Translations under genes and position numbers: made by a program
Origin: JAZDEY01 sp043808325 [NCBI: Candidatus Eiseniibacteriota bacterium]
GTDB taxonomy: Bacteria > Arandabacterota > Arandabacteria > Arandabacterales
DNA: 57,227 bases
Direction of reading: 5' to 3'
Assembly (NCBI GenBank): GCA_043808325.1
Contig: JAZDEY010000061.1
Span: 1 to 57,227 of the forward strand
In this document: positions 1 to 57,227 of the stretch, piece after piece
Layout of the letters: every line of letters starts with the position of its first letter
Position numbering within the stretch: position 1 is the first letter of the stretch
The notes under the pieces: generated by a model
What the model was told of the DNA's origin: nothing
Databases searched by the model: none
What the model saw: only the letters and a program-made list of their open reading frames with translations

Positions 1-81
1 CGTCTTCTTTGCTCGAACCCACGCTTCCAAGGTTCGGCGCTGCTCTTCCGTCAAGATCAAGGCATCGGCTGGTTTCCACAT
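1..81 (-). CDS. IS630-family transposase, N-terminal 27 residues (cut by window edge)
   Basis: Reading the minus strand from the ATG at 81 gives 27 residues with no stop before the window ends. The stretch LTEEQRRTLEAWVRAKKT matches the conserved start of IS630-type DDE transposases, in which a short helix-turn-helix region begins LTxEERxxLExxVRxxxT. The rest of the gene, including the DDE catalytic domain, lies outside the window. The AT-rich DNA just upstream (82-150) would be the terminal part of the element. Whether the element is intact cannot be seen. The family match is fairly clear from the motif, but it rests on 27 residues. Confidence 0.7.
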   Translation of the reverse strand, partial: MWKPADALILTEEQRRTLEAWVRAKKT

Positions 82-140
82 GAGTCGAATTGTAACATAG
101 CCGATGATTATTGTAAAGATATTATTGTTACATTACACTA
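1..140 (-). mobile_element. End of an IS630-like insertion sequence (partial, boundary approximate)
   Basis: The transposase start at 81 is followed by an AT-rich stretch very different from its GC-rich surroundings. A 7-base inverted pair, TGTAACA at 91-97 and TGTTACA at 126-132, lies in it. IS630/Tc1 elements insert at TA and carry their transposase start close to one terminal repeat, so the element boundary should be within roughly 90-150. The exact end and the target duplication cannot be set because the other end is outside the window. Confidence 0.4.
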
Positions 141-170
141 GTTAACGTCCCGTACAAACAGAATCTGCCG

Positions 171-1160
171 TTGGTGTTTGCGATTCTCTGGGTTCTTAGC
201 CTTGGTGTTACGGCCTTGCTACACAAGCGGGGCCGGAACCTTGCCGATTGGACCTCACGCACTGGGTTTGTCGAAACCGAGAGGCGATATGTGCTGCACG
301 GAAGGCTGGCTGGGAGTGAAGCCAAGAAAACCACGCTGTTCGGAATTGGCCGCGCGAAGTATCGCCCCGCATTCGATGTTTTGGTGATCTTGGTATGGGC
401 TGCGGCGGTGAGTTGGGCCACAGGCCAGATCGGCCTATCAGCAACTACTGATCAGGGAATAATTGTGGAGACCGTCCGGAAAGACAGCCCGGGCTGGAAT
501 CGGCTTCTGGCGCGTTTCAGTGCAGAACTGCTCAACGAGGGTGACCAAATTGAAAACCCCGAGGCCTTGGTCTTTCAAAGGCGAGCCTTCCTGTCGCTCC
601 TTTGGGCCAACCCAGATGGAAAGCTCGCCGTTAGAAGGGACGCTTACGGGGTCAGAATCTGGTATGACTCACAAGGTATGTGCCCGTTTGCCGGCAGTTG
701 TAGCTATATTCGCAGCACAGACCAGGCCGAAGAGATTCAACCTGCAGACGAGGTAGAGGCACAACGGTGGGACGAGAACCGGCGCGCGGTCTATCGTGGT
801 TCCTACGCCCATTTCCTGCGGGCTTTGATGCATGAGCGCCTGAGGGAGGAAGGTTTCGAGGTCTTGAATCCTGACGCCTTTGTTGGGCTGTTCCGAAAAG
901 GCGACGGGTTCGTTCTGGTAGCATCGCCCTACTTGAGAGTGCAGGTTCCCCCGGAGAAGACCATCGGCACGGTCACGCTCAACCACGGGTGGCTCAGTGT
1001 GAATAACAATGGGTCCGCCGGCGGCTCTTGGGGTATCGGAGGGGTCTGGAATTGGCTTGAGTTCATACCGCGTACGGTGCTTGGCCGCTATGCCGAGGAG
1101 CAGGACAAGGCCTGGGGCAAGGAGACCAGTACAATTCAGCAAGTGCTCAGCCTTAAGTAG
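171..1160 (+). CDS. Unknown membrane-anchored protein, possibly 5'-truncated
   Basis: I do not recognise this 329-residue protein. It opens with a hydrophobic segment (about residues 1-17) and has a second one near residues 65-85 (FDVLVILVWAAAVSWATG); the remainder looks soluble and contains three cysteines. The start is uncertain: TTG at 171 or GTG at 174 are the only candidates near the hydrophobic segment, and neither has a good Shine-Dalgarno. The frame is open upstream to the stop at 114-116, through the AT-rich DNA beside the IS630-like transposase. The gene may therefore have lost its natural 5' end to the insertion. It is followed by a lipoprotein gene on the same strand after about 100 bases. 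Confidence 0.5.
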   Translation: MVFAILWVLSLGVTALLHKRGRNLADWTSRTGFVETERRYVLHGRLAGSEAKKTTLFGIGRAKYRPAFDVLVILVWAAAVSWATGQIGLSATTDQGIIVETVRKDSPGWNRLLARFSAELLNEGDQIENPEALVFQRRAFLSLLWANPDGKLAVRRDAYGVRIWYDSQGMCPFAGSCSYIRSTDQAEEIQPADEVEAQRWDENRRAVYRGSYAHFLRALMHERLREEGFEVLNPDAFVGLFRKGDGFVLVASPYLRVQVPPEKTIGTVTLNHGWLSVNNNGSAGGSWGIGGVWNWLEFIPRTVLGRYAEEQDKAWGKETSTIQQVLSLK

Positions 1161-1261
1161 TGGGTACTAAGATCCGTAGGGCCGATGCCGAGAAGTCCTG
1201 AGGCCGGACGTTAGCGGGGCGTTTCCAAGATGGCGGTGGGTACAGGGAAGGAGAGCGGAAT

Positions 1262-1930
1262 ATGCGTTCCATGCGATTTCTCCTAACAGCCATGTGCGCA
1301 GGAATCATCCTGCTGGAGGGCGCGTGCAGCTTCCAGACCGGTGGCGGAGGGGTCAAGGGTTCCGGCGTGGTCCAGATCGAACCCCGGCCAGTCAGCAGAT
1401 TCACACGCATAGACCTGGCAGGATCGGGGGATGTGATTGTCAAGCAAACGGGAAGAGAATCGCTGACAGTCCGGGCGGAGGACAATATTCTGCCGCTCCT
1501 GGATACGCATGTCTCAAATCTGACCCTTTCGCTGGGATCGTCGAGCTCGAGCTACAGCACTACAAGAGGCGTACAGTATCTCGTCGAAGTCAAGCAGCTC
1601 GAGGGTCTGTCCGTGTCCGGGTCGGGTAGTATTGAGGCGCAAGGCATCGAGTGCGGGACAATCACGATCGTCCTATCTGGGTCCGGAAACATAAGTATCT
1701 CCGGGAGTGCGGACGCGCTCGACCTTAGCATCCCCGGCTCAGGCAACTACAACGGCCAGAACTTCAGGGCGCGACGGGCCGTGGTCGAGATCAGCGGCTC
1801 CGGCAATATAATAGTCAATGCTACAGATCAGTTGGATGGAAGGGTCAGCGGTTCCGGGTCCATCAGATACATTGGCACGCCCGAGGTTCGCTCATCAGTC
1901 ACCGGTTCTGGGTCTGTGAGCAGGTTTTGA
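1262..1930 (+). CDS. DUF2807 (GIN-domain) putative lipoprotein
   Basis: This 222-residue protein has an N-terminal hydrophobic segment ending in LEGAC (Cys22), a probable but imperfect lipobox, so it is likely a lipoprotein. The mature part is built from recurring SGSG-type turns (for example LAGSGDV, VSGSGSI, LSGSGNI, ISGSGNI, VSGSGSI, VTGSGSV) spaced about 18-25 residues apart. That is the hallmark of the DUF2807 head-GIN beta-helix domain common in Bacteroidetes and relatives. A purine-rich GGAGAG lies upstream of the ATG at 1262. The role of the family is unknown; a surface or periplasmic structural role is inferred. It appears to be a single-gene unit. Confidence 0.8.
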   Translation: MRSMRFLLTAMCAGIILLEGACSFQTGGGGVKGSGVVQIEPRPVSRFTRIDLAGSGDVIVKQTGRESLTVRAEDNILPLLDTHVSNLTLSLGSSSSSYSTTRGVQYLVEVKQLEGLSVSGSGSIEAQGIECGTITIVLSGSGNISISGSADALDLSIPGSGNYNGQNFRARRAVVEISGSGNIIVNATDQLDGRVSGSGSIRYIGTPEVRSSVTGSGSVSRF

Positions 1931-2035
1931 GCGGGCAGGCCCTTGAAGATCTTGTGGGTGTTAAGTCTCAGAAGCGTCAGGGCGTGGGGCCATTCCCGGC
2001 TTTCCCATCCTGTGTGACCACGTAGCCCCCAGCTC

Positions 2036-2623
2036 TTAGGGGCACACATGCCCATAGTGCAGTGCAAATGTAGAGAGATCGATTGAATTCACGATCCCAT
2101 CACAATTGTAGTCGCAGCATGTGTCAGTTGTCCCATACCTGGATGCAAACCTCGAAAGGTCCACAGAATTGACCGAGCAGCTTCCGTCACTGTCAGGACT
2201 CCTGATCGATACAATGTTCGATGGGCCCAGAGTCACACCCTGGCATACGGCACTGAACTGGAGATCACCGCACCCCCCAAAGTTGTCGTAAACGTAGAAC
2301 ACCTGACCGTTGTTATCGGTCCTGCCGACCTGAGGATCCTCCCCGGTACAGAAACAGAAAGCGCCGGATGCAGGGATCGCATTACAGGTCACGGACTGGT
2401 TGGCAAGCGGAGTCCCATAGCAGTCCCTAACCGTGACCGTAACCTTCACCATTCCCTTATCCCCGGCTGGACAGACGACCGGGATGTTGGGATTGCAGCC
2501 TGGAGTCCCCTCCCCAACCGCTACAACCGTAGATGTTCCGGCGCAAGGAACGCCTGCGGCTGGAGCAGGCAGTAGCGCCGACACGAACCCAAGACCCAAG
2601 GCGACCAATGACAGGATCTTCAT
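2036..2623 (-). CDS. Secreted Cys-rich Ig-like protein with C-terminal dockerin-like repeats
   Basis: The start is the ATG at 2623, chosen because GAAGGAGGG sits at 2632-2640 with proper spacing; an in-frame ATG at 2677 has none. The 195-residue protein begins with a signal peptide (MKILSLVALGLGFVSALLP). A central domain resembles bacterial Ig-like (Big) domains (MVKVTVTVRDCYGTPLANQS and a TDNNGQVFYVY strand). The C-terminus holds two EF-hand-like repeats, the second being DYNCDGIVNSIDLSTF, as in type I dockerins, with added cysteines. In FCB bacteria such tails often occur on secreted proteins without any cellulosome. I see no partner gene. An extended -10 promoter lies about 50 bases upstream of the start. 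Confidence 0.8.
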   Translation of the reverse strand: MKILSLVALGLGFVSALLPAPAAGVPCAGTSTVVAVGEGTPGCNPNIPVVCPAGDKGMVKVTVTVRDCYGTPLANQSVTCNAIPASGAFCFCTGEDPQVGRTDNNGQVFYVYDNFGGCGDLQFSAVCQGVTLGPSNIVSIRSPDSDGSCSVNSVDLSRFASRYGTTDTCCDYNCDGIVNSIDLSTFALHYGHVCP

Positions 2624-2675
2624 ACGAGCGTCCCTCCTTCCTAAGTATGCCACTCTGCCGCTACGCTGGATTTTC

Positions 2676-2684
2676 ATTATAGCA
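2676..2684 (-). promoter_or_regulatory. Extended -10 promoter of the dockerin-protein gene
   Basis: On the minus strand the sequence reads TGCTATAAT, a perfect sigma70 -10 box with the TGn extension. No good -35 is present at 17 bases. The predicted start of transcription is near 2669, leaving an untranslated leader of about 45 bases before the ATG at 2623. Confidence 0.55.
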
Positions 2685-2839
2685 CACGACGGACATCAAA
2701 TCGAGGGAATAATACCAGCTTCATAGGGTCCTGGAGGGACACCATGACCCTCTCGCACGCAGCTGCCGGCCTGCCTGCGCAAGAGGTTTGTGAGCGTAAT
2801 GCCACCTGGTCCGGGAGAGTTACACAGGAAGAAAGTCGT

Positions 2840-2913
2840 TGGCTGGGGCGGGAGGGCTCGAACCCCCACAGGCAGATCCAGAGTCTGCTGTCCTACCATT
2901 AGACGACGCCCCA
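2840..2913 (-). tRNA. tRNA-Gln (anticodon CTG)
   Basis: The minus strand folds into a complete cloverleaf. The 7-bp acceptor stem is TGGGGCG with CGCCCCA, starting with the U1 typical of tRNA-Gln. The D arm contains AATGGTAGGAC, the anticodon stem GCAGA/TCTGC encloses the loop CTCTGGA with anticodon CTG, and the T arm contains GGTTCGAACC. The discriminator is G and the CCA end is encoded (2840-2842). It follows gltX on the same strand and has its own strong promoter overlapping the intergenic space. Confidence 0.95.
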
Positions 2914-2938
2914 ACCTATGTGGGCTATTGTGTATCAA

Positions 2939-2967
2939 ATAATATTTGGAAATCAGCGTCCTGTCAA
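2939..2967 (-). promoter_or_regulatory. Sigma70 promoter of tRNA-Gln
   Basis: The minus strand carries TTGACA (2962-2967), a 17-base spacer, and TATTAT (2939-2944). The -10 box ends 26 bases upstream of the first base of the tRNA. This is the best consensus promoter in the window and fits a stable-RNA gene. Confidence 0.85.
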
Positions 2968-2978
2968 GGTGTATCGGC

Positions 2979-4442
2979 CTACGCGAAGGCCTTGCGGGCG
3001 GCCTCGAGCCTGGCCAGCACTCTCGCCTTGCCTAGGACCGCCATGGTCTCGAAGAGGCCCGGGCTGAAGCGCGACCCGGTGAGCGCGATCCTGACAGGCT
3101 GAAAGAGATCGCCGGCCTTAAGTCCCATCTCAGTAGCAAGACCTCTCATCGCGGCCTCGATGCTCGGGACATCGAAGTTCTCAAGTTTCGCCAGGCGCTC
3201 CTCAAGGATACGAAATGCCGGCCCGACATAATGGCGTTTGAGGAATTCCTCGGCTGCGGCAGCGTCGTATTCCGCCTGGTCCTTGAAGAAGAAGGCGCCT
3301 TGCTCCAAGATCTGCCGCCCGATCTTGAGCCTCTCTCCTATCACATCGACCACATCGCCGATGTAGCGCAGTGCCGCCTCATCGACCTCGGCCCCCACGA
3401 GCCCGGCACCCTGCAGATGAGGAATCACAAGAGCGATCTTGGCTTCACGCGAGCGCTTCTTCATATACTCTCCGTTGATCCACGCGAGCTTCTGATAGTC
3501 AAATACTGCCGGTGTCGAACTCACTTTTTCAAGCGAGAACTTGCTGATGAGGTCGGCGATTTCAAAAAGTGAAGTCTCGGCATCATAGGACCACCCCAAA
3601 AGCGCTAGGTAGTTGACCATGGCTTCGGGAAGATAGCCATCCAGGGTGAACTGGGCCACAGAGGTCGCTCCGTGGCGCTTGCTGAGCCGGGTCTTGTCGG
3701 CGCCCATTATAAGCGGCACGTGGGCGAAATACGGCGGTGCGACTCCAAAGGCTTGATACAGCACTATCTGCCTCGGCGTGTTAGAGATGTGATCGTCGCC
3801 TCGGATGATGTGCGATATCTTCATCGAGATGTCGTCGATGGTCGCGGCGAAGTTGTAGGTAGGGAAGCCATCCGACTTGATCAAGACAAAGTCCTCAAGA
3901 TTGGGATTCTGAAACGCCACCCTGCCGTGAACCAGGTCATCAAAGGCGGTCTCACCTTCGAGCGGCGTCTTGATGCGAATCACGTGCGGCCGCCCCTCGG
4001 TCAAGAGCTTACTCGATTCCTCGGCAGCCAGATCCCGGCACCTACGGTCGTAAGTCGAAGCTTCAGATGTCGCGCCGCTGGCTGCGCGCCGCACGGCAAC
4101 CTCTCCCTGGGTGCAGCAGCAGATATAGGCCTTGCCTTCGGCCACAAGCCTCTCCGCCAACTCACGATAAAGATGCCGCCGCTGCGACTGGAAATAGGGG
4201 CCATAATCGCCGCCAACGATCGGGCCTTCGTCCCAATCAAGCCCAAGCCAGCGCAGAGCATCGACAATTGCCCGGTAGGATTCCTCGGTCGATCGCTCCT
4301 GATCGGTATCCTCAATCCGGAGCACGAACTTGCCGCCCTTGCTTCGGGCGAAAAGCCAGTTGAAGAGCGCGGTCCTAGCGCCGCCCACGTGGAGATGGCC
4401 CGTCGGACTTGGCGCGAATCTTACTCGTACCTGCTGATCCAT
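2979..4442 (-). CDS. gltX: Glutamyl-tRNA synthetase
   Basis: Class I synthetase that charges tRNA-Glu with glutamate in the cytoplasm. The 487-residue length is normal. The HIGH-type motif is in PSPTGHLHVGGART (residues 11-24) and the KMSKS-type loop is KTRLSKRHG (251-259). The tRNA-acceptor-binding insertion carries cysteines (109-111 and 136) where zinc-binding GluRS enzymes have theirs. The C-terminal half is the helical anticodon-binding part. Many bacteria of this kind use a non-discriminating GluRS plus GatCAB to make Gln-tRNA, and a tRNA-Gln gene sits directly downstream, but no glnS or gatCAB is visible here to decide. Only 13 bases separate it from rnr, so the two are probably cotranscribed. 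Confidence 0.95.
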   Translation of the reverse strand: MDQQVRVRFAPSPTGHLHVGGARTALFNWLFARSKGGKFVLRIEDTDQERSTEESYRAIVDALRWLGLDWDEGPIVGGDYGPYFQSQRRHLYRELAERLVAEGKAYICCCTQGEVAVRRAASGATSEASTYDRRCRDLAAEESSKLLTEGRPHVIRIKTPLEGETAFDDLVHGRVAFQNPNLEDFVLIKSDGFPTYNFAATIDDISMKISHIIRGDDHISNTPRQIVLYQAFGVAPPYFAHVPLIMGADKTRLSKRHGATSVAQFTLDGYLPEAMVNYLALLGWSYDAETSLFEIADLISKFSLEKVSSTPAVFDYQKLAWINGEYMKKRSREAKIALVIPHLQGAGLVGAEVDEAALRYIGDVVDVIGERLKIGRQILEQGAFFFKDQAEYDAAAAEEFLKRHYVGPAFRILEERLAKLENFDVPSIEAAMRGLATEMGLKAGDLFQPVRIALTGSRFSPGLFETMAVLGKARVLARLEAARKAFA

Positions 4443-4455
4443 TTGCGCGTGGTTC

Positions 4456-6654
4456 CTATCTGCCCGTCCGCTTTCTCATGCTCCGCAGCCGGGCCGGCTT
4501 GACCGATCTCTCGGGTCTCCGCCTGCGGCTCGGCGCACGCCGCGGCCCTCCCCGCTTCCTTCCGGCCGAGCGTCCCCGGTCGATTTCCTTGCGAAGCTCC
4601 TGGTAGACCTTCCTCACCCGCGAGGGGCTCATCTCCTCGACGACACGGGTCTCCGCCCCTTCCTGCTTCTCCTTGGCAATCAAGATGAAATCGACTTCGC
4701 GCCGCCCGCGATCGGTGGAGAGAACCTTTACCCTAACCCGGTCTCCCATTCTATAGTAAGACTTGCCGCGACTGCCGACAAGCATCGTTCCCGTGGAGTC
4801 AACTTTGTAGTAATCCTCACCCAGCCGCGAGACATGAACAAGTCCTTCGACCAGAGTGCCCTCAAGCATGATGAAGAGCCCGAAATCCTTGACCCCGGAT
4901 ACGACGCCCCAGTACTCCTCCCCGATCCGCTTCCCCATGAATTCGGCGACCTTGGCTTTGATGAAGGCCCGCTCCGCCTCATCACCTTCGATCTCACGGA
5001 TGGTGGCGATCTCCGCGGCCTGATGCACGAACTTGCCGAGCGCCTCGCCATCTTGAGGATATTCCCGCCTGAACCCATAGGTCTTCAATAGTCTGTGAAC
5101 CAGAAGATCAGGGTACCGCCTGATAGGGGATGTGAAGTGGGTATAGCACTTGCTCCCAAGCCCAAAGTGGCCGACGTTCCTCTCGGAGTAAACGGCCTTC
5201 TTAAGACTCCGCAGTAGATACATCGAGACGATATGCTGCTCGGGCCTTCCCTTGATGCGTGCGAGCAGAGCCTGGAGGCCCGCAGGGGACGTCCCCTTGG
5301 TCCACCGGAACTTGTGACCGAAGGTGAAGGCGAAGAGCGCGAGGGCTTCCATACGGTCCTCATCGGGTACCTCGTGGACGCGATAGATGAATTGTCGCCC
5401 CAGATACGCCATGTGGGCCGCGATGGTCTCGTTGGCGAGGATCATCAGCTCTTCGATCAGGTTATGGGAATCCAGCCTTCGTACCGACTTCACATCCACG
5501 GCACTGCCGGAGCCGTCCACAACGATCTGGACCTCGGGCGTGTCGATCTCGATCGCGCCTCGCTTCACCCGCTTGGCGCGGAGGATCTGCCGGAGTTCAT
5601 TGGCACGCCTCAGAGAATCCACGACCGGCTTGATTTCCCGGGGCGCTTTCCGCACCGCACCCTTGTCGATATACTCCTGGGCCTGGTCGTAGTTGAGGCG
5701 CGCTGCGCTTCGGATGTAGCTCTCGCTCAGCTTGTACGATGCGACCTCGCCGTGCGGGTCAATGTCCATGACGACGCTGAGCGTGAGCCTCATCTCACAC
5801 GGCCGCAGGGATGCGAGGTTGCCGGAGAGATTCAAAGGCAACATCGGTATTACTCGGTCAACCAGGTAGACGCTCCGGCCGCGGGCAAGGGCTTCGTAAT
5901 CGAGCGCCGAGCCCGCCCGGACATAGTGGCTCACATCGGCAATGTGAACACCAACCCGGAGGCCCCCTTCTCCCGACTCCTCGATCGAGATCGCATCATC
6001 GAAATCCTTGGCATCCTCGGGATCGATTGTGAAGGTGAGATCTCCCGTCAGATCATTTCTCCGGCGCAGCTCCGCGTCCGGGATCGTTTCGGGAAAACGT
6101 TCGGCTTCATCCAGCACTGCCTGGGGAAAGCCCAGCGGAAGATTGAACTCCTTGGCTATGTTGGCAAAGTCCTCGTCCGCGCTCGGCGGTCCGCCCGCTA
6201 CTTCGGCGACCCGGCCTTTGCCACCCGACCGACCCGAGACCTGACCCGCGACCTCGGCGGAGCCTTTGTCCAGAATTCTGATTACCTGGGCTTCGCGCTC
6301 GCCATCCTCACCGCGGATCGCTCTGGCAAGCACCCGGTCGCCGTGGACCGCCCCGGAAAGATTTTCGCCCGACACCTTGATGCCGGGCGAATTATCCGAA
6401 AGAACAAGGGTCGCGGCTTTGACGCCGTACCCGACTATCTTTCCTGTAAGATGGCCGGCCTCTTCGAGAAGCTGATACCTTCTCCGTCTCCCGCGAACGA
6501 TCTTGCCCTGAGCTTCCAGCTCCTGGACAAGCGCTCTCAGGTTCTTGATGTCCCTGGTCCGCACTCCAAGTCTATGGGCGAGATCCTTTACCTTCAAACC
6601 CTTGGAGCCGGATCCCTCTAGCGCAGCTGAGACATCTTCGAGGCTGAGTTTCAC
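4456..6654 (-). CDS. rnr: Ribonuclease R
   Basis: Processive 3'-5' exoribonuclease of the RNase II/R (RNB) family. An N-terminal winged-helix segment (about 1-60) is followed by an OB/cold-shock domain (65-130). The RNB catalytic domain has the metal-binding run IDPEDAKDFDDAIS (210-223), and a C-terminal S1 domain contains VVSGVKDFGLFIML. A basic tail (RKRGGPRRAPSRRRRPERS) ends the protein, as in other RNase R. Between the first cold-shock domain and the RNB domain only some 20-30 residues (EVAGQVSGRSGGKGRVAEV) stand where E. coli RNase R has a second cold-shock domain, so that domain appears largely missing. The start codon is GTG at 6654, eight bases after the stop of the COX24-like gene, with no clear Shine-Dalgarno. 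Confidence 0.93.
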   Translation of the reverse strand: MKLSLEDVSAALEGSGSKGLKVKDLAHRLGVRTRDIKNLRALVQELEAQGKIVRGRRRRYQLLEEAGHLTGKIVGYGVKAATLVLSDNSPGIKVSGENLSGAVHGDRVLARAIRGEDGEREAQVIRILDKGSAEVAGQVSGRSGGKGRVAEVAGGPPSADEDFANIAKEFNLPLGFPQAVLDEAERFPETIPDAELRRRNDLTGDLTFTIDPEDAKDFDDAISIEESGEGGLRVGVHIADVSHYVRAGSALDYEALARGRSVYLVDRVIPMLPLNLSGNLASLRPCEMRLTLSVVMDIDPHGEVASYKLSESYIRSAARLNYDQAQEYIDKGAVRKAPREIKPVVDSLRRANELRQILRAKRVKRGAIEIDTPEVQIVVDGSGSAVDVKSVRRLDSHNLIEELMILANETIAAHMAYLGRQFIYRVHEVPDEDRMEALALFAFTFGHKFRWTKGTSPAGLQALLARIKGRPEQHIVSMYLLRSLKKAVYSERNVGHFGLGSKCYTHFTSPIRRYPDLLVHRLLKTYGFRREYPQDGEALGKFVHQAAEIATIREIEGDEAERAFIKAKVAEFMGKRIGEEYWGVVSGVKDFGLFIMLEGTLVEGLVHVSRLGEDYYKVDSTGTMLVGSRGKSYYRMGDRVRVKVLSTDRGRREVDFILIAKEKQEGAETRVVEEMSPSRVRKVYQELRKEIDRGRSAGRKRGGPRRAPSRRRRPERSVKPARLRSMRKRTGR

Positions 6655-6662
6655 TTAGTCGG

Positions 6663-6758
6663 CTATCTCAGTTTCTTTTTATGCCTGTCCCTGCGCAGTC
6701 TCTTCTTGCGCTTGTGAGTCTTGATCTTCTGTTTCTTTCGCTTCCTTCCGCAAGGCAC
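6663..6758 (-). CDS. COX24/AURKAIP1-like 31-residue basic protein
   Basis: A very short gene with a GTG start at 6758, set by AGGGGG at 6767-6772 with an 8-base gap. The product is MPCGRKRKKQKIKTHKRKKR followed by LRRDRHKKKLR: over half Arg or Lys, and matching the pattern (MPxGRKRKRxKxxTHKRKKRxRRNRHKKK) of the tiny AURKAIP1/COX24-domain proteins annotated throughout Bacteroidetes, Chlorobi and relatives. Mitochondrial relatives are small-ribosomal-subunit proteins, so a ribosomal role is inferred. An upstream in-frame GTG at 6767 overlaps the Shine-Dalgarno and is unlikely. It lies between HU and rnr in the same direction. Confidence 0.85.
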   Translation of the reverse strand: MPCGRKRKKQKIKTHKRKKRLRRDRHKKKLR

Positions 6759-6847
6759 CGCTGTCACCCCCTGACCTGATACGGATCCCTACAACACGCA
6801 TGATACTCATCGGTTCACAATAACCTAAGTCGAATCGACCTGCAATG

Positions 6848-7126
6848 CTACATCGAATCGACGAGCTTCACAAGCTCCCTCGAAGCCTTAAAGAAAGGCA
6901 CGGTCTTCTCCGGGACCTGGACCTGTGCCCCGGTCCTCGGATTCCTGGCCGTTCTCGCCTTCTTGGTCTTCACCTTGAAACTGCCGAAGCCTCTGATCTC
7001 GATGTGTTCCTTCTCGCACAAGGCCTTCGAGATGGTCTCAAGTAGGAGATCAACAACCACCCCGACATCCCGCTTGGTAAGTCCGGTCACACCGGCGACC
7101 TGCTCGACCAGATCGGCTTTAGTCAT
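6848..7126 (-). CDS. hup: HU/IHF-family DNA-binding protein
   Basis: Histone-like protein that bends and compacts DNA as a dimer. The start is the ATG at 7126, preceded by AAGGGGGG; this gives MTKADLVEQVAGVTGLTK and 92 residues, normal for HU. The DNA-binding signature IEIRGFGSFKVKTKKARTARNPRTG is clear (quoted here as two parts: IEIRGFGSFKV and KKARTARNPRTG). Residue types fit HU rather than IHF only loosely. It sits 35 bases downstream of the FmdB gene and 89 bases upstream of the COX24-like gene, and is probably part of the same transcript. Confidence 0.93.
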   Translation of the reverse strand: MTKADLVEQVAGVTGLTKRDVGVVVDLLLETISKALCEKEHIEIRGFGSFKVKTKKARTARNPRTGAQVQVPEKTVPFFKASRELVKLVDSM

Positions 7127-7161
7127 TGCTGTCCCCCCTTCTCGCCTGTTTTCCAGCCCGC

Positions 7162-7389
7162 TTATCCGCAGGTGCTGCAGCTTCTTGAAGAACAACTTCT
7201 GCAGGCACCTGATGTTTTGGTCTGAGTCGAACCCTTGCCTTTGCCCGAGAGCACGGAGAAACCGGAGAAGAGTTTGGTCACTCTACGCGAAGAGCAACGC
7301 GGACACTTAGGGCGCTTCGCGTCCTCCCCGGATGACACAACCTCGAATAATTTTCGACACTTAGCGCATTCATATTCAAATATAGGCAA
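7162..7389 (-). CDS. FmdB-type zinc ribbon protein with Cys-rich tail
   Basis: The start is TTG at 7389, because AGGAG (7398-7402) stands eight bases upstream and the resulting MPIFEYECAKC is the standard FmdB start. An upstream ATG at 7416 is in frame but lacks a ribosome site. The 75-residue protein has the CxxC...CPxC zinc ribbon (ECAKCRKLFEVV, KCPRCSS) followed by the usual VTKLFSGFSVLSGKG segment. It ends in a short tail with five cysteines (ACRSCSSRSCSTCG). The family is widespread; a regulatory role has been proposed but is unproven. It lies between sppA and hup. Confidence 0.85.
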   Translation of the reverse strand: MPIFEYECAKCRKLFEVVSSGEDAKRPKCPRCSSRRVTKLFSGFSVLSGKGKGSTQTKTSGACRSCSSRSCSTCG

Positions 7390-7499
7390 GGCAATTACTC
7401 CTAGCGCTTTGTCCATAACAACTTAGCAGATCGGGCCTTTGGATGTCAAAGAAAATCTGATGGTTGTGCCAGGGCTGCAAGTAGCGTGGAACCGTAGGT

Positions 7500-8378
7500 C
7501 TACCTGAATGAGTACTCGATCGAGACCCCCTCTCGCGTGAGTTTGGAGGCCATACCGGTGAGGTTATCGATCACGTCCCACAGTGTGGTCACGCGCTTGC
7601 GCTTCTTTACGACAACGGGTTCGCCCCGGATTCCAGCAAGTTCGCCGGCCAATTGGACCGCGTCGCGGAAGCCGCCAAGTCTATCAACGAGACCGAGCTT
7701 GAGGGCCTGTCTGCCGGTAAGGACCCGGCCGTCGGCGATTCGCTTCACAGCTTCGACGTCAAGTCGTCGCTCGGTCGCAACAACCGTGACGAATTGATCG
7801 TAGACGTCACCAATGAGGTCGCCCAAGAGCTGTCTTTCCTCCGGCGTCAGGGGCCTCGACATCGAACCGATGTCCTTGAATTCCCCGGTCTTTACGACCT
7901 GGATGTCGATCCCGATCTTCCTGAAGAGCTCCTGGGTGTTGGGAAAGGTCATGATCACGCCGATGCTCCCCGTGAGGGTGCCTGGGTTGGCAACTATCGA
8001 ATCTGCCCCACAGGCTACGTAATATGCGCCGCTCGCGGCAATCCCACCCATCGAGGCCACCACGGGCTTGCCCTCGGCACGGACCTTCCTGAGCTGGTCA
8101 TAGATTTCCTGCGATGCGGCCACGACCCCACCGGGACTCTCCAGCCTCACCACGATCGCTTTGATGCCATCATCCCTGGCGAATCGCAGGATCTCATCCA
8201 CCACCGGCCCCGAGTTGACGATCGTGCCGGTCACCTCCACAAGCCCGATCTTGCTGCCGAGAGCAAGGGGCTGCCCCTCAGGCAAGAGTCGGCTCATGTA
8301 AACAAGCATGAAAAGCGACAGCACTCCCCCAAGGCATACGGCAATAATGAAGATCAAGATCCATGGTCTCTTACTCAA
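7500..8378 (-). CDS. sppA: Signal peptide peptidase SppA, short form
   Basis: Membrane-bound serine protease of the S49 family that degrades cleaved signal peptides. An N-terminal membrane anchor (residues 5-28) precedes the protease domain. The catalytic Ser is Ser116 in MGGIAASGAYY, and the Lys of the Ser-Lys dyad is Lys168 in KTGEFKDIGS; the 52-residue spacing equals that in the Bacillus enzyme. At 292 residues it is the half-length type that assembles as an octamer in Bacillus. Its first bases overlap the end of dapB by eight bases, so translation is probably coupled. Confidence 0.93.
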   Translation of the reverse strand: MSKRPWILIFIIAVCLGGVLSLFMLVYMSRLLPEGQPLALGSKIGLVEVTGTIVNSGPVVDEILRFARDDGIKAIVVRLESPGGVVAASQEIYDQLRKVRAEGKPVVASMGGIAASGAYYVACGADSIVANPGTLTGSIGVIMTFPNTQELFRKIGIDIQVVKTGEFKDIGSMSRPLTPEERQLLGDLIGDVYDQFVTVVATERRLDVEAVKRIADGRVLTGRQALKLGLVDRLGGFRDAVQLAGELAGIRGEPVVVKKRKRVTTLWDVIDNLTGMASKLTREGVSIEYSFR

Positions 8379-9165
8379 CTCTGCCTACCTCCGGTTGTTG
8401 TGAGGCCAGAACGTCACGCATGCTATAAAGCCCGGGACGGGCCTTCGCGGCAAATCGGGCCGCGAGCAGCGCTCCCTGGGCAAAACACTCCCGCGATTGT
8501 GCGGTGTGGGTCAGCTCGATGGTCTCGCCTTTGAGCGCGAAGACCACGGTGTGCTTGCCGGGGACGTCTCCCACCCGTAGCGAATGAATCACAAGCTCGC
8601 CGGGACCTCCTCGGCCAAGGGCCACCTGCTTGCCGGTCACCCCGCTTATGATCCGCCCAAGCTCAATGGCGGTACCGCTCGGTACATCCTTCTTGGTTCG
8701 ATGATGGGTCTCGACGATCTCGATGTCGGAAAGACCGCCGATCTGCCTGGCGACCACATCACACATGCCGAACAGGGCGTTGACTCCGACCGCCATGTTG
8801 GGGGAACTCACAACTGCTGCCTTGCGTGCGAGCGGCCCAAGCAGGCTCTCTTTGGCTGCGATGCCCGTGGTCCCCGTTACAAGCGGCTTCGACGCCTCCT
8901 CGCAAGCACGGACTATCTCCGCAAAAGCCTGCGGCAGCGAGAAATCGACCACGACGTCGGCGAATGCCACCGCATCGCGCCCGTTCGCAAGAACGCTCAC
9001 GGGATTCTTGGAGTAACCCGTCGCTTGAGCGAAATCGCCGGTGCGATCTATGGCCTCCGGGACCTCCCAGACCGATACGATCTTGAGATCGGCCCGAGCG
9101 GCAACAAGCGAGGCGATCATCTTCCCCATTCTGCCGAGTCCACCTACAATGCAGAGCTTAGTCAC
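8371..9165 (-). CDS. dapB: 4-hydroxy-tetrahydrodipicolinate reductase
   Basis: Reduces the DapA product with NAD(P)H in the lysine and diaminopimelate pathway. The start GTG at 9165 is preferred over ATG at 9192 since GAGGG lies eight bases before it; this gives 264 residues. The Rossmann motif is CIVGGLGRMGKM, and the signature VETHHRTKKDVPSGTA carries the catalytic His pair and Lys. The GTTG loop (TGTTGIAA) is also present. It is the third of three contiguous dap genes (dapF, dapA, dapB) and overlaps sppA downstream. The gap of 63 bases to dapA holds no other gene. Confidence 0.95.
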   Translation of the reverse strand: MTKLCIVGGLGRMGKMIASLVAARADLKIVSVWEVPEAIDRTGDFAQATGYSKNPVSVLANGRDAVAFADVVVDFSLPQAFAEIVRACEEASKPLVTGTTGIAAKESLLGPLARKAAVVSSPNMAVGVNALFGMCDVVARQIGGLSDIEIVETHHRTKKDVPSGTAIELGRIISGVTGKQVALGRGGPGELVIHSLRVGDVPGKHTVVFALKGETIELTHTAQSRECFAQGALLAARFAAKARPGLYSMRDVLASQQPEVGRVE

Positions 9166-9228
9166 CAGCGTCGCCCTCGCGAAAAACAACATCCAGCGCA
9201 GAGCATATCAGACCAGACCTTGCGCAGT

Positions 9229-10107
9229 TCAAGTTCGGAGCAGGCCCAGCTCCTGTAGCACGCGCCGGACCCTCTGCCGGCTCGCGTCCGCGACCGGCAC
9301 GAGCGGAAGCCTCAGCTCCCCGGTAGACTCTCCAAGCATCTCGAGAGCAGCCTTGACCGGTCCCGGATTGGTTTCGATAAAGAGCACATGGAACAGATCA
9401 AGGAGCTTGAGGTGGGCCGCCCGCGCATCCTCGATCCTGCCCTTACGGAAAGACTCAACCATCTTGGACACCCGATCGGGTACGACATTGGCAACGACCG
9501 AAACCACGCCCCTGGCTCCCACGGCAAGCATCGGCAGGGTCAGCGAGTCATCACCGGAGAGAATCTCAATGTCCGAGGTGGCCGCAATCCTCGAGACCTG
9601 GTCCAGCGAGCCGCTGGCTTCCTTCACGGCGACGATGTTGTCGATCTTGGCTAGAGTAGCCACTGTCTCGGGCAGCATGTTGACACCCGTGCGGCTAGGC
9701 ACGTTGTAGAGCATGATCGGGAGTCTAACCCTGTCGGCCACGGTCTCGTAGTGCTTCACGAGACCCGCCTGGGTAGGCTTGTTGTAGTAAGGAGTGATCA
9801 GGAGCACTCCGTCTGCGCCGGCATCCTCGGCCATCTTGGTAAGTTCGATCGTGGATGCCGTGGAATTGGTGCCCGTTCCCGGCACAACCTTGACACCGGG
9901 GGCCTTGCCTCTCTCCTCGAGTACCGCCTGTATAATCTCGAGCCGCTCATTGGGCAATAGGGTCGCAGCCTCACCGGTGCATCCGGCAGGGACAAGGCCG
10001 CTTGCGCCCCTGTCGATAAGTCGCCGCGCAAGCCGTCTCATGCCGTCAAGGTTTACGCGGCCGTCTTTGAAGTCCGTAATCATCGCGACGTAGCAGCCCT
10101 CAAACAT
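9229..10107 (-). CDS. dapA: 4-hydroxy-tetrahydrodipicolinate synthase
   Basis: Condenses pyruvate with aspartate semialdehyde, the first step dedicated to lysine and diaminopimelate. It is a 292-residue TIM-barrel aldolase. The Schiff-base lysine is Lys162 in VAVKEASGSL. Tyr134 lies in YNVPSRTG and Thr44 in GCTGEAATL, completing the usual proton-relay set. The substrate-binding GTGTNST segment is intact. The gene overlaps dapF by eight bases, so translation is likely coupled. No sign of a lysine riboswitch is seen upstream; the whole run is cotranscribed from far upstream. Confidence 0.96.
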   Translation of the reverse strand: MFEGCYVAMITDFKDGRVNLDGMRRLARRLIDRGASGLVPAGCTGEAATLLPNERLEIIQAVLEERGKAPGVKVVPGTGTNSTASTIELTKMAEDAGADGVLLITPYYNKPTQAGLVKHYETVADRVRLPIMLYNVPSRTGVNMLPETVATLAKIDNIVAVKEASGSLDQVSRIAATSDIEILSGDDSLTLPMLAVGARGVVSVVANVVPDRVSKMVESFRKGRIEDARAAHLKLLDLFHVLFIETNPGPVKAALEMLGESTGELRLPLVPVADASRQRVRRVLQELGLLRT

Positions 10108-10921
10108 GATCGAGCTCCTTTAGATCCATCTCACCCTCGAAAACTATCGCGGCCGGCCCCGTGAGGCCCGCCTGGCCGTCCGGGAAGAATCCCACGGTCA
10201 GGACATCGCCGGAGGTAACCCTGAGGCTCACGCTATCTCCAGCGAGGTGCTTCAGCCTGAGCACAAGCGCACCTGCCAGGCAACCGCTGCCGCAGGCCAA
10301 GGTCTCCTGTTCGACCCCACGTTCGTAAGTTCTCAGCCTGAAAGGCTCGCGCCCGGATGAGTCAATGAAATCCACATTCGCACCTTCGGGCCCGAAGGCG
10401 GCGTGGTGTCTCACCCTACGGCCGAGGCGCTCGACGTCCACCGAGTCCACATCATCGGCAAAGATGACGGCATGAGGGACTCCGGCATCGACCAGGTGCA
10501 CGTGATAATCCGTTTGGCGGGGGCCGTCCGCGTCCACTGCGACCGTGATCTCCCGGACAAGGGACGGCGCCTTCATATCCACCTTGATGCCCTCGGGCAC
10601 GACTTCTCCGACGTGGACGCCTGACTTCGACCGAAAGGTGACCCGGCCGCTTGCGATGCCCTTGGCCCCGCAATAAAGCACCAGACAGCGCGCCCCATTA
10701 CCGCAGAATGAAGCCTCGCTGCCGTCGCTATTCACGTAGTGCATGAAGAGGCCGCTGCCCGTCCGCTCGACCAGAATCAGCCCGTCCGCACCGACCGCGA
10801 CATGGCTCGGGCACATAGCTCTCGCAATCTCGGACAGTCGGCCCGCGAGCGGAGCGTATTCGGGCCCGAGCAAAATGAAGTCATTGCCGGCGCCGGACAT
10901 CTTGGTGAACCCGAGCTTCAC
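10100..10921 (-). CDS. dapF: Diaminopimelate epimerase
   Basis: Interconverts LL- and meso-diaminopimelate using two cysteines as acid and base. Both are visible: Cys73 in SFCGNGARC and Cys210 in ETLACGSGC. The N-terminal FTKMSGAGNDFI and the NSDGSEA stretch are standard. Length (273) is normal. It overlaps dapA at its 3' end by eight bases and the preceding lipoprotein gene by four, which indicates one transcript. Meso-diaminopimelate made here would serve both peptidoglycan and lysine synthesis. Confidence 0.96.
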   Translation of the reverse strand: MKLGFTKMSGAGNDFILLGPEYAPLAGRLSEIARAMCPSHVAVGADGLILVERTGSGLFMHYVNSDGSEASFCGNGARCLVLYCGAKGIASGRVTFRSKSGVHVGEVVPEGIKVDMKAPSLVREITVAVDADGPRQTDYHVHLVDAGVPHAVIFADDVDSVDVERLGRRVRHHAAFGPEGANVDFIDSSGREPFRLRTYERGVEQETLACGSGCLAGALVLRLKHLAGDSVSLRVTSGDVLTVGFFPDGQAGLTGPAAIVFEGEMDLKELDHV

Positions 10922-11991
10922 GGCTTGATCTCGGTAGTCAGGGTCATATCAACCTCGGGCGGCTCCGAACAGGAAGCTATACCGACGGTGTCGCCAAATT
11001 CAACATAAAAGCTATCCTGAGGATCTCTCTTCTGATTGCCGTTATAGTCCGAGAAAGCTTGAATCACATACTCCCCCGGCTTCATGCAGTTGATGGCAAA
11101 GAGGCCATCCTTTCCGCAGAGCGAGCGATACGAAGCGCTCGTGTCGTTGAGGGATCGCGCGGTGACCGCCACCTTGAATGGCTCCGAGCCGCCCGCGGTA
11201 TCAGGCGCAGCCAAGACATAGACTCTGCCCTCAAGGCTTCCCTCGAAGCGCGTGTCGCAGATCAGGATGTCGACACCCGTGGCCGCCGCGGCCGAATCCG
11301 TCAAGGCCACTTGGCCGTGGGCACATCCCATCATCTCGTCGCTGTCATACGCCGCATTGCCGTTCTCATCCATAAACGCCACGACCCGATACGTCCTTTT
11401 GGTATTTACATAGGGAATATCGTAGGCCCCGCCGGCCCCCGAGAAGGTGACGTAGACCGGATCGGCCTCCGGCCACTTCGAGAGCTCCCCCAGGTCGGCC
11501 ACATCGAAGACCCCAACTACCGCCTGTTCTACTGTGAGGGTTTTCCACGAGACCTTACCCGATATCCTACCCGCTTCAATCACATCTCCGGTAGAGAAGC
11601 CCCCGGCAAACGATTTCTCCATCTTAACGCTGTGGCGGTCGGCGGCCGCCGTTCCGACCGATACCAGGTAGGTGGTCTCAGCCGAGAGTTTCCGCTCGGC
11701 GACCAGGATATAGGTGTTCTCGCGCCAGTACCTCTTGGTCCATTTGCACGGCGGGCTCACCATCACGGCGGTCTCCACCGTCCGATGCTTCATCGGCTCG
11801 CTGAAGGTGATGGTGATCTCGCTGGCCCGATCGACTCCGACCGAACCGCTGGCAGGACTCAGGCCGGCGACAAACGGTGCGGTCCTATCCTCGGGGCCTC
11901 CCGGAGGCAGGCCGCGTTTGGCGCAATCAAGAGAGACTAGGGCTGTGCCAGCCACGAGCAAGCCAAGCACCACTCTCAGAGCAGGTTTCAT
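10918..11991 (-). CDS. Lipoprotein with N-terminal Ig-like (Big_5) domain
   Basis: A 357-residue exported protein. The N-terminal hydrophobic segment ends at Cys23 (LVSLDCAKRG), a lipobox with an unusual Asp before the Cys. The following CAKRGLPPGGPEDRTAP is the opening seen in a family of Bacteroidetes/FCB lipoproteins (CANxGxPxGGPxDxxPP). A Big_5/SbsA-type Ig-like domain follows (ITITFSEPMKHRTVETAV). The C-terminal part has repeated carboxypeptidase-regulatory-like segments such as YRVVAFMDENGNAAYDSDE and YVIQAFSDYNGNQKRDPQD. The precise role is unknown; an envelope function is likely. It lies between argF and dapF and overlaps each by four bases. Confidence 0.8.
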   Translation of the reverse strand: MKPALRVVLGLLVAGTALVSLDCAKRGLPPGGPEDRTAPFVAGLSPASGSVGVDRASEITITFSEPMKHRTVETAVMVSPPCKWTKRYWRENTYILVAERKLSAETTYLVSVGTAAADRHSVKMEKSFAGGFSTGDVIEAGRISGKVSWKTLTVEQAVVGVFDVADLGELSKWPEADPVYVTFSGAGGAYDIPYVNTKRTYRVVAFMDENGNAAYDSDEMMGCAHGQVALTDSAAAATGVDILICDTRFEGSLEGRVYVLAAPDTAGGSEPFKVAVTARSLNDTSASYRSLCGKDGLFAINCMKPGEYVIQAFSDYNGNQKRDPQDSFYVEFGDTVGIASCSEPPEVDMTLTTEIKP

Positions 11992-12905
11992 TTGCCGAGA
12001 AGCTCCAGCATAATCGCCCGTTGAATGTGCATGCGGTTCTCGGCTTCGTCGAACACCGCAGACTGGGGACCGTCCATCACGCTATCGGTTATCTCGTCGC
12101 CCCGGTGGGCGGGCAGGCAGTGGAGCACAATCGCGTCTCGCTTCGCGACCGCGAGCAGCGCATCGTTGACCTGAAGATGCTTCATCGCTTGCTTCCGTCG
12201 CTCAGCCTCGTCCTCGGCTCCCATGCTAGTCCATACATCGGTATAAATCACATCCGCCTCGCGAGCGGCCTCACGAGGATCATAAACGATTTCGATATCC
12301 GCCCCGTCCTTGCGGGCTCTCGCCAGGATCGCCGGATCGGGTTCATAGCCTTTGGCCATGCCGAGCGCTAGATTGAAGCGCAGCTTGGCTGCGGCATTGA
12401 TCCAGGAGTTGACGACGTTGTTGCCGTCCCCCAGGAAAGTCACCTTGAGATTCTCCACCCGTCCCTTCTTCTCCCTGACCGTCAGGATGTCACCCAGCAC
12501 CTGACACGGATGGTACATGTCGGTCAGCCCATTGATCACGGGCACCGTGGCCCACCTTGCCAGTTCTTCAGCTTCCTTCTGGTCGAAGGTGCGGATCATG
12601 ATGATGTCGACATACCGCGAGACCACCCGCGCCGCATCGGAGACGGCCTCACGTCGGCCGAGTTTTATCTCTTCATCCGCGATATACAGCGCGTGCCCCC
12701 CCAAGCCCACGATCGCCATCTCGAAGCTGATTCGCGTCCTCAGGCTGGGTTTGCGGAAAATCATGGCGAGCGCCTTACCTTTGAGAACAGGCTCGAGACG
12801 TCCGGCGTGATGCTTCTGCTTGAGATCATATGCCTTCTCGACCAGCCCCTTTACGTCGTCAGTTGAGAGATCATAGATCATGAGGAAATGCTTCCGATCC
12901 CACAT
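11988..12905 (-). CDS. argF: Ornithine carbamoyltransferase
   Basis: Makes citrulline from ornithine and carbamoyl phosphate in arginine synthesis. The ATG at 12905 is used because AAAGGAG stands just upstream; this gives 305 residues starting MWDRKHFL. The carbamoyl-phosphate loop is KPSLRTRISFE, the HPCQ motif is present (MYHPCQVLGD), and the ornithine-binding HCLPAHRGDEI is intact. FLGDGNNV is the typical second-domain strand. The SLRTR variant, with Leu instead of Thr, is found in many non-proteobacterial OTCases. Acetylornithine carbamoyltransferase is a less likely alternative. It follows hslU by 13 bases. Confidence 0.92.
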   Translation of the reverse strand: MWDRKHFLMIYDLSTDDVKGLVEKAYDLKQKHHAGRLEPVLKGKALAMIFRKPSLRTRISFEMAIVGLGGHALYIADEEIKLGRREAVSDAARVVSRYVDIIMIRTFDQKEAEELARWATVPVINGLTDMYHPCQVLGDILTVREKKGRVENLKVTFLGDGNNVVNSWINAAAKLRFNLALGMAKGYEPDPAILARARKDGADIEIVYDPREAAREADVIYTDVWTSMGAEDEAERRKQAMKHLQVNDALLAVAKRDAIVLHCLPAHRGDEITDSVMDGPQSAVFDEAENRMHIQRAIMLELLGK

Positions 12906-12918
12906 ACAATCTCCTTTC

Positions 12919-14274
12919 CTACAGGATGTACCTGGTAAGGTCCACATCTTCGATTATGTCCTTGAGTTTGGCCTGGACGAACTCCGCCGTAATCTCGATT
13001 CGCTTCTTCTTGATATTGGGAACATCAAAGAGAATATCCTCGAGCAGTCGAGTCATCACCGTATGGAGCCGGCGCGCGCCGATGTTTTCGGTGGTCCCAT
13101 TGACCTTTGAAGCGATCAACGCAATCTCCTCGATCGCATCGTCCGTGAAAGTCACGTCGACCCCCTCCGTCTTCAAGAGCGCCCGGTATTGTTTGATCAG
13201 CGCATTCCTGGGCTCGACCAGGATCCGTACGAAATCCTTCTGGGAGAGACTGCTGAGCTCAACCCTGATGGGGAATCTCCCCTGAAGCTCGGGTATCAGG
13301 TCCGACGGTTTGGACGAGTGAAAAGCCCCCGCTGCTACAAAGAGGATGTGGTCGGTTCTCACGACGCCGTACTTGGTAGGTACGGTTGAGCCTTCGACAA
13401 CAGGAAGCAGGTCACGCTGGACGCCTTCCCTCGAGACATCCGGGCCGCCGGTTGCCTTGGGGCCCGTGATCTTGTCGATCTCGTCGATGAAGACGATGCC
13501 CGAGTTCTCCACTCGTTCGATCGCCTCACCCATCACCTTGTCCATATCGACAAGCTTCTGAGCTTCCTCCTCGACCAGAATGTCGCGGGCCTCGAGCACC
13601 GTGACCTTGCGGCGCTTGCGCTTGGGTGGCAGGAGTCCCCCAAACATCTCCTGCATGTTTATGTCCATCTCTTCGATCCCGGCCGGCGTGAAGATCTCGA
13701 CCAAGGGTAGGCTCCTTGCGGCCACCTCGATATCCACCATACGCTCAGAGAGTGTCCCCTCTTTGAGCTTCTCCCGCAGCTTCTCGCGGGTCGCTTTGTG
13801 CTTATTTTCCTCGAGGCTCTTGTCCTCGGCCGACTGGTTCGATTTCTTGCGCTGGGGAGGGAGCAAGAGATCCAGGAGCCGTTCCTCGGCACTGGCCTCG
13901 GCCAGATCGTCGATCTCTCGGGTCTTTTCTTCACGGACCATGTTGACCGAGAGTTCGGTGAGATCCCTGATCATCGATTCCACATCGCGCCCAACGTAGC
14001 CGACCTCGGTAAACTTGGACGCCTCCACCTTGATAAAGGGCGCCCGCGCCAACTTGGCAAGCCTGCGGGCAATCTCTGTCTTGCCGACACCGGTAGGTCC
14101 GATCATGATGATGTTGTTGGGCATTATCTCCTCCCGGAGATCACCCTTGACCTGCTGGCGCCGCCACCTGTTGCGGAGTGCTATGGCAACGCACTTCTTG
14201 GCGTCCTTCTGCCCTATCACGTACCTGTCCAGTTCCTTCACGATTTCTCTGGGAGTGAATTCTTGAGACCGCAT
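12919..14274 (-). CDS. hslU: ATP-dependent protease ATPase subunit HslU
   Basis: AAA+ unfoldase that feeds substrates into the HslV peptidase. Walker A is GPTGVGKT (59-66) and Walker B is VFIDEIDKI. The family-specific intermediate domain (about 110-230), rich in charged residues, is present, as is the C-terminal tail ending LTRYIL that docks into HslV. Length 451 is normal. It follows hslV by 14 bases and precedes argF. Confidence 0.97.
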
Positions 14275-14288
14275 TTGATCGGATACCT

Positions 14289-14822
14289 CTAGTCCAATAC
14301 CTCAACCGTGATGTTGTCGTTGGTGTAGACACAGATGTGAGACGCTATCTTCAAGGACTCCTCAACAATCGCGCTGGCCTCAAGATTGGAGTACTTCACC
14401 AGAGCGCGTGCAGCCGCCATGGCGTAGCCTCCACCCGAGCCGATGGCGACTATCCCGTCGTCCGGCTCGATGATCTCGCCCGTCCCGGCGACTATGAAGG
14501 AATGCTCCTTATCCATCACCGCCAACAGCGCCTCCAGTCTTCTCAGCATCTTGTCGGTCCGCCACTCCTTGGCAAGCTCCACCACCGCCCGCGTGAGATT
14601 GCCCTTGTACTGGTCAATCCGCGACTCGAATTTCTCGAAGAGGGCAAGCGCGTCCGCGGAAGCACCCGCAAATCCGGTGATGATCGTGTCGTTGTGGATC
14701 TTCCTGATCTTACGCGCGTGCTCCTTCATCACCGTCTCCCCGAGGCTGACCTGGCCGTCCCCGCCCATCGCCACGCGCCCGTTCTTTCTGACGCCGATTA
14801 TGGTCGTGCTTCTTACTCTCAT
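14289..14822 (-). CDS. hslV: ATP-dependent protease proteolytic subunit HslV
   Basis: Proteasome-like threonine peptidase forming a double-hexamer with HslU. The catalytic Thr is in [15 protein letters not shown]; a five-residue leader (MRVRS) precedes the TT pair and must be removed to expose the nucleophile. The [14 protein letters not shown] segment is the usual active-site support. Length 177 is normal. A strong GAGGAGG site precedes the ATG. It is followed at once by hslU. Confidence 0.97.
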
Positions 14823-14832
14823 ATCCGCCTCC

Positions 14833-15741
14833 TCAGGCCCGCGGGTGCGCCTGAGTGTAAACCCGCTTCAGCCTGTCCGTGGTCACGTGGGTATAGATCT
14901 GCGTGCTGGAGAGACTCGCATGGCCCAGGAGTTCCTGGACCGCACGGAGATCGGCGCCCCTGTCCAGCATGTGGGTCGCAAACGTATGTCTCAGGACATG
15001 GGGGCTCATCTGCTTGAGACTGCAGACGCGCTGGAGATAATGTCTCACTATCCGCTGAATGCCCCTTCGGGTAAGCCTCCGGCCGAACTTGTTGACAAAG
15101 AGGGCCACCTCCTGCATGCGATTCCTCGCTCTGAGATAGCGCGTCCGTTCGGGAAGGTAGGCCTTCACGGCGCCCGAGGCCATTCTGCCGAGCGGCACGA
15201 TCCTTTCCTTCCTGCCCTTGCCCTTGACCTTGATCACCTCGCTATAGAGATCCATGTCTGAGACATCCAGGGAGTAAAGCTCGCTCAGCCTGATACCGGT
15301 GCTATAGAATACCTCGAGGATCGCCGTATCTCTCAGCCCGTTTAGCCCCGCGCGTTCCGGAACCTGCATCAAATGCTCCATATCGGCCACATCCAGGAAC
15401 GAAGGCAGATGTCTCTCCATATGAGGCATCTTGATCGTAGCGGCCGGATTGGCATTCAGGTTCTCGCGCGTGCACAGATACCTCATGAAGCATCTTATCG
15501 CCGCCAGCTTGCGCCGCAGGGTGCTGCCCTTGACGCCGCGGTCTCTCATGTGGTGCAGGAAATGGCGGATCGAAAGCCGATCGACATTTCTGAGGCTCAG
15601 TTTCCTGACGTCCAGCTGGCCCTTCAGAAAGGCTATAAATTGCCTTAAATCAGTCTCGTAAGCGGTTATGGTATTATTAGATAGGTTCCGTTCAAGCTCA
15701 AGATGCAGAATGAATTTCTTAAGATAAGACTCCACTTGCAT
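14833..15741 (-). CDS. xerC: Tyrosine recombinase XerC/XerD
   Basis: Site-specific recombinase that resolves chromosome dimers at dif. The catalytic set is complete: Arg151 ([10 protein letters not shown]), Lys174, His248 and Arg251 ([12 protein letters not shown]), His274 (LGHASLS) and Tyr283 (QIYTHV). An N-terminal SAM-like core-binding domain occupies residues 1-100. Position between trmFO and hslV matches xerC (codV) of Bacillus, so XerC is the better name, though a lone XerH/XerA-like enzyme cannot be ruled out. The start overlaps the end of trmFO by 23 bases. Confidence 0.93.
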
Positions 15742-17095
15742 TCACCACCGTATCTCGTCCCGCGACCAGGCCGTTTCCTTCGATCCACGACTGGAGAATC
15801 TTTGTCGAGCGCTCGCTAAGAAGCAGGTTTCTCCGGGACCGGTCCCGGACCGTCACGCCCAGCGGAGGAACAAGACCGAAATTGGTGTTGGTCGGCCTGA
15901 AATCAACGCGGCTGGCCTGCGACACGTACCTAACCAGACCGCCGATTATCGTCTCCGCCGGCGGCACGAGGCAGGTATTGCCCCCGGCCTCTCGGGCGGC
16001 GTTCGTACCCGCAAGAAACCCGGTGGCGACTGCGGCCATGTAGCCTTCTGCACCGGTTACCTGGCCGGCGAGGAAGACGCTGCCGAGGCGCTTGTGCTGA
16101 AGTGTCGCGTTGAGCACCGCCGGCCCGCAGATATAGGTGTTGCGATGTATGCTCCCGAAGCGCGCGAAGCGTGCATTCTCGAGCCCCGGAAGCATCCGGA
16201 ATACGCGCTCCTGCTCACCGTACTTGAGTCTGGTCTGAAACCCCACGATGCCGTAGTGGGTACATGCAACGTTCTCGGGTCTCAGTTGCACCACGGCGTG
16301 AGAGGTACAACCGGTGCGAGGGTCGACCAGGCCGACCGGCTTCATGCACCCGTGAGCCAGCGTCTCGTCTCCTCGCTTTGCCACCTCCTCAATGGGCATG
16401 CACGCCGAGAAGAACCGATCCTCCTCGAATTCTCGCCTGGGGAGAACCTCGGCAGCCTGCAACCCCTTGAGGAAGCCAAGATACTGCTCACGACCAAGCG
16501 GAAGATTGACGTAGGTCGATTCACCCTTGTCGTATCTGGAAGAGTTATACGCCTCGGACATGTCGATCGAGTCCGCCTCGACAATCGGCGAGACGGCGTC
16601 GTAGAAAAAGAGATTACCCGAACCGACCAGATTCTCGAGGGTTCCCGACATGGCCGGCGAAGCCAGCGGCCCCGGGGCCAGCACGTTGACCGCGTCTTCA
16701 AGCGGACGTCGGGCCTCCTCCCTTACAACTGCTATATTGGGATGACCCTCTACAGCCTGGGTCACCTCCGTGGCAAACGCCTGCCGATCGACACACAGCG
16801 CGCTTCCAGCAGGGACACGTGCTCTGACCGCAGCACCGACCAGCAAGGAGTTAAGCATCCGGAGCTCGGCCTTGAGGAGTCCATTGGCATTGTCGAGCGA
16901 ATCCGACTTGAATGAGTTGGAGCAAACCAGCTCCGCAAGCAGGCCCGTCCGGTGCGCTTCGGTCATCCTCTTCGGGCGCATCTCATAGAGGGTGACCTTG
17001 GCACCGCGATTTGCAGCCTGCCAGGCGGCCTCAGAGCCGGCAAGACCTCCTCCTATTATGACCACCGGTCTCACATTTGCCTTCTTGCAGCTCAC
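15719..17095 (-). CDS. trmFO: Folate/FAD-dependent tRNA (m5U54) methyltransferase TrmFO
   Basis: Methylates U54 in the T loop of tRNA using methylene-tetrahydrofolate and FADH2. The FAD dinucleotide motif is VVIIGGGLAGSEAAW near the start, followed by YEMRPKRMTEAH, which is specific for TrmFO/Gid. The conserved LVCSNSFKSD segment and the C-terminal NTNFGLVPP are present. Length 458 is typical. It lies 15 bases after topA, as in Bacillus and many other bacteria. Confidence 0.95.
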   Translation of the reverse strand: MSCKKANVRPVVIIGGGLAGSEAAWQAANRGAKVTLYEMRPKRMTEAHRTGLLAELVCSNSFKSDSLDNANGLLKAELRMLNSLLVGAAVRARVPAGSALCVDRQAFATEVTQAVEGHPNIAVVREEARRPLEDAVNVLAPGPLASPAMSGTLENLVGSGNLFFYDAVSPIVEADSIDMSEAYNSSRYDKGESTYVNLPLGREQYLGFLKGLQAAEVLPRREFEEDRFFSACMPIEEVAKRGDETLAHGCMKPVGLVDPRTGCTSHAVVQLRPENVACTHYGIVGFQTRLKYGEQERVFRMLPGLENARFARFGSIHRNTYICGPAVLNATLQHKRLGSVFLAGQVTGAEGYMAAVATGFLAGTNAAREAGGNTCLVPPAETIIGGLVRYVSQASRVDFRPTNTNFGLVPPLGVTVRDRSRRNLLLSERSTKILQSWIEGNGLVAGRDTVVNASGVLS

Positions 17096-17110
17096 TGGGT
17101 GGTACCCCGG

Positions 17111-19309
17111 CTATTCTTTGGCTTCGCCCTTGCACTTGGGACAATAAGCCTGGCCGCTCTTCTCACCCGATGTCTTGACGACCATTATGGGAAAGCCGCA
17201 GTCCGGGCATTTCTCACTCACGGGTTTGTCCCAGGTTGCGAACTTGCACTTGGGGTACGTCTGACATCCATAGAAGGTCCGGGCCTTCTTGGTCCTCTTC
17301 TCGATAAGTTCCCCGCCGCACAGCGGACACTTGATTCCAAGCGTGATGCGCGCAGTTCCCTTGCACTCAGGGTAGCTCTTGCAAGCGAGGAACTTGCCGT
17401 ATCGTCCGGTCCGCACCATCATCTCGCCGCCGCAGGTAGGGCAGCGCGCATCGGTAGAGACCTCCTCCTCTTCAAGAGGCTTGGTGGTCTTGCATTCCGG
17501 AAAACCCGAACATGCCAGGAACCTGCCGTGCCGCCCCCACTTCTTGACCATGGGGCTGCCGCACTTCTCGCATTTCTGATCCACCTTCTCTTCGAAAGAT
17601 ACCTTGAGTTCCTTCATTATCTTACTGGCGCTCTCAAGATCCTTGCTGAAAGGCTCGTAGAAATCGCCGATCACTTTCACCCATTGCTCCTGGCCTGATT
17701 CGATTCTATCCAGATCGGTCTCCATGCGGGCCGTGAAGCCCACTTCGAAGATATCCGGGAAAAGCTGGAGCAGGATTTTCACGACCGTCTTGCCGAGATC
17801 GGTGGGGACAAGCGCACCTTTGTCCTTCTCGACATAGCACCTCTCAAGGATCGTACCCACGATAGAGGCGTAGGTGCTGGGTCTTCCGATGCCCTTGTCT
17901 TCCAGCTCCTTTATCAGACTAGACTCGGTATAACGTGGCGGAGGCTGGGTCTCATGCCGCACCGCATCGAGATTCTCCAGCGAGAGCGGCTCTCCCACCT
18001 CGAGCGGCGGAATTCGGCGTTCCTCATCCTCCGGTTTCTCACCGTATACCTTAAGGAACCCATCGAACTTCATCACCGATCCCGTCGCCCTGAACAGATA
18101 TGGGCCTCCCACTATGTCGACCGAGGTCACATCGTAGACCGCCTGGGTCATCTGGCTTGCAACGAACCGTTCCCAGACCAGCCTGTACAGCTTTGCCTGG
18201 TCCTTTGTGAGAAAACCTGCCACTGCATCGGGTGTTCTTCGTATGTCGGTCGGACGGATTGCTTCGTGGGCATCCTGAGAACTCTTGGACTTGCGGAACT
18301 TGGTCGCCTTCCCCGGAATGTACTTCTCGCCGTAAGCGGATGCGATGAAACCCCTCGCCTCGTCGCAGGCATCGCGCGCCACCCTCACCGAGTCGGTCCT
18401 CATATAGGTTATGAGGCCCACGGGTCCTTCCACACCGAGTTCGATGCCTTCGTAGAGCGCCTGCGCAACGGTCATGGTCTTGCGGGCGCTGAAACCTATG
18501 CGTCTTGCGCCATCCTGCTGGAGAGTGCTGGTGATATATGGAGGCTTTGGGCTGCGCCGCTTCTCTTTTCTTTCGATCCTGCCGACGACGAAACTCTGAG
18601 CCTTAACATCATCCCTGGTCTCGGCTGCTTTCTCCAGGTTATCGAGCTCGGGCTTGACCCTGCCGATCTTCTCGAGGATCGCCTTGAGAAGATCTCCCCC
18701 GGACGACTTGAACTCGGCTTCAATCGTCCAATACTCCCGGGGAACAAACCCTGCAATCTCCTCCTCGCGCTCGCAGACGAGCCTCAGGGCGACCGACTGA
18801 ACCCGGCCCGCACTTGTCCGCCGATGAACCACCTTCCACAGAAGGGGGCTCACCAGATAGCCAACCAGTCTGTCAAGGACTCGCCTCGCCTGCTGAGCGT
18901 CCACCTTATGCATATCGATGCTGGTGGGATTCTCGAAGGCCTCTCGGATCGCGCGCTCGGTGATCTCATTGAAGATCACGCGCTTTATCCTGAGCTGGTC
19001 TCTGTCGAGAAGGCTAGCCAAGTGCCAGGCTATCGCCTCACCCTCGCGGTCCATGTCAGGTGCGAGGTAAACATCCTGCGCCTCGGCGGCCGCGGCCTTC
19101 AATTCCTTTACCACCTTCCTCTTACCGCTTATCACAACGTAGCTCGGCTTGAAGTTCTCCCCAATCTCCACCCCGAGCTTAGCGGTGGGAAGATCGCGCA
19201 CGTGCCCCATGCACGCCTTGACCGAAAACGACGGGCCCAGAAAGCGGTTGATGGTCTTGGCTTTGGCCGGAGACTCGACTATCACTAAGGATTTCGACTT
19301 AGAACCCAT
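17111..19309 (-). CDS. topA: DNA topoisomerase I
   Basis: Type IA topoisomerase that relaxes negative supercoils. The Toprim domain begins KSLVIVESPAKAKTI and holds the acidic APDMDREGE (83-91). The active-site tyrosine is Tyr302 in GLITYMRTDSVRVA. The C-terminus carries four Cys4 zinc ribbons in a row, three with the topoisomerase pattern (CxxCG...FLACxxxPEC) and a last one ending YCPKC. Length 732 is normal for an enzyme with this tail. It is flanked by the DUF494 gene and trmFO. Confidence 0.96.
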   Translation of the reverse strand: MGSKSKSLVIVESPAKAKTINRFLGPSFSVKACMGHVRDLPTAKLGVEIGENFKPSYVVISGKRKVVKELKAAAAEAQDVYLAPDMDREGEAIAWHLASLLDRDQLRIKRVIFNEITERAIREAFENPTSIDMHKVDAQQARRVLDRLVGYLVSPLLWKVVHRRTSAGRVQSVALRLVCEREEEIAGFVPREYWTIEAEFKSSGGDLLKAILEKIGRVKPELDNLEKAAETRDDVKAQSFVVGRIERKEKRRSPKPPYITSTLQQDGARRIGFSARKTMTVAQALYEGIELGVEGPVGLITYMRTDSVRVARDACDEARGFIASAYGEKYIPGKATKFRKSKSSQDAHEAIRPTDIRRTPDAVAGFLTKDQAKLYRLVWERFVASQMTQAVYDVTSVDIVGGPYLFRATGSVMKFDGFLKVYGEKPEDEERRIPPLEVGEPLSLENLDAVRHETQPPPRYTESSLIKELEDKGIGRPSTYASIVGTILERCYVEKDKGALVPTDLGKTVVKILLQLFPDIFEVGFTARMETDLDRIESGQEQWVKVIGDFYEPFSKDLESASKIMKELKVSFEEKVDQKCEKCGSPMVKKWGRHGRFLACSGFPECKTTKPLEEEEVSTDARCPTCGGEMMVRTGRYGKFLACKSYPECKGTARITLGIKCPLCGGELIEKRTKKARTFYGCQTYPKCKFATWDKPVSEKCPDCGFPIMVVKTSGEKSGQAYCPKCKGEAKE

Positions 19310-19369
19310 GCAAGAACCTTCCTTCGATCATGCTGAGGATAAGCCGGGAGGCACCAAAAAGCAAGAGAA

Positions 19370-19849
19370 CTAGTGCGGAGCCGACCCCTCGGCTTCGTTG
19401 CGCCAGGAGATCAGCCCGGGGCGGAAGCCCGGAATCCCCTCCAGGATTATGGAGGGCACTATGCGCTTGACATCGTTGAGCTCGACCATCTCGCCACAGG
19501 AATACATCGCCCGATCGATCACTTCCTCTATCTGAAGATTGTCGAGGAGCCCAAGCTGGCTCAGCTGGAGGATGTAGCCATAGGCTGCCGGCGTGATCAG
19601 GCTTCGCTCAAAATCGTTGAGCACCCTCACTGTGCCCATTGACTTGTGGGTGCGGATTATCCTGCCGTCTTCGAAGAAGCTTTCATCTACGGTGTGATAC
19701 AGCCACATGAATGCGGTGTTAATCTCCTGAGCGTTATAGCCGACTGCCATCAGCGACCGCGTTATGCTCTCGACCGTCTCCGATCTCGCTTCGCTATCTA
19801 CAAGTCTATCTACAATGGCGATTATTATCTCAACGAGCCGCTCATCCAT
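19370..19849 (-). CDS. DUF494 (Smg-like) protein
   Basis: A 159-residue helical protein resembling the Smg/DUF494 family: MDERLVEIIIAIVDRLVD at the start, GYNAQEINTAFMWL in the middle and ITPAAYGYILQLSQLGLLD after. Smg-family genes are commonly found next to topA, as here; the function is unknown. It lies about 60 bases upstream of topA and 85 bases downstream of secA in the same direction. There is no signal peptide or membrane segment. Confidence 0.85.
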   Translation of the reverse strand: MDERLVEIIIAIVDRLVDSEARSETVESITRSLMAVGYNAQEINTAFMWLYHTVDESFFEDGRIIRTHKSMGTVRVLNDFERSLITPAAYGYILQLSQLGLLDNLQIEEVIDRAMYSCGEMVELNDVKRIVPSIILEGIPGFRPGLISWRNEAEGSAPH

Positions 19850-19934
19850 GATTACCTCGCTATGATTTTCTGGCGAATGTTAGGGTAACACAACACCCTG
19901 CCGAATGCAAGCTCTTATGGACTGCGATCGCGAC

Positions 19935-23273
<3,339 letters not shown>

Positions 23274-23293
23274 TTGGCGTCACTCCGACTCTC

Positions 23294-23322
23294 AATCTAT
23301 CAGAACCGGTCAATGGAGGCAA
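23294..23322 (-). promoter_or_regulatory. Probable promoter of secA
   Basis: The minus strand has TTGCCT (23317-23322), a 17-base spacer and TAGATT (23294-23299), placing a transcription start about 13 bases before the secA start codon at 23273. The short leader includes GGAGTGACGCC as ribosome site. The boxes each differ from consensus at two positions. Confidence 0.4.
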
Positions 23323-23337
23323 GCACTTGAATAGCAA

Positions 23338-23365
23338 ATCCCGGTTGGCTGGCGCCCACCGGGAT
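23338..23365 (-). terminator. Probable terminator of the cold-shock gene
   Basis: An 8-bp perfect stem, ATCCCGGT with ACCGGGAT, encloses a 12-base loop downstream of the csp stop codon. On the minus strand it is followed by TTGCTATT, which is only partly U-rich, so it may act weakly or with Rho. Confidence 0.5.
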
Positions 23366-23416
23366 CGCCGCTGCTTGAGAAATCGTATAGTTAATTAATA
23401 ACTTAACGACTAACTC

Positions 23417-23617
23417 TTACAACTTGACTACTTTGGTTGCCTGGGGTCCCTTTTCTCCCTGCTTTATCTCGAACTCGACTTCCTGTCCCTCGGACAGCGT
23501 CTTGAAGCCTTGATCTTCGATAGCGGAATAGTGGACGAACACGTCAGGCCCGTTCTCTTGCTCAATGAAGCCGTAACCCTTGGATTCATTGAACCATTTC
23601 ACTCTGCCACGTGGCAT
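23417..23617 (-). CDS. Cold-shock family RNA/DNA-binding protein
   Basis: A 66-residue single OB-fold protein that binds single-stranded nucleic acid. RNP1 is SKGYGFIEQ and RNP2 is DVFVHYSAI; the protein starts [11 protein letters not shown] like other CspA-type proteins. A strong GAAGGAGGG site precedes the ATG. It is a single-gene unit with its own strong promoter and a probable terminator. The untranslated leader is about 50 bases, shorter than that of E. coli cspA. Confidence 0.95.
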
Positions 23618-23673
23618 TGCTTACTACCCTCCTTCTTGCATAGAGCAAAACTAGACCACACATTTACCTTGCG

Positions 23674-23702
23674 AATCTATAGCATCACCGTTTATATGTC
23701 AA
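23674..23702 (-). promoter_or_regulatory. Sigma70 promoter of the cold-shock gene
   Basis: Minus-strand TTGACA (23697-23702), 17 bases, TAGATT (23674-23679); the overlapping TATAGA at 15 bases is an alternative -10. The predicted start is about 50 bases before the ATG at 23617. Confidence 0.65.
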
Positions 23703-23735
23703 GAGATTTGTTCGCCGCTGGCGCGCCGAACGCGA

Positions 23736-24347
23736 TCAGGCCTGAATGATACGGGTCAGCACCATGGCAACCCCTGAGATTATGGGTACCGCGAAGTTAT
23801 CATCGATCGGAAGCGGCAACGCCTCAACCAGGGCTCCGACCACGGCACCGGCAACTATGGTGGAGTGCGAGAGCCCCTGCGCGAAGAGACTCACGCCCGC
23901 GTTCAGGCAAGTCCCGACCGCCACAAACGCCAATGTTCCCTCCAACGTTTTCCGGCCGAAGATTCTTATCCTGCCGAAGCGCTTTCCCACGAGCGCCGCA
24001 GCGGTATCGCCGGCTATCAGCAGACACAGGGCGGCAACCGCTATGGCCTTCGGAAAGAGGAATACGGTGAGCACGGAGGCAATCAAGAGACAAGTGGACC
24101 CAAGTAGGTTTCCCCTTTCGTCGGGTCTCATTATCGCGCCAATCAGGCCGTGGATGAAGCCTCTCAGGATCGGTTCGTTGAGTCGGAACATGTCAATCAC
24201 CACGCCGAAGATCATCGCACCCACCAGGATCGCTTTGCCCTGGGCCTCGCTCGGATAGAAGAGATAACCCAAAGGCACGATCAGCGCCAATAGGTGAAAG
24301 GCCTTGCGCCGCTTCTCCGATTCGTAATCGCCGTGGATCCCGTTCAA
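23736..24347 (-). CDS. SEC59/DGK1/VTE5-family membrane lipid kinase
   Basis: A polytopic membrane protein of about 203 residues. It resembles the CTP-dependent diacylglycerol/dolichol/phytol kinase family: an N-terminal ESEKRRKAFHLLAL, and the conserved LIAGDTAAALVGKRFG followed by KTLEGTLAF. These motifs bind the nucleotide in the family. Six or so hydrophobic segments are visible. TTG at 24347 is chosen as the start because GAGGGA stands upstream; ATG at 24398 is in frame but has only a weak site and would add a basic stretch. The lipid substrate cannot be told. It ends 34 bases upstream of the csp promoter. Confidence 0.72.
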   Translation of the reverse strand: MNGIHGDYESEKRRKAFHLLALIVPLGYLFYPSEAQGKAILVGAMIFGVVIDMFRLNEPILRGFIHGLIGAIMRPDERGNLLGSTCLLIASVLTVFLFPKAIAVAALCLLIAGDTAAALVGKRFGRIRIFGRKTLEGTLAFVAVGTCLNAGVSLFAQGLSHSTIVAGAVVGALVEALPLPIDDNFAVPIISGVAMVLTRIIQA

Positions 24348-24522
24348 GGTTCTGTCCCTCGCGCCCCTCCGGGGACGCAGCCGTTCGCGTACGGGCATTC
24401 TACCAGACGGGCAGCGGGTGTCAACCTAAGGTTCCCCGGTGCTGCGCGGTGGGGGTGCACCGTGGGAGCCGCCGCCGGTCCATGGTTCCAGCCGGCTGTA
24501 CGTGAGATATTCCACAAATACC

Positions 24523-24547
24523 TTGACATAAAGGCGTGCATTATAAT
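24523..24547 (+). promoter_or_regulatory. Possible promoter for the structured RNA
   Basis: On the plus strand a perfect TTGACA (24523-24528) and a perfect TATAAT (24542-24547) occur, but only 13 bases apart, which is too short for normal sigma70 use. The pairing TTGACA with the less perfect ATACAA (24546-24551) at 17 bases is possible. Confidence 0.35.
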
Positions 24548-24582
24548 ACAACTAAAGGGTAATCAGCGGAAAGCCGAATAGC

Positions 24583-24756
24583 GGGATCTCCAGCAGTTAG
24601 CGAAGAGGGTTCCCTGCTTGGAACGTGACTTCTCACGTGCTTGGACCGATCCTCGAGAGGAAAGACGCTTTCAGCGCCCCTAGGGTTCAGTAGTGGTGAG
24701 AGCACGTTCAGTGCAGCGGGGAACTCTATTTTTTCGCTCCTGCTCTCTCTACTCCC
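24583..24756 (+). ncRNA. Candidate rod-shaped structured RNA (6S-like architecture)
   Basis: The 401-base space between the lipid-kinase gene and the 3' end of guaA holds no credible gene, but its plus strand can form a long interrupted hairpin. Pairs from the outside in: AGCAG (24592-24596)/CTGCT (24740-24744), AGCGAA (24599-24604)/TTCGCT (24733-24738), TTCCC (24610-24614)/GGGAA (24719-24723), TGC/GCA, AACGTG (24622-24627)/CACGTT (24703-24708), CTCAC (24632-24636)/GTGAG (24696-24700), TGGACC/GGTTCA. A local hairpin ACGTGA-CTTC-TCACGT competes with the inner rod. Size, rod form with internal loops and purine-gene neighbours recall 6S RNA, but I see no diagnostic sequence match. A T6 run lies at 24729-24734. 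Confidence 0.33.
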
Positions 24757-26287
24757 ACTCGATGGTGCCGGGCGGCTTGGAGGTCACATCGTAGACCACG
24801 CGATTCACTTGTCTCACCGAGTTGACAATCCTCGATGATATTTTCTCAAGTACTTCCGGAGGAATCCTCGCCCAGTCGGCAGTCATCCCATCCAAGCTGG
24901 TGACCGCACGCAGCGCGACGACGAACCTATAGGTTCGCCTGTCTCCCATCACCCCAACGCTCCTAACGGGAAGCAGCACGGCAAAGGCCTGCCAGATCCT
25001 CGAATACAATCCGGCCTTTTTGATCTCATCGATGAATATGGCGTCGACGTCCTGTAGGATCTTTACCCGAGAGGCGGTCACATCCCCTATCATTCTGACA
25101 GCAAGCCCGGGCCCCGGGAAGGGATGCCTTCCCAGTATGAAACCAGGGACGCCGACCAGCCTGCCAACCTCTCTAACCTCATCCTTGAAGAGCTCCCGCA
25201 GCGGCTCAACCAGGCGGAGGTGCATGCGCGCGGGCAGCCCCCCGACATTGTGGTGGCTCTTGATGGTGGCGGACGGTCCCCGCACCGATACGCTCTCTAT
25301 AACATCCGGGTAGAGCGTGCCCTGGGCCAGGTACCTAACCCCACCGATATCCTCGGCAACATCTTCAAAGACCCGGATAAACTCGCGCCCGATGATCTTC
25401 CGCTTATGCTCGGGTGATGACACCCCTTTGAGCTTGGAGAGGAACCTGCGGGATGCATCCACATATCTGAGACTTATGTCGCCCGCCCTGCAGAGCGTCT
25501 TCACATCATCACCCTCGTTCTTTCTCAAGAGACCGTTGTCCACAAAAATGGCCGTCAGCCTCTTCCCTACGGCCTGACTAACGAGCGTGGCTACTACCGA
25601 AGAGTCAACCCCGCCGCTCAAGGCACAGACGATGCGATCCTCGCCGACTGCCTCTCGGATGTTCGCCACGGAATCCCGCACGAAAGACTTGAGGCTCCAG
25701 TCGCGGGACGCGCGGCAGAGACGCAGGGCGAAATTGCCGAGCACTTTGGTACCGTCATCGGTGTGTGAAACTTCAGGGTGGAACTGGACCCCCAGAATCA
25801 TGCCGTCGGGGCTCGCGAAAGCACAGTAGGGGGTGGACTCGGTGCGCGCGAGGACCTTCCAGCCCTTGGGAATCCTTACGGCGCGATCGGCGTGGCTCAT
25901 CCACACACGTATGTTGCGCCTCAGCCCGGCAAAGAGCGGGTGCCGGGCGATCACCGTGACCATGTGGCCGCCGTACTCTTCCTCGGGTGCCCGTTCGACC
26001 TTGCCGCCGAAGACCTGGGTTATCGCCTGGAAGCCGTAACAGATACCGAGAATGGGGACGCCAAGACCGAATATCTCCTTTGGGGGCATCGGGGCGCCTT
26101 GGTCGTAGACGCTCCTGGGCCCGCCTGTAAGGATGATGCCGCGGGGCTCGCGCGCGCGCAGCTCCTTGGGCGTAGTCCAGTACGGCAGAATCTCACAGTA
26201 GACACCGATCTCCCGGATTCTTCGAGCGATCAGCTGAGTGTATTGGGAGCCAAAATCCAGGACTATGATATGATTCTTGTGTTCCAC
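24749..26287 (-). CDS. guaA: GMP synthase (glutamine-hydrolysing)
   Basis: Converts XMP to GMP with glutamine and ATP. The N-terminal class I glutaminase has its nucleophile Cys83 in LGICYGFQA and the His/Glu partners in GVQFHPEVSH. The ATP pyrophosphatase domain has the PP-loop ALSGGVDSSV, and the C-terminal dimerisation domain ends KPPGTIEWE as usual. Length is 512. The start is GTG at 26287 with AGGAG upstream. It is last in the transcribed order purN-purC-purH-guaA. Confidence 0.97.
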   Translation of the reverse strand: MEHKNHIIVLDFGSQYTQLIARRIREIGVYCEILPYWTTPKELRAREPRGIILTGGPRSVYDQGAPMPPKEIFGLGVPILGICYGFQAITQVFGGKVERAPEEEYGGHMVTVIARHPLFAGLRRNIRVWMSHADRAVRIPKGWKVLARTESTPYCAFASPDGMILGVQFHPEVSHTDDGTKVLGNFALRLCRASRDWSLKSFVRDSVANIREAVGEDRIVCALSGGVDSSVVATLVSQAVGKRLTAIFVDNGLLRKNEGDDVKTLCRAGDISLRYVDASRRFLSKLKGVSSPEHKRKIIGREFIRVFEDVAEDIGGVRYLAQGTLYPDVIESVSVRGPSATIKSHHNVGGLPARMHLRLVEPLRELFKDEVREVGRLVGVPGFILGRHPFPGPGLAVRMIGDVTASRVKILQDVDAIFIDEIKKAGLYSRIWQAFAVLLPVRSVGVMGDRRTYRFVVALRAVTSLDGMTADWARIPPEVLEKISSRIVNSVRQVNRVVYDVTSKPPGTIEWE

Positions 26288-26335
26288 TCGACGCTCCTTG
26301 CGCGTGCAGCACCTGCCGCATGCCCTCCCACGATC

Positions 26336-27844
26336 CTAGTGCTTGAAGTGTCTAATAGACGTGAGGGCCATTGTCATACCCATCTTCTTGGCAGCATCGA
26401 TCACCTCTTCGTCCCGTATGCTCCCGCCGGGTTGAATCACCGCGCGGGCCCCGGCCCGGGCAGCAAGTTCCACGGAATCCGGGAACGGGAAGAAACCGTC
26501 GCTCGCCACCACGCTGCCCTCAAGACCATGCCCCGCGTCCTTGGCCTTCATAATGGCGATCCTGGTAGCATCGACACGGCTCGGCTGGCCCGCCCCGATA
26601 CCCAAGGTCCGCATGTCCTTGGCGAAGACGATGGCATTGGACCTGACATGCTTGGCAACCTTCCAGGCAAAAACAAGATCCTGAAACACGCTGTCGGTAG
26701 GCACGGGGCCGCTCACGAACTTGAGCTCGTCCCTGAAGAGAATATCGTCGCCAGCCTCGACGAGTACGCCGCCCAACGCAGAGCGCAAAAGCATCCGGCC
26801 CGCTCCCGAGGGCCGCAGCGCATCGGGAGGTACTGTCACCAGGCGTGCCTTCTTCTTAGCCAGAATCTCGAGGGCGGACGGATCAAAACCGGGGGCTACG
26901 ATACACTCCACAAAGCGTTTGGCCAGGAAGTCCGCGCATTCCACACCGAAATGGAAGTTGACGCCTATCACTCCACCGAACGCCGACACCGGGTCCGAGC
27001 CGTAAGCGTTCTCAAGAGCCGCGAGCCCTGTGTCGCCTTGGGCCACACCGCAAGGACCGACGTGCTTTACTACCACTGCCGCTCTCTCATCAAACTCCTT
27101 GAGCTGTTCGATCGCGCAGTCGATGTCCAGGATATTGTTATAGGAGAGCTCGCCCTTTATCACCTCGAACGCAGGATCGCAGATGGTTTTGAAGAAGCCT
27201 GCTTGCTGGTGAGGATTCTCTCCATACCGCAGATGCAGGCACCGGGTAAGACCTAGGAGCAGCGATCCCTCACCCCAAGTCGGTTCGAGCAGGCCGAGAA
27301 TCCGCGCGTCATAGCTGCCGGTTCGGCGGATTGTGTCCCGGGCAAGTCTCAACCTCAGGGTCTCGTCCAGGGTCCCCTTGAGTTCCAGCTGGCCCGCAAC
27401 CTCATCATACCAGCCCGGATCGGGCACAGGGACACACCACCTGAAGTTCTTGGAAGCCGCTCGCGCCATCGCCGGGCCGCCGATATCTATGAAGGAAAGA
27501 TCCGTCTTGCGGCGGGCCTCGGGCAGCACATAGAAGTTGACCACCACCATATCGATCTTCTCATAGCCCAGAGCATCGAGTTCCTGCATATGCGAGGGAT
27601 TATCCCTGTCGGCGAGTATGCCCGCGTGTAACGCAGGGTGAAGCGTCTTTACGAGTCCCCCCAAGAGCTCTACCCTGCCGGTCAACTTGGAGGTCTCCTC
27701 GCATTCTACCCCGGCCTGCTTGAGATAGGCCGCCGTACCTCCACTCGCAATCATCCTCACTCCAAGGCACGCCAGCCGTCGTGCGAATGCATCAAGCCCG
27801 GTCTTCTCATGAACGCTAACGAGTGCGGTCCCTATCTCGCCCAT
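26336..27844 (-). CDS. purH: Bifunctional AICAR transformylase/IMP cyclohydrolase
   Basis: Carries out the last two steps of IMP synthesis. The N-terminal methylglyoxal-synthase-like cyclohydrolase domain (about 1-190) begins [15 protein letters not shown] and includes GGRVKTLHP-like text ([16 protein letters not shown]). The transformylase domain has the signature [14 protein letters not shown] and ends TSIRHFKH, as in nearly all PurH. Length is 502. It overlaps purC by 13 bases and precedes guaA by 48. Confidence 0.97.
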
Positions 27845-28722
27845 GCGGGTCTCTCCCCCGTCATTCTCTCGAGAATGACCAGATAGCGCCGGCGCGCTTC
27901 CATGGCGATCTCAGGAGGCAGTTCAGGTGCCGGCGGATTCTTGTCCCAGCCGATCTTCTCAAGGTAATCCCGGACGAATTGCTTATCAAGATTGATGGGC
28001 CCGGGCGAGCCCGGCTCCTGAACCAGGAACCTCGATGAGTCAGGAGTGAAGATCTCATCGATCACGATGAGACGATCCCCAAGATGCCCGAACTCGAACT
28101 TGGTATCGACGATGGTTATGCCCTTGGTGTCGGCGAGCCGTCTCGCCTCCTCAAAGAGCGCGAGGCTCCTTTCCATTATGGCTCTGCCCAGGTCTTCGCC
28201 CAGGCTGCCAAACATCTCAACCACGGTGATGTTGCGGTCATGGCCCGCATCGGACTTGGTCGAAGGCGTGAAGATCGGCCGATCCAGCCGGGAATTGAGC
28301 CCAAGTCCACCCGGAAGATCCAGTCCCGCCACCTTTCCCGTCTGCACGTAGTCCTTCCAGGCCGAGCCCGCAAGGTAGCCCCGCACAATACACTCCATGT
28401 CGATTCGCCTGGCTTTCCAAACCAACATCGACCTGTCGCGCACCAGATCTCGGTGCTGCCGGACCTCAGGCGGGAAATCATCGACGCTGGTGCTTATCAT
28501 GTGGTGCGGGCAAAGGTGCTCAAGGCGACGGAACCAGAAGGCCGAGATCGCAGTGAGGCTCTTGCCCTTGTCCGGTATGCCCGTGGCCAACACATGATCG
28601 AAGGCCGAGATCCGGTCGGATGCAAGCACCAGGAGTTGTTCCCCCAGGTCATAGACGTTCCTGACCTTGCCCCTCGAGAACACCCTTAGCCCTGAGATAT
28701 CAACGCTTGTAAGGGTTTGCAT
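27832..28722 (-). CDS. purC: SAICAR synthase
   Basis: Joins CAIR with aspartate using ATP in purine synthesis. The ATG at 28722 is preferred to one at 28752 because AGGAG lies six bases upstream; this gives 296 residues starting MQTLTSVDISG. The protein shows GKVRNVYDLGE, the SAICAR signature IVDTKFEFG and DEIFTPDSSRF. Its length is that of the longer yeast-like SAICAR synthases rather than the 240-residue bacterial form. It overlaps the end of purN by 23 bases. Confidence 0.95.
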   Translation of the reverse strand: MQTLTSVDISGLRVFSRGKVRNVYDLGEQLLVLASDRISAFDHVLATGIPDKGKSLTAISAFWFRRLEHLCPHHMISTSVDDFPPEVRQHRDLVRDRSMLVWKARRIDMECIVRGYLAGSAWKDYVQTGKVAGLDLPGGLGLNSRLDRPIFTPSTKSDAGHDRNITVVEMFGSLGEDLGRAIMERSLALFEEARRLADTKGITIVDTKFEFGHLGDRLIVIDEIFTPDSSRFLVQEPGSPGPINLDKQFVRDYLEKIGWDKNPPAPELPPEIAMEARRRYLVILERMTGERPAWAR

Positions 28723-29350
28723 CAGGCACTCCTTCGGGCAGTATGATAACATGCCTACCTTCTATTCTGAGCCTTCCTTCACCGAAGAGTCGTATCGCCT
28801 CGGTGTAGATCTGGTGCTCTTCGCGGAGTATCCTCTCCGAGAGCGTATCCTCCGTGTCGCTCTCAAGCACGGGAACCACCGCCTGGACGATGATCGGCCC
28901 CGTATCCACGCCTTCATCGACGAAATGAACCGTGCATCCCGAATATCTGACGCCGTAGTTCAGAGCCTGCTTTTGCGAATGGAGCCCCGGAAACGAAGGC
29001 AGGAGTGCCGGGTGAATATTAAGGACACGCGATTTGAAATGGCGCACAAATCGAGAGCCTAGGATCCGCATGAACCCGGCCAGCGCAACCAGGTCGACAC
29101 CGCAAGCATCGAGGCTCTCGATCACTCCGGCCTCGGCCTCATCGCTCAACCGGCTCTTCCCGGGTCCCGGGTCAATGTAACGAGCCTCTATCCCTGCGTC
29201 GCGCGCCCGCTCCAGAGCGATTGCATACGCATTGTCGCTGATCACCACGACGATCTCCGCATCAAGCCTGCCTGCTCGGATCGAGTCTATGATGGCCTGA
29301 AGATTGGATCCTCGCCCCGAGGCCAGAACTCCTATCCTCAGCTTTGGCAT
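28700..29350 (-). CDS. purN: Phosphoribosylglycinamide formyltransferase
   Basis: Transfers the formyl group from 10-formyl-tetrahydrofolate to GAR. The ATG at 29350 is chosen because GGAGG stands ten bases upstream; TTG at 29359 is too close to it. The 216-residue product begins MPKLRIGVLASGRGSNLQ. The catalytic signature is recognisable in LNIHPALLPSFPG, with the following GCTVHFVDEGVDTGPII. It is first in the purine run. Confidence 0.95.
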   Translation of the reverse strand: MPKLRIGVLASGRGSNLQAIIDSIRAGRLDAEIVVVISDNAYAIALERARDAGIEARYIDPGPGKSRLSDEAEAGVIESLDACGVDLVALAGFMRILGSRFVRHFKSRVLNIHPALLPSFPGLHSQKQALNYGVRYSGCTVHFVDEGVDTGPIIVQAVVPVLESDTEDTLSERILREEHQIYTEAIRLFGEGRLRIEGRHVIILPEGVPDANPYKR

Positions 29351-29507
29351 CTTCCGCAAGCCTCCACTAAGATTCCCAATCTCCCGGTTCGAAGCGGAGT
29401 TCCTGACCGAGACCGAATTCCTTCATTCAGCCGCACTTGCCTGGGAGAAAGTTGCTCGGTACTGGTTCGGGATCACATTATCGGGGAATCCGAGGACAGG
29501 GTCAAGC

Positions 29508-31877
29508 CTAATCGGAGATTCCGGAAGCCGTCTCGAGAATCTCGGTACCGCACTCGGTCTTAAGCTCCAGCGAGCGGCCGTCCGTAACAAGAGTTACAGC
29601 CCCATCAACCGAGGTTCTCAAGGTCTTGAGCCCGGATGCCTCAAGCAAGGCTATCGTGGCCGGCGACGGATGTGACGCAAACTTGGAACCGACCGATATG
29701 ACAGCGATTCCGGCGCCGAGGGCTCTCACGAAGCTCCCGTCCAACGAATTCGGTGCCCCGTGATGAGGAACCTTCAGAACTCTGGAGCGCAGGCGCCTGC
29801 TGCCCAGCGAGTCGGAGCCGGCGAGGATCTCGCGCTGTACCTCCGGCGTGGCATCGCCCGTGAACAGTAGACCGATCCGGCCATAGGTGATTCTCATCAC
29901 GACCGACTGGCCGTTCGCATCTTCCGTAGGTGAGCCCGCCCCAACCTCCCGAGGATAAAGCACCTCCATCACCACACCCCCAGTCTGCCAAGAGTCTCCG
30001 GCCTTGACGGTCCTCACGCCGATCCCCTTGCCTTGCGCCCGCTCGAGGAGGCGCTGGTAGTCCGGTTCCCCACCCAGTCCCCCAACCAGAATCTCCCCAA
30101 CCGCCATACTCTCGAGAAGTGATACCAGTCCGCCATAATGGTCGTCATGGGCATGGCTGACAGTCACCTTGTCTAGCCGGTTTACACCCCTCATGGCCAG
30201 AAAACTCAGGACCTTGTTCTGGGCCTGGCCATAGATCTCGGTGTTGGGGCCTACGTCGATCAGCATGTTCTCACCGCCGGGCATCTCCACGAAGGCGGCA
30301 TCGCCGCTACCCACATAGAGAAATATAACCCTCAAGAGATCGCCGGAGCCCCGGCCCAATGGGATTATGAGGAAGGCGTGCAAACCGACCAGGATAAGGA
30401 GCTTGACCGACCTTCCCATGCGCGGCGTGCCGAAACTGAGAACCGCGACGCTGCTGGAGTAGAGGAGCAACTTTAGAACGCTCGGGCGTCCCGTATAGAT
30501 CAGAGCATGGGGCAGCCGTGTGAGAAAATCGGTCGCGGTTATCGACACATCCGTCATGAAGGCTGAGGCTTTGAGCAGCAGAGTGGCCAGCCTCTCGGAG
30601 AATATCATGGCAAACGAGGCCTCGATGCCGCCGGCGATCGCGACCGTGGTCAGGGGAACCATCACCAGGTTGGCCAAAGGAGCAACCAGCGATGCCCGGC
30701 CGAAATCATATAGTACGATGGGAAGAGTGAAGGCCTGAGCGGTGAGGCACACGATAAACGATGTCGTTAGGTACCGTGCGGCCTTCCGCGGCCAAGATCG
30801 TCCCGTCCCTCTTGATGGGCTTATCTGCGGCACCAGTACCGTCATGCCAAGGACCGCGCCCAGCGAGAGTTGGAACCCGATATCCCAGGCAAAATGCGGA
30901 AAGACAAGCAGCAGAATCGTGCCGGCAAGGCACACACAGTTGGGAAAATCCGTCTTCCACTGGAGGAGTCTGCACAGACTGACCACCAGGAACATGGCCC
31001 CGGCCCTGACCGCCGACGGCTGCGTTCCCGTGAAGATGACATATAGAACTATGGTGAACGCGTAGACCGCCATCAGGGGCACTCTCGGCAGGCCGAAGAC
31101 GCTGAGGAAAGCCGAAATCACCAACAGCACGATACCCACGTGAAGCCCGGAGACCGATATCACGTGATAGGTCCCCGCTTTGATCATAACGGTCTGGACG
31201 TGGGCTGAAAGGTTGGTTCTCTGGCCCAAGAGCATGGCCTCAAGCATACCCGCAGCCTCACCGGGGTATGACTCTCTGATAAGACCCTCCATCTTTTCTC
31301 GCAAAGAGGAAACACAGGCGGCGATGCCGTGCCTGCGCTCATGCCTTATCGCGCTCACGTCCACGGCGCCTACCACCCCGGCTCGGGTGCTCTGTTGCCT
31401 CGGGTTTACTCCACAAGGGTTGAGCCGGTCTCTGGGCGGCTGGAATCTCCCGCAGATTGTGAAATGACTCCCGCCCGGCGGCGCTACCTTCTCAAGTCCC
31501 CGTAGAACCACTTGTCGGCCCAAGAGCGAAAGCGGGCCTACTACCACTTCCCTCACCCCCGCATTGACCCTTTCGGCACAGTCCGCCGCCAGGAACGGCG
31601 TCTCAACCTTGAGAACAACTGGGACTGTCGCCGATGACGCAAGATCGGGCGGAACAGGTGACAGGTTCCATGGGGACTCAGGACTCCTCAGGACCCCCAT
31701 CAAGAAGAAGGATGCCGCCAGTAAGGCAAGGCGAAGCCGAGGGCCGCACGCAAAAACCAGGGCCGTCGCCAGCGCCACGATTTGAATAACAAGCAGGGAA
31801 AGATGCGTACCGACGAGGCTCCCACCGAGGAGACCCGTCCAGAGCGCAGTCAGGAAGAAGAGCGAAGGCCGCCGCAT
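29508..31877 (-). CDS. comEC: ComEC/Rec2 DNA-uptake channel with metallo-beta-lactamase domain
   Basis: Inner-membrane channel for transforming DNA. The ATG at 31877 (MRRPSLFFLTALWTG) is chosen since the first membrane segment starts there; an upstream in-frame extension to 31988 has a Pro/Cys-rich sequence unlike coding DNA. The 789-residue product has the N-terminal DUF4131 region, the central competence domain with about ten membrane segments (ISVSGLHVGIVLLV is its signature), and a C-terminal metallo-beta-lactamase fold with VSHAHDDHYGG. No other competence gene is in the window. It is separated from purN by 157 bases in which I see nothing convincing. Confidence 0.93.
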   Translation of the reverse strand: MRRPSLFFLTALWTGLLGGSLVGTHLSLLVIQIVALATALVFACGPRLRLALLAASFFLMGVLRSPESPWNLSPVPPDLASSATVPVVLKVETPFLAADCAERVNAGVREVVVGPLSLLGRQVVLRGLEKVAPPGGSHFTICGRFQPPRDRLNPCGVNPRQQSTRAGVVGAVDVSAIRHERRHGIAACVSSLREKMEGLIRESYPGEAAGMLEAMLLGQRTNLSAHVQTVMIKAGTYHVISVSGLHVGIVLLVISAFLSVFGLPRVPLMAVYAFTIVLYVIFTGTQPSAVRAGAMFLVVSLCRLLQWKTDFPNCVCLAGTILLLVFPHFAWDIGFQLSLGAVLGMTVLVPQISPSRGTGRSWPRKAARYLTTSFIVCLTAQAFTLPIVLYDFGRASLVAPLANLVMVPLTTVAIAGGIEASFAMIFSERLATLLLKASAFMTDVSITATDFLTRLPHALIYTGRPSVLKLLLYSSSVAVLSFGTPRMGRSVKLLILVGLHAFLIIPLGRGSGDLLRVIFLYVGSGDAAFVEMPGGENMLIDVGPNTEIYGQAQNKVLSFLAMRGVNRLDKVTVSHAHDDHYGGLVSLLESMAVGEILVGGLGGEPDYQRLLERAQGKGIGVRTVKAGDSWQTGGVVMEVLYPREVGAGSPTEDANGQSVVMRITYGRIGLLFTGDATPEVQREILAGSDSLGSRRLRSRVLKVPHHGAPNSLDGSFVRALGAGIAVISVGSKFASHPSPATIALLEASGLKTLRTSVDGAVTLVTDGRSLELKTECGTEILETASGISD

Positions 31878-32162
31878 AGTCCCACCGCAGAATGTCGATA
31901 CCCCAAGATGCCTACCGATAGCAAGAAAAGTGCCTAGCCGCGGGGCTGCGGGCACGGGGTGACAGCAAGGCGGGATTGGCCGTCCCATGAAGCTGGCGGA
32001 AGCTCCGCTGGTAAGAGCGAATCAGTGCCGGATGATGGGGAGCAAATCAGACCGGTTGGGATTGATTAGAATTGTGTGGGGTGAAATTGGACGTCGAGGA
32101 GAACCGCCAGAGTCAACGTCATGTTACGCTGTAAACTCGCATTTACGCTGGCTACGGCGCTC

Positions 32163-32378
32163 TCAATAAGATTTCGAGTTCCGACCGACCCTGGTCATCA
32201 CCTGATCCTTGACCTTCTCGGCCTTGATATCAGGTTTCACACCAGGGTAGTGCGGACATCTATCCGGATGCTTGCTCAGGCAGTAACGTGTCTCCTCGGT
32301 GATCGTGGGAATCACGAAGGTCGTTCGTGCGAGGCACCGGAAGGTCCACAGACCTGTTAAGAAAGGACATGCTGCCAT
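32163..32378 (-). CDS. Small four-cysteine protein
   Basis: A 71-residue soluble protein with Cys4, Cys15, Cys33 and Cys41 in the pattern CPFL...C...RYCLSKHPDRCPHY. Short proteins with this CPxL/YC-x(5-7)-CPxY layout are common in delta-proteobacteria and candidate phyla and have no assigned function. The cysteines could bind zinc or an iron-sulfur cluster. GGGGGT precedes the ATG with good spacing. A FliA/SigD-like promoter stands 42-67 bases upstream, nearly identical to the one ahead of the receiver gene next door, which suggests coordinated expression. Confidence 0.65.
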   Translation of the reverse strand: MAACPFLTGLWTFRCLARTTFVIPTITEETRYCLSKHPDRCPHYPGVKPDIKAEKVKDQVMTRVGRNSKSY

Positions 32379-32419
32379 CTCTTACCCCCTATCTTCTCTG
32401 ACGTCCTTGCACAGAGAAG

Positions 32420-32445
32420 ATCGGCGGGTTTCTGACTGCAATTTA
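32420..32445 (-). promoter_or_regulatory. FliA/SigD-like promoter upstream of the four-cysteine protein
   Basis: Minus strand TAAA (32442-32445), 16 bases, GCCGAT (32420-32425). The Bacillus SigD consensus is TAAA-N14-16-GCCGATAT and E. coli FliA uses TAAA-N15-GCCGATAA. The start would fall about 33 bases before the ATG. The bases flanking the -10 (AAACCCGCCGATCTTCTCT) are shared with the site at 32988-33015. Confidence 0.5.
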
Positions 32446-32557
32446 GTTAAATCGGCGGCCGCCAGGTCGCTCGTCGGTCAACCGGCGTGACAGGCGCTGA
32501 GCGATTCACCGGGTCGGCGAATGATTCGAACGATCGGCGAGGCAGCGCTGCGGGGAT

Positions 32558-32932
32558 TCAGATCTTGGCGCTGAAGACGCTGGAGAGAGTGCTCTCAATC
32601 TTGGTAAGCGTGCAGGGTTTGGAGATGTAGCCGTTGGCGCCCTCCCGCATCACCCGCTTCTCGGTGTGGAAGGTTCCATACCCAGTGATGATAACCACCG
32701 GAAGTTCGGCTTTGTTAGCCTTGATCGCTCTCAAGAGAGCCGTGCCGTCCATGCCGGGCATGTTGAGATCGGTGAGCACCAGGTCGAACTGAGATGCCTG
32801 CATCAACCGAAGCGCTTCCTCCCCACCCTCGGCGAGTGCAACCTCGTAGCCGATGACCTCCAGCATGTCCTTAAGGAGCGACCTCATGCTCTCCTGATCG
32901 TCGACGACTAGTATTCTCCGCCTATCATCCAT
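32558..32932 (-). CDS. CheY-like single-domain response regulator
   Basis: A 124-residue stand-alone receiver domain. The acidic pocket is Asp11/Asp12, the phosphorylation site is Asp55 (VLTDLNMPG), and the switch residues Thr83 and Lys105 (ISKPC) are intact, so it should be phosphorylated normally. There is no output domain; it probably acts through protein contacts. No kinase is in the window. A FliA/SigD-like promoter lies 56-83 bases upstream, which would suit a chemotaxis or motility-related role, but this is inference. Confidence 0.92.
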   Translation of the reverse strand: MDDRRRILVVDDQESMRSLLKDMLEVIGYEVALAEGGEEALRLMQASQFDLVLTDLNMPGMDGTALLRAIKANKAELPVVIITGYGTFHTEKRVMREGANGYISKPCTLTKIESTLSSVFSAKI

Positions 32933-32987
32933 GACTCATCCCCGTGCTGCAATTACTCTGGCCGGTAAGATGTTGCTTCTGAAGAGA

Positions 32988-33015
32988 GAATCGGCAGGTT
33001 TATGATATATCTTTA
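32988..33015 (-). promoter_or_regulatory. FliA/SigD-like promoter of the response regulator
   Basis: Minus strand TAAA (33012-33015), 16 bases, GCCGATTC (32988-32995). The spacing is the same as at 32420-32445, and AAACCTGCCGATTCTCTCT is shared with only three changes. The start would lie near 32980, about 48 bases before the ATG at 32932. Confidence 0.5.
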
Positions 33016-33034
33016 GGTAATTGAAGGGTAAAGG

Positions 33035-33166
33035 CTAGAGGACTTCCCAGTCGAACTCGTCCTTTTCGCGGTCGTAAAAGACCCTTACGGTATCGCCATC
33101 CTCCACTTCCACTTCTTCCTCGATGTCGACATTCTCGAAGTCCGTGATTATCAGTGTTATCCTCAT
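33035..33166 (-). CDS. Acidic 43-residue protein of unknown function
   Basis: A short gene with an ATG at 33166 and GGGGAG six bases upstream. The product starts MRITLIITDFENVDIEEEVE and ends VRVFYDREKDEFDWEVL. About a third of residues are Asp or Glu, and the alternating pattern suggests a small beta fold. I do not recognise a family. It is the last of three tiny genes (31, 61 and 43 codons) that read together from the promoter at 33526-33554. Its downstream side runs into the receiver promoter. Confidence 0.6.
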   Translation of the reverse strand: MRITLIITDFENVDIEEEVEVEDGDTVRVFYDREKDEFDWEVL

Positions 33167-33189
33167 GAATATCTCCCCTCAAGCCGCTG

Positions 33190-33375
33190 CTACCACGACA
33201 CGGGCTTGAAAAAGTCAGGTACGATATACAGGAGTATCCCGTGAATCACCAGCACAAGACCCACTATCGCCACGAGGCCATAAAGCACGCCCTGGGCCTG
33301 CTTCGCTCGCGAAAACCGCGAGAGCCCAAAATATACGAGGACGATTCCCAAAGCCAGCTCAAGCAATCTCAGCAT
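33190..33375 (-). CDS. Small two-span membrane protein
   Basis: A 61-residue protein with two hydrophobic helices (about 4-19 and 31-52) joined by a basic loop (SRFSRAKQAQG). Both ends should face the same side, outside the cytoplasm by the positive-inside rule. GAGGG lies upstream of the ATG with slightly long spacing. No family recognised. It lies between the 31-codon and 43-codon genes in the same direction, so it may be part of a small membrane-associated set. Confidence 0.6.
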   Translation of the reverse strand: MLRLLELALGIVLVYFGLSRFSRAKQAQGVLYGLVAIVGLVLVIHGILLYIVPDFFKPVSW

Positions 33376-33404
33376 AACGACAAGCCCTCTGTCCGATCAC
33401 CCAC

Positions 33405-33500
33405 TTACAGTTTTTGTATAACGACGTAGTACAGGCCTGTCAAGAAAAATAGGCCGAGCACGAAGAGCAGCGCGTAACTGATGATATCTTCCGTCGACAT
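33405..33500 (-). CDS. Single-span 31-residue membrane protein
   Basis: A very short gene: ATG at 33500 after GGGGGCCT, ending at 33405. The peptide begins MSTEDIISYALLFVLGLFF and continues LTGLYYVVIQKL; one helix spans about residues 6-28. Size and shape recall accessory subunits of membrane complexes (CcoQ or KdpF types), but no sequence match is claimed. A good sigma70 promoter directly upstream, including a start about 20 bases before the ATG, supports the gene. Confidence 0.6.
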   Translation of the reverse strand: MSTEDIISYALLFVLGLFFLTGLYYVVIQKL

Positions 33501-33525
33501 AGGCCCCCGCCTTTCCGAACGAGAC

Positions 33526-33554
33526 TAATTAACACACAAAGACCGTGAAGTCAA
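33526..33554 (-). promoter_or_regulatory. Sigma70 promoter of the three small genes
   Basis: Minus strand TTGACT (33549-33554), 17 bases, TAATTA (33526-33531). The start would lie near 33519, some 20 bases before the ATG at 33500. Confidence 0.6.
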
Positions 33555-33781
33555 TAAGGCGCCGGGGGGCTCTTCTTGCCGATCAACGAGAGCCCGACCA
33601 GGCCCCCGGCAAAGGCCCGCATGCTCTCGCTGTACTGGTCAAGCCCTCTATGCTGCAAAGAACGGCCGCCGCGACGTCTGATTGAACATCTATGATACAC
33701 TACGGTTGGATTCTTCGCACTTGGTCTGTGATCACATGCTATGCCGAGAGCAGCCGAAATGCGGGGATTTGCGGCGGACTA

Positions 33782-35686
33782 TCATTTGAGGAGGACAATC
33801 TTGCGGGTGAAGGTCTTCTCCCGGGTTTCTACATGCAGAAAATAGACGCCGGGTACTTCGGGAACACCCCCTCTTGCGTTCTGGCCGATCCCGAGATCTA
33901 GACCTTCTTCCAGTTTACCCTCATAGACCGTGCGGACGAGTCTACCCGTTGCATCGTAGATCTTGACGGAACAAAACCCTTCTAGAGAGGTGAGCTGGTT
34001 CGCTTCGAGGGTGAGGGTCATGTTACTTGAGAGCACCATGGGCTGAGGGTAAATCACCAGATTGCTCTCCTCAACATTCGCATTAGCCTTGCTGTTGCTG
34101 TCGCTTACTACCTTGCTCCCTTTCTCGAAGTCAATCACCTTGGTCAGGTACAAAGTGTCTGCGCCGACGGGAAGGTAGTCCGGCCCTCCAACAGATACCC
34201 TGAGACAGTACGTGCCCAGGGTAAGCGACGAGGGCACCCTAAGACCCATCTTCACGGTATCGGTCTCACACGCACCTACGAGGGTCTGAAAGGGCATCCC
34301 AGATGCGACCACGCGTCCGCGGTCGCTGACTTCCGCCCAGGCGTAGCTCTGAGCCGCATTGGCCGAAGGATTGCTGATCACAATCTCGAACTGGACGGCG
34401 CGTTGCCGCTGATCGAACTCGCGTTCAGAGGCTTGCTGATTGAGGGTGATCCCGAGGGGTCCCGGCAAACGATGGGTCCTGATCAGCCCATCCTCAGGCA
34501 GCATCCAGGTTCCGTCTTCCAGGACCACGTACTGCTGCCAAGGGTTGCAGATCACACTCGCGTTCTCGAATTCTCGTCTCCACACCGGACACATCGCCCC
34601 GCCGACCTGGCTCTGGATGGTATCCAGGTATGCCGGGGCGATGGGATCGCCCAGGTCAAGGTCGTAGTAGTCCTGCCACCACAGCGACCCTCCGACGCCA
34701 CCGTCCATGAAATAGTAGCCGTCACCCAGGAGAGCGCTGGCCAGGGTGAAGCGCATGAACTGCTCGAAAGATCCGGAAGACGGGTCGCGGTATAATCCGA
34801 GATTGTCGTACTTCCAGTAGCAGAGCATCATCGACGCGTTGAGCGGTTCGTGCAGGAATCTCTGACACCCCGTTATATAGCCATAAATGGAGTACATGTT
34901 GGCCTCCCAGTCATCGGGACTACGCGGGAAATTCTCGCGGATTGTGCCGTTGGCATATTGAAACATGGTGTTGTTGCCGTTGGGCAGGATGATGCACGAG
35001 GCACCTGCTTCGGTCCTCAGCGTGGATAGAAGGACCTCTACTCCGCTTTTCCACCAAAGATAGAGACTATCTGGGTCATCGGCCACGCCGTCGCGATCAC
35101 AGTCGACCGCTGCCGGCAACTGGCGGAAGAATCTCGGCGTGTTGTAGAGCCATCGTATGTCTTCGTCGAGGCCGTCCAGGAAGACCCCATTCCATAGGCC
35201 GCCCGCCATCATCTGGTGAGCGATGTAACGCGCGAGCCACTGAGCCAGAATCTCGCCGGACTCATCGGGACGGCATCTGGTGCTCAGGTTAAGAAACCAG
35301 AGGTAACTCTCATCGCCAATCCGGTTGCCACTGGTGTCATAGAGCCACCAGTCGGCCTGGTGTATCTTGCTCCAATAATCGGCCAGCGTGGGACTGGTTG
35401 TATCCTCTATTGCCCAAATGAGCCCTGCGGGGACATACGCCACTATCTTGATTTCAGGATTGAGGGTCCGCAGATTGACTAAGAGCTCAGGCATCAAGTC
35501 CTGGACACTGACGGTAAGACCCACGATGTCCCACTTGCTCAAGGCCGGCGCATATTCCGGCTGCGCGTCCGCTTCGAAGAGATTGCCGACACGCGGATAT
35601 GAGTGGTCCGCGTAGCAGAGACCACCGAGAGCGACAACCAGACCAAGCAGAACCACGATCGATGCGGCCCGAGTTTTCATTCGCAT
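33782..35686 (-). CDS. Secreted glycosidase-like TIM-barrel protein with type IX-like sorting tail
   Basis: A 634-residue exported protein. ATG at 35686 (MRMKTRAASIVVLLGLVV) is chosen for AGGAG just upstream; the extension to 35845 reads like noise. After the signal peptide comes a domain resembling the putative glycoside hydrolase group GHL15 (PEIKIVAYVPAG, WNGVFLDGLDED, ANMYSIYGYITGCQRF). An Ig-like region (about 450-560) follows, then a C-terminal YPQPMVLSSNMTLTL...VKIYDATGRLVRTV...GVYFLHVET...RKIVLLK pattern, the type A sorting domain of type IX secretion. The Asp/Glu residues in FLDGLDED could be catalytic, but the substrate is unknown. No sugar-uptake genes are adjacent. Confidence 0.75.
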   Translation of the reverse strand: MRMKTRAASIVVLLGLVVALGGLCYADHSYPRVGNLFEADAQPEYAPALSKWDIVGLTVSVQDLMPELLVNLRTLNPEIKIVAYVPAGLIWAIEDTTSPTLADYWSKIHQADWWLYDTSGNRIGDESYLWFLNLSTRCRPDESGEILAQWLARYIAHQMMAGGLWNGVFLDGLDEDIRWLYNTPRFFRQLPAAVDCDRDGVADDPDSLYLWWKSGVEVLLSTLRTEAGASCIILPNGNNTMFQYANGTIRENFPRSPDDWEANMYSIYGYITGCQRFLHEPLNASMMLCYWKYDNLGLYRDPSSGSFEQFMRFTLASALLGDGYYFMDGGVGGSLWWQDYYDLDLGDPIAPAYLDTIQSQVGGAMCPVWRREFENASVICNPWQQYVVLEDGTWMLPEDGLIRTHRLPGPLGITLNQQASEREFDQRQRAVQFEIVISNPSANAAQSYAWAEVSDRGRVVASGMPFQTLVGACETDTVKMGLRVPSSLTLGTYCLRVSVGGPDYLPVGADTLYLTKVIDFEKGSKVVSDSNSKANANVEESNLVIYPQPMVLSSNMTLTLEANQLTSLEGFCSVKIYDATGRLVRTVYEGKLEEGLDLGIGQNARGGVPEVPGVYFLHVETREKTFTRKIVLLK

Positions 35687-36043
35687 GTTCCTTCTCCTGC
35701 GCGTCAGGGATGCCATGACGGCCGAGTCTTCACTTGGGCGATGCCAGCGTGAGTATTCATTCCGAGCGGTCACCAGCTGGACGCCAACAGCAAACTCTGT
35801 GCCAGGTAGCCGCGGCGCGGGATATCCGCAGACCCGCGAGAACACTGGCGGTAGCGCATGATCGACTGGCTCCGGCCAAGATCTCCCAGCCGAGTTGCGA
35901 TGTGCCCCAGAAGCCGGCAGGAGTCAGTGCAAAACACAGCGCGCGAGACCCGCCCGCGACTGGTTAGCCGGGCCCGCAGGGCCGATTGTCCGGCCGCTCC
36001 TTAGGCTCTCACGAGTGCGCGAAAACGGGAGTATTGCGGCGAA
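35687..36043. other. 357-base gap without a recognisable gene
   Basis: Between the secreted glycosidase-like gene and the URO-D gene I find no ORF with a ribosome site and no tRNA. A short hairpin GGCCGGACAATCGGCC occurs at 35977-35992 and may help end the upstream transcript. The promoter of the secreted protein must lie here, but no clear boxes stand out. Confidence 0.5.
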
Positions 36044-37111
36044 TCAATAGGCGCCGTACTGCCTAACCAGCTCGAGCACCCGCTTGTACCTTTGGAGGTC
36101 TATTTTGGGAGGCACCGAGTGATCGGAGTGATATATGTAACCGCCACCCAGCTTGCCCAGACCGACCTTAAGCCTGATCTCCTCTTCAGCTTCTTTTTCA
36201 CCTCTGGCGATGGCTTCGTAGTCGACGTTTCCCATCATCACAAGTCTGCCGCCATACTTCTTCTTGAGATCAAGAAGATTCATGTTGGCTTTGGCTTCGA
36301 GGGGCTGAAGGCAGCGTATGCCGGCCTCGATCAAGAGATCGATCACAGCATGCAGGTTCCCGTCGCTGTGGTATATCACCGGCAGGCCGCGCTCGGTGAA
36401 GAACCCCACCAGTCTCTTGTGAAACGGGAACAGCATTTCACGATACATCCTGGGCGAGAAGAACGTACCTTTGGAGTAGGCGATGTCGCCCCAGATCCAC
36501 CCGCCGTCTACCTCGTAGCCCTGTGCCAGCAGGTCCTCACACGCAGCAAGGTTCATGTCGGTGACAGTCTTGAAGACATCAAGCACAAGATCCGGTTCGA
36601 GCTTCATGGCTTCCATAAGGTAGGTGGGACCAAGCTTTGACCAGGAGGCTTCAATCGGATCGTGAAGGGTGGCAACAACGAATCTATCACTCTCCCGATA
36701 GGACCGGTAACGATCGGGGAGATCGGCCGGCAGCCGGCCCTCGATCGACAGCATCCGGGGCTTGAGCTCTTGCCAGGCTTGCTTGCTTCCAACTTTGAAG
36801 GACACCAGGCCGGGAGTCGAGGTCTTGCCCTTGATGTACTTGAGCACCGCACCGTCCCTGGTCTGCTTGGATATGTACCTCTCGTCTTCGCCGAGGACCC
36901 TCTCCTCCAGCAGGAATGACGGATCGACGGGGATGTGCCTGATCTCCATGCCAAAGTACTCCCACAGCGCATCCTTGTCCTCGGCGATCTTCTCGGGGAG
37001 CCCTTCCGCCTGCCAGCGCGCCAGCGCCTCATCCCAGTAACCGTCATGCATCGGCACGCGGTCGGGAATTCCGCCGGCCATCACTGTGCTTATTCTCTCT
37101 CGTGATGTCAT
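36044..37111 (-). CDS. Uroporphyrinogen decarboxylase-family protein (methyltransferase-like)
   Basis: A 355-residue URO-D fold protein. The C-terminal half has VIYHSDGNLHAVIDLLIEAG, LVMMGNVDYEAIARG and GGYIYHSDHSVPPKI, as in the group that includes the corrinoid methyltransferases MtaA/MtbA and many unassigned relatives in anaerobes. The arginine-rich N-terminal motif of true HemE is absent, so haem synthesis is unlikely. His in HSDGN and HSDHS could bind zinc for methyl transfer, which is inference. Start overlaps the end of the CPBP protease gene by four bases, so they are probably cotranslated. No corrinoid protein is nearby. Confidence 0.8.
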   Translation of the reverse strand: MTSRERISTVMAGGIPDRVPMHDGYWDEALARWQAEGLPEKIAEDKDALWEYFGMEIRHIPVDPSFLLEERVLGEDERYISKQTRDGAVLKYIKGKTSTPGLVSFKVGSKQAWQELKPRMLSIEGRLPADLPDRYRSYRESDRFVVATLHDPIEASWSKLGPTYLMEAMKLEPDLVLDVFKTVTDMNLAACEDLLAQGYEVDGGWIWGDIAYSKGTFFSPRMYREMLFPFHKRLVGFFTERGLPVIYHSDGNLHAVIDLLIEAGIRCLQPLEAKANMNLLDLKKKYGGRLVMMGNVDYEAIARGEKEAEEEIRLKVGLGKLGGGYIYHSDHSVPPKIDLQRYKRVLELVRQYGAY

Positions 37112-37980
37112 CGTCCCTCGCCGCCATCCCGTCCGTCAGATGAAAAGGAACCGGATGACGCTTCTCCCGCCGCGCTGGGACCTATGGCGAAGGACTGGCC
37201 CTGTGCCGTTGGGGCGCCTTCTTTCCACAGCGCTCTGAGAAGCACCAGGAATATCACAGCAGATGCCGCAATCATCCACAGAGGAGCGGGTCGCTCTTCC
37301 CGTGCCCAGAGCGGCATGGACGCCTCGCCGTAGGTCTCTTCTACGAAAATGGCAACGATCGCCAGGCAGTTGATTGTGAAGTGGGCAACCACTGGAGGCA
37401 GCAACGATTGACTCCTCCAGTAGAGCACACCGAGAAACAGACCCAGAATGAATGCCGCAGGCAGCCGCCAGACGGTGTGCAGCACTCCGAACACCATCGA
37501 GGTCACGAGGATCGCACCCCACCCACCGAGCCTGGATGTGAGGCTCCTCTGGAGTATCCCTCGAAAGACGAATTCCTCGCAGAGCGCCGCTCCCACCGCA
37601 GCAACCAGGACTACGTAGAAGAGCTCGGGCAGGCTGCGCGCCCGTATGATTTCATCCAAGCCCTTGACAATCTCGGGCGGGACTTTGTACCGGGATGCGA
37701 CAACGGCTTCGAGGCTCATCGCCGGGATAACGATCGCGAAACTTGCGAGCACTGCATAGAGCACGAACCGCGCCCGGGCAAGCCCCAGGTTTACGTACGG
37801 CCGGATCCCGCCCGTCATGCTCCGGACGAGAAGACCGGCGACCCCACCCAACACAACCGTGGAGATCAAGGTGCCCGTTCTCGCAGACACTGAAGTCCCG
37901 AGCACCACGACCGACAGAGTCGAGATCAGATACGAAATCCCACAGATCAGTATGCCTTCAATCGGCCGCAGATTTCTCAC
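37108..37980 (-). CDS. CPBP (CAAX-like) intramembrane metalloprotease
   Basis: A 290-residue membrane protein with about seven hydrophobic segments. The family motifs are complete: Glu135-Glu136 and Arg140 in LCEEFVFRG, His168 in FGVLHTVW, and His200 with Asn204 in VVAHFTIN; these bind the metal and water. A charged 40-residue tail rich in Gly/Ser ends the protein. Substrates of bacterial members are mostly unknown. It lies 34 bases after the NucS-like gene and overlaps the URO-D gene, so it could belong to the transcript that begins with the flavin reductase. Confidence 0.87.
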   Translation of the reverse strand: MRNLRPIEGILICGISYLISTLSVVVLGTSVSARTGTLISTVVLGGVAGLLVRSMTGGIRPYVNLGLARARFVLYAVLASFAIVIPAMSLEAVVASRYKVPPEIVKGLDEIIRARSLPELFYVVLVAAVGAALCEEFVFRGILQRSLTSRLGGWGAILVTSMVFGVLHTVWRLPAAFILGLFLGVLYWRSQSLLPPVVAHFTINCLAIVAIFVEETYGEASMPLWAREERPAPLWMIAASAVIFLVLLRALWKEGAPTAQGQSFAIGPSAAGEASSGSFSSDGRDGGEGR

Positions 37981-38014
37981 TATGTTCTAGGCGATGGCCG
38001 CTCTCAGAGTGCAC

Positions 38015-38839
38015 TCACTCCCACTTGAGGCTCTTGCGTTCGGCATCCGAGAGCTCGTCCCCGCTCGCGTCCTTGGCTCCGCCCTTGGTCCTCAAAATAT
38101 CGTCGTAGCTTCTTCTGACGATGTCGAGCACCGTACCCAGAGTCCTCTCGTCCTCGATCCGCTTGGTGGTCCACTTGCCGGGCCCCGATTCAATCCATAT
38201 CGTGCCCCGGTGGCTCCTCAAGTTGGCCACTGGCACCCAGTCAAGCGCCTTGCTGCGATAACCGACGGAGGCCGAAACCTCGAGCCCCTCCGCGATACCT
38301 ACCAGATCTGTGACGGTTCGTGAGAGCAGACCGACTTCGGCAACGTCAGTCCTGAGCTTCTCCTCGGCCTTCTCTCCGGGCCTCACCTTGATCTGAGGAA
38401 GCCCGACCACCTCCATGTATAGGCCCTTTTCCATGCCGATCCCCAGGCACTTGAACTCATAGCACATCTTGGGATTGACATTGAGCATCGATGCCAGGAC
38501 AAGAATGTGAGGGCTAAAGCTCTCCGCCATAAGCACAATGCCGGGTTCGCAGGTCCAATCAAACTTGGGGTTCTCCCGGGCCAACCGTTCTCTGTTGTGA
38601 GCGAGCCAAGCGATGTGTCTGCCAAAGCTCATCACCAGGCTGTCGCCGGACTTCTCCTTAGCTGCAACGACAAAGACCCTGCCGTCGCCGTCACCCGCCA
38701 GAAAACCCATCTCATTATCATCGGTGGAGAGAGCTATCTCATCGATAACGCTAAGTCCTTTTATCTCTCCCTCGAGCGCCTCCTTGACCAGTGTTATCAG
38801 CTCCTTAGAGCTTGCAATCTTCCTTTTTTCAATGCGCAT
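38015..38839 (-). CDS. NucS/DUF91-like protein with altered nuclease core
   Basis: A 274-residue soluble protein. Residues about 28-145 follow the layout of the NucS/DUF91 PD-(D/E)XK nucleases: a strand with a hairpin (GFLAGDGDGRVFVVAAKEK), a helix ending in IAWLAHNRERL, then GIVLMAESFSPHILVLASMLN. In active members the core reads DLLA...VVIELK; here the Asp is Gly and the Glu is Ala, so only the Lys seems kept. That suggests loss of nuclease activity. The rest is not recognised. It overlaps the MinD-like gene by 43 bases and has GGAGGGAGGTGA upstream of its ATG. A DNA-binding or structural role beside two ParA-type ATPases is inferred. Confidence 0.55.
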   Translation of the reverse strand: MRIEKRKIASSKELITLVKEALEGEIKGLSVIDEIALSTDDNEMGFLAGDGDGRVFVVAAKEKSGDSLVMSFGRHIAWLAHNRERLARENPKFDWTCEPGIVLMAESFSPHILVLASMLNVNPKMCYEFKCLGIGMEKGLYMEVVGLPQIKVRPGEKAEEKLRTDVAEVGLLSRTVTDLVGIAEGLEVSASVGYRSKALDWVPVANLRSHRGTIWIESGPGKWTTKRIEDERTLGTVLDIVRRSYDDILRTKGGAKDASGDELSDAERKSLKWE

Positions 38840-39867
38840 CTTTCGAAGGTCACCTCCCTCCTTCTCTTCGCGATTGCGGACTCGTCCATCACGATGAGTC
38901 CGAGGATCCAGTCAATGCCCTTGCCTGCCTTCGAGTCAGGAAACGCTCTCAGCAAAGGGACTTCTCGTTCATAGGCTTCATTCACCATGGCATCATCAAG
39001 AACATAGCCATAGTTCCTGAGGTTTATTTTCAGGAATTTGCGACAGACTTCCATCAGCTTTCTGAAACAGTCTTCCCCTTCAGCATAACTCCTAACCAGA
39101 TTTATTACAAGCCCTATTCTGGCGTTTGGTGCGGCGGAGTGAATCCGCTTTATTGCGACATATGAAGCCTTGAGCTTGTCTGAACCGGGCTCGGTCACTA
39201 CCATCACCAGGGTCGCGATACCCCAAATGGCGCGGCTGGGTTCTCCCCAAGGAGAGGTATCGATTACCACCCACTGGGCTTCTCTTGCAGCAGCTTCTAT
39301 CACCGCGAGAGATGAGATCGGAAGCGTCGAGGCCCCGGGTGGAGAGGCGATCTCCGCTGCAGGAAAGACCGCAATGCCGGGAGAGTCGCCCGGGCCGGGC
39401 TCCATCAGGCCGCGCTCCGTCGCAGCGAGGATATCCACAGCCACAACCGAGCCATAGCTCTCATTGGTGGTAACGACGGCCCCCATGTTCCGGCCGGCCG
39501 CGCTGCCCACCCTGCTCGTGGGGGAACTGCCGGTTATGTCGAGCACATCCGGCCTCTCAGCATCAGCGTTGACCAGAGCCACCTTGCAGCCCCTGGCGAA
39601 AAGCCCGTAGCCGAGGCTGGCCGCGAGAAAGGTCTTGCCTCTGGTACCCTCCCCCGAGGTGATGCTCAGGTATGCGGCCTTGGGCAGCCACAGCCCGGGA
39701 ACTTCTGCGGACTCGCTCACAGCGGGGCTCTCATCAGGTGCAATCGGAGGTCCTTGCGCGGCGCCTTTGCGCTTTTCCGCGCCGGAGAGAAACAGATGTG
39801 ATACTTCGGAGAGGCCTCGACCGAGCTTCCTGGCCGGCTTTACGTCATCGGCGTCTTGACCCGCCAC
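38797..39867 (-). CDS. MinD/ParA-like ATPase with altered Walker A
   Basis: A 356-residue SIMIBI-class P-loop protein. After a Ser/Pro-rich leader (1-60) comes YLSITSGEGTRGKTFLAASL. The usual deviant Walker A of MinD/ParA is KGGxGKT; here it is EGTRGKT, so the signature lysine is Glu (position 73). Further motifs are VALVNADAERPDV in place of LLIDxDxQ, and WVVIDTSPWGEP for the DxPP-like switch. The FlhG/MinD-like C-terminal helices follow. Loss of the signature Lys would affect dimer-dependent ATP hydrolysis. Only one base separates it from the ParA-CBM48 gene, and it overlaps the NucS-like gene, so the three are made together. Confidence 0.75.
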   Translation of the reverse strand: MAGQDADDVKPARKLGRGLSEVSHLFLSGAEKRKGAAQGPPIAPDESPAVSESAEVPGLWLPKAAYLSITSGEGTRGKTFLAASLGYGLFARGCKVALVNADAERPDVLDITGSSPTSRVGSAAGRNMGAVVTTNESYGSVVAVDILAATERGLMEPGPGDSPGIAVFPAAEIASPPGASTLPISSLAVIEAAAREAQWVVIDTSPWGEPSRAIWGIATLVMVVTEPGSDKLKASYVAIKRIHSAAPNARIGLVINLVRSYAEGEDCFRKLMEVCRKFLKINLRNYGYVLDDAMVNEAYEREVPLLRAFPDSKAGKGIDWILGLIVMDESAIAKRRREVTFERCALKKGRLQALRS

Positions 39868-39868
39868 C

Positions 39869-40960
39869 CTACTTCACCACCACTACGGAGTTCTTACCGC
39901 TGTGGCTGTCGTCCACACTGATAGGATTCAACGGGTCCGGCTTCCACTGGCCGTCAACAATGAACTTGTACTGATAGACTCCGGAGTCAAGACTGGCAAT
40001 CGCAACCCAGATCCCGTCCTCGTCATCATCGTTCATCACTATCGGTTCCGCCCATTCGTTAAAGTCGCCTGTCAGTTCAACCTGGTTTGCCCCCGGGGCC
40101 TCGACCGTGAAAAGGATTCCCCCCGGCACGGGCCTAGGACCGTAGATCTCTTTCTGGGGGACGGGCAGCCCGACCTGCAGGGCTTCCTCCACCTTGACCT
40201 GGTCCTCCTCGGCCACAACCTCCTCGGCCAGGGCCAGATACTCCTTGAAACCCCTTGAATGTCGGTCGTAATCGGTGATCGGCGTGCCGTGGCTTGCAGC
40301 CTCGCGCAATTTCACATTGTTGTGGATCAAAGTCCTGTAAGTTCGCTCCTCAAAGTGCTTCAAGATGTCTTCGACGATCTCGGCTGAGAACTTGGTTCTG
40401 CCGTCATACATAGTGGACAGCACCTTGAGCCTGAGGTCGTGCGAGGTCTCCTCGCGGACAAGGTCGATCATATCCAGGAGCCTGCCCACTCCCCAGAGCG
40501 AGAAAAAGCTGCCCTCGATCGGGATCATCGCTTCGTTGCAGGCCCTGAGCGCATTGAAAGTCAACAGTCCAATGCTCGGCGGGCAGTCCACGATGACATA
40601 GTCATAGGTGCGGGCCAGCGAACGCAAGGCCCCCATCAGGCAGTTCTCCCGCCCGGGCATACCTGCCATCTTCTGTTCAAACGCACTCAAGAGGATGCCC
40701 GACGGCGCAAGGTCAAAGGACGGCCGGACTTCCCTTATGATCTTCTCCACGCCTATCTCGCCGAGCATCACCTCATACATACACTGCCCGGTCTCCTCCA
40801 GCCCGATACCGACACCGGCCGTGGCGTGCGCCTGAGGGTCAAGGTCAACCAGAAGAACGTTCCGGCTCTTAAGCGCAAGACAGGCCGAGAGATTTATCGC
40901 AGTGGTCGTCTTGCCGCAACCACCCTTCTGGTTCACAATCGCTATCGTTCTCATAGCCAT
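39869..40960 (-). CDS. ParA-family ATPase fused to a glycogen-binding CBM48 domain
   Basis: Residues 1-250 are a ParA/Soj ATPase with deviant Walker A QKGGCGKTT (11-19), LLVDLDPQAHAT and VDCPPSIG. Residues about 281-363 are an AMPK-beta-type CBM48: LTGDFNEWAE, a long acidic loop, VYQYKFIVDGQWKPDP and KNSVVVVK. By alignment with mammalian AMPK beta, the four glycogen-contact residues Trp100, Lys126, Trp133 and Asn150 are all kept (Trp303, Lys332, Trp339, Asn357). ParA proteins position plasmids, chromosomes or large cargo on the nucleoid, while CBM48 binds alpha-glucan. The inferred job is to tether or distribute glycogen-like granules. No ParB is adjacent. It follows the flavin-reductase gene by 33 bases. 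Confidence 0.9.
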   Translation of the reverse strand: MAMRTIAIVNQKGGCGKTTTAINLSACLALKSRNVLLVDLDPQAHATAGVGIGLEETGQCMYEVMLGEIGVEKIIREVRPSFDLAPSGILLSAFEQKMAGMPGRENCLMGALRSLARTYDYVIVDCPPSIGLLTFNALRACNEAMIPIEGSFFSLWGVGRLLDMIDLVREETSHDLRLKVLSTMYDGRTKFSAEIVEDILKHFEERTYRTLIHNNVKLREAASHGTPITDYDRHSRGFKEYLALAEEVVAEEDQVKVEEALQVGLPVPQKEIYGPRPVPGGILFTVEAPGANQVELTGDFNEWAEPIVMNDDDEDGIWVAIASLDSGVYQYKFIVDGQWKPDPLNPISVDDSHSGKNSVVVVK

Positions 40961-40993
40961 TCGCCTCCGGCTCCTGATGGCCGACAGGAGACT

Positions 40994-41494
40994 CTAATAG
41001 TATCTTCCCACTGACTCGCCAATCCTGTAATAGCCGCCCCTGTGCAGAACCAGCGGTCTCTTCTTAGGATCGATATCAAGCGCCGCTACACGGCCGACAA
41101 ATATGGTGTGGTCGCCTATCGATATGGCTTTCTCGAGCTTGCATTCCATCGTCACTGCGGCACCCTCCAAGACCGGAGGACTTATCGTATTCGAGGGTCT
41201 GGGCTTCAAGAGGCCGGAGGCGAACTTGTCCAATCTGCGTCCCGATGCGGTGCCGGCGTGTTGGGCAAGCTCCATCTGATCGTCCGCCAGGATACTGAGA
41301 CCAAACTCCTTGGTTTCCATCACGAGATCATGGGTGTACCGCTGTGGAGCGATATGCACAACAACAAGGGCGGGCCGGTGGGAGACCGGAATCGTCCAGG
41401 CCGCAGTCATTGCATTGACGGTGTCGCCGCGCTTTACAGTGACGATCGCGACTGACTCAGCAAACTCACCGGTCACCTTGCTCAGATCTTCCAT
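40994..41494 (-). CDS. Flavin reductase-like FMN-binding protein
   Basis: A 166-residue split-barrel flavoprotein. ATG at 41494 is chosen because AAGGAGGGG stands directly upstream; a longer frame to 41602 lacks a site and crosses the promoter. FMN-binding motifs VNAMTAAWTIPVSHRPALVVV and the later FGLSILADDQ are recognisable for the flavin_reduct family (each under 21 residues as quoted). HTIFVGRVAALDI is also typical. It could supply reduced flavin to a partner or be a high-molecular-weight rubredoxin-type oxidoreductase, but no partner is seen. A promoter with an overlapping inverted repeat precedes it, and it is first in the transcript that runs into ParA-CBM48. Confidence 0.87.
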   Translation of the reverse strand: MEDLSKVTGEFAESVAIVTVKRGDTVNAMTAAWTIPVSHRPALVVVHIAPQRYTHDLVMETKEFGLSILADDQMELAQHAGTASGRRLDKFASGLLKPRPSNTISPPVLEGAAVTMECKLEKAISIGDHTIFVGRVAALDIDPKKRPLVLHRGGYYRIGESVGRYY

Positions 41495-41516
41495 CGCCCC
41501 TCCTTGACGGGTTGTT

Positions 41517-41528
41517 CTCACTTGTGAG
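41517..41528. promoter_or_regulatory. Possible operator over the flavin-reductase start site
   Basis: An inverted repeat CTCAC-TT-GTGAG lies immediately downstream of the -10 box at 41530-41535, where it would cover the predicted transcription start. A repressor bound there would block the transcript leading into ParA-CBM48. Confidence 0.35.
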
Positions 41529-41529
41529 T

Positions 41530-41557
41530 ATTGTAGCGAGGTCGGCAAATCAGTCAA
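41530..41557 (-). promoter_or_regulatory. Sigma70 promoter of the flavin reductase/ParA-CBM48 unit
   Basis: Minus strand TTGACT (41552-41557), 16 bases, TACAAT (41530-41535). The start would be near 41523, some 29 bases before the ATG at 41494. Confidence 0.6.
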
Positions 41558-41602
41558 GCATAATTGAGGCAGTTGGCAAAGCACGGTAGCGATCGACGGC
41601 AC

Positions 41603-42595
41603 TTAGACCAGCTTCGCCAGGGTGCTCGCTGCTTCCTCGGGGGAGACAGGATTCAGGTGGAAGCCTCCGCTTTCGACGAGGCCGCCGAGGACGCTGATGC
41701 AGGGATCGATCTCGATGTGCCAATGGTAATCGAGATCGATGGTCTTCCATGCGTCAGCCTTGGGCCTGCGGAAGGGTGCGGTGTGCAAAGTGAGAACGTA
41801 GCCGTCCGACTTCGCGAGCTTCTCTATGCCGGTGGTCAAGCGCTTGAGAAGATTGGCCAGGCTGCGAAGCTCGTCGTACGACGCGGTGTGGAAGTCGGGT
41901 GAATGCCTTAAGGGAACGATCCACATCTCAAAGGGAACCCGGGCCGCATAGGGCGATAGGGCGACCATGTGGCTGTCTTCACAGATCACTCGAGATCGAG
42001 TCTTTCTCTCCTGAAGCATGTAGTCGCAGAAGACGCATCTCTCCTTGAAGCTGAAGTACTTGCGGGAGGCATTCAGCTCGTGTTTGATCAGGCCCGGCAC
42101 AAACGGCGCCGAGACGATGTGCCACCGCGGATGCAGGGGATGGTCGCCGCCGCGCAATGTGCGGACCTTGAATGGAAGCACGTGTTTGAGTCTCGGATCG
42201 TCGCCGAGATCCACGGCGCGCCGGCGAATCGTATCCAGGACCGAAAAGATCTGATCCTCCTCAAGACCCTCAAACTCGACGTCGTGGGAACGGCTTTCGA
42301 TCACGATCTCGTGGGCCCCGATTGCCTCCATCCTATCGCAGATGCCGACACCCTTCTTGCCGAAGTCGCCTTCAATGTGGAAGATTGGAGGCGAGCCGGC
42401 CACCACTCGTAAGGTCCAGTCTGAACTGCCGCCCCCGCCATGGCCGTTGAGACGGAATATCTCCTTGCCCGTGAGCGCCTCCCGGCCGGGACAGTAAATG
42501 CACCCGTTGCCCGTCTCGTCGGCAAGCAGCCCGCTCTTTTCCGGGCAGATTACGACCCAGTCGCCCGAAAGGGGATGTCTTCTCAGTTCGGCCAA
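41603..42595 (-). CDS. Galactose-1-phosphate uridylyltransferase-like protein, active site altered
   Basis: A 330-residue HIT-superfamily protein resembling GalT. TTG at 42595 is taken as start because GGGAGGAT lies seven bases upstream and MAELRRHPLSGDWVVICPE is the normal GalT opening. Two CxxC pairs occur (CIYCPG, CVFCDYM) as in zinc-binding GalT, and the C-terminus has DYHWHIEI and GFHLNPVSPEEAA. Where GalT has HPHxQ, with the nucleophilic His, this protein reads HPRWH (within DHPLHPRWHIVSAPFVP). The usual NHGxxAGAS stretch before it is also absent. It may use another residue or another nucleotide sugar. It lies just upstream of the flavin reductase/ParA-CBM48 unit. Confidence 0.75.
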   Translation of the reverse strand: MAELRRHPLSGDWVVICPEKSGLLADETGNGCIYCPGREALTGKEIFRLNGHGGGGSSDWTLRVVAGSPPIFHIEGDFGKKGVGICDRMEAIGAHEIVIESRSHDVEFEGLEEDQIFSVLDTIRRRAVDLGDDPRLKHVLPFKVRTLRGGDHPLHPRWHIVSAPFVPGLIKHELNASRKYFSFKERCVFCDYMLQERKTRSRVICEDSHMVALSPYAARVPFEMWIVPLRHSPDFHTASYDELRSLANLLKRLTTGIEKLAKSDGYVLTLHTAPFRRPKADAWKTIDLDYHWHIEIDPCISVLGGLVESGGFHLNPVSPEEAASTLAKLV

Positions 42596-42620
42596 GCGAT
42601 ATCCTCCCGCATGGGCCTGG

Positions 42621-42752
42621 TGCAATCTGCATGCCACAGAGAGCGCGACCCAACCCATGTCACCGGATGCTCTTAGCGGACGAAGCGCAATCTAAAAGGT
42701 CTTGCCGGATAGGTAGAAAGCTGCAAAATGCGAGGGTTGAGTGCAATCTGCA
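42621..42752. repeat. Two 11-base direct repeats upstream of the GalT-like gene
   Basis: TGCAATCTGCA occurs at 42621-42631 and again at 42742-42752, both in the non-coding space upstream of the TTG start at 42595; a shorter GCAATCT occurs near 42688. They could be regulator sites or chance. Confidence 0.3.
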
Positions 42753-42774
42753 ACTGCCGGGAGCCTGATTGCGG

Positions 42775-42790
42775 GGCGCCGATCGGCGCC
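42775..42790 (-). terminator. GC-rich hairpin after the activase gene
   Basis: GGCGCC-GATC-GGCGCC is a perfect 6-bp stem 28 bases downstream of the stop of the 1439-codon gene on the minus strand. There is no U tract, so its role as a terminator is uncertain. Confidence 0.35.
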
Positions 42791-42817
42791 GGCCCCCTGG
42801 TACCGCAACCGCACCGC

Positions 42818-45800
42818 CTACCGCGCGCCCGCCTCGACCTGCTCCCTCGCCTTCATGCCTCTTGAAAGGCTGAACTGAATCGCCTGGTACATAAAGGCCT
42901 CAAGTCTCGTGAGCGTATTGGTCTGCTCGAGGCCATCGTAAGCCATCGTGAGGAAGGGCACGTTGTCCAGATCCTGCCGCACCTTCTTCATCACACCGCT
43001 CACGACCGTTCCCGGCATACACGTAAACGGCATCACATTGATGATGCCGCTTGCACCCTTTCGGACAAAATCAATGGCCTTGCCTATGCTCAGCACCGCC
43101 TCGCCTTCGAAGCTGTCGTGCACATATGGGAGGCTCAGCTTTATCACGTCTTCGATCAAGGGTTCATGGAGATTCTTGATCGCACCCTCGAAGATCTTTG
43201 CCATCTTGTGCTCGTCCTGCTTCTGGACCTTGTCTTTGATCACGGTGAGGAGCCACGACTTGTAGTCCTTGCGCACCAGATTGCCGCGCTTCCTGGTGAC
43301 ATTGGTGTAGAGGATCCACTCCGTAAAGGGTGGCATCCAGGCTTCGCCGCCCAGCCGCTCGACCTGGGCAACGATGTTGTCGTTACTGAACCGATTGCAC
43401 CGGACAAAGACCTCGCCCACAATCCCTATCACGGGCCGCTCGTCGGACCGGTCGATCGGGACCTTGAGCATTTCCTCTTTGCATTCCCGAAGAACTTCAA
43501 AAATATCCTCGCCATTAAGTATGCCGTCACACACGCGGTGGATGCCGGCCCAGAAGGCCTTGTCGGTCTCGCCCTTGTTCTTCTCATAGGGCCGGCGCTG
43601 ATGGAGCAGCTTCTCCAGGAGATCCGCCGCCAGGAGACCCCGCCAGCCGATCCGGTCGAAGTTGCGGGCGACCTCGCCGATCTCGTTGTAGAACTCCCTC
43701 CCCTGATTGGGCGATATTATAGGCACTTGTTCCTTGCCCAGCTGCTTGAGGACCATTCTCTGGAGCTTATTGTACTGACCGAAACGGCAGGGGCCGCTGC
43801 CTGATGGCATGAAGAAAGCCGATCGCTCGGGGTCAAACCCCGGCTCCATCACCTTCTTCACCATGTCTCCGGTGGTGACGATGCACGGGTAACATTCCTT
43901 ACCGGAGGTGAACCTTCTGCCATATTCCAGCGTCTTGGCGTCCGACTCGGGCAACACCTCGGCCTCGATCCCGGCTCGCGTGAAGGCCGCTGCAAACGGG
44001 TACGCGTGCGGTGACATGTTGGGGATGTAAAGCTTGCGTCCCCGGCGAGTGCTGACTCCCGACAGGCGGGCAGAGTCGTCGGTCACATCCCTGTCATGGT
44101 GGATCTCGACTACCCGCGCATGTTCCAGGCTATCCAAGAAGGCCTCGCATCGCGTTATGGCGCCCACATCGGCGCTGTGCTCATCGATCTCGATCTGCAG
44201 ATAGGGCTTCCCGCCCATCTTCGCTCGGAAGAAATGCATGATGAAGGAGTCGGGCCCACACCCGAAGTTGGTGATATAGATCGCAAACAGCCGCTTATCC
44301 TTGCGGATGATCTCGGCCGCCGACATGATTTTCTGCCCGTAACGCCAGTACATGTTCTCCCATTCCTGCGCAAGGTCGACCGAATCAATCGGCAGATAGT
44401 CTAGCGGCATCGGCAATGCGCCCAGGTCTCTAAGCTTCTTGGGAAGCTCGAGGTTGATGCCGTTGTCGCAACCGTTATAGGGTCGGCTCACGATGACAAA
44501 AGCACGGCCGTTCTCGCCGAGCCCGGCAAGCACCTCTTCCCCACGCTTTCTCAAGGCCTCGTAGTATCTGTCCTGCGCCAGGAATGCGGCATCGACCGCC
44601 TTCCGGATCTGGCCCTGGCTCTTGCCGAGTTCGCGGCCGACCTGCCTCAGACACTTGACCACCTCCGCCTTGCCGCGCGCAAGATAGACGTGGGGCTTCA
44701 AGATCTTGATGCCGGCTTTCTCAAAGTCAAAGGCCGCACTGGCGAAGTACGGGATCGTCTGGACGTAGGGGCAGGCGAAGCTCTGCTCGATGTGAGGGCT
44801 CCGCTTGCGGAGATTTATGATGCTCGGCAGGAAGATGTAGTCGATCTTCTTGCCCATCAGATTGAGAATGTGGCCGTGAGCGACCTTGACCGGGAAGCAG
44901 GTCTCCGCCGGAACCGATTCTATTCCGGCGTGAATGATCTTCTTGTTGGTCTTGTCGGAGAGCACAACCTCGACGCCCAGATTCTTCAAGAAGGCATGCC
45001 ACAGCGGGAAGGTCTCGTGGAAGAGTAAGCTGCGTGGCACGCCGACTCGGCGAGGGTCCGCCTTGACGTCGGGGCCCGGCTCCACGTAAAGCGTGGTCAA
45101 AAACTTCTCGCGCTCCGCAAAAAGGTCGGGAATATCCTTGGCCCTGGACTCCTTCTTCTCCACGTCGTACTTCTCGCATCTCGAGCCGTAGTAGAGAGGC
45201 TTCTCACCCTCGACCAGGACCTGCCTGATCTCACACATATTGGCGCAATCTTTACATTCGAAGCTGGTGATCTCGTACTTCTTCTTGCTTAGGTCGAAGC
45301 CCTTGAACTTGCTCTTCTTGCCCTTGTTGGCTTCCAGCGCAAGCACCGCGGCTCCGATCGCGCCGGTTACGTCCGCGTGCTCGGGTACGGTAATCTTCTT
45401 GCCGGTGACCTTCTCAAACGCCGCCACTACCCCGTCGTTGGCCGCAACGCCGCCCTGGAAGAAGATGTGGTTGCCGACCCGCTTGCTGGCGACGACCTTA
45501 TTGAGATAGTTGGCCACGATCGAATAGCTGAGGCCCGCTATCAGGTCGTCCCGTTCGGCGCCCTTCTGCTGATGGTGAACCAGGTCGGACTCCATAAACA
45601 CGGTGCATCGCTCACCGAGGCGAACGGGATTCGGCGCACTGAGCGCCCGGTCGCCGAATTCCTCTTCGATCTTGATATTGAGCTTTTCGGCCTGCTCTTC
45701 AAGGAAGGAGCCCGTGCCTGCCGCGCAAACCTTGTTCATCTCAAAGTCCACCACCGCTCCGTTCTCGAGGCTCACGTACTTGGAGTCCTGGCCGCCGATC

Positions 45801-47137
45801 TCAAAGATGGTGTCCACCCGCGGGTCTATGTCGGCGGCACCCTTGGCCTGGCAGGTTATCTCATTCCTCACGATATCCGCACCGACAAAGTCGCCGGTGA
45901 GATAACGTCCCGAACCGGTGGTGCAGACGCCGCAGACCTCGATATAGCCTGCGATCTCACCGCCCACTATCTCAAGTCCCTGGCGCACCGCCTCGATAGG
46001 CCTGCCGGCCGTCATGAGGTACGTGCGCGCAAGGATTCTTCGCTCTTCATCTATTGCGACCACGTTGGTGCTTATCGATCCGACATCGATCCCGAGATAC
46101 GCCCTTATCTTCTTTGACTTGTCGGCAGGGACATACACCGGCTTCTTGCGACGGTGCTTATAGAGCCGCTCTTCCTCGAGAGACAGCCTGGCAAGGCCCT
46201 CTTCCTGACCGGAGTGGTAGCTGACGTAGTCTTCCATCTTCTCCAGCGATAGTGTGCCCTCCCGCTCGGCGCCCTTCGCCAGCGCAGTGAGCCCGGCCCC
46301 GATCGCCCCCATAGAGGCAAAATGCTCGGGAATCACCAACCCGCCCTTCTCAAGCTCGAGCACCTCCTCGAAGGCCCTGACCATGCCCTTGTTGGCTGCG
46401 ACGCCGCCCTGGAACGAGACCGGCTTGAGGAATTGCTTGCCCTTGGCGATGTTGCTCTTGAAATTGCGGGCCATGGCAAAACACAGCCCTGCCACGATAT
46501 CGTAATCGGGTGTCGCTTCCTGCTGGAGATGGATCATATCGGTTTTGGCGAAGACGCTGCACCGGCCCGCGATCCTTGGCGGGTTCTTGGACTTGAGGGC
46601 CATCTGCCCGAATTCCTCGATGCTGACCTCGAGACGGCTCGCCTGCTGATCAAGGAAGGAACCCGTTCCCGCAGCGCAGATGGTATTCATCGCAAAATCC
46701 TTGATCAGGGTGGCCCCAAGCTCCTTGTCGTATTCCACAAGGATCAGCTTGGAGTCTTCGCCGCCGATCTCGATCACCGTCCTCACGTCGGGATGAAGCT
46801 TCTCCATCGCCTTTGCCTGGGAGATGATCTCGTTCACGAAGAAGCCGTCAAGAAGATCCGAGAGAATCTTGCCGCCGGAACCCGTGACCGCCACCGCCTT
46901 GAAGGTCCCGGGCGGATAGCGCTTGAAGAGGTCGTTGAGGACCTCGAGCGATGTCTCCATCGGAAGTCCCTTGGTTCTAGAGTAGCGCTCCTCGAGAAGA
47001 TCGCCTTCCAGGCAAAGCACAACCGAGTTCAAGCTCACGGAGCCAAGGTCAAGCCCGAGCACATATCTCCGGGCTGCATCTTTCACGCGATTGGTGTCTT
47101 GCGGCCCCACGGACATCTTCCGAATTGCCTCCGACAT
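42818..47137 (-). CDS. Tandem BcrAD/BadFG-type dehydratase activase with DUF2229 and HgdB-like regions
   Basis: A 1439-residue protein. Residues 24-300 and about 345-625 are two ASKHA ATPase domains (YVLGLDLGSVSLNS, AYLGIDVGSISTNV). Each carries the two cysteines that in HgdC hold a [4Fe-4S] cluster across the dimer: Cys154/Cys193 (ICAAGTGSFL, AGRCSVF) and the equivalent pair in the second domain (VCAAGTGSFL, GERCTVF), so one polypeptide may form a pseudo-dimer. The DUF2229 region follows (GVPRSLLFHETFPLW), then an HgdB-like part with GKECYPCIVTTGD. CKDCANMCE is a further Cys cluster. Such fusions are ATP-driven low-potential electron donors, for example to double-cubane proteins. GAGGAGG precedes the ATG. 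It lies 17 bases after the GH57 gene. Confidence 0.88.
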   Translation of the reverse strand: MSEAIRKMSVGPQDTNRVKDAARRYVLGLDLGSVSLNSVVLCLEGDLLEERYSRTKGLPMETSLEVLNDLFKRYPPGTFKAVAVTGSGGKILSDLLDGFFVNEIISQAKAMEKLHPDVRTVIEIGGEDSKLILVEYDKELGATLIKDFAMNTICAAGTGSFLDQQASRLEVSIEEFGQMALKSKNPPRIAGRCSVFAKTDMIHLQQEATPDYDIVAGLCFAMARNFKSNIAKGKQFLKPVSFQGGVAANKGMVRAFEEVLELEKGGLVIPEHFASMGAIGAGLTALAKGAEREGTLSLEKMEDYVSYHSGQEEGLARLSLEEERLYKHRRKKPVYVPADKSKKIRAYLGIDVGSISTNVVAIDEERRILARTYLMTAGRPIEAVRQGLEIVGGEIAGYIEVCGVCTTGSGRYLTGDFVGADIVRNEITCQAKGAADIDPRVDTIFEIGGQDSKYVSLENGAVVDFEMNKVCAAGTGSFLEEQAEKLNIKIEEEFGDRALSAPNPVRLGERCTVFMESDLVHHQQKGAERDDLIAGLSYSIVANYLNKVVASKRVGNHIFFQGGVAANDGVVAAFEKVTGKKITVPEHADVTGAIGAAVLALEANKGKKSKFKGFDLSKKKYEITSFECKDCANMCEIRQVLVEGEKPLYYGSRCEKYDVEKKESRAKDIPDLFAEREKFLTTLYVEPGPDVKADPRRVGVPRSLLFHETFPLWHAFLKNLGVEVVLSDKTNKKIIHAGIESVPAETCFPVKVAHGHILNLMGKKIDYIFLPSIINLRKRSPHIEQSFACPYVQTIPYFASAAFDFEKAGIKILKPHVYLARGKAEVVKCLRQVGRELGKSQGQIRKAVDAAFLAQDRYYEALRKRGEEVLAGLGENGRAFVIVSRPYNGCDNGINLELPKKLRDLGALPMPLDYLPIDSVDLAQEWENMYWRYGQKIMSAAEIIRKDKRLFAIYITNFGCGPDSFIMHFFRAKMGGKPYLQIEIDEHSADVGAITRCEAFLDSLEHARVVEIHHDRDVTDDSARLSGVSTRRGRKLYIPNMSPHAYPFAAAFTRAGIEAEVLPESDAKTLEYGRRFTSGKECYPCIVTTGDMVKKVMEPGFDPERSAFFMPSGSGPCRFGQYNKLQRMVLKQLGKEQVPIISPNQGREFYNEIGEVARNFDRIGWRGLLAADLLEKLLHQRRPYEKNKGETDKAFWAGIHRVCDGILNGEDIFEVLRECKEEMLKVPIDRSDERPVIGIVGEVFVRCNRFSNDNIVAQVERLGGEAWMPPFTEWILYTNVTRKRGNLVRKDYKSWLLTVIKDKVQKQDEHKMAKIFEGAIKNLHEPLIEDVIKLSLPYVHDSFEGEAVLSIGKAIDFVRKGASGIINVMPFTCMPGTVVSGVMKKVRQDLDNVPFLTMAYDGLEQTNTLTRLEAFMYQAIQFSLSRGMKAREQVEAGAR

Positions 47138-47154
47138 TAATTGCTACCTCCTCA

Positions 47155-48777
47155 CTATCCCCTTGCTGCCGTCGCAATTGCAGTGTATGCGTCCGCATAT
47201 ATCCGGTAGTCAAGCTCGGGGAAAATGTTGTCTCTTCCCTCCACATCGCTGAGCCAGTTTATGTCGATTGTTCCATGTCTCAGGTCATCGTAGAGCTTCT
47301 TGAACCTGCCGATGTGTTCCTTGGTCCGCCTCGACGCATAAGCAACCGCCGTCCCGGTCTTCATTATGAATGCCCAGTCGCTGCCTTGGGCAAGCAGCAG
47401 CTCCCGTGCCGCCTGCTTCAGCGCCCGCGCCCGCACCGGGTCCCCCATATCGCCGTCGTTGGCCAGCTCCACCATCCTGTCAGCGGCCCAGTGGAGGTGC
47501 CGATAGATCCAGTCGTTCGACCCTTCCAGCCAGACCTCGCTATACCCCTTCCACCCCCAGCTTGAGAGCGAGGGGGTGGCCACCTGGTTCCGCGGATGTC
47601 GGGCGAGGTACCCGGATGGAGTGATCAGACTGAAGAGGTTCTGATCATAAGCGCATTTCCTGATCAGGAAATCAAGCCACTGAGGGCCTTCGAACCACCA
47701 GTGCCCGAAGAGCTCGGCGTCATATGGCGCAACTATTATGGGTTCCCTCCCCAGGAGATCATTGAGGTGCCTTACCTGCTGCTCTCGGTTGAACATGAAG
47801 TTGCCTGCATGAGCCGCGGCCTTCTCGCGAGCGATGTCGGGCTCATAGGGCTCCTTGTGATCCCCGCGGCCCGTTATCCTGTAATACTTGATTCCCGTAT
47901 ACACCCTGGCGCCGCCGCCGTGAAGATATGGTTTAACATAGTCGTACTCAAGATCGAATCCGACATCCCGGTAGAAATCCCGATAATAGAAGTCACCCGG
48001 GTACCCCTCCTGAGCACTCCACACCTGCTTTGAGGATTCCATGTCGCGGCCGAAAGCCGCCACGCCAGTAGGGCAATAGATCGGAGCAAAAACGCCGTAG
48101 CGCGGTCTCGGGCTCGCATGCAGAATGCCATGTGTATCGGTGAAAAAGAACTTGATCCCCGATTCCTTGAGTATCTCGTCGATCCCCGGCTCATACCCGC
48201 ACTCAGGCAGCCAGATTCCGTTGGGCCGCCGGCCGAAGTTCCGCTGATGATATCGGCACGCGATCTCGACCTGAGCTCTTACGGCATTGCGGTTCACGGT
48301 CATCAACGGCAGGAATCCGTGAGTTGCCCCGCAGGTGGTGATCTCGACATGCCCGGCATCGTTCAACCGCCTGAAGACCGATACCAGGTCCCGTGAATAC
48401 TTCTCGGCATAGGTCTTCCGGGTATTCTCGAAGAACCAGTAGTACATCAGGGCAAGCCGGTTCATTCTAGCATCCCACCGCGTGCGGTCGACCTCCTTTG
48501 ATGCGAGCTCCGTCAGTTTCTCCAGTCGGCTCATGTATCGCTCCTGGAGCACCCAGTCGTTAAGGAGCGAAAGGAGCGGCGGGCTTAGCGAAATCGTTAT
48601 GCCGTAGGGGACCGAGTCTTCTTCCAACTTCTCAAGAACCTTTAAGAGAGGCATGTATGTTTCTGTTATTGCTTCAAATAGCCAATCCTCTTCTAGGAAG
48701 TCAGGATATTCCGGATGCCTGACGAAGGGCAGGTGGGCATGAAGCACAAGACAAAGATAGCCTTTAGACTTCTTCAT
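47155..48777 (-). CDS. GH57 1,4-alpha-glucan branching enzyme (DUF1957)
   Basis: A 540-residue GH57 enzyme that makes alpha-1,6 branches in glycogen-like glucan. The N-terminal LVLHAHLPFVRHPE, the nucleophile Glu192 in GIWLPECGYEPG and the acid Asp353 in APYDAELFGHWWFEGP match the Thermus and Thermococcus branching enzymes (Glu183 and Asp354 in the latter). The C-terminal DUF1957 helical domain (WIYRHLHWAADRMVELA) is present and there is no signal peptide, so it is cytoplasmic. It lies between the DUF4912 gene (26 bases upstream) and the activase gene (17 bases downstream). Confidence 0.92.
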   Translation of the reverse strand: MKKSKGYLCLVLHAHLPFVRHPEYPDFLEEDWLFEAITETYMPLLKVLEKLEEDSVPYGITISLSPPLLSLLNDWVLQERYMSRLEKLTELASKEVDRTRWDARMNRLALMYYWFFENTRKTYAEKYSRDLVSVFRRLNDAGHVEITTCGATHGFLPLMTVNRNAVRAQVEIACRYHQRNFGRRPNGIWLPECGYEPGIDEILKESGIKFFFTDTHGILHASPRPRYGVFAPIYCPTGVAAFGRDMESSKQVWSAQEGYPGDFYYRDFYRDVGFDLEYDYVKPYLHGGGARVYTGIKYYRITGRGDHKEPYEPDIAREKAAAHAGNFMFNREQQVRHLNDLLGREPIIVAPYDAELFGHWWFEGPQWLDFLIRKCAYDQNLFSLITPSGYLARHPRNQVATPSLSSWGWKGYSEVWLEGSNDWIYRHLHWAADRMVELANDGDMGDPVRARALKQAARELLLAQGSDWAFIMKTGTAVAYASRRTKEHIGRFKKLYDDLRHGTIDINWLSDVEGRDNIFPELDYRIYADAYTAIATAARG

Positions 48778-48803
48778 CGCTGATCTCGTTTCTCTGGATA
48801 GGT

Positions 48804-49928
48804 CTACTCTTCAGTCTTCTTGGTCACTATCGAGGTAATGGTTCGTGTCTCTTCTCCGTCTTTCGATACCGCAACCGCCGGAATCACTTGCTCCCCGTCC
48901 GGCAGCGCGAACCTGACACTGAAGGTGCCATCCGGTGTCAACTTGACCGGCCGTCCCTGCAGCGTTACCGTTGCGTCCGGCTCGGTCGCTCCGTAGACAA
49001 TAAGCTCCGTCCCCACCCTAAACCAGAAACCACGGACTCGTGGTTTGCCGATCGGGCTCGAAACAGCAAGACTCCCGACGGCTCCCGAACCCATCTCACC
49101 ACCAAGAGCTTTCTCCATCATCTCTTTAAGCTCCAGCGAACTGGCGCCGATCGCGAACCCGCCTGAGAGCGCATAGACCTTGTCAAACTCACTATCGGGA
49201 ATCATCCACCTCTCGTCGACCACATCGGACGGAGCGTCCCGCGGAGTGGTGGCGGCGTTTGACCGTGCAAGCAACACGAACCTGCCCGACCGCGAAAGCA
49301 GCCCGATATCGACACAGTAGGTCCTGTTGGGAACATGCGTATTGATGTACCAGTTGGTGGCCCCGCCTTCCAGGACTATGTCAAAGTGGGAATTGGAATT
49401 GTCGCCGTCAAAATCGACCCCCGTCACGTCGTGGACCCGCAGGATCGACCTGGCATCGTACCATTCATCCTTCAAGACTCCCTTGGCTCTCAACAGAGTC
49501 TCCCTGGAGATATCCCAATAGACATGCACCCAGTAGGGATCTCTTATCAGAAGCACGATTCGGTCGTCACCGTAGGATGCCGGAATGTCGGGAGCAAGCG
49601 AGGTCGTCTCAACCCGCTTGGGAGGCTTGGCCGCATCGGGCTCCAGCTTGGCCTCATACTTGGCGCGCTGGATCACGGCCTGCTGCTCGCGCCAGCTTCT
49701 TCTGACAAGAATCTTCTCTCTTACAGGCGCGGCCCGCTTCTTAGCCTGCCTGGTGACCCCGGGCTTCGCCGGCTTTGCAACGCTCGCCGTCCTCCTCTTG
49801 GGGCCGGCCCCAAGGATCGCCTTTACCAGGTCGCCCTTCTTCATGGCGGTGCGGCCCGGTATACGCCGACCGGCGGCGATTTCAAGCAGGCCTTTCTTTG
49901 TCTTCGCAAGAAGATCCTTCTTCTTCAT
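48804..49928 (-). CDS. DUF4912 protein with Rho-N/SAP-like N-terminus
   Basis: A 374-residue protein. The N-terminal 45 residues (LLAKTKKGLLEIAAGRRI, AMKKGDLVKAIL) form a SAP/Rho-N-type helical domain that usually binds nucleic acid. After a basic linker comes DUF4912 (IVLLIRDPYWVHVYWDIS, ILRVHDVTGVDFDG, NRTYCVDIGLLSRSGRFVLLARSN). The C-terminus is Ig-like (TVTLQGRPVKLTPDGTFSVRF). DUF4912 genes are often next to GH57 branching enzymes, as here, but the function is unknown. Combined nucleic-acid-binding and glucan-linked features parallel the ParA-CBM48 fusion. It is first in its transcript, behind a good promoter. Confidence 0.85.
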   Translation of the reverse strand: MKKKDLLAKTKKGLLEIAAGRRIPGRTAMKKGDLVKAILGAGPKRRTASVAKPAKPGVTRQAKKRAAPVREKILVRRSWREQQAVIQRAKYEAKLEPDAAKPPKRVETTSLAPDIPASYGDDRIVLLIRDPYWVHVYWDISRETLLRAKGVLKDEWYDARSILRVHDVTGVDFDGDNSNSHFDIVLEGGATNWYINTHVPNRTYCVDIGLLSRSGRFVLLARSNAATTPRDAPSDVVDERWMIPDSEFDKVYALSGGFAIGASSLELKEMMEKALGGEMGSGAVGSLAVSSPIGKPRVRGFWFRVGTELIVYGATEPDATVTLQGRPVKLTPDGTFSVRFALPDGEQVIPAVAVSKDGEETRTITSIVTKKTEE

Positions 49929-50000
49929 GACAATCCTCCCCTTGGGGAGACGCCCCAGGGTAACGCCTCATAAGCCTGGCTAATCCCGAATGTTTAGCCT

Positions 50001-50029
50001 ATAGTAATACCCGTTGTTAAACCTTGCAA
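50001..50029 (-). promoter_or_regulatory. Promoter of the DUF4912-GH57-activase operon
   Basis: Minus strand TTGCAA (50024-50029), 17 bases, TACTAT (50001-50006). The leader to the ATG at 49928 is about 65 bases and includes a CCCTGGGGCGTCTCCCCAAGGGG hairpin region near 49932-49954. Confidence 0.5.
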
Positions 50030-50089
50030 CTAAAATATTGGACTCGCTTTCTTGAAGAGGGATTCGTTAAGTCGCGGAGGAATTGCCAC

Positions 50090-50530
50090 ATGAGAGTGTT
50101 TATATGCGGAATCATACAGGGCTCGATTTCTCACCTCGCAGTTCATGAACAATCCTACCGCATGCGCCTCAGAAAGATGATAGAGATCTACATGCCGGAC
50201 TGCGAGGTATACTGCCCGGTCAGCATTCATCCGGAGTCGCTGGGTTATGACGAGGCAAAGGCGCTCGAAGTTTTTGAAGAATCCGTGGAAGCGGCAAGGC
50301 AGAGCCGGCTGCTGGTCGCCTATCTTCCCGAGGCCAGCATGGGAAGCGCCATCGAGATGTGGGAAGCCAAGAAGGCCGGAGTCAAGGTGGTGACGATCAC
50401 AGCCCTGGAGCACAACTGGGTGGTGAGGCTCTTCTCCGATATTGTGGTGAAGACCTTGGACGAATTCGAGGAGCTGCTCAAAGGCTCCGCAATCAGGCGG
50501 CTGATAAAGCAGCCGGGTCCTGGGGCCTGA
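50090..50530 (+). CDS. Nucleoside 2-deoxyribosyltransferase-like protein
   Basis: A 146-residue Rossmann-like protein. ATG at 50090 is preferred to one at 50024, since GGAGGAA lies nine bases upstream. MRVFICGIIQGS at the start and VAYLPEASMGSAIEMWEAKKAG in the second half resemble the nucleoside deoxyribosyltransferase/DUF4062-like fold, in which a GxxxE segment (here MGSAIE, Glu89) supplies the catalytic acid. The substrate is unknown; a base-exchange or NAD-type glycosidase activity is possible. It is the only plus-strand gene between 2 and 54.8 kb and stands between two minus-strand units. Confidence 0.65.
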   Translation: MRVFICGIIQGSISHLAVHEQSYRMRLRKMIEIYMPDCEVYCPVSIHPESLGYDEAKALEVFEESVEAARQSRLLVAYLPEASMGSAIEMWEAKKAGVKVVTITALEHNWVVRLFSDIVVKTLDEFEELLKGSAIRRLIKQPGPGA

Positions 50531-50548
50531 AGCAGCGGCCCGGCAAGC

Positions 50549-51313
50549 CTAGTAGGCAGCCGCCTTGACCCCGATGCTTTCGAGGCGTCGGACGACCGCT
50601 TCCAAGCGCGGGATCGGCACGCCGACCAAAGTCTCCATAGCGGGAGCATTCTCGAGGCTGTAGACCTGCGCGAACGTGGGCTTGATCCGCTCCACCTGGG
50701 CGAGCCAGGTATCGATATCCCTATCGCTGCAATTGGCGACGCCTCCCTCGACAAAGATCGATTGGAGTGTGACATCGCCGAGGAGGCCAAGGCCGGTGAC
50801 GATCTTATCAAGTGACACGCCGCGGGCCGGGCGATTGATCCGATCGAGGACCGGGGCGGTGCCCGCGTCCAGCTTCATGATGCGAACATCAAGCCGTTGG
50901 AGCGCCTGCCTCACACTCTCGTCGGATACACCGGTAGAGTTTGACAGGATCGCAACCCGTGCAGGGCTACGCAGCCGCTTGCGGACCGCAAGCACGGCAT
51001 CGACCATCGCGGCAAAATCGGGGTGGAGAGTCGCCTCCCCGTTTCCCGAGAACGTTATGTACTGAGGCGGCTCTATGCCTCTCAGGGTCTTCTCGAGTTC
51101 GCGTTCGACATCTTCAACCGTAGGCATGTCCTTGAGGTGCTCGGACAGGTCGCCCTTGAGGTACTTGGTCCAACCGTAGTGACAGTAGACACAATTGAAG
51201 GAGCACACCTTGTAGCCGGTGGGCATGACGTTTATCCCAAGCGAACGGCCCAGTCGCCGCGAGTTGACCGGCCCGTAGATTAAGCCTTTCTGTAGCGCGA
51301 GTGGTTCTTCCAT
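50549..51313 (-). CDS. Radical SAM protein
   Basis: A 254-residue radical S-adenosylmethionine enzyme. The cluster-binding CxxxCxxC is Cys37, Cys41 and Cys44 in VCSFNCVYC, preceded by GINVMPTGYKV; FSGNGEATLHPDF is the usual GGE-type SAM-binding segment. The protein lacks extra cysteine-rich domains, so it is of the simple wyosine-like/NrdG-unrelated group commonly annotated only as radical SAM. It ends 19 bases from the convergent deoxyribosyltransferase-like gene, and starts 7 bases after the end of the membrane cluster, with which it may be cotranscribed. Confidence 0.88.
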   Translation of the reverse strand: MEEPLALQKGLIYGPVNSRRLGRSLGINVMPTGYKVCSFNCVYCHYGWTKYLKGDLSEHLKDMPTVEDVERELEKTLRGIEPPQYITFSGNGEATLHPDFAAMVDAVLAVRKRLRSPARVAILSNSTGVSDESVRQALQRLDVRIMKLDAGTAPVLDRINRPARGVSLDKIVTGLGLLGDVTLQSIFVEGGVANCSDRDIDTWLAQVERIKPTFAQVYSLENAPAMETLVGVPIPRLEAVVRRLESIGVKAAAY

Positions 51314-51320
51314 TACGGTT

Positions 51321-51953
51321 TCATCCCGAGATCATCGGCCTAATCCAGGAATTCACCAGGAACGAGAATCTCCCCATCAGCAGCGATACTCGCGCCATCA
51401 CGGTGTATCCGAAACTAGCGCCGAAGGAGACCATCAGAAACCATATCCCGACCCTGGACACTCGCCCAAGAGCCCCTTTGTGCTCCGCCGAGAAATAGAA
51501 GTAGATCAACACCGAGACAACCCCGATGATCATGATCAGATTCTCGACGGCACCGAACCCACCCCGAGTCACCGAGAGCACGGTGTCTCTGGATTGAGGC
51601 AGCACCTCGCCGTGCAGTTTCTGCACCAGGTACACCCCGGAATAGTAGCCGACATAGACCGCAAGTGCGATCCGAGCCATCCACGATACCCGTGGTATGT
51701 AACGGAAGTAGAGCAACAGTCCCAGAAGGGCCGGGATGATCAAGAGGTAGTTGAAGTTCTGGGTGAACTGGTGAAACACCGGATTCAGGAGGTTTGGCCG
51801 GAGCGTGTTCTGCATGGTTAGCCCTATGTAGTACCCCAATGACAGTCCGGCAAAGAGGCTCTCGGCAAACCTGAAAAAGCGATTGTCCTTATATAGGAAA
51901 CTAAGGATGCACAGTGTCAGGAATGCGTTTATCCAGACGCCTATCGGGACCAT
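51321..51953 (-). CDS. Membrane protein of the DUF6754-associated operon (7 spans)
   Basis: About 210 residues with roughly six or seven hydrophobic helices, no recognised family. ATG at 51953 shares its last base with the TGA of the gene before (TGATG arrangement) and has AGGAGG upstream; a GTG three bases earlier is less likely. The first helix is IGVWINAFLTLCILSFLY and a conserved-looking FFRFAESLFAGLSLGYYIG follows. It is the fourth gene of a tightly spaced operon, so it probably forms a complex with the other three products. Confidence 0.7.
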   Translation of the reverse strand: MVPIGVWINAFLTLCILSFLYKDNRFFRFAESLFAGLSLGYYIGLTMQNTLRPNLLNPVFHQFTQNFNYLLIIPALLGLLLYFRYIPRVSWMARIALAVYVGYYSGVYLVQKLHGEVLPQSRDTVLSVTRGGFGAVENLIMIIGVVSVLIYFYFSAEHKGALGRVSRVGIWFLMVSFGASFGYTVMARVSLLMGRFSFLVNSWIRPMISG

Positions 51954-52822
51954 CACTTGCCTCCTTCTTTCCGCGTCATGAAGTATATTGCGTTGCCGAA
52001 TACTATGAATGCTATGATGATCACATGGACGATCGACTGGACGTCCATGCCCGTGGTCGCCGAAATCTTCTTTTCCTGAGGCTGCTCGTAGGTCTGCCTG
52101 ATGGCAGGGTACTCGTCCCCCACAAGCTTCTCATATTCGGATGCGCCCTTAAGGCCGCCCAGGAGGCTCATCATCTGCCCTGCGCGCAAATAGGCGTAAT
52201 ACTTCGGCGCGGAAACAGCCGTACATCCCACGGACACGTCCACTCCGAATTGGGCGTTCACGAGGTTGGCCCAGTATTCGCCTATGATTCCCGTAGCCAG
52301 ACTCACCACCAAGGCAACATCGCGGTAGTTCCGGGCCCGGTCCATGATCGGCATCCCCTGGGTCGATTTGCCGTCGGCGTCGGTGGGAAAAACGTCCGGG
52401 ATGCTCACCGCCATCCGTTTCATCACCGCCTGGGCTCCCTCCTTGTAGCCTAGATTGATGTAGTCCACCCCATACCGAAGGTCGAACTCGCCGACTATCT
52501 TGCTCAGTTCCTTCTTGGCTTCTTCGTTTCCTCCGAGTGGAAAGAGCGCCATCACAACGACCTTGATCTTCCTGGTAAAGAGATGTCGCAGGATCGCCTC
52601 GGCCATCGGATTGAGCTCGGGCTCGGAAGACGGTCCGTAGTCGAACGAGACAATCACGACGTCCTCGGGGCCCATTTTCTCGATCGCATCGAAGAGAGCC
52701 GCAACCGGCTTGGTCGGCATCACCGGCAATCCTATCGGCGTGATGATCGGAATCAGGGCGCCTATGGATACCAGCAGATAGATTATCCGGCGGTCTATGT
52801 AAAGCATGCTCTTGAGATTCAT
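51953..52822 (-). CDS. Anchored protein of the DUF6754-associated operon (soluble domain between two spans)
   Basis: A 289-residue protein with a membrane segment near each end (about 13-32 and 262-280) and a soluble domain of some 220 residues between. That domain has Rossmann-like features (EDVVIVSFDYGPSSEPELNP, KIKVVVMALFPLGG, DYINLGYKEGAQAVM). Its topology suggests that the soluble part faces the periplasm or the cytoplasm as a lid; I cannot tell which. No family recognised. It follows the seven-span protein gene at 52832 by nine bases. Confidence 0.7.
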   Translation of the reverse strand: MNLKSMLYIDRRIIYLLVSIGALIPIITPIGLPVMPTKPVAALFDAIEKMGPEDVVIVSFDYGPSSEPELNPMAEAILRHLFTRKIKVVVMALFPLGGNEEAKKELSKIVGEFDLRYGVDYINLGYKEGAQAVMKRMAVSIPDVFPTDADGKSTQGMPIMDRARNYRDVALVVSLATGIIGEYWANLVNAQFGVDVSVGCTAVSAPKYYAYLRAGQMMSLLGGLKGASEYEKLVGDEYPAIRQTYEQPQEKKISATTGMDVQSIVHVIIIAFIVFGNAIYFMTRKEGGK

Positions 52823-52831
52823 GTGAGCCTC

Positions 52832-53467
52832 CTAGTCCTTGCCACTTCCGAGATAGGTTCGCTCTATCCCGAGGATTATCCTGATTGACATGGAGGCAGC
52901 TCCCAGGGCCGCTCCGATAATGATGCCTCTCTGAGCAGCGGTGTTCGGTATGGTCATCAGCCATTCGCTCAGAGGCGTCATGCTTCCGTGGGTCAACATG
53001 TCGCCGAAGGGGATTCTCCCAAACATCACCACAATCGCCGCAACCAGAAGGATGGCCGCATCGACGTTGCGGGCTCTGAAGGCTCTGTACGCCGCCGAGG
53101 CTACGTAAAACGCGAGAAGCGAGAACATCGTCGACTGCAACGGCGAGACGATATTCTGGAACAGGTACTGGAACTGGGCGATCGAATCCTGTCTGTATGC
53201 TCCGGCTATGCCGATCGCTCCCATCACAACCAGGCCGGCCAGAATCACGAGCGAATAGGGCCAGCCTTTCTTGCGCTGGCTTATCTTCGAGAAGTTCATC
53301 ATGAAGACGTTGACCGCCCCCAGCGGCAGCGCAAACGCGGCTACGATAATCAGCCAGGTGTCCAGGCGATCGTTCAGGTCGGAAACGATCCGATGAGGCA
53401 CGAAGAAGGCAAAGATCGGGTACATGCCGACGATGAAGGTCAGTACAAGCGGCACCGTGCGTTTCAT
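52832..53467 (-). CDS. Membrane protein of the DUF6754-associated operon (6-7 spans)
   Basis: A 211-residue polytopic membrane protein starting MKRTVPLVLTFIVGMYPIF, with helices near 5-24, 38-58, 73-92, 105-125, 135-150 and 180-196. A charged loop SKISQRKKGWP should be cytoplasmic. No family recognised. It lies 12 bases after the DUF6754-like gene. Confidence 0.7.
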   Translation of the reverse strand: MKRTVPLVLTFIVGMYPIFAFFVPHRIVSDLNDRLDTWLIIVAAFALPLGAVNVFMMNFSKISQRKKGWPYSLVILAGLVVMGAIGIAGAYRQDSIAQFQYLFQNIVSPLQSTMFSLLAFYVASAAYRAFRARNVDAAILLVAAIVVMFGRIPFGDMLTHGSMTPLSEWLMTIPNTAAQRGIIIGAALGAASMSIRIILGIERTYLGSGKD

Positions 53468-53479
53468 CAGGCCCTCCTT

Positions 53480-54613
53480 TTACCTCGTGATCAGCAGGTT
53501 TCTCAGGATCGGCAATCCAATATTGAGAAGGATGATCCCAGCGCCGACATACATCATTATGATCGCCTTGGTTATGTCCTGCGCCTTGATGCTCCCCAGC
53601 AGGACAGGCTCGCGCGAAAGGTAGGCGCTCGCAGCAAAGAGCTCTTCGCCCATCAGGGTATAGTCGCAAGTGGTGACGAAGAAGGGAAGCTGAGTGACGT
53701 CGGCGGTGCCCGCGATCTGGATCGCACCGATCGACTGGCCGGTCTCCGCGAAGATCAGCGATTCGGCAAAGAAGGAGCCGATCAAGAAGTTGGCGGCCGG
53801 CAGTTCTCGCACCATCTTGCCAGATACCGACGCCGCATACGCGAACTGATCGTAGGTAAGATAGGTCACCATATCCTCTTTGTATTGATCGGGTTTTCCG
53901 GCCTCAAGAAAGGCCTGTCTCACGGTCTCCCGCGCAGCAGAAAAGGTCAAAGGATCCTTGTTCGGCACCTCGAGGTTGGTCCCGTAGATCGCGGACTGCT
54001 TGGCAACGTGTTGAAGAATGGCCAGACTGGCTATGGTCTGCATGTCGCCGATGCTCATAATGCCGGGCACGTAGAGCATCTTCTTGCCCATCTCGGTTGC
54101 CCGGCCAATGGCCTCGTCAATCGCCGCAAGCCCCGCTATTCGCCTCAGGTAAAGGGTCTTGCCTTTCCGGGCGGTGGAGATGTAAGCGATGACAAGACTG
54201 AACATCAGCACCGTCAACAGGAGAGCATTGATTCTGCCCTTATAGAGCCAGTTGCTCCTTGAGACAGATGGTCCTACGACCGAGGTATAAAGAGTCTCCT
54301 CACCGACTCTGTATGCGACCCTGTAGTAATAGGGCTTGCCGTCGGTCGTGCCCGGATCATTGAAGGCTTGATCGCCGGAGGCTGCCCCGCCGATATCCAC
54401 AAAGTTCCCATCCGGCGAGTCGCCGCGCAGTATCCGCAGGCTTACCTCACCGCTGCCCTGCCACCGGAGCGTTATGCTGCGACCGGCGTCATCCGGGGTA
54501 TCCTTCGCCACCAGATCTTTGGCGGGTGGCTCAAACGGAACCTGAGACCAAGCTGGCTCAACGGCAACTCCCGCTACCGCGACAAGCAACATAAGTATCA
54601 AGCCGGCTTTCAT
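53480..54613 (-). CDS. DUF6754-like exported/membrane protein with FN3-like domain
   Basis: A 377-residue protein, first of the operon. A signal peptide (1-23, cleaved near AWSQ) precedes an FN3-like domain (about 33-116: SITLRWQGSGEVSLRIL, YYYRVAYRVGEE). A membrane segment (129-146) follows, then a conserved domain with GKTLYLRRIAGLAAIDEAIG, MLYVPGIMSIGDMQTIASL, DQFAYAASVSGKMVRE and QLPFFVTTCDYTLMGEELFA, which I recall as DUF6754 from candidate phyla and actinobacterial/chloroflexi genomes. A second membrane helix lies near the C-terminus (350-370). The function is unknown. GGAGGG precedes the ATG, and a good promoter is upstream. Confidence 0.75.
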   Translation of the reverse strand: MKAGLILMLLVAVAGVAVEPAWSQVPFEPPAKDLVAKDTPDDAGRSITLRWQGSGEVSLRILRGDSPDGNFVDIGGAASGDQAFNDPGTTDGKPYYYRVAYRVGEETLYTSVVGPSVSRSNWLYKGRINALLLTVLMFSLVIAYISTARKGKTLYLRRIAGLAAIDEAIGRATEMGKKMLYVPGIMSIGDMQTIASLAILQHVAKQSAIYGTNLEVPNKDPLTFSAARETVRQAFLEAGKPDQYKEDMVTYLTYDQFAYAASVSGKMVRELPAANFLIGSFFAESLIFAETGQSIGAIQIAGTADVTQLPFFVTTCDYTLMGEELFAASAYLSREPVLLGSIKAQDITKAIIMMYVGAGIILLNIGLPILRNLLITR

Positions 54614-54646
54614 TAGGCCCTCCTCGATTTCTTTCCGTACTTTGGC

Positions 54647-54675
54647 ACTCTACCAAGTGAGGATGCGTATGTCAA
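54647..54675 (-). promoter_or_regulatory. Sigma70 promoter of the DUF6754 operon
   Basis: Minus strand TTGACA (54670-54675), 17 bases, TAGAGT (54647-54652). The start would lie near 54640, about 27 bases before the ATG at 54613. Confidence 0.65.
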
Positions 54676-54813
54676 CTGGAGTTCCGAGCGGCAGGGAGCC
54701 GCGCGGCCGCCCCTCCACCGCAAGGAGTCGAACTTGACTTTGACCGCCTCCGACTGATATCTTTCTCCTGATTCGTAATCCTGGTCCCGGCAATTCAGCA
54801 AAGGAGAATTCAG

Positions 54814-56340
54814 ATGCCGCTTAAATCGCCCGAGGAATACGTGCGCAGCGTCAAGGCCCGCAAACCAATGGATGTATGGTTCCGCGGCGAGAAGATGAAA
54901 GACCCCGTCACTCATCCGGCGCTCAAGCCTTCGCTGGAGACGATGAAAAAGATGTACCAGCTTGCGCATCACCCCAAGTTCAAAGACATGCTGACCACCA
55001 CCTCGCACCTCACGGGCAAGGTCTGCAACTTCTACACGTCCCCGCTCATGAGCCAGGCCGATGCGATGCGAAAGACCAGACTTGCGCGCGCGATGGGAGA
55101 GGTACTGGGATGCTGCACCTTCCGGTGCACGGGCTCCGAAGCGATCTCCGGTCTCTACCCCATAACCTACGAGATCGAGAAGGCCACAGGCACCAAGTAC
55201 CACGAACGGCTGAAGAAGTGGCTCGCGCGGATACAGGAAGAGGACCTCACGGTGACGGCGGCCCTGACCGACCCCAAAGGCGACCGGAAGCTCAAGCCTC
55301 ACGAGCAGAAGGATCCCGACATGTACTTGCACGTGGTCGAGAAGCGCAAAGACGGCATTGTGATAAGGGGAGCCAAGCTCAACCAGACCGGCGTGGTGCT
55401 GGCTCACGAGGTCGTGATCCTGCCCACTACGGCGGTCGGCGAAGAGGGCAAGGTCTACGCCGTGGCATGCGCCGTACCCGTGGACTCTCCCGGCATGAAG
55501 TACGTTCTGGGCCGGTTCCCGATCGACTTGAGGTTCGGAGACGACGAGACCGAGATGGTCGACGTCGGGAAGAAATTCGCCGACCACCAGGCGATGCTGA
55601 TCGTGGACAATGTTTTCGTCCCCTGGGATAGGGTCTTCATGTGCGAGGAATGGCAGTTCACCGGCAGGTTCCTCGAGTACTTCACCGCGGTGCACCGGCT
55701 TACCGCCGGGGCATGCAAGTCAGGGGGCTTGAGCCTTCTCCTGGGCGCCACCAAGCTGGCCGCCGATTCGATCAATGTCGGCAGGATCGGCCATGTGATG
55801 AGCAAGTTCGCCGAGATGGGGATATCCGCGGAAACGCTCTACTCCATGTCCCTGGCCGCCGGCGTGGAGGGATTCCAACACGAATCGGGGGCATGGATAC
55901 CGAATTCCCTGATCGCTCACAGCACCAAATTCCAGGCTACGCTGATTCCCTCTAACGCCCTGCGCTACGCGCGGGAGATAATGTCGGGCATCGGCGAGAC
56001 CGCGCCCTCGGCGAAGGACCTGGCCAACGCCGAGATAGGCCCCATGATCGAGAAGTATCTCGCCCCTGCCAAGGAAGGCATGACCACTGAGGATAGGCTG
56101 AGGGTTCTCCGCTTGATCGAGAATCTGACGCGGGGCACCAACTGGTCGGCTATGGCGATCCACGGAGGCGGCAATACCGAGGCCTCGAGATTGATGGCCC
56201 TGAGACACATGAACCTCGAGAAGCTGGCGAAGATCGCCGAGGTGGCGTGTGGCATCGATAAGGACGAGTCCAAGGCGGTCGATCTGGTCTCCGAGCGTGA
56301 AGGCAAGATAGACTACGGCCCCGGAGCCTTCAAGCAATAG
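54814..56340 (+). CDS. 4-hydroxybutyryl-CoA dehydratase family flavoprotein
   Basis: A 508-residue member of the 4-hydroxyphenylacetate 3-hydroxylase/AbfD family. The [4Fe-4S] ligands of Clostridium AbfD (Cys99, Cys103, His292, Cys299) have exact counterparts two residues on: Cys101 and Cys105 (CCTFRC), His294 and Cys301 (VHRLTAGACKSG). This marks it as a dehydratase/isomerase rather than a hydroxylase. Lys302 matches Lys300. By the same offset, Glu257 is Gln259 and Tyr296 is Ala298, so the substrate may not be 4-hydroxybutyryl-CoA. AAAGGAGAA precedes the ATG. No CoA-transferase or semialdehyde dehydrogenase is seen in the window. Its third-codon GC looks higher than that of the minus-strand genes. 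Confidence 0.87.
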   Translation: MPLKSPEEYVRSVKARKPMDVWFRGEKMKDPVTHPALKPSLETMKKMYQLAHHPKFKDMLTTTSHLTGKVCNFYTSPLMSQADAMRKTRLARAMGEVLGCCTFRCTGSEAISGLYPITYEIEKATGTKYHERLKKWLARIQEEDLTVTAALTDPKGDRKLKPHEQKDPDMYLHVVEKRKDGIVIRGAKLNQTGVVLAHEVVILPTTAVGEEGKVYAVACAVPVDSPGMKYVLGRFPIDLRFGDDETEMVDVGKKFADHQAMLIVDNVFVPWDRVFMCEEWQFTGRFLEYFTAVHRLTAGACKSGGLSLLLGATKLAADSINVGRIGHVMSKFAEMGISAETLYSMSLAAGVEGFQHESGAWIPNSLIAHSTKFQATLIPSNALRYAREIMSGIGETAPSAKDLANAEIGPMIEKYLAPAKEGMTTEDRLRVLRLIENLTRGTNWSAMAIHGGGNTEASRLMALRHMNLEKLAKIAEVACGIDKDESKAVDLVSEREGKIDYGPGAFKQ

Positions 56341-56369
56341 GACCGGGCCTCGCGGGATCGGAGAGGTCA

Positions 56370-56389
56370 CCCCGCGCCGGAGCGCGGGG
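56370..56389 (+). terminator. GC hairpin after the dehydratase gene
   Basis: CCCCGCGC-CGGA-GCGCGGGG, a perfect 8-bp stem 30 bases after the stop codon. There is no adjacent U tract, although an AT-rich stretch (TTATTATT) follows about 15 bases later. Confidence 0.5.
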
Positions 56390-56516
56390 CAGTCTCCGGC
56401 AAGATTATTATTGCGGTCCGGCGGGCGCGAAGATAGTTTTGGCGGGATCGCCGATAATGAGGGTTCTGCGATCATCCGAAGAGCATTGATCCGCAGGAAA
56501 ATGAGGAGGGATGTGA

Positions 56517-57227
56517 ATGGCGGACAAGATGGACAAGAAGGCGGACCTGGCGGGTCCAGGCGTAAGCACCTATCCCGAGGTGGAGAAGATCCTGCCGTCG
56601 GATTACAGGTCGATCCTCGATCCCAAGGAGACGCAGATCGCGCTGCGCGCCGTGAAGCGTTACGTCGAGGACAACCTCAATAAGGAGCTCAACCTGTTCA
56701 CGGTTGAGGTACCTCTGATCGTCACCAGGGAGAGCGGCGTCAACGACTACCTCGACCGCGACGGCTCACGGACTCCGGTGGAGTTTCCGTGCGGGCTGGG
56801 CCTGGAGAAACGGCTCAATGCCCAGGTCGTCCAGGCGGCGACCAAATGGAAGAGGTTGGCGCTCGCGCAGTTCAAGTGTAACGTCGGGGAAGGGATCAAC
56901 ACCGACATGCGCGCCGTGCGCAAGGACTACTTCCTGGACCACGACCACAGCTCGTACGTGGATCAGTGGGACTGGGAAAGGGTCATCACGCCCGAGCAGC
57001 GCAACCTGAACTACCTCAAGGACACCGTTCGCAAGCTCTGGAAGGTCATCAAGGGCGCCGAGACCTTCATCCAGAAGGAATTCCCGAAGCTCAAGGATCC
57101 CAGGTACCCGAACCTGCCCGACGAGCTGGTGTTCCTGCACGCCGAGGAGATCCTCGACATGTACCCGGACCTGCCGCGCAAGGCGCGCGAGACCGCGGTG
57201 CTGCAGAAGTATCCGGCGATCTTCATC
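56517..57227 (+). CDS. asnA: Aspartate-ammonia ligase (asparagine synthetase A), 3' end outside window
   Basis: Makes asparagine from aspartate, ammonia and ATP; a class II synthetase-like fold. The ATG at 56517 follows GGAGGG by six bases. The 237 codons to the window edge are open. The matches to E. coli AsnA include KWKRLALAQF, the VDQWDWERV signature, a DxRAVRKD-like MRAVRKDYFLDHDHSSY segment and FLHAEEILDMYPDLPRKARE. E. coli AsnA has 330 residues, so about 90-110 codons are missing. It lies 177 bases after the dehydratase gene, beyond a hairpin, and probably has its own promoter. Confidence 0.93.
   Translation, partial: MADKMDKKADLAGPGVSTYPEVEKILPSDYRSILDPKETQIALRAVKRYVEDNLNKELNLFTVEVPLIVTRESGVNDYLDRDGSRTPVEFPCGLGLEKRLNAQVVQAATKWKRLALAQFKCNVGEGINTDMRAVRKDYFLDHDHSSYVDQWDWERVITPEQRNLNYLKDTVRKLWKVIKGAETFIQKEFPKLKDPRYPNLPDELVFLHAEEILDMYPDLPRKARETAVLQKYPAIFI

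What the first reader, a model, noticed from the sequence alone, without database searches (positions are those of the whole stretch)
39869..40960. ParA ATPase fused to an intact glycogen-binding CBM48 domain
The protein joins a complete ParA motor (KGGCGKT, DxDPQ, DCPPS) to a CBM48 with all four glycogen-contact residues of AMPK beta kept (Trp303, Lys332, Trp339, Asn357). ParA systems place cargo such as plasmids, carboxysomes and chemoreceptors; I know of none for glycogen. A self-contained cargo-binding domain would remove the need for an adaptor, so this could be a positioning system for polyglucan granules that splits them between daughter cells. The cargo idea is inference.
Basis: partly seen in the sequence, partly recalled or inferred. 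Interest (0 to 1): 0.8.

Follow-up and report, generated by a model that had tools for sequence, protein, structure and literature searches.

The report
Bacterial DNA-partition motor with glycogen-binding domain
Many little-known bacteria carry a chromosome-sorting type of motor protein joined to a starch-and-glycogen-binding type of domain, next to a partner gene whose tail resembles the natural trigger of such motors, so they may have a machine for holding and sharing out their sugar stores.

Summary
In detail: window 39869-40960(-) encodes a Soj-type ParA ATPase fused to an AMPK-beta-type CBM48. It is no artefact: 79 of the 80 best matches in species genomes, from about ten phyla, have both domains. 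Active-site and DNA-binding positions and the CBM48 contacts are kept.

Outside the main Omnitrophota group the next gene downstream carries an N-terminal tail, LGRGLxx[VI]SHxFLS, in 37 of 45 cases (window 38797-39867). Its LGRGL core is that of the ParB tail that triggers ParA; the bodies scanned are not ParB. A third gene follows (38015-38839), fused to the tail in 4 loci. So 'no adaptor needed' is not supported.

Glycogen as cargo stays inference. The association with glycogen synthase disappears when genomes under 1.5 Mb are left out (p 0.008 to 0.40), and no synthase lies nearby. Best reading: an ATP-switched tether between alpha-glucan and nucleoid, released by the partner's tail.

The parts
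39869..40960 (-). ParA-CBM48 fusion, 363 aa
40211..40954 (-). Soj-type ParA ATPase domain, residues 3-250 (deviant Walker A, catalytic Asp41, presumed DNA-binding Arg188 and Lys217, presumed partner-tail pocket)
39872..40114 (-). CBM48 / AMPK1_CBM domain, residues 283-363, with W303, K332, W339, N357
38797..39867 (-). Partner protein, 356 aa, GTG start: low-confidence N-terminal tail plus degenerate FlhG/MinD-like domain
   Evidence: one base lies between it and the fusion's stop codon
39784..39825 (-). Tail motif LGRGLSEVSHLFLS, partner residues 15-28, proposed ParA-binding trigger
38015..38839 (-). Third protein, 274 aa, no Pfam match; homologues follow the partner in other loci and are fused to the tail in 4
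40994..42658 (-). Context: flavin reductase (40994-41602) and GalT-like (41603-42658) genes directly upstream on the same strand
   Evidence: GalT-like also upstream in L001-L003
47155..49928 (-). Context: GH57 alpha-glucan branching enzyme (47155-48777) and DUF4912/Glucodextran_B protein (48804-49928)
   Evidence: both also within 10 kb of the fusion in L003 and L016

Best explanation
An ATP-switched tether for alpha-glucan (most likely glycogen) made of three neighbouring, probably co-transcribed proteins. The CBM48 holds the glucan. The ParA half, as an ATP dimer, binds nucleoid DNA without sequence preference, so glucan particles are kept on the nucleoid and shared out with it. The neighbouring partner puts its LGRGLxxVSHLFLS tail into the ParA dimer-edge pocket that chromosomal ParA uses for ParB, triggers ATP hydrolysis and lets go. 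The partner's body sets where that happens: a degenerate FlhG/MinD-like domain in the window, a protein with a transmembrane stretch in one Desulfobacterota locus (L021) and, less surely, one in Omnitrophota. Shown by sequence: the fusion, its conservation, the kept ATPase and DNA-binding positions, the kept CBM48 contacts, the partner tail and its linkage. Inferred: co-transcription, glucan binding, DNA binding, tail binding, and the positioning role.
For: Fusion in 79 of the 80 best loci over about ten phyla. Catalytic Asp41 81/81; Arg of the DxR motif 81/81; Lys or Arg at 217 in 77/81. CBM48 contacts kept. Six Omnitrophota genomes (G035, G042, G053, G122, G152, G187) list a full-length fusion and a second, CBM-less ParA; the second copies fall in the Soj clade (that of G042 is long-branched and in a 377-residue frame, so five are clean). 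Partner tail in 37 of 45 downstream genes; core LG[RK]G[LIF] in 16 of 45 against 0 of 3633 other ORFs. Five further CBM48 fusion loci, fetched later and not used to build the motif, score 36.7, 27.5, 23.4, 11.8 and none (best unrelated null score 17.0). Nine ParBs of the same genomes begin LG[RK]G[LI] plus ALI or a close variant. Published: the M. xanthus ParB tail (L11, R13, L15, L18, I19) binds a hydrophobic ParA pocket (PMC12462528, passages and sections 8 and 14); of its 6 mutated pocket residues 4 stay hydrophobic in 76 or more of 81 fusions. The window partner's tail is low-confidence in the model, with a short helix at the motif. GH57 or GlgB within the flanks in 16 of 80 loci.
Against: Association with glycogen synthase (PF08323, E<=1e-20) in Omnitrophota is 96/103 with the fusion against 32/42 without (p 0.008), but 82/88 against 21/24 (p 0.40) among genomes of at least 1.5 Mb; Desulfobacterota 10/10 against 149/188, p 0.22. 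Of 47 fusion genomes 46 have some PF08323 match at E<=1e-3 but only 34 at E<=1e-20; of the other 13 none has GT3 synthase, 6 match GlgB at E<=1e-30 (2 over its cut-off), 1 has phosphorylase, 12 have GH57. No GlgA within the fetched flanks (up to 10 kb) of any of the 80 loci, nor in the window. Among 114 neighbour proteins of L001-L016, L018 and L019 the only sugar-related family in the 25 most frequent of 198 is GalT, in 3. The partner matrix scores the nine ParB tails at chance (-10.4 to -2.9), so the likeness is confined to the LGRGL core. Pocket residue V116 is Gln in 70/81 and L192 is mixed. 8 of 45 downstream genes lack the tail. CBM-less relatives exist. No binding or imaging data.
Confidence: 0.45

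Rival explanations
1. Sensor, not carrier: CBM48 reports alpha-glucan levels to a ParA switch, as in AMPK beta, and the ParA-partner pair regulates a target such as transcription, envelope growth or division; nothing is moved.
For: Partner bodies vary: FlhG/MinD-like, a weak HTH match plus RodZ_C (L021) and PAS (L041), which suit regulation; the FlhG relative FleN is named an antiactivator in PDB molecule names. No strict tie to glycogen synthase.
Against: The ParA half keeps the DNA-binding positions of segregating ParAs and resembles chromosomal Soj more than FlhG. The partner tail shares its core with ParB tails.
Confidence: 0.25
2. A ParA that places a polysaccharide-handling machine (synthesis, export or a glucan enzyme), like BcsQ for cellulose synthase; CBM48 docks it on the polymer being made.
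For: Secondary matches to BcsQ. Omnitrophota loci have an Alginate_exp porin family (16 loci; one member scanned) and a GH57 enzyme (12 loci; one member scanned) upstream of the fusion, and a protein with a hydrophobic TM-like stretch (24 of 25) directly before it.
Against: BcsQ is a far weaker match than Soj. No export family among the window neighbours scanned.
Confidence: 0.15
3. Ordinary chromosome or plasmid partition ParA with an incidental CBM48, its partner being a diverged ParB.
For: 35-44% identity to chromosomal ParA/Soj among the ten best structure matches and a tail with the ParB core next door.
Against: CBM-less ParAs of the same genomes form a separate clade (100/99); 17 of 18 fusion genomes searched have a ParB-family match over the cut-off; the partners scanned have no ParB domain; the CBM48 contacts are kept across phyla.
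Confidence: 0.05

Closest known systems
Chromosomal ParABS (Soj/Spo0J)
   Same: ParA fold, active site, DNA-binding positions; a downstream gene whose N-terminal tail has L-G-R/K-G-L
   Different: Cargo-type domain sits on the ATPase; the partners scanned have no ParB domain; a third gene; motif continues as VSHLFLS instead of ALI
McdAB carboxysome positioning
   Same: ParA-type ATPase dedicated to a non-DNA cargo
   Different: In McdAB the activator McdB sits on the cargo (PMC13052382, passages); here the ATPase itself carries the cargo-type domain
PhaM, PhaF, PhaH and AlgP granule tethers
   Same: A protein that links a storage granule to DNA (PMC13052382, passages)
   Different: [quoted passage not shown] the polymer is PHB or polyphosphate
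AMPK beta glycogen-binding domain (CBM48)
   Same: Closest solved relatives of the C-terminal domain by sequence; contacts kept
   Different: AMPK is a eukaryotic kinase complex (recalled); here the neighbouring domain is ParA
FlhG / FleN
   Same: Fold of the window partner's body
   Different: Walker A is degenerate (GEGTRGKT in the window), and a tail with the ParB core is added

Membership tests
ParA/MinD ATPases, Soj type | Deviant Walker A with signature lysine, catalytic Asp | tested here: met
   K12 G13 G14 C15 G16 K17 T18 invariant in the 40 rows of A2; Asp41 81/81
ParA/MinD ATPases, Soj type | Soj/ParA fold | tested here: met
   TM-score 0.94-0.95 by target to 9a6n and 8ray
ParA/MinD ATPases, Soj type | Non-specific DNA binding and ATP hydrolysis | not testable with these tools
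   Only residues: Arg188 81/81, Lys or Arg at 217 in 77/81; their role in Soj is recalled
CBM48 / AMPK1_CBM | Profile match over the curated cut-off | tested here: met
   58.8 bits against 26.8
CBM48 / AMPK1_CBM | Glucan-contact residues | tested here: met
   W 80/81, K or R 75/81, W 80/81, N or D 81/81; all four with strict Asn in 48 of 81 rows
CBM48 / AMPK1_CBM | Binds alpha-glucan | not testable with these tools
   no assay
ParABS | Partner with ParA-binding N-terminal tail | tested here: inconclusive
   tail motif in 37 of 45 downstream genes and LG[RK]G[LIF] core in 16 of 45, but the full-length matrix does not recognise ParB tails and binding is not shown
ParABS | Partner has the ParB DNA-binding/CTPase domain | tested here: not met
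   window partner matches only CbiA and MinD/BcsQ-type models; nine partners of other loci match no ParB model in Pfam
ParABS | parS sites | not tested
   none searched
Storage-granule positioning system | Protein sits on granules and sets their place | not testable with these tools
   no imaging

The most novel reading that the evidence does not exclude
A widespread, old partition system for glycogen: a ParA that is its own cargo-binder, with a separate trigger protein built by putting a ParB-like tail on a degenerate FlhG/MinD domain, a membrane protein or other bodies. It would turn the usual layout round (activator on the cargo) and be the first active segregation machinery for a polysaccharide store.
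Probability: 0.35. Interest if true: 0.87.

Novelty: new variant of a known kind. Interest (0 to 1): 0.76.

Why it matters
Bacteria place DNA, carboxysomes and (recalled) chemoreceptors with ParA-type motors, but I found no such machine in print for glycogen (open papers of PubMed Central only). Bad placement has a cost: in an E. coli csrA mutant glycogen gathers at the old pole and excludes the chromosome, which the authors give as the reason why these cells stop dividing (PMC4836754, passages). A deep family across about ten mostly uncultured phyla would make storage-polymer inheritance testable. The partner also suggests that the ParB trigger tail has been reused on unrelated bodies, which bears on how ParA systems gain new cargoes.

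Tried and rejected
Rejected: assembly artefact; the fusion as the chromosomal ParA; anti-phage defence (only weak PADLOC matches to the fusion, E 1.4e-4 or worse, none for the partner or third protein); strict linkage to glycogen synthase.

Weak leads: the Omnitrophota upstream protein (25 loci) scores no better than chance with the partner matrix. A looser pattern written after looking finds YEHLAKIYLD-type tails in 23 of 25, against 8 of 3633 null ORFs; one of the 3 tight-pattern null hits (in L064) is itself a member of that family. I treat this as suggestive only. Of the CBM-less relatives, L107 has a downstream gene with a weak tail (14.9, below the null maximum), L102, L104 and L108 have downstream genes without it, and no downstream gene was called in L103, L105, L106, L109 and L113; so whether the tail goes with the ParA or with the CBM48 is open.

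Limits of counts: the partner matrix was trained on the loci it was scored on and starts from the window's motif; the five loci are the outside check (three above the null maximum, one below it, one without). The single null ORF at 32.1 has the same score as the word that L058's own partner carries, and is most likely that gene, missed by my simple gene caller. The 45 downstream genes (44 loci and the window) are those called on the same strand within 260 bases, after setting aside Omnitrophota clusters 3 and 7. Neighbour scan: 484 proteins of 130 residues or more lay within 5 kb; the first of four chunks held 131, I gave 114 of them to (17 dropped, among them all of L017) and did not scan the other three chunks; families seen once were not shown. 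One search covered 47 genomes (48 of 80 loci asked, L021 not held). The count of 34 at E<=1e-20 is mine from its table. For the Omnitrophota table I copied presence and absence by hand and moved G058, G085 and G101 to 'present' after reading their genes; without this p is 0.012. Fusions with long linkers can be missed by that search, so 100 of 145 and 10 of 198 are lower bounds. In one search a crude pattern picked ParB in 9 of 21 loci, plus one false opposite-strand pick. In one search the partner profile drifted into the ParA itself and is not used; the third-protein profile stayed beside the fusion, but its E-values are inflated because matches were taken into the profile.

Full report
Observation. 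The gene at 39869-40960 on the minus strand is open from an ATG for 363 codons. Pfam sees AAA_31 (3-177), CbiA, AMPK1_CBM (290-362) and CBM_48, among 9 families. Solved relatives are ParA/Soj for the first half (8ray, 1wcv, 6iub) and AMPK beta for the second (1z0n, E 2.3e-10). AlphaFold2 (40 aligned family members) gives pLDDT 89.6 with a low-confidence linker at 259-270. Foldseek places the ParA half on Soj/ParA at 1.3-1.6 A.

Spread. Record titles and tree labels name Eisenbacteria, Auribacterota, Desulfobacterota, Rokubacteria, Planctomycetota, Latescibacterota, Zixibacteria, Acidobacteria, Omnitrophota, Myxococcota and Effluviviacota. The closest to the window are L001-L003 (62-66%), L002 being labelled Eisenbacteria, so the window probably comes from that neighbourhood. 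In Omnitrophota 100 of 145 genomes have a full-length match, 103 after reading three more by eye; in Desulfobacterota 10 of 198. A maximum-likelihood tree of 107 ParA domains puts the 12 CBM-less copies taken as Soj in one clade (100/99). The fusion rows need 4 changes of label where 20.4 are expected after shuffling; CBM-less relatives (L055, L102-L109, L113) lie among them, and three Omnitrophota fusions (L066, L110, L111) lie next to the Soj clade (81/85). This suits an old fusion with some losses, but more than one origin is not ruled out (the root is for drawing only).

Residues. Over 81 rows the catalytic Asp41 and Arg188 are invariant and position 217 is Lys or Arg in 77. I recall that the matching Soj arginines bind DNA.

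The missed partner. The next gene in the window, 38797-39867, is separated from the fusion's stop codon by one base and opens ...ARKLGRGLSEVSHLFLSG.... A like tail opens the gene after the fusion in many phyla: 37 of 45 same-strand downstream genes. The five-residue core LG[RK]G[LIF] is in 16 of 45 and in 0 of 3633 other ORFs of these loci; position 3 is Arg or Lys in 35 of 37 motif instances. Nine ParBs picked from the same genomes start with LG[RK]G[LI] followed by ALI or a close variant. Against this, the 14-position partner matrix scores those ParB tails at chance (-10.4 to -2.9): what is shared is the LGRGL core, and the rest is the partner's own. [quoted passage not shown] passages and sections 8 and 14). 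Mapping that pocket: L150, L152, L155 and L187 stay hydrophobic in 81, 81, 79 and 76 of 81 fusions (L, I, V or F counted); V116 has become Gln in 70; L192 is mixed. A changed pocket is what a private partner would need to avoid cross-talk, but that is inference. Two CBM-less ParAs also have such a neighbour (L055, score 27.9; L107, 14.9, below the null maximum of 17.0), while L102, L104 and L108 do not.

Partner bodies differ. The window's is a degenerate MinD/FlhG fold (4rz3, E 1.2e-15) in a model of mean pLDDT 74.0 built on 13 sequences, with a low-confidence tail and a short helix (23-27) at the motif. L021 has weak HTH matches, a RodZ_C domain and a TM-like stretch; L041 has a PAS domain; seven of the nine other-locus partners scanned have no Pfam match passing E 0.001. 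A third gene, 38015-38839 in the window, has no Pfam match, yet an iterated profile finds 21 strong homologues in these loci (the window included) and 4 weaker ones, all next to the fusion; in L006, L007, L008 and L018 the homologous domain is part of the tail protein itself. In the main Omnitrophota group the tail gene is absent downstream; a protein with a TM-like stretch just upstream (25 loci) may carry a related tail, on weaker evidence.

Is it glycogen? For: the contacts; a GH57 branching enzyme and a DUF4912/Glucodextran_B protein in the window's cluster, both also near the fusion in L003 and in L016, an Omnitrophota locus; GH57 upstream of 12 Omnitrophota fusions; GlgB beside L019 and L021. 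Against: no synthase nearby; 46 of 47 fusion genomes have some PF08323 match but only 34 at E<=1e-20; the other 13 lack GT3, 6 match GlgB with 2 over the cut-off, 1 has phosphorylase, 12 have GH57 (GH57 has no comparison group here). In 6 of these 13 a weak PF08323 match lies beside a GH57 match, in G025 in the same frame (G017, G023, G025, G038, G041, G045), which may be a divergent alpha-glucan pathway. The association with synthase in Omnitrophota is not independent of genome size.

Mechanism. I favour a switchable tether: glucan held by CBM48, DNA by ParA-ATP, release by the partner tail. It would work like PhaM/PhaF (granule end plus DNA end) with a ParA switch, and its trigger recalls ParABS. 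It is not a ParABS member, because the partners scanned lack the ParB domain. Sensor and machine-placing readings remain open.

Literature. Searches pairing ParA terms with glycogen, carboxysome, carbohydrate-binding module, AMPK1_CBM or Omnitrophota gave no description of this fusion (listings only). Searches returned many or unrelated papers and I saw listings only, apart from passages of PMC4836754, PMC12462528 and PMC13052382. The review PMC13052382 (passages) treats carboxysomes, magnetosomes, PHB and polyphosphate, with no occurrence of glycogen.

Noticed in passing
L019 (record CP070739.1): A record titled Methanomassiliicoccales archaeon carries a fusion that sits inside a Desulfobacterota/Myxococcota-labelled clade, and a branching-enzyme stretch 89% identical to that of L021; the record may be mislabelled or chimeric.
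   Followed up: partly
G131 contig C3, G135 contig C6, G027 contig C10: Open frames of 21,950 to 57,099 residues in Omnitrophota genomes contain PF08323 matches.
   Followed up: no
window 42818-47137 (-): 1439-residue protein joining two BcrAD/BadFG stretches and DUF2229 (CoA enzyme activase type) in one chain.
   Followed up: no
L102-L109: Desulfobacterota relatives of the ParA half with a C-terminal tail of roughly 80 residues, rich in acidic residues, in place of CBM48; function unknown.
   Followed up: partly
window 48804-49928 (-): DUF4912 plus Glucodextran_B protein next to a GH57 branching enzyme, a pair also near the fusion in L003 and L016.
   Followed up: partly
L042 9415-9987 and 24 homologues: Omnitrophota protein with a conserved N-terminal YEHLAxIYLD stretch (23 of 25), a Lys-rich run, a TM-like stretch (24 of 25) and an unnamed outer domain, directly upstream of the fusion.
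   Followed up: partly
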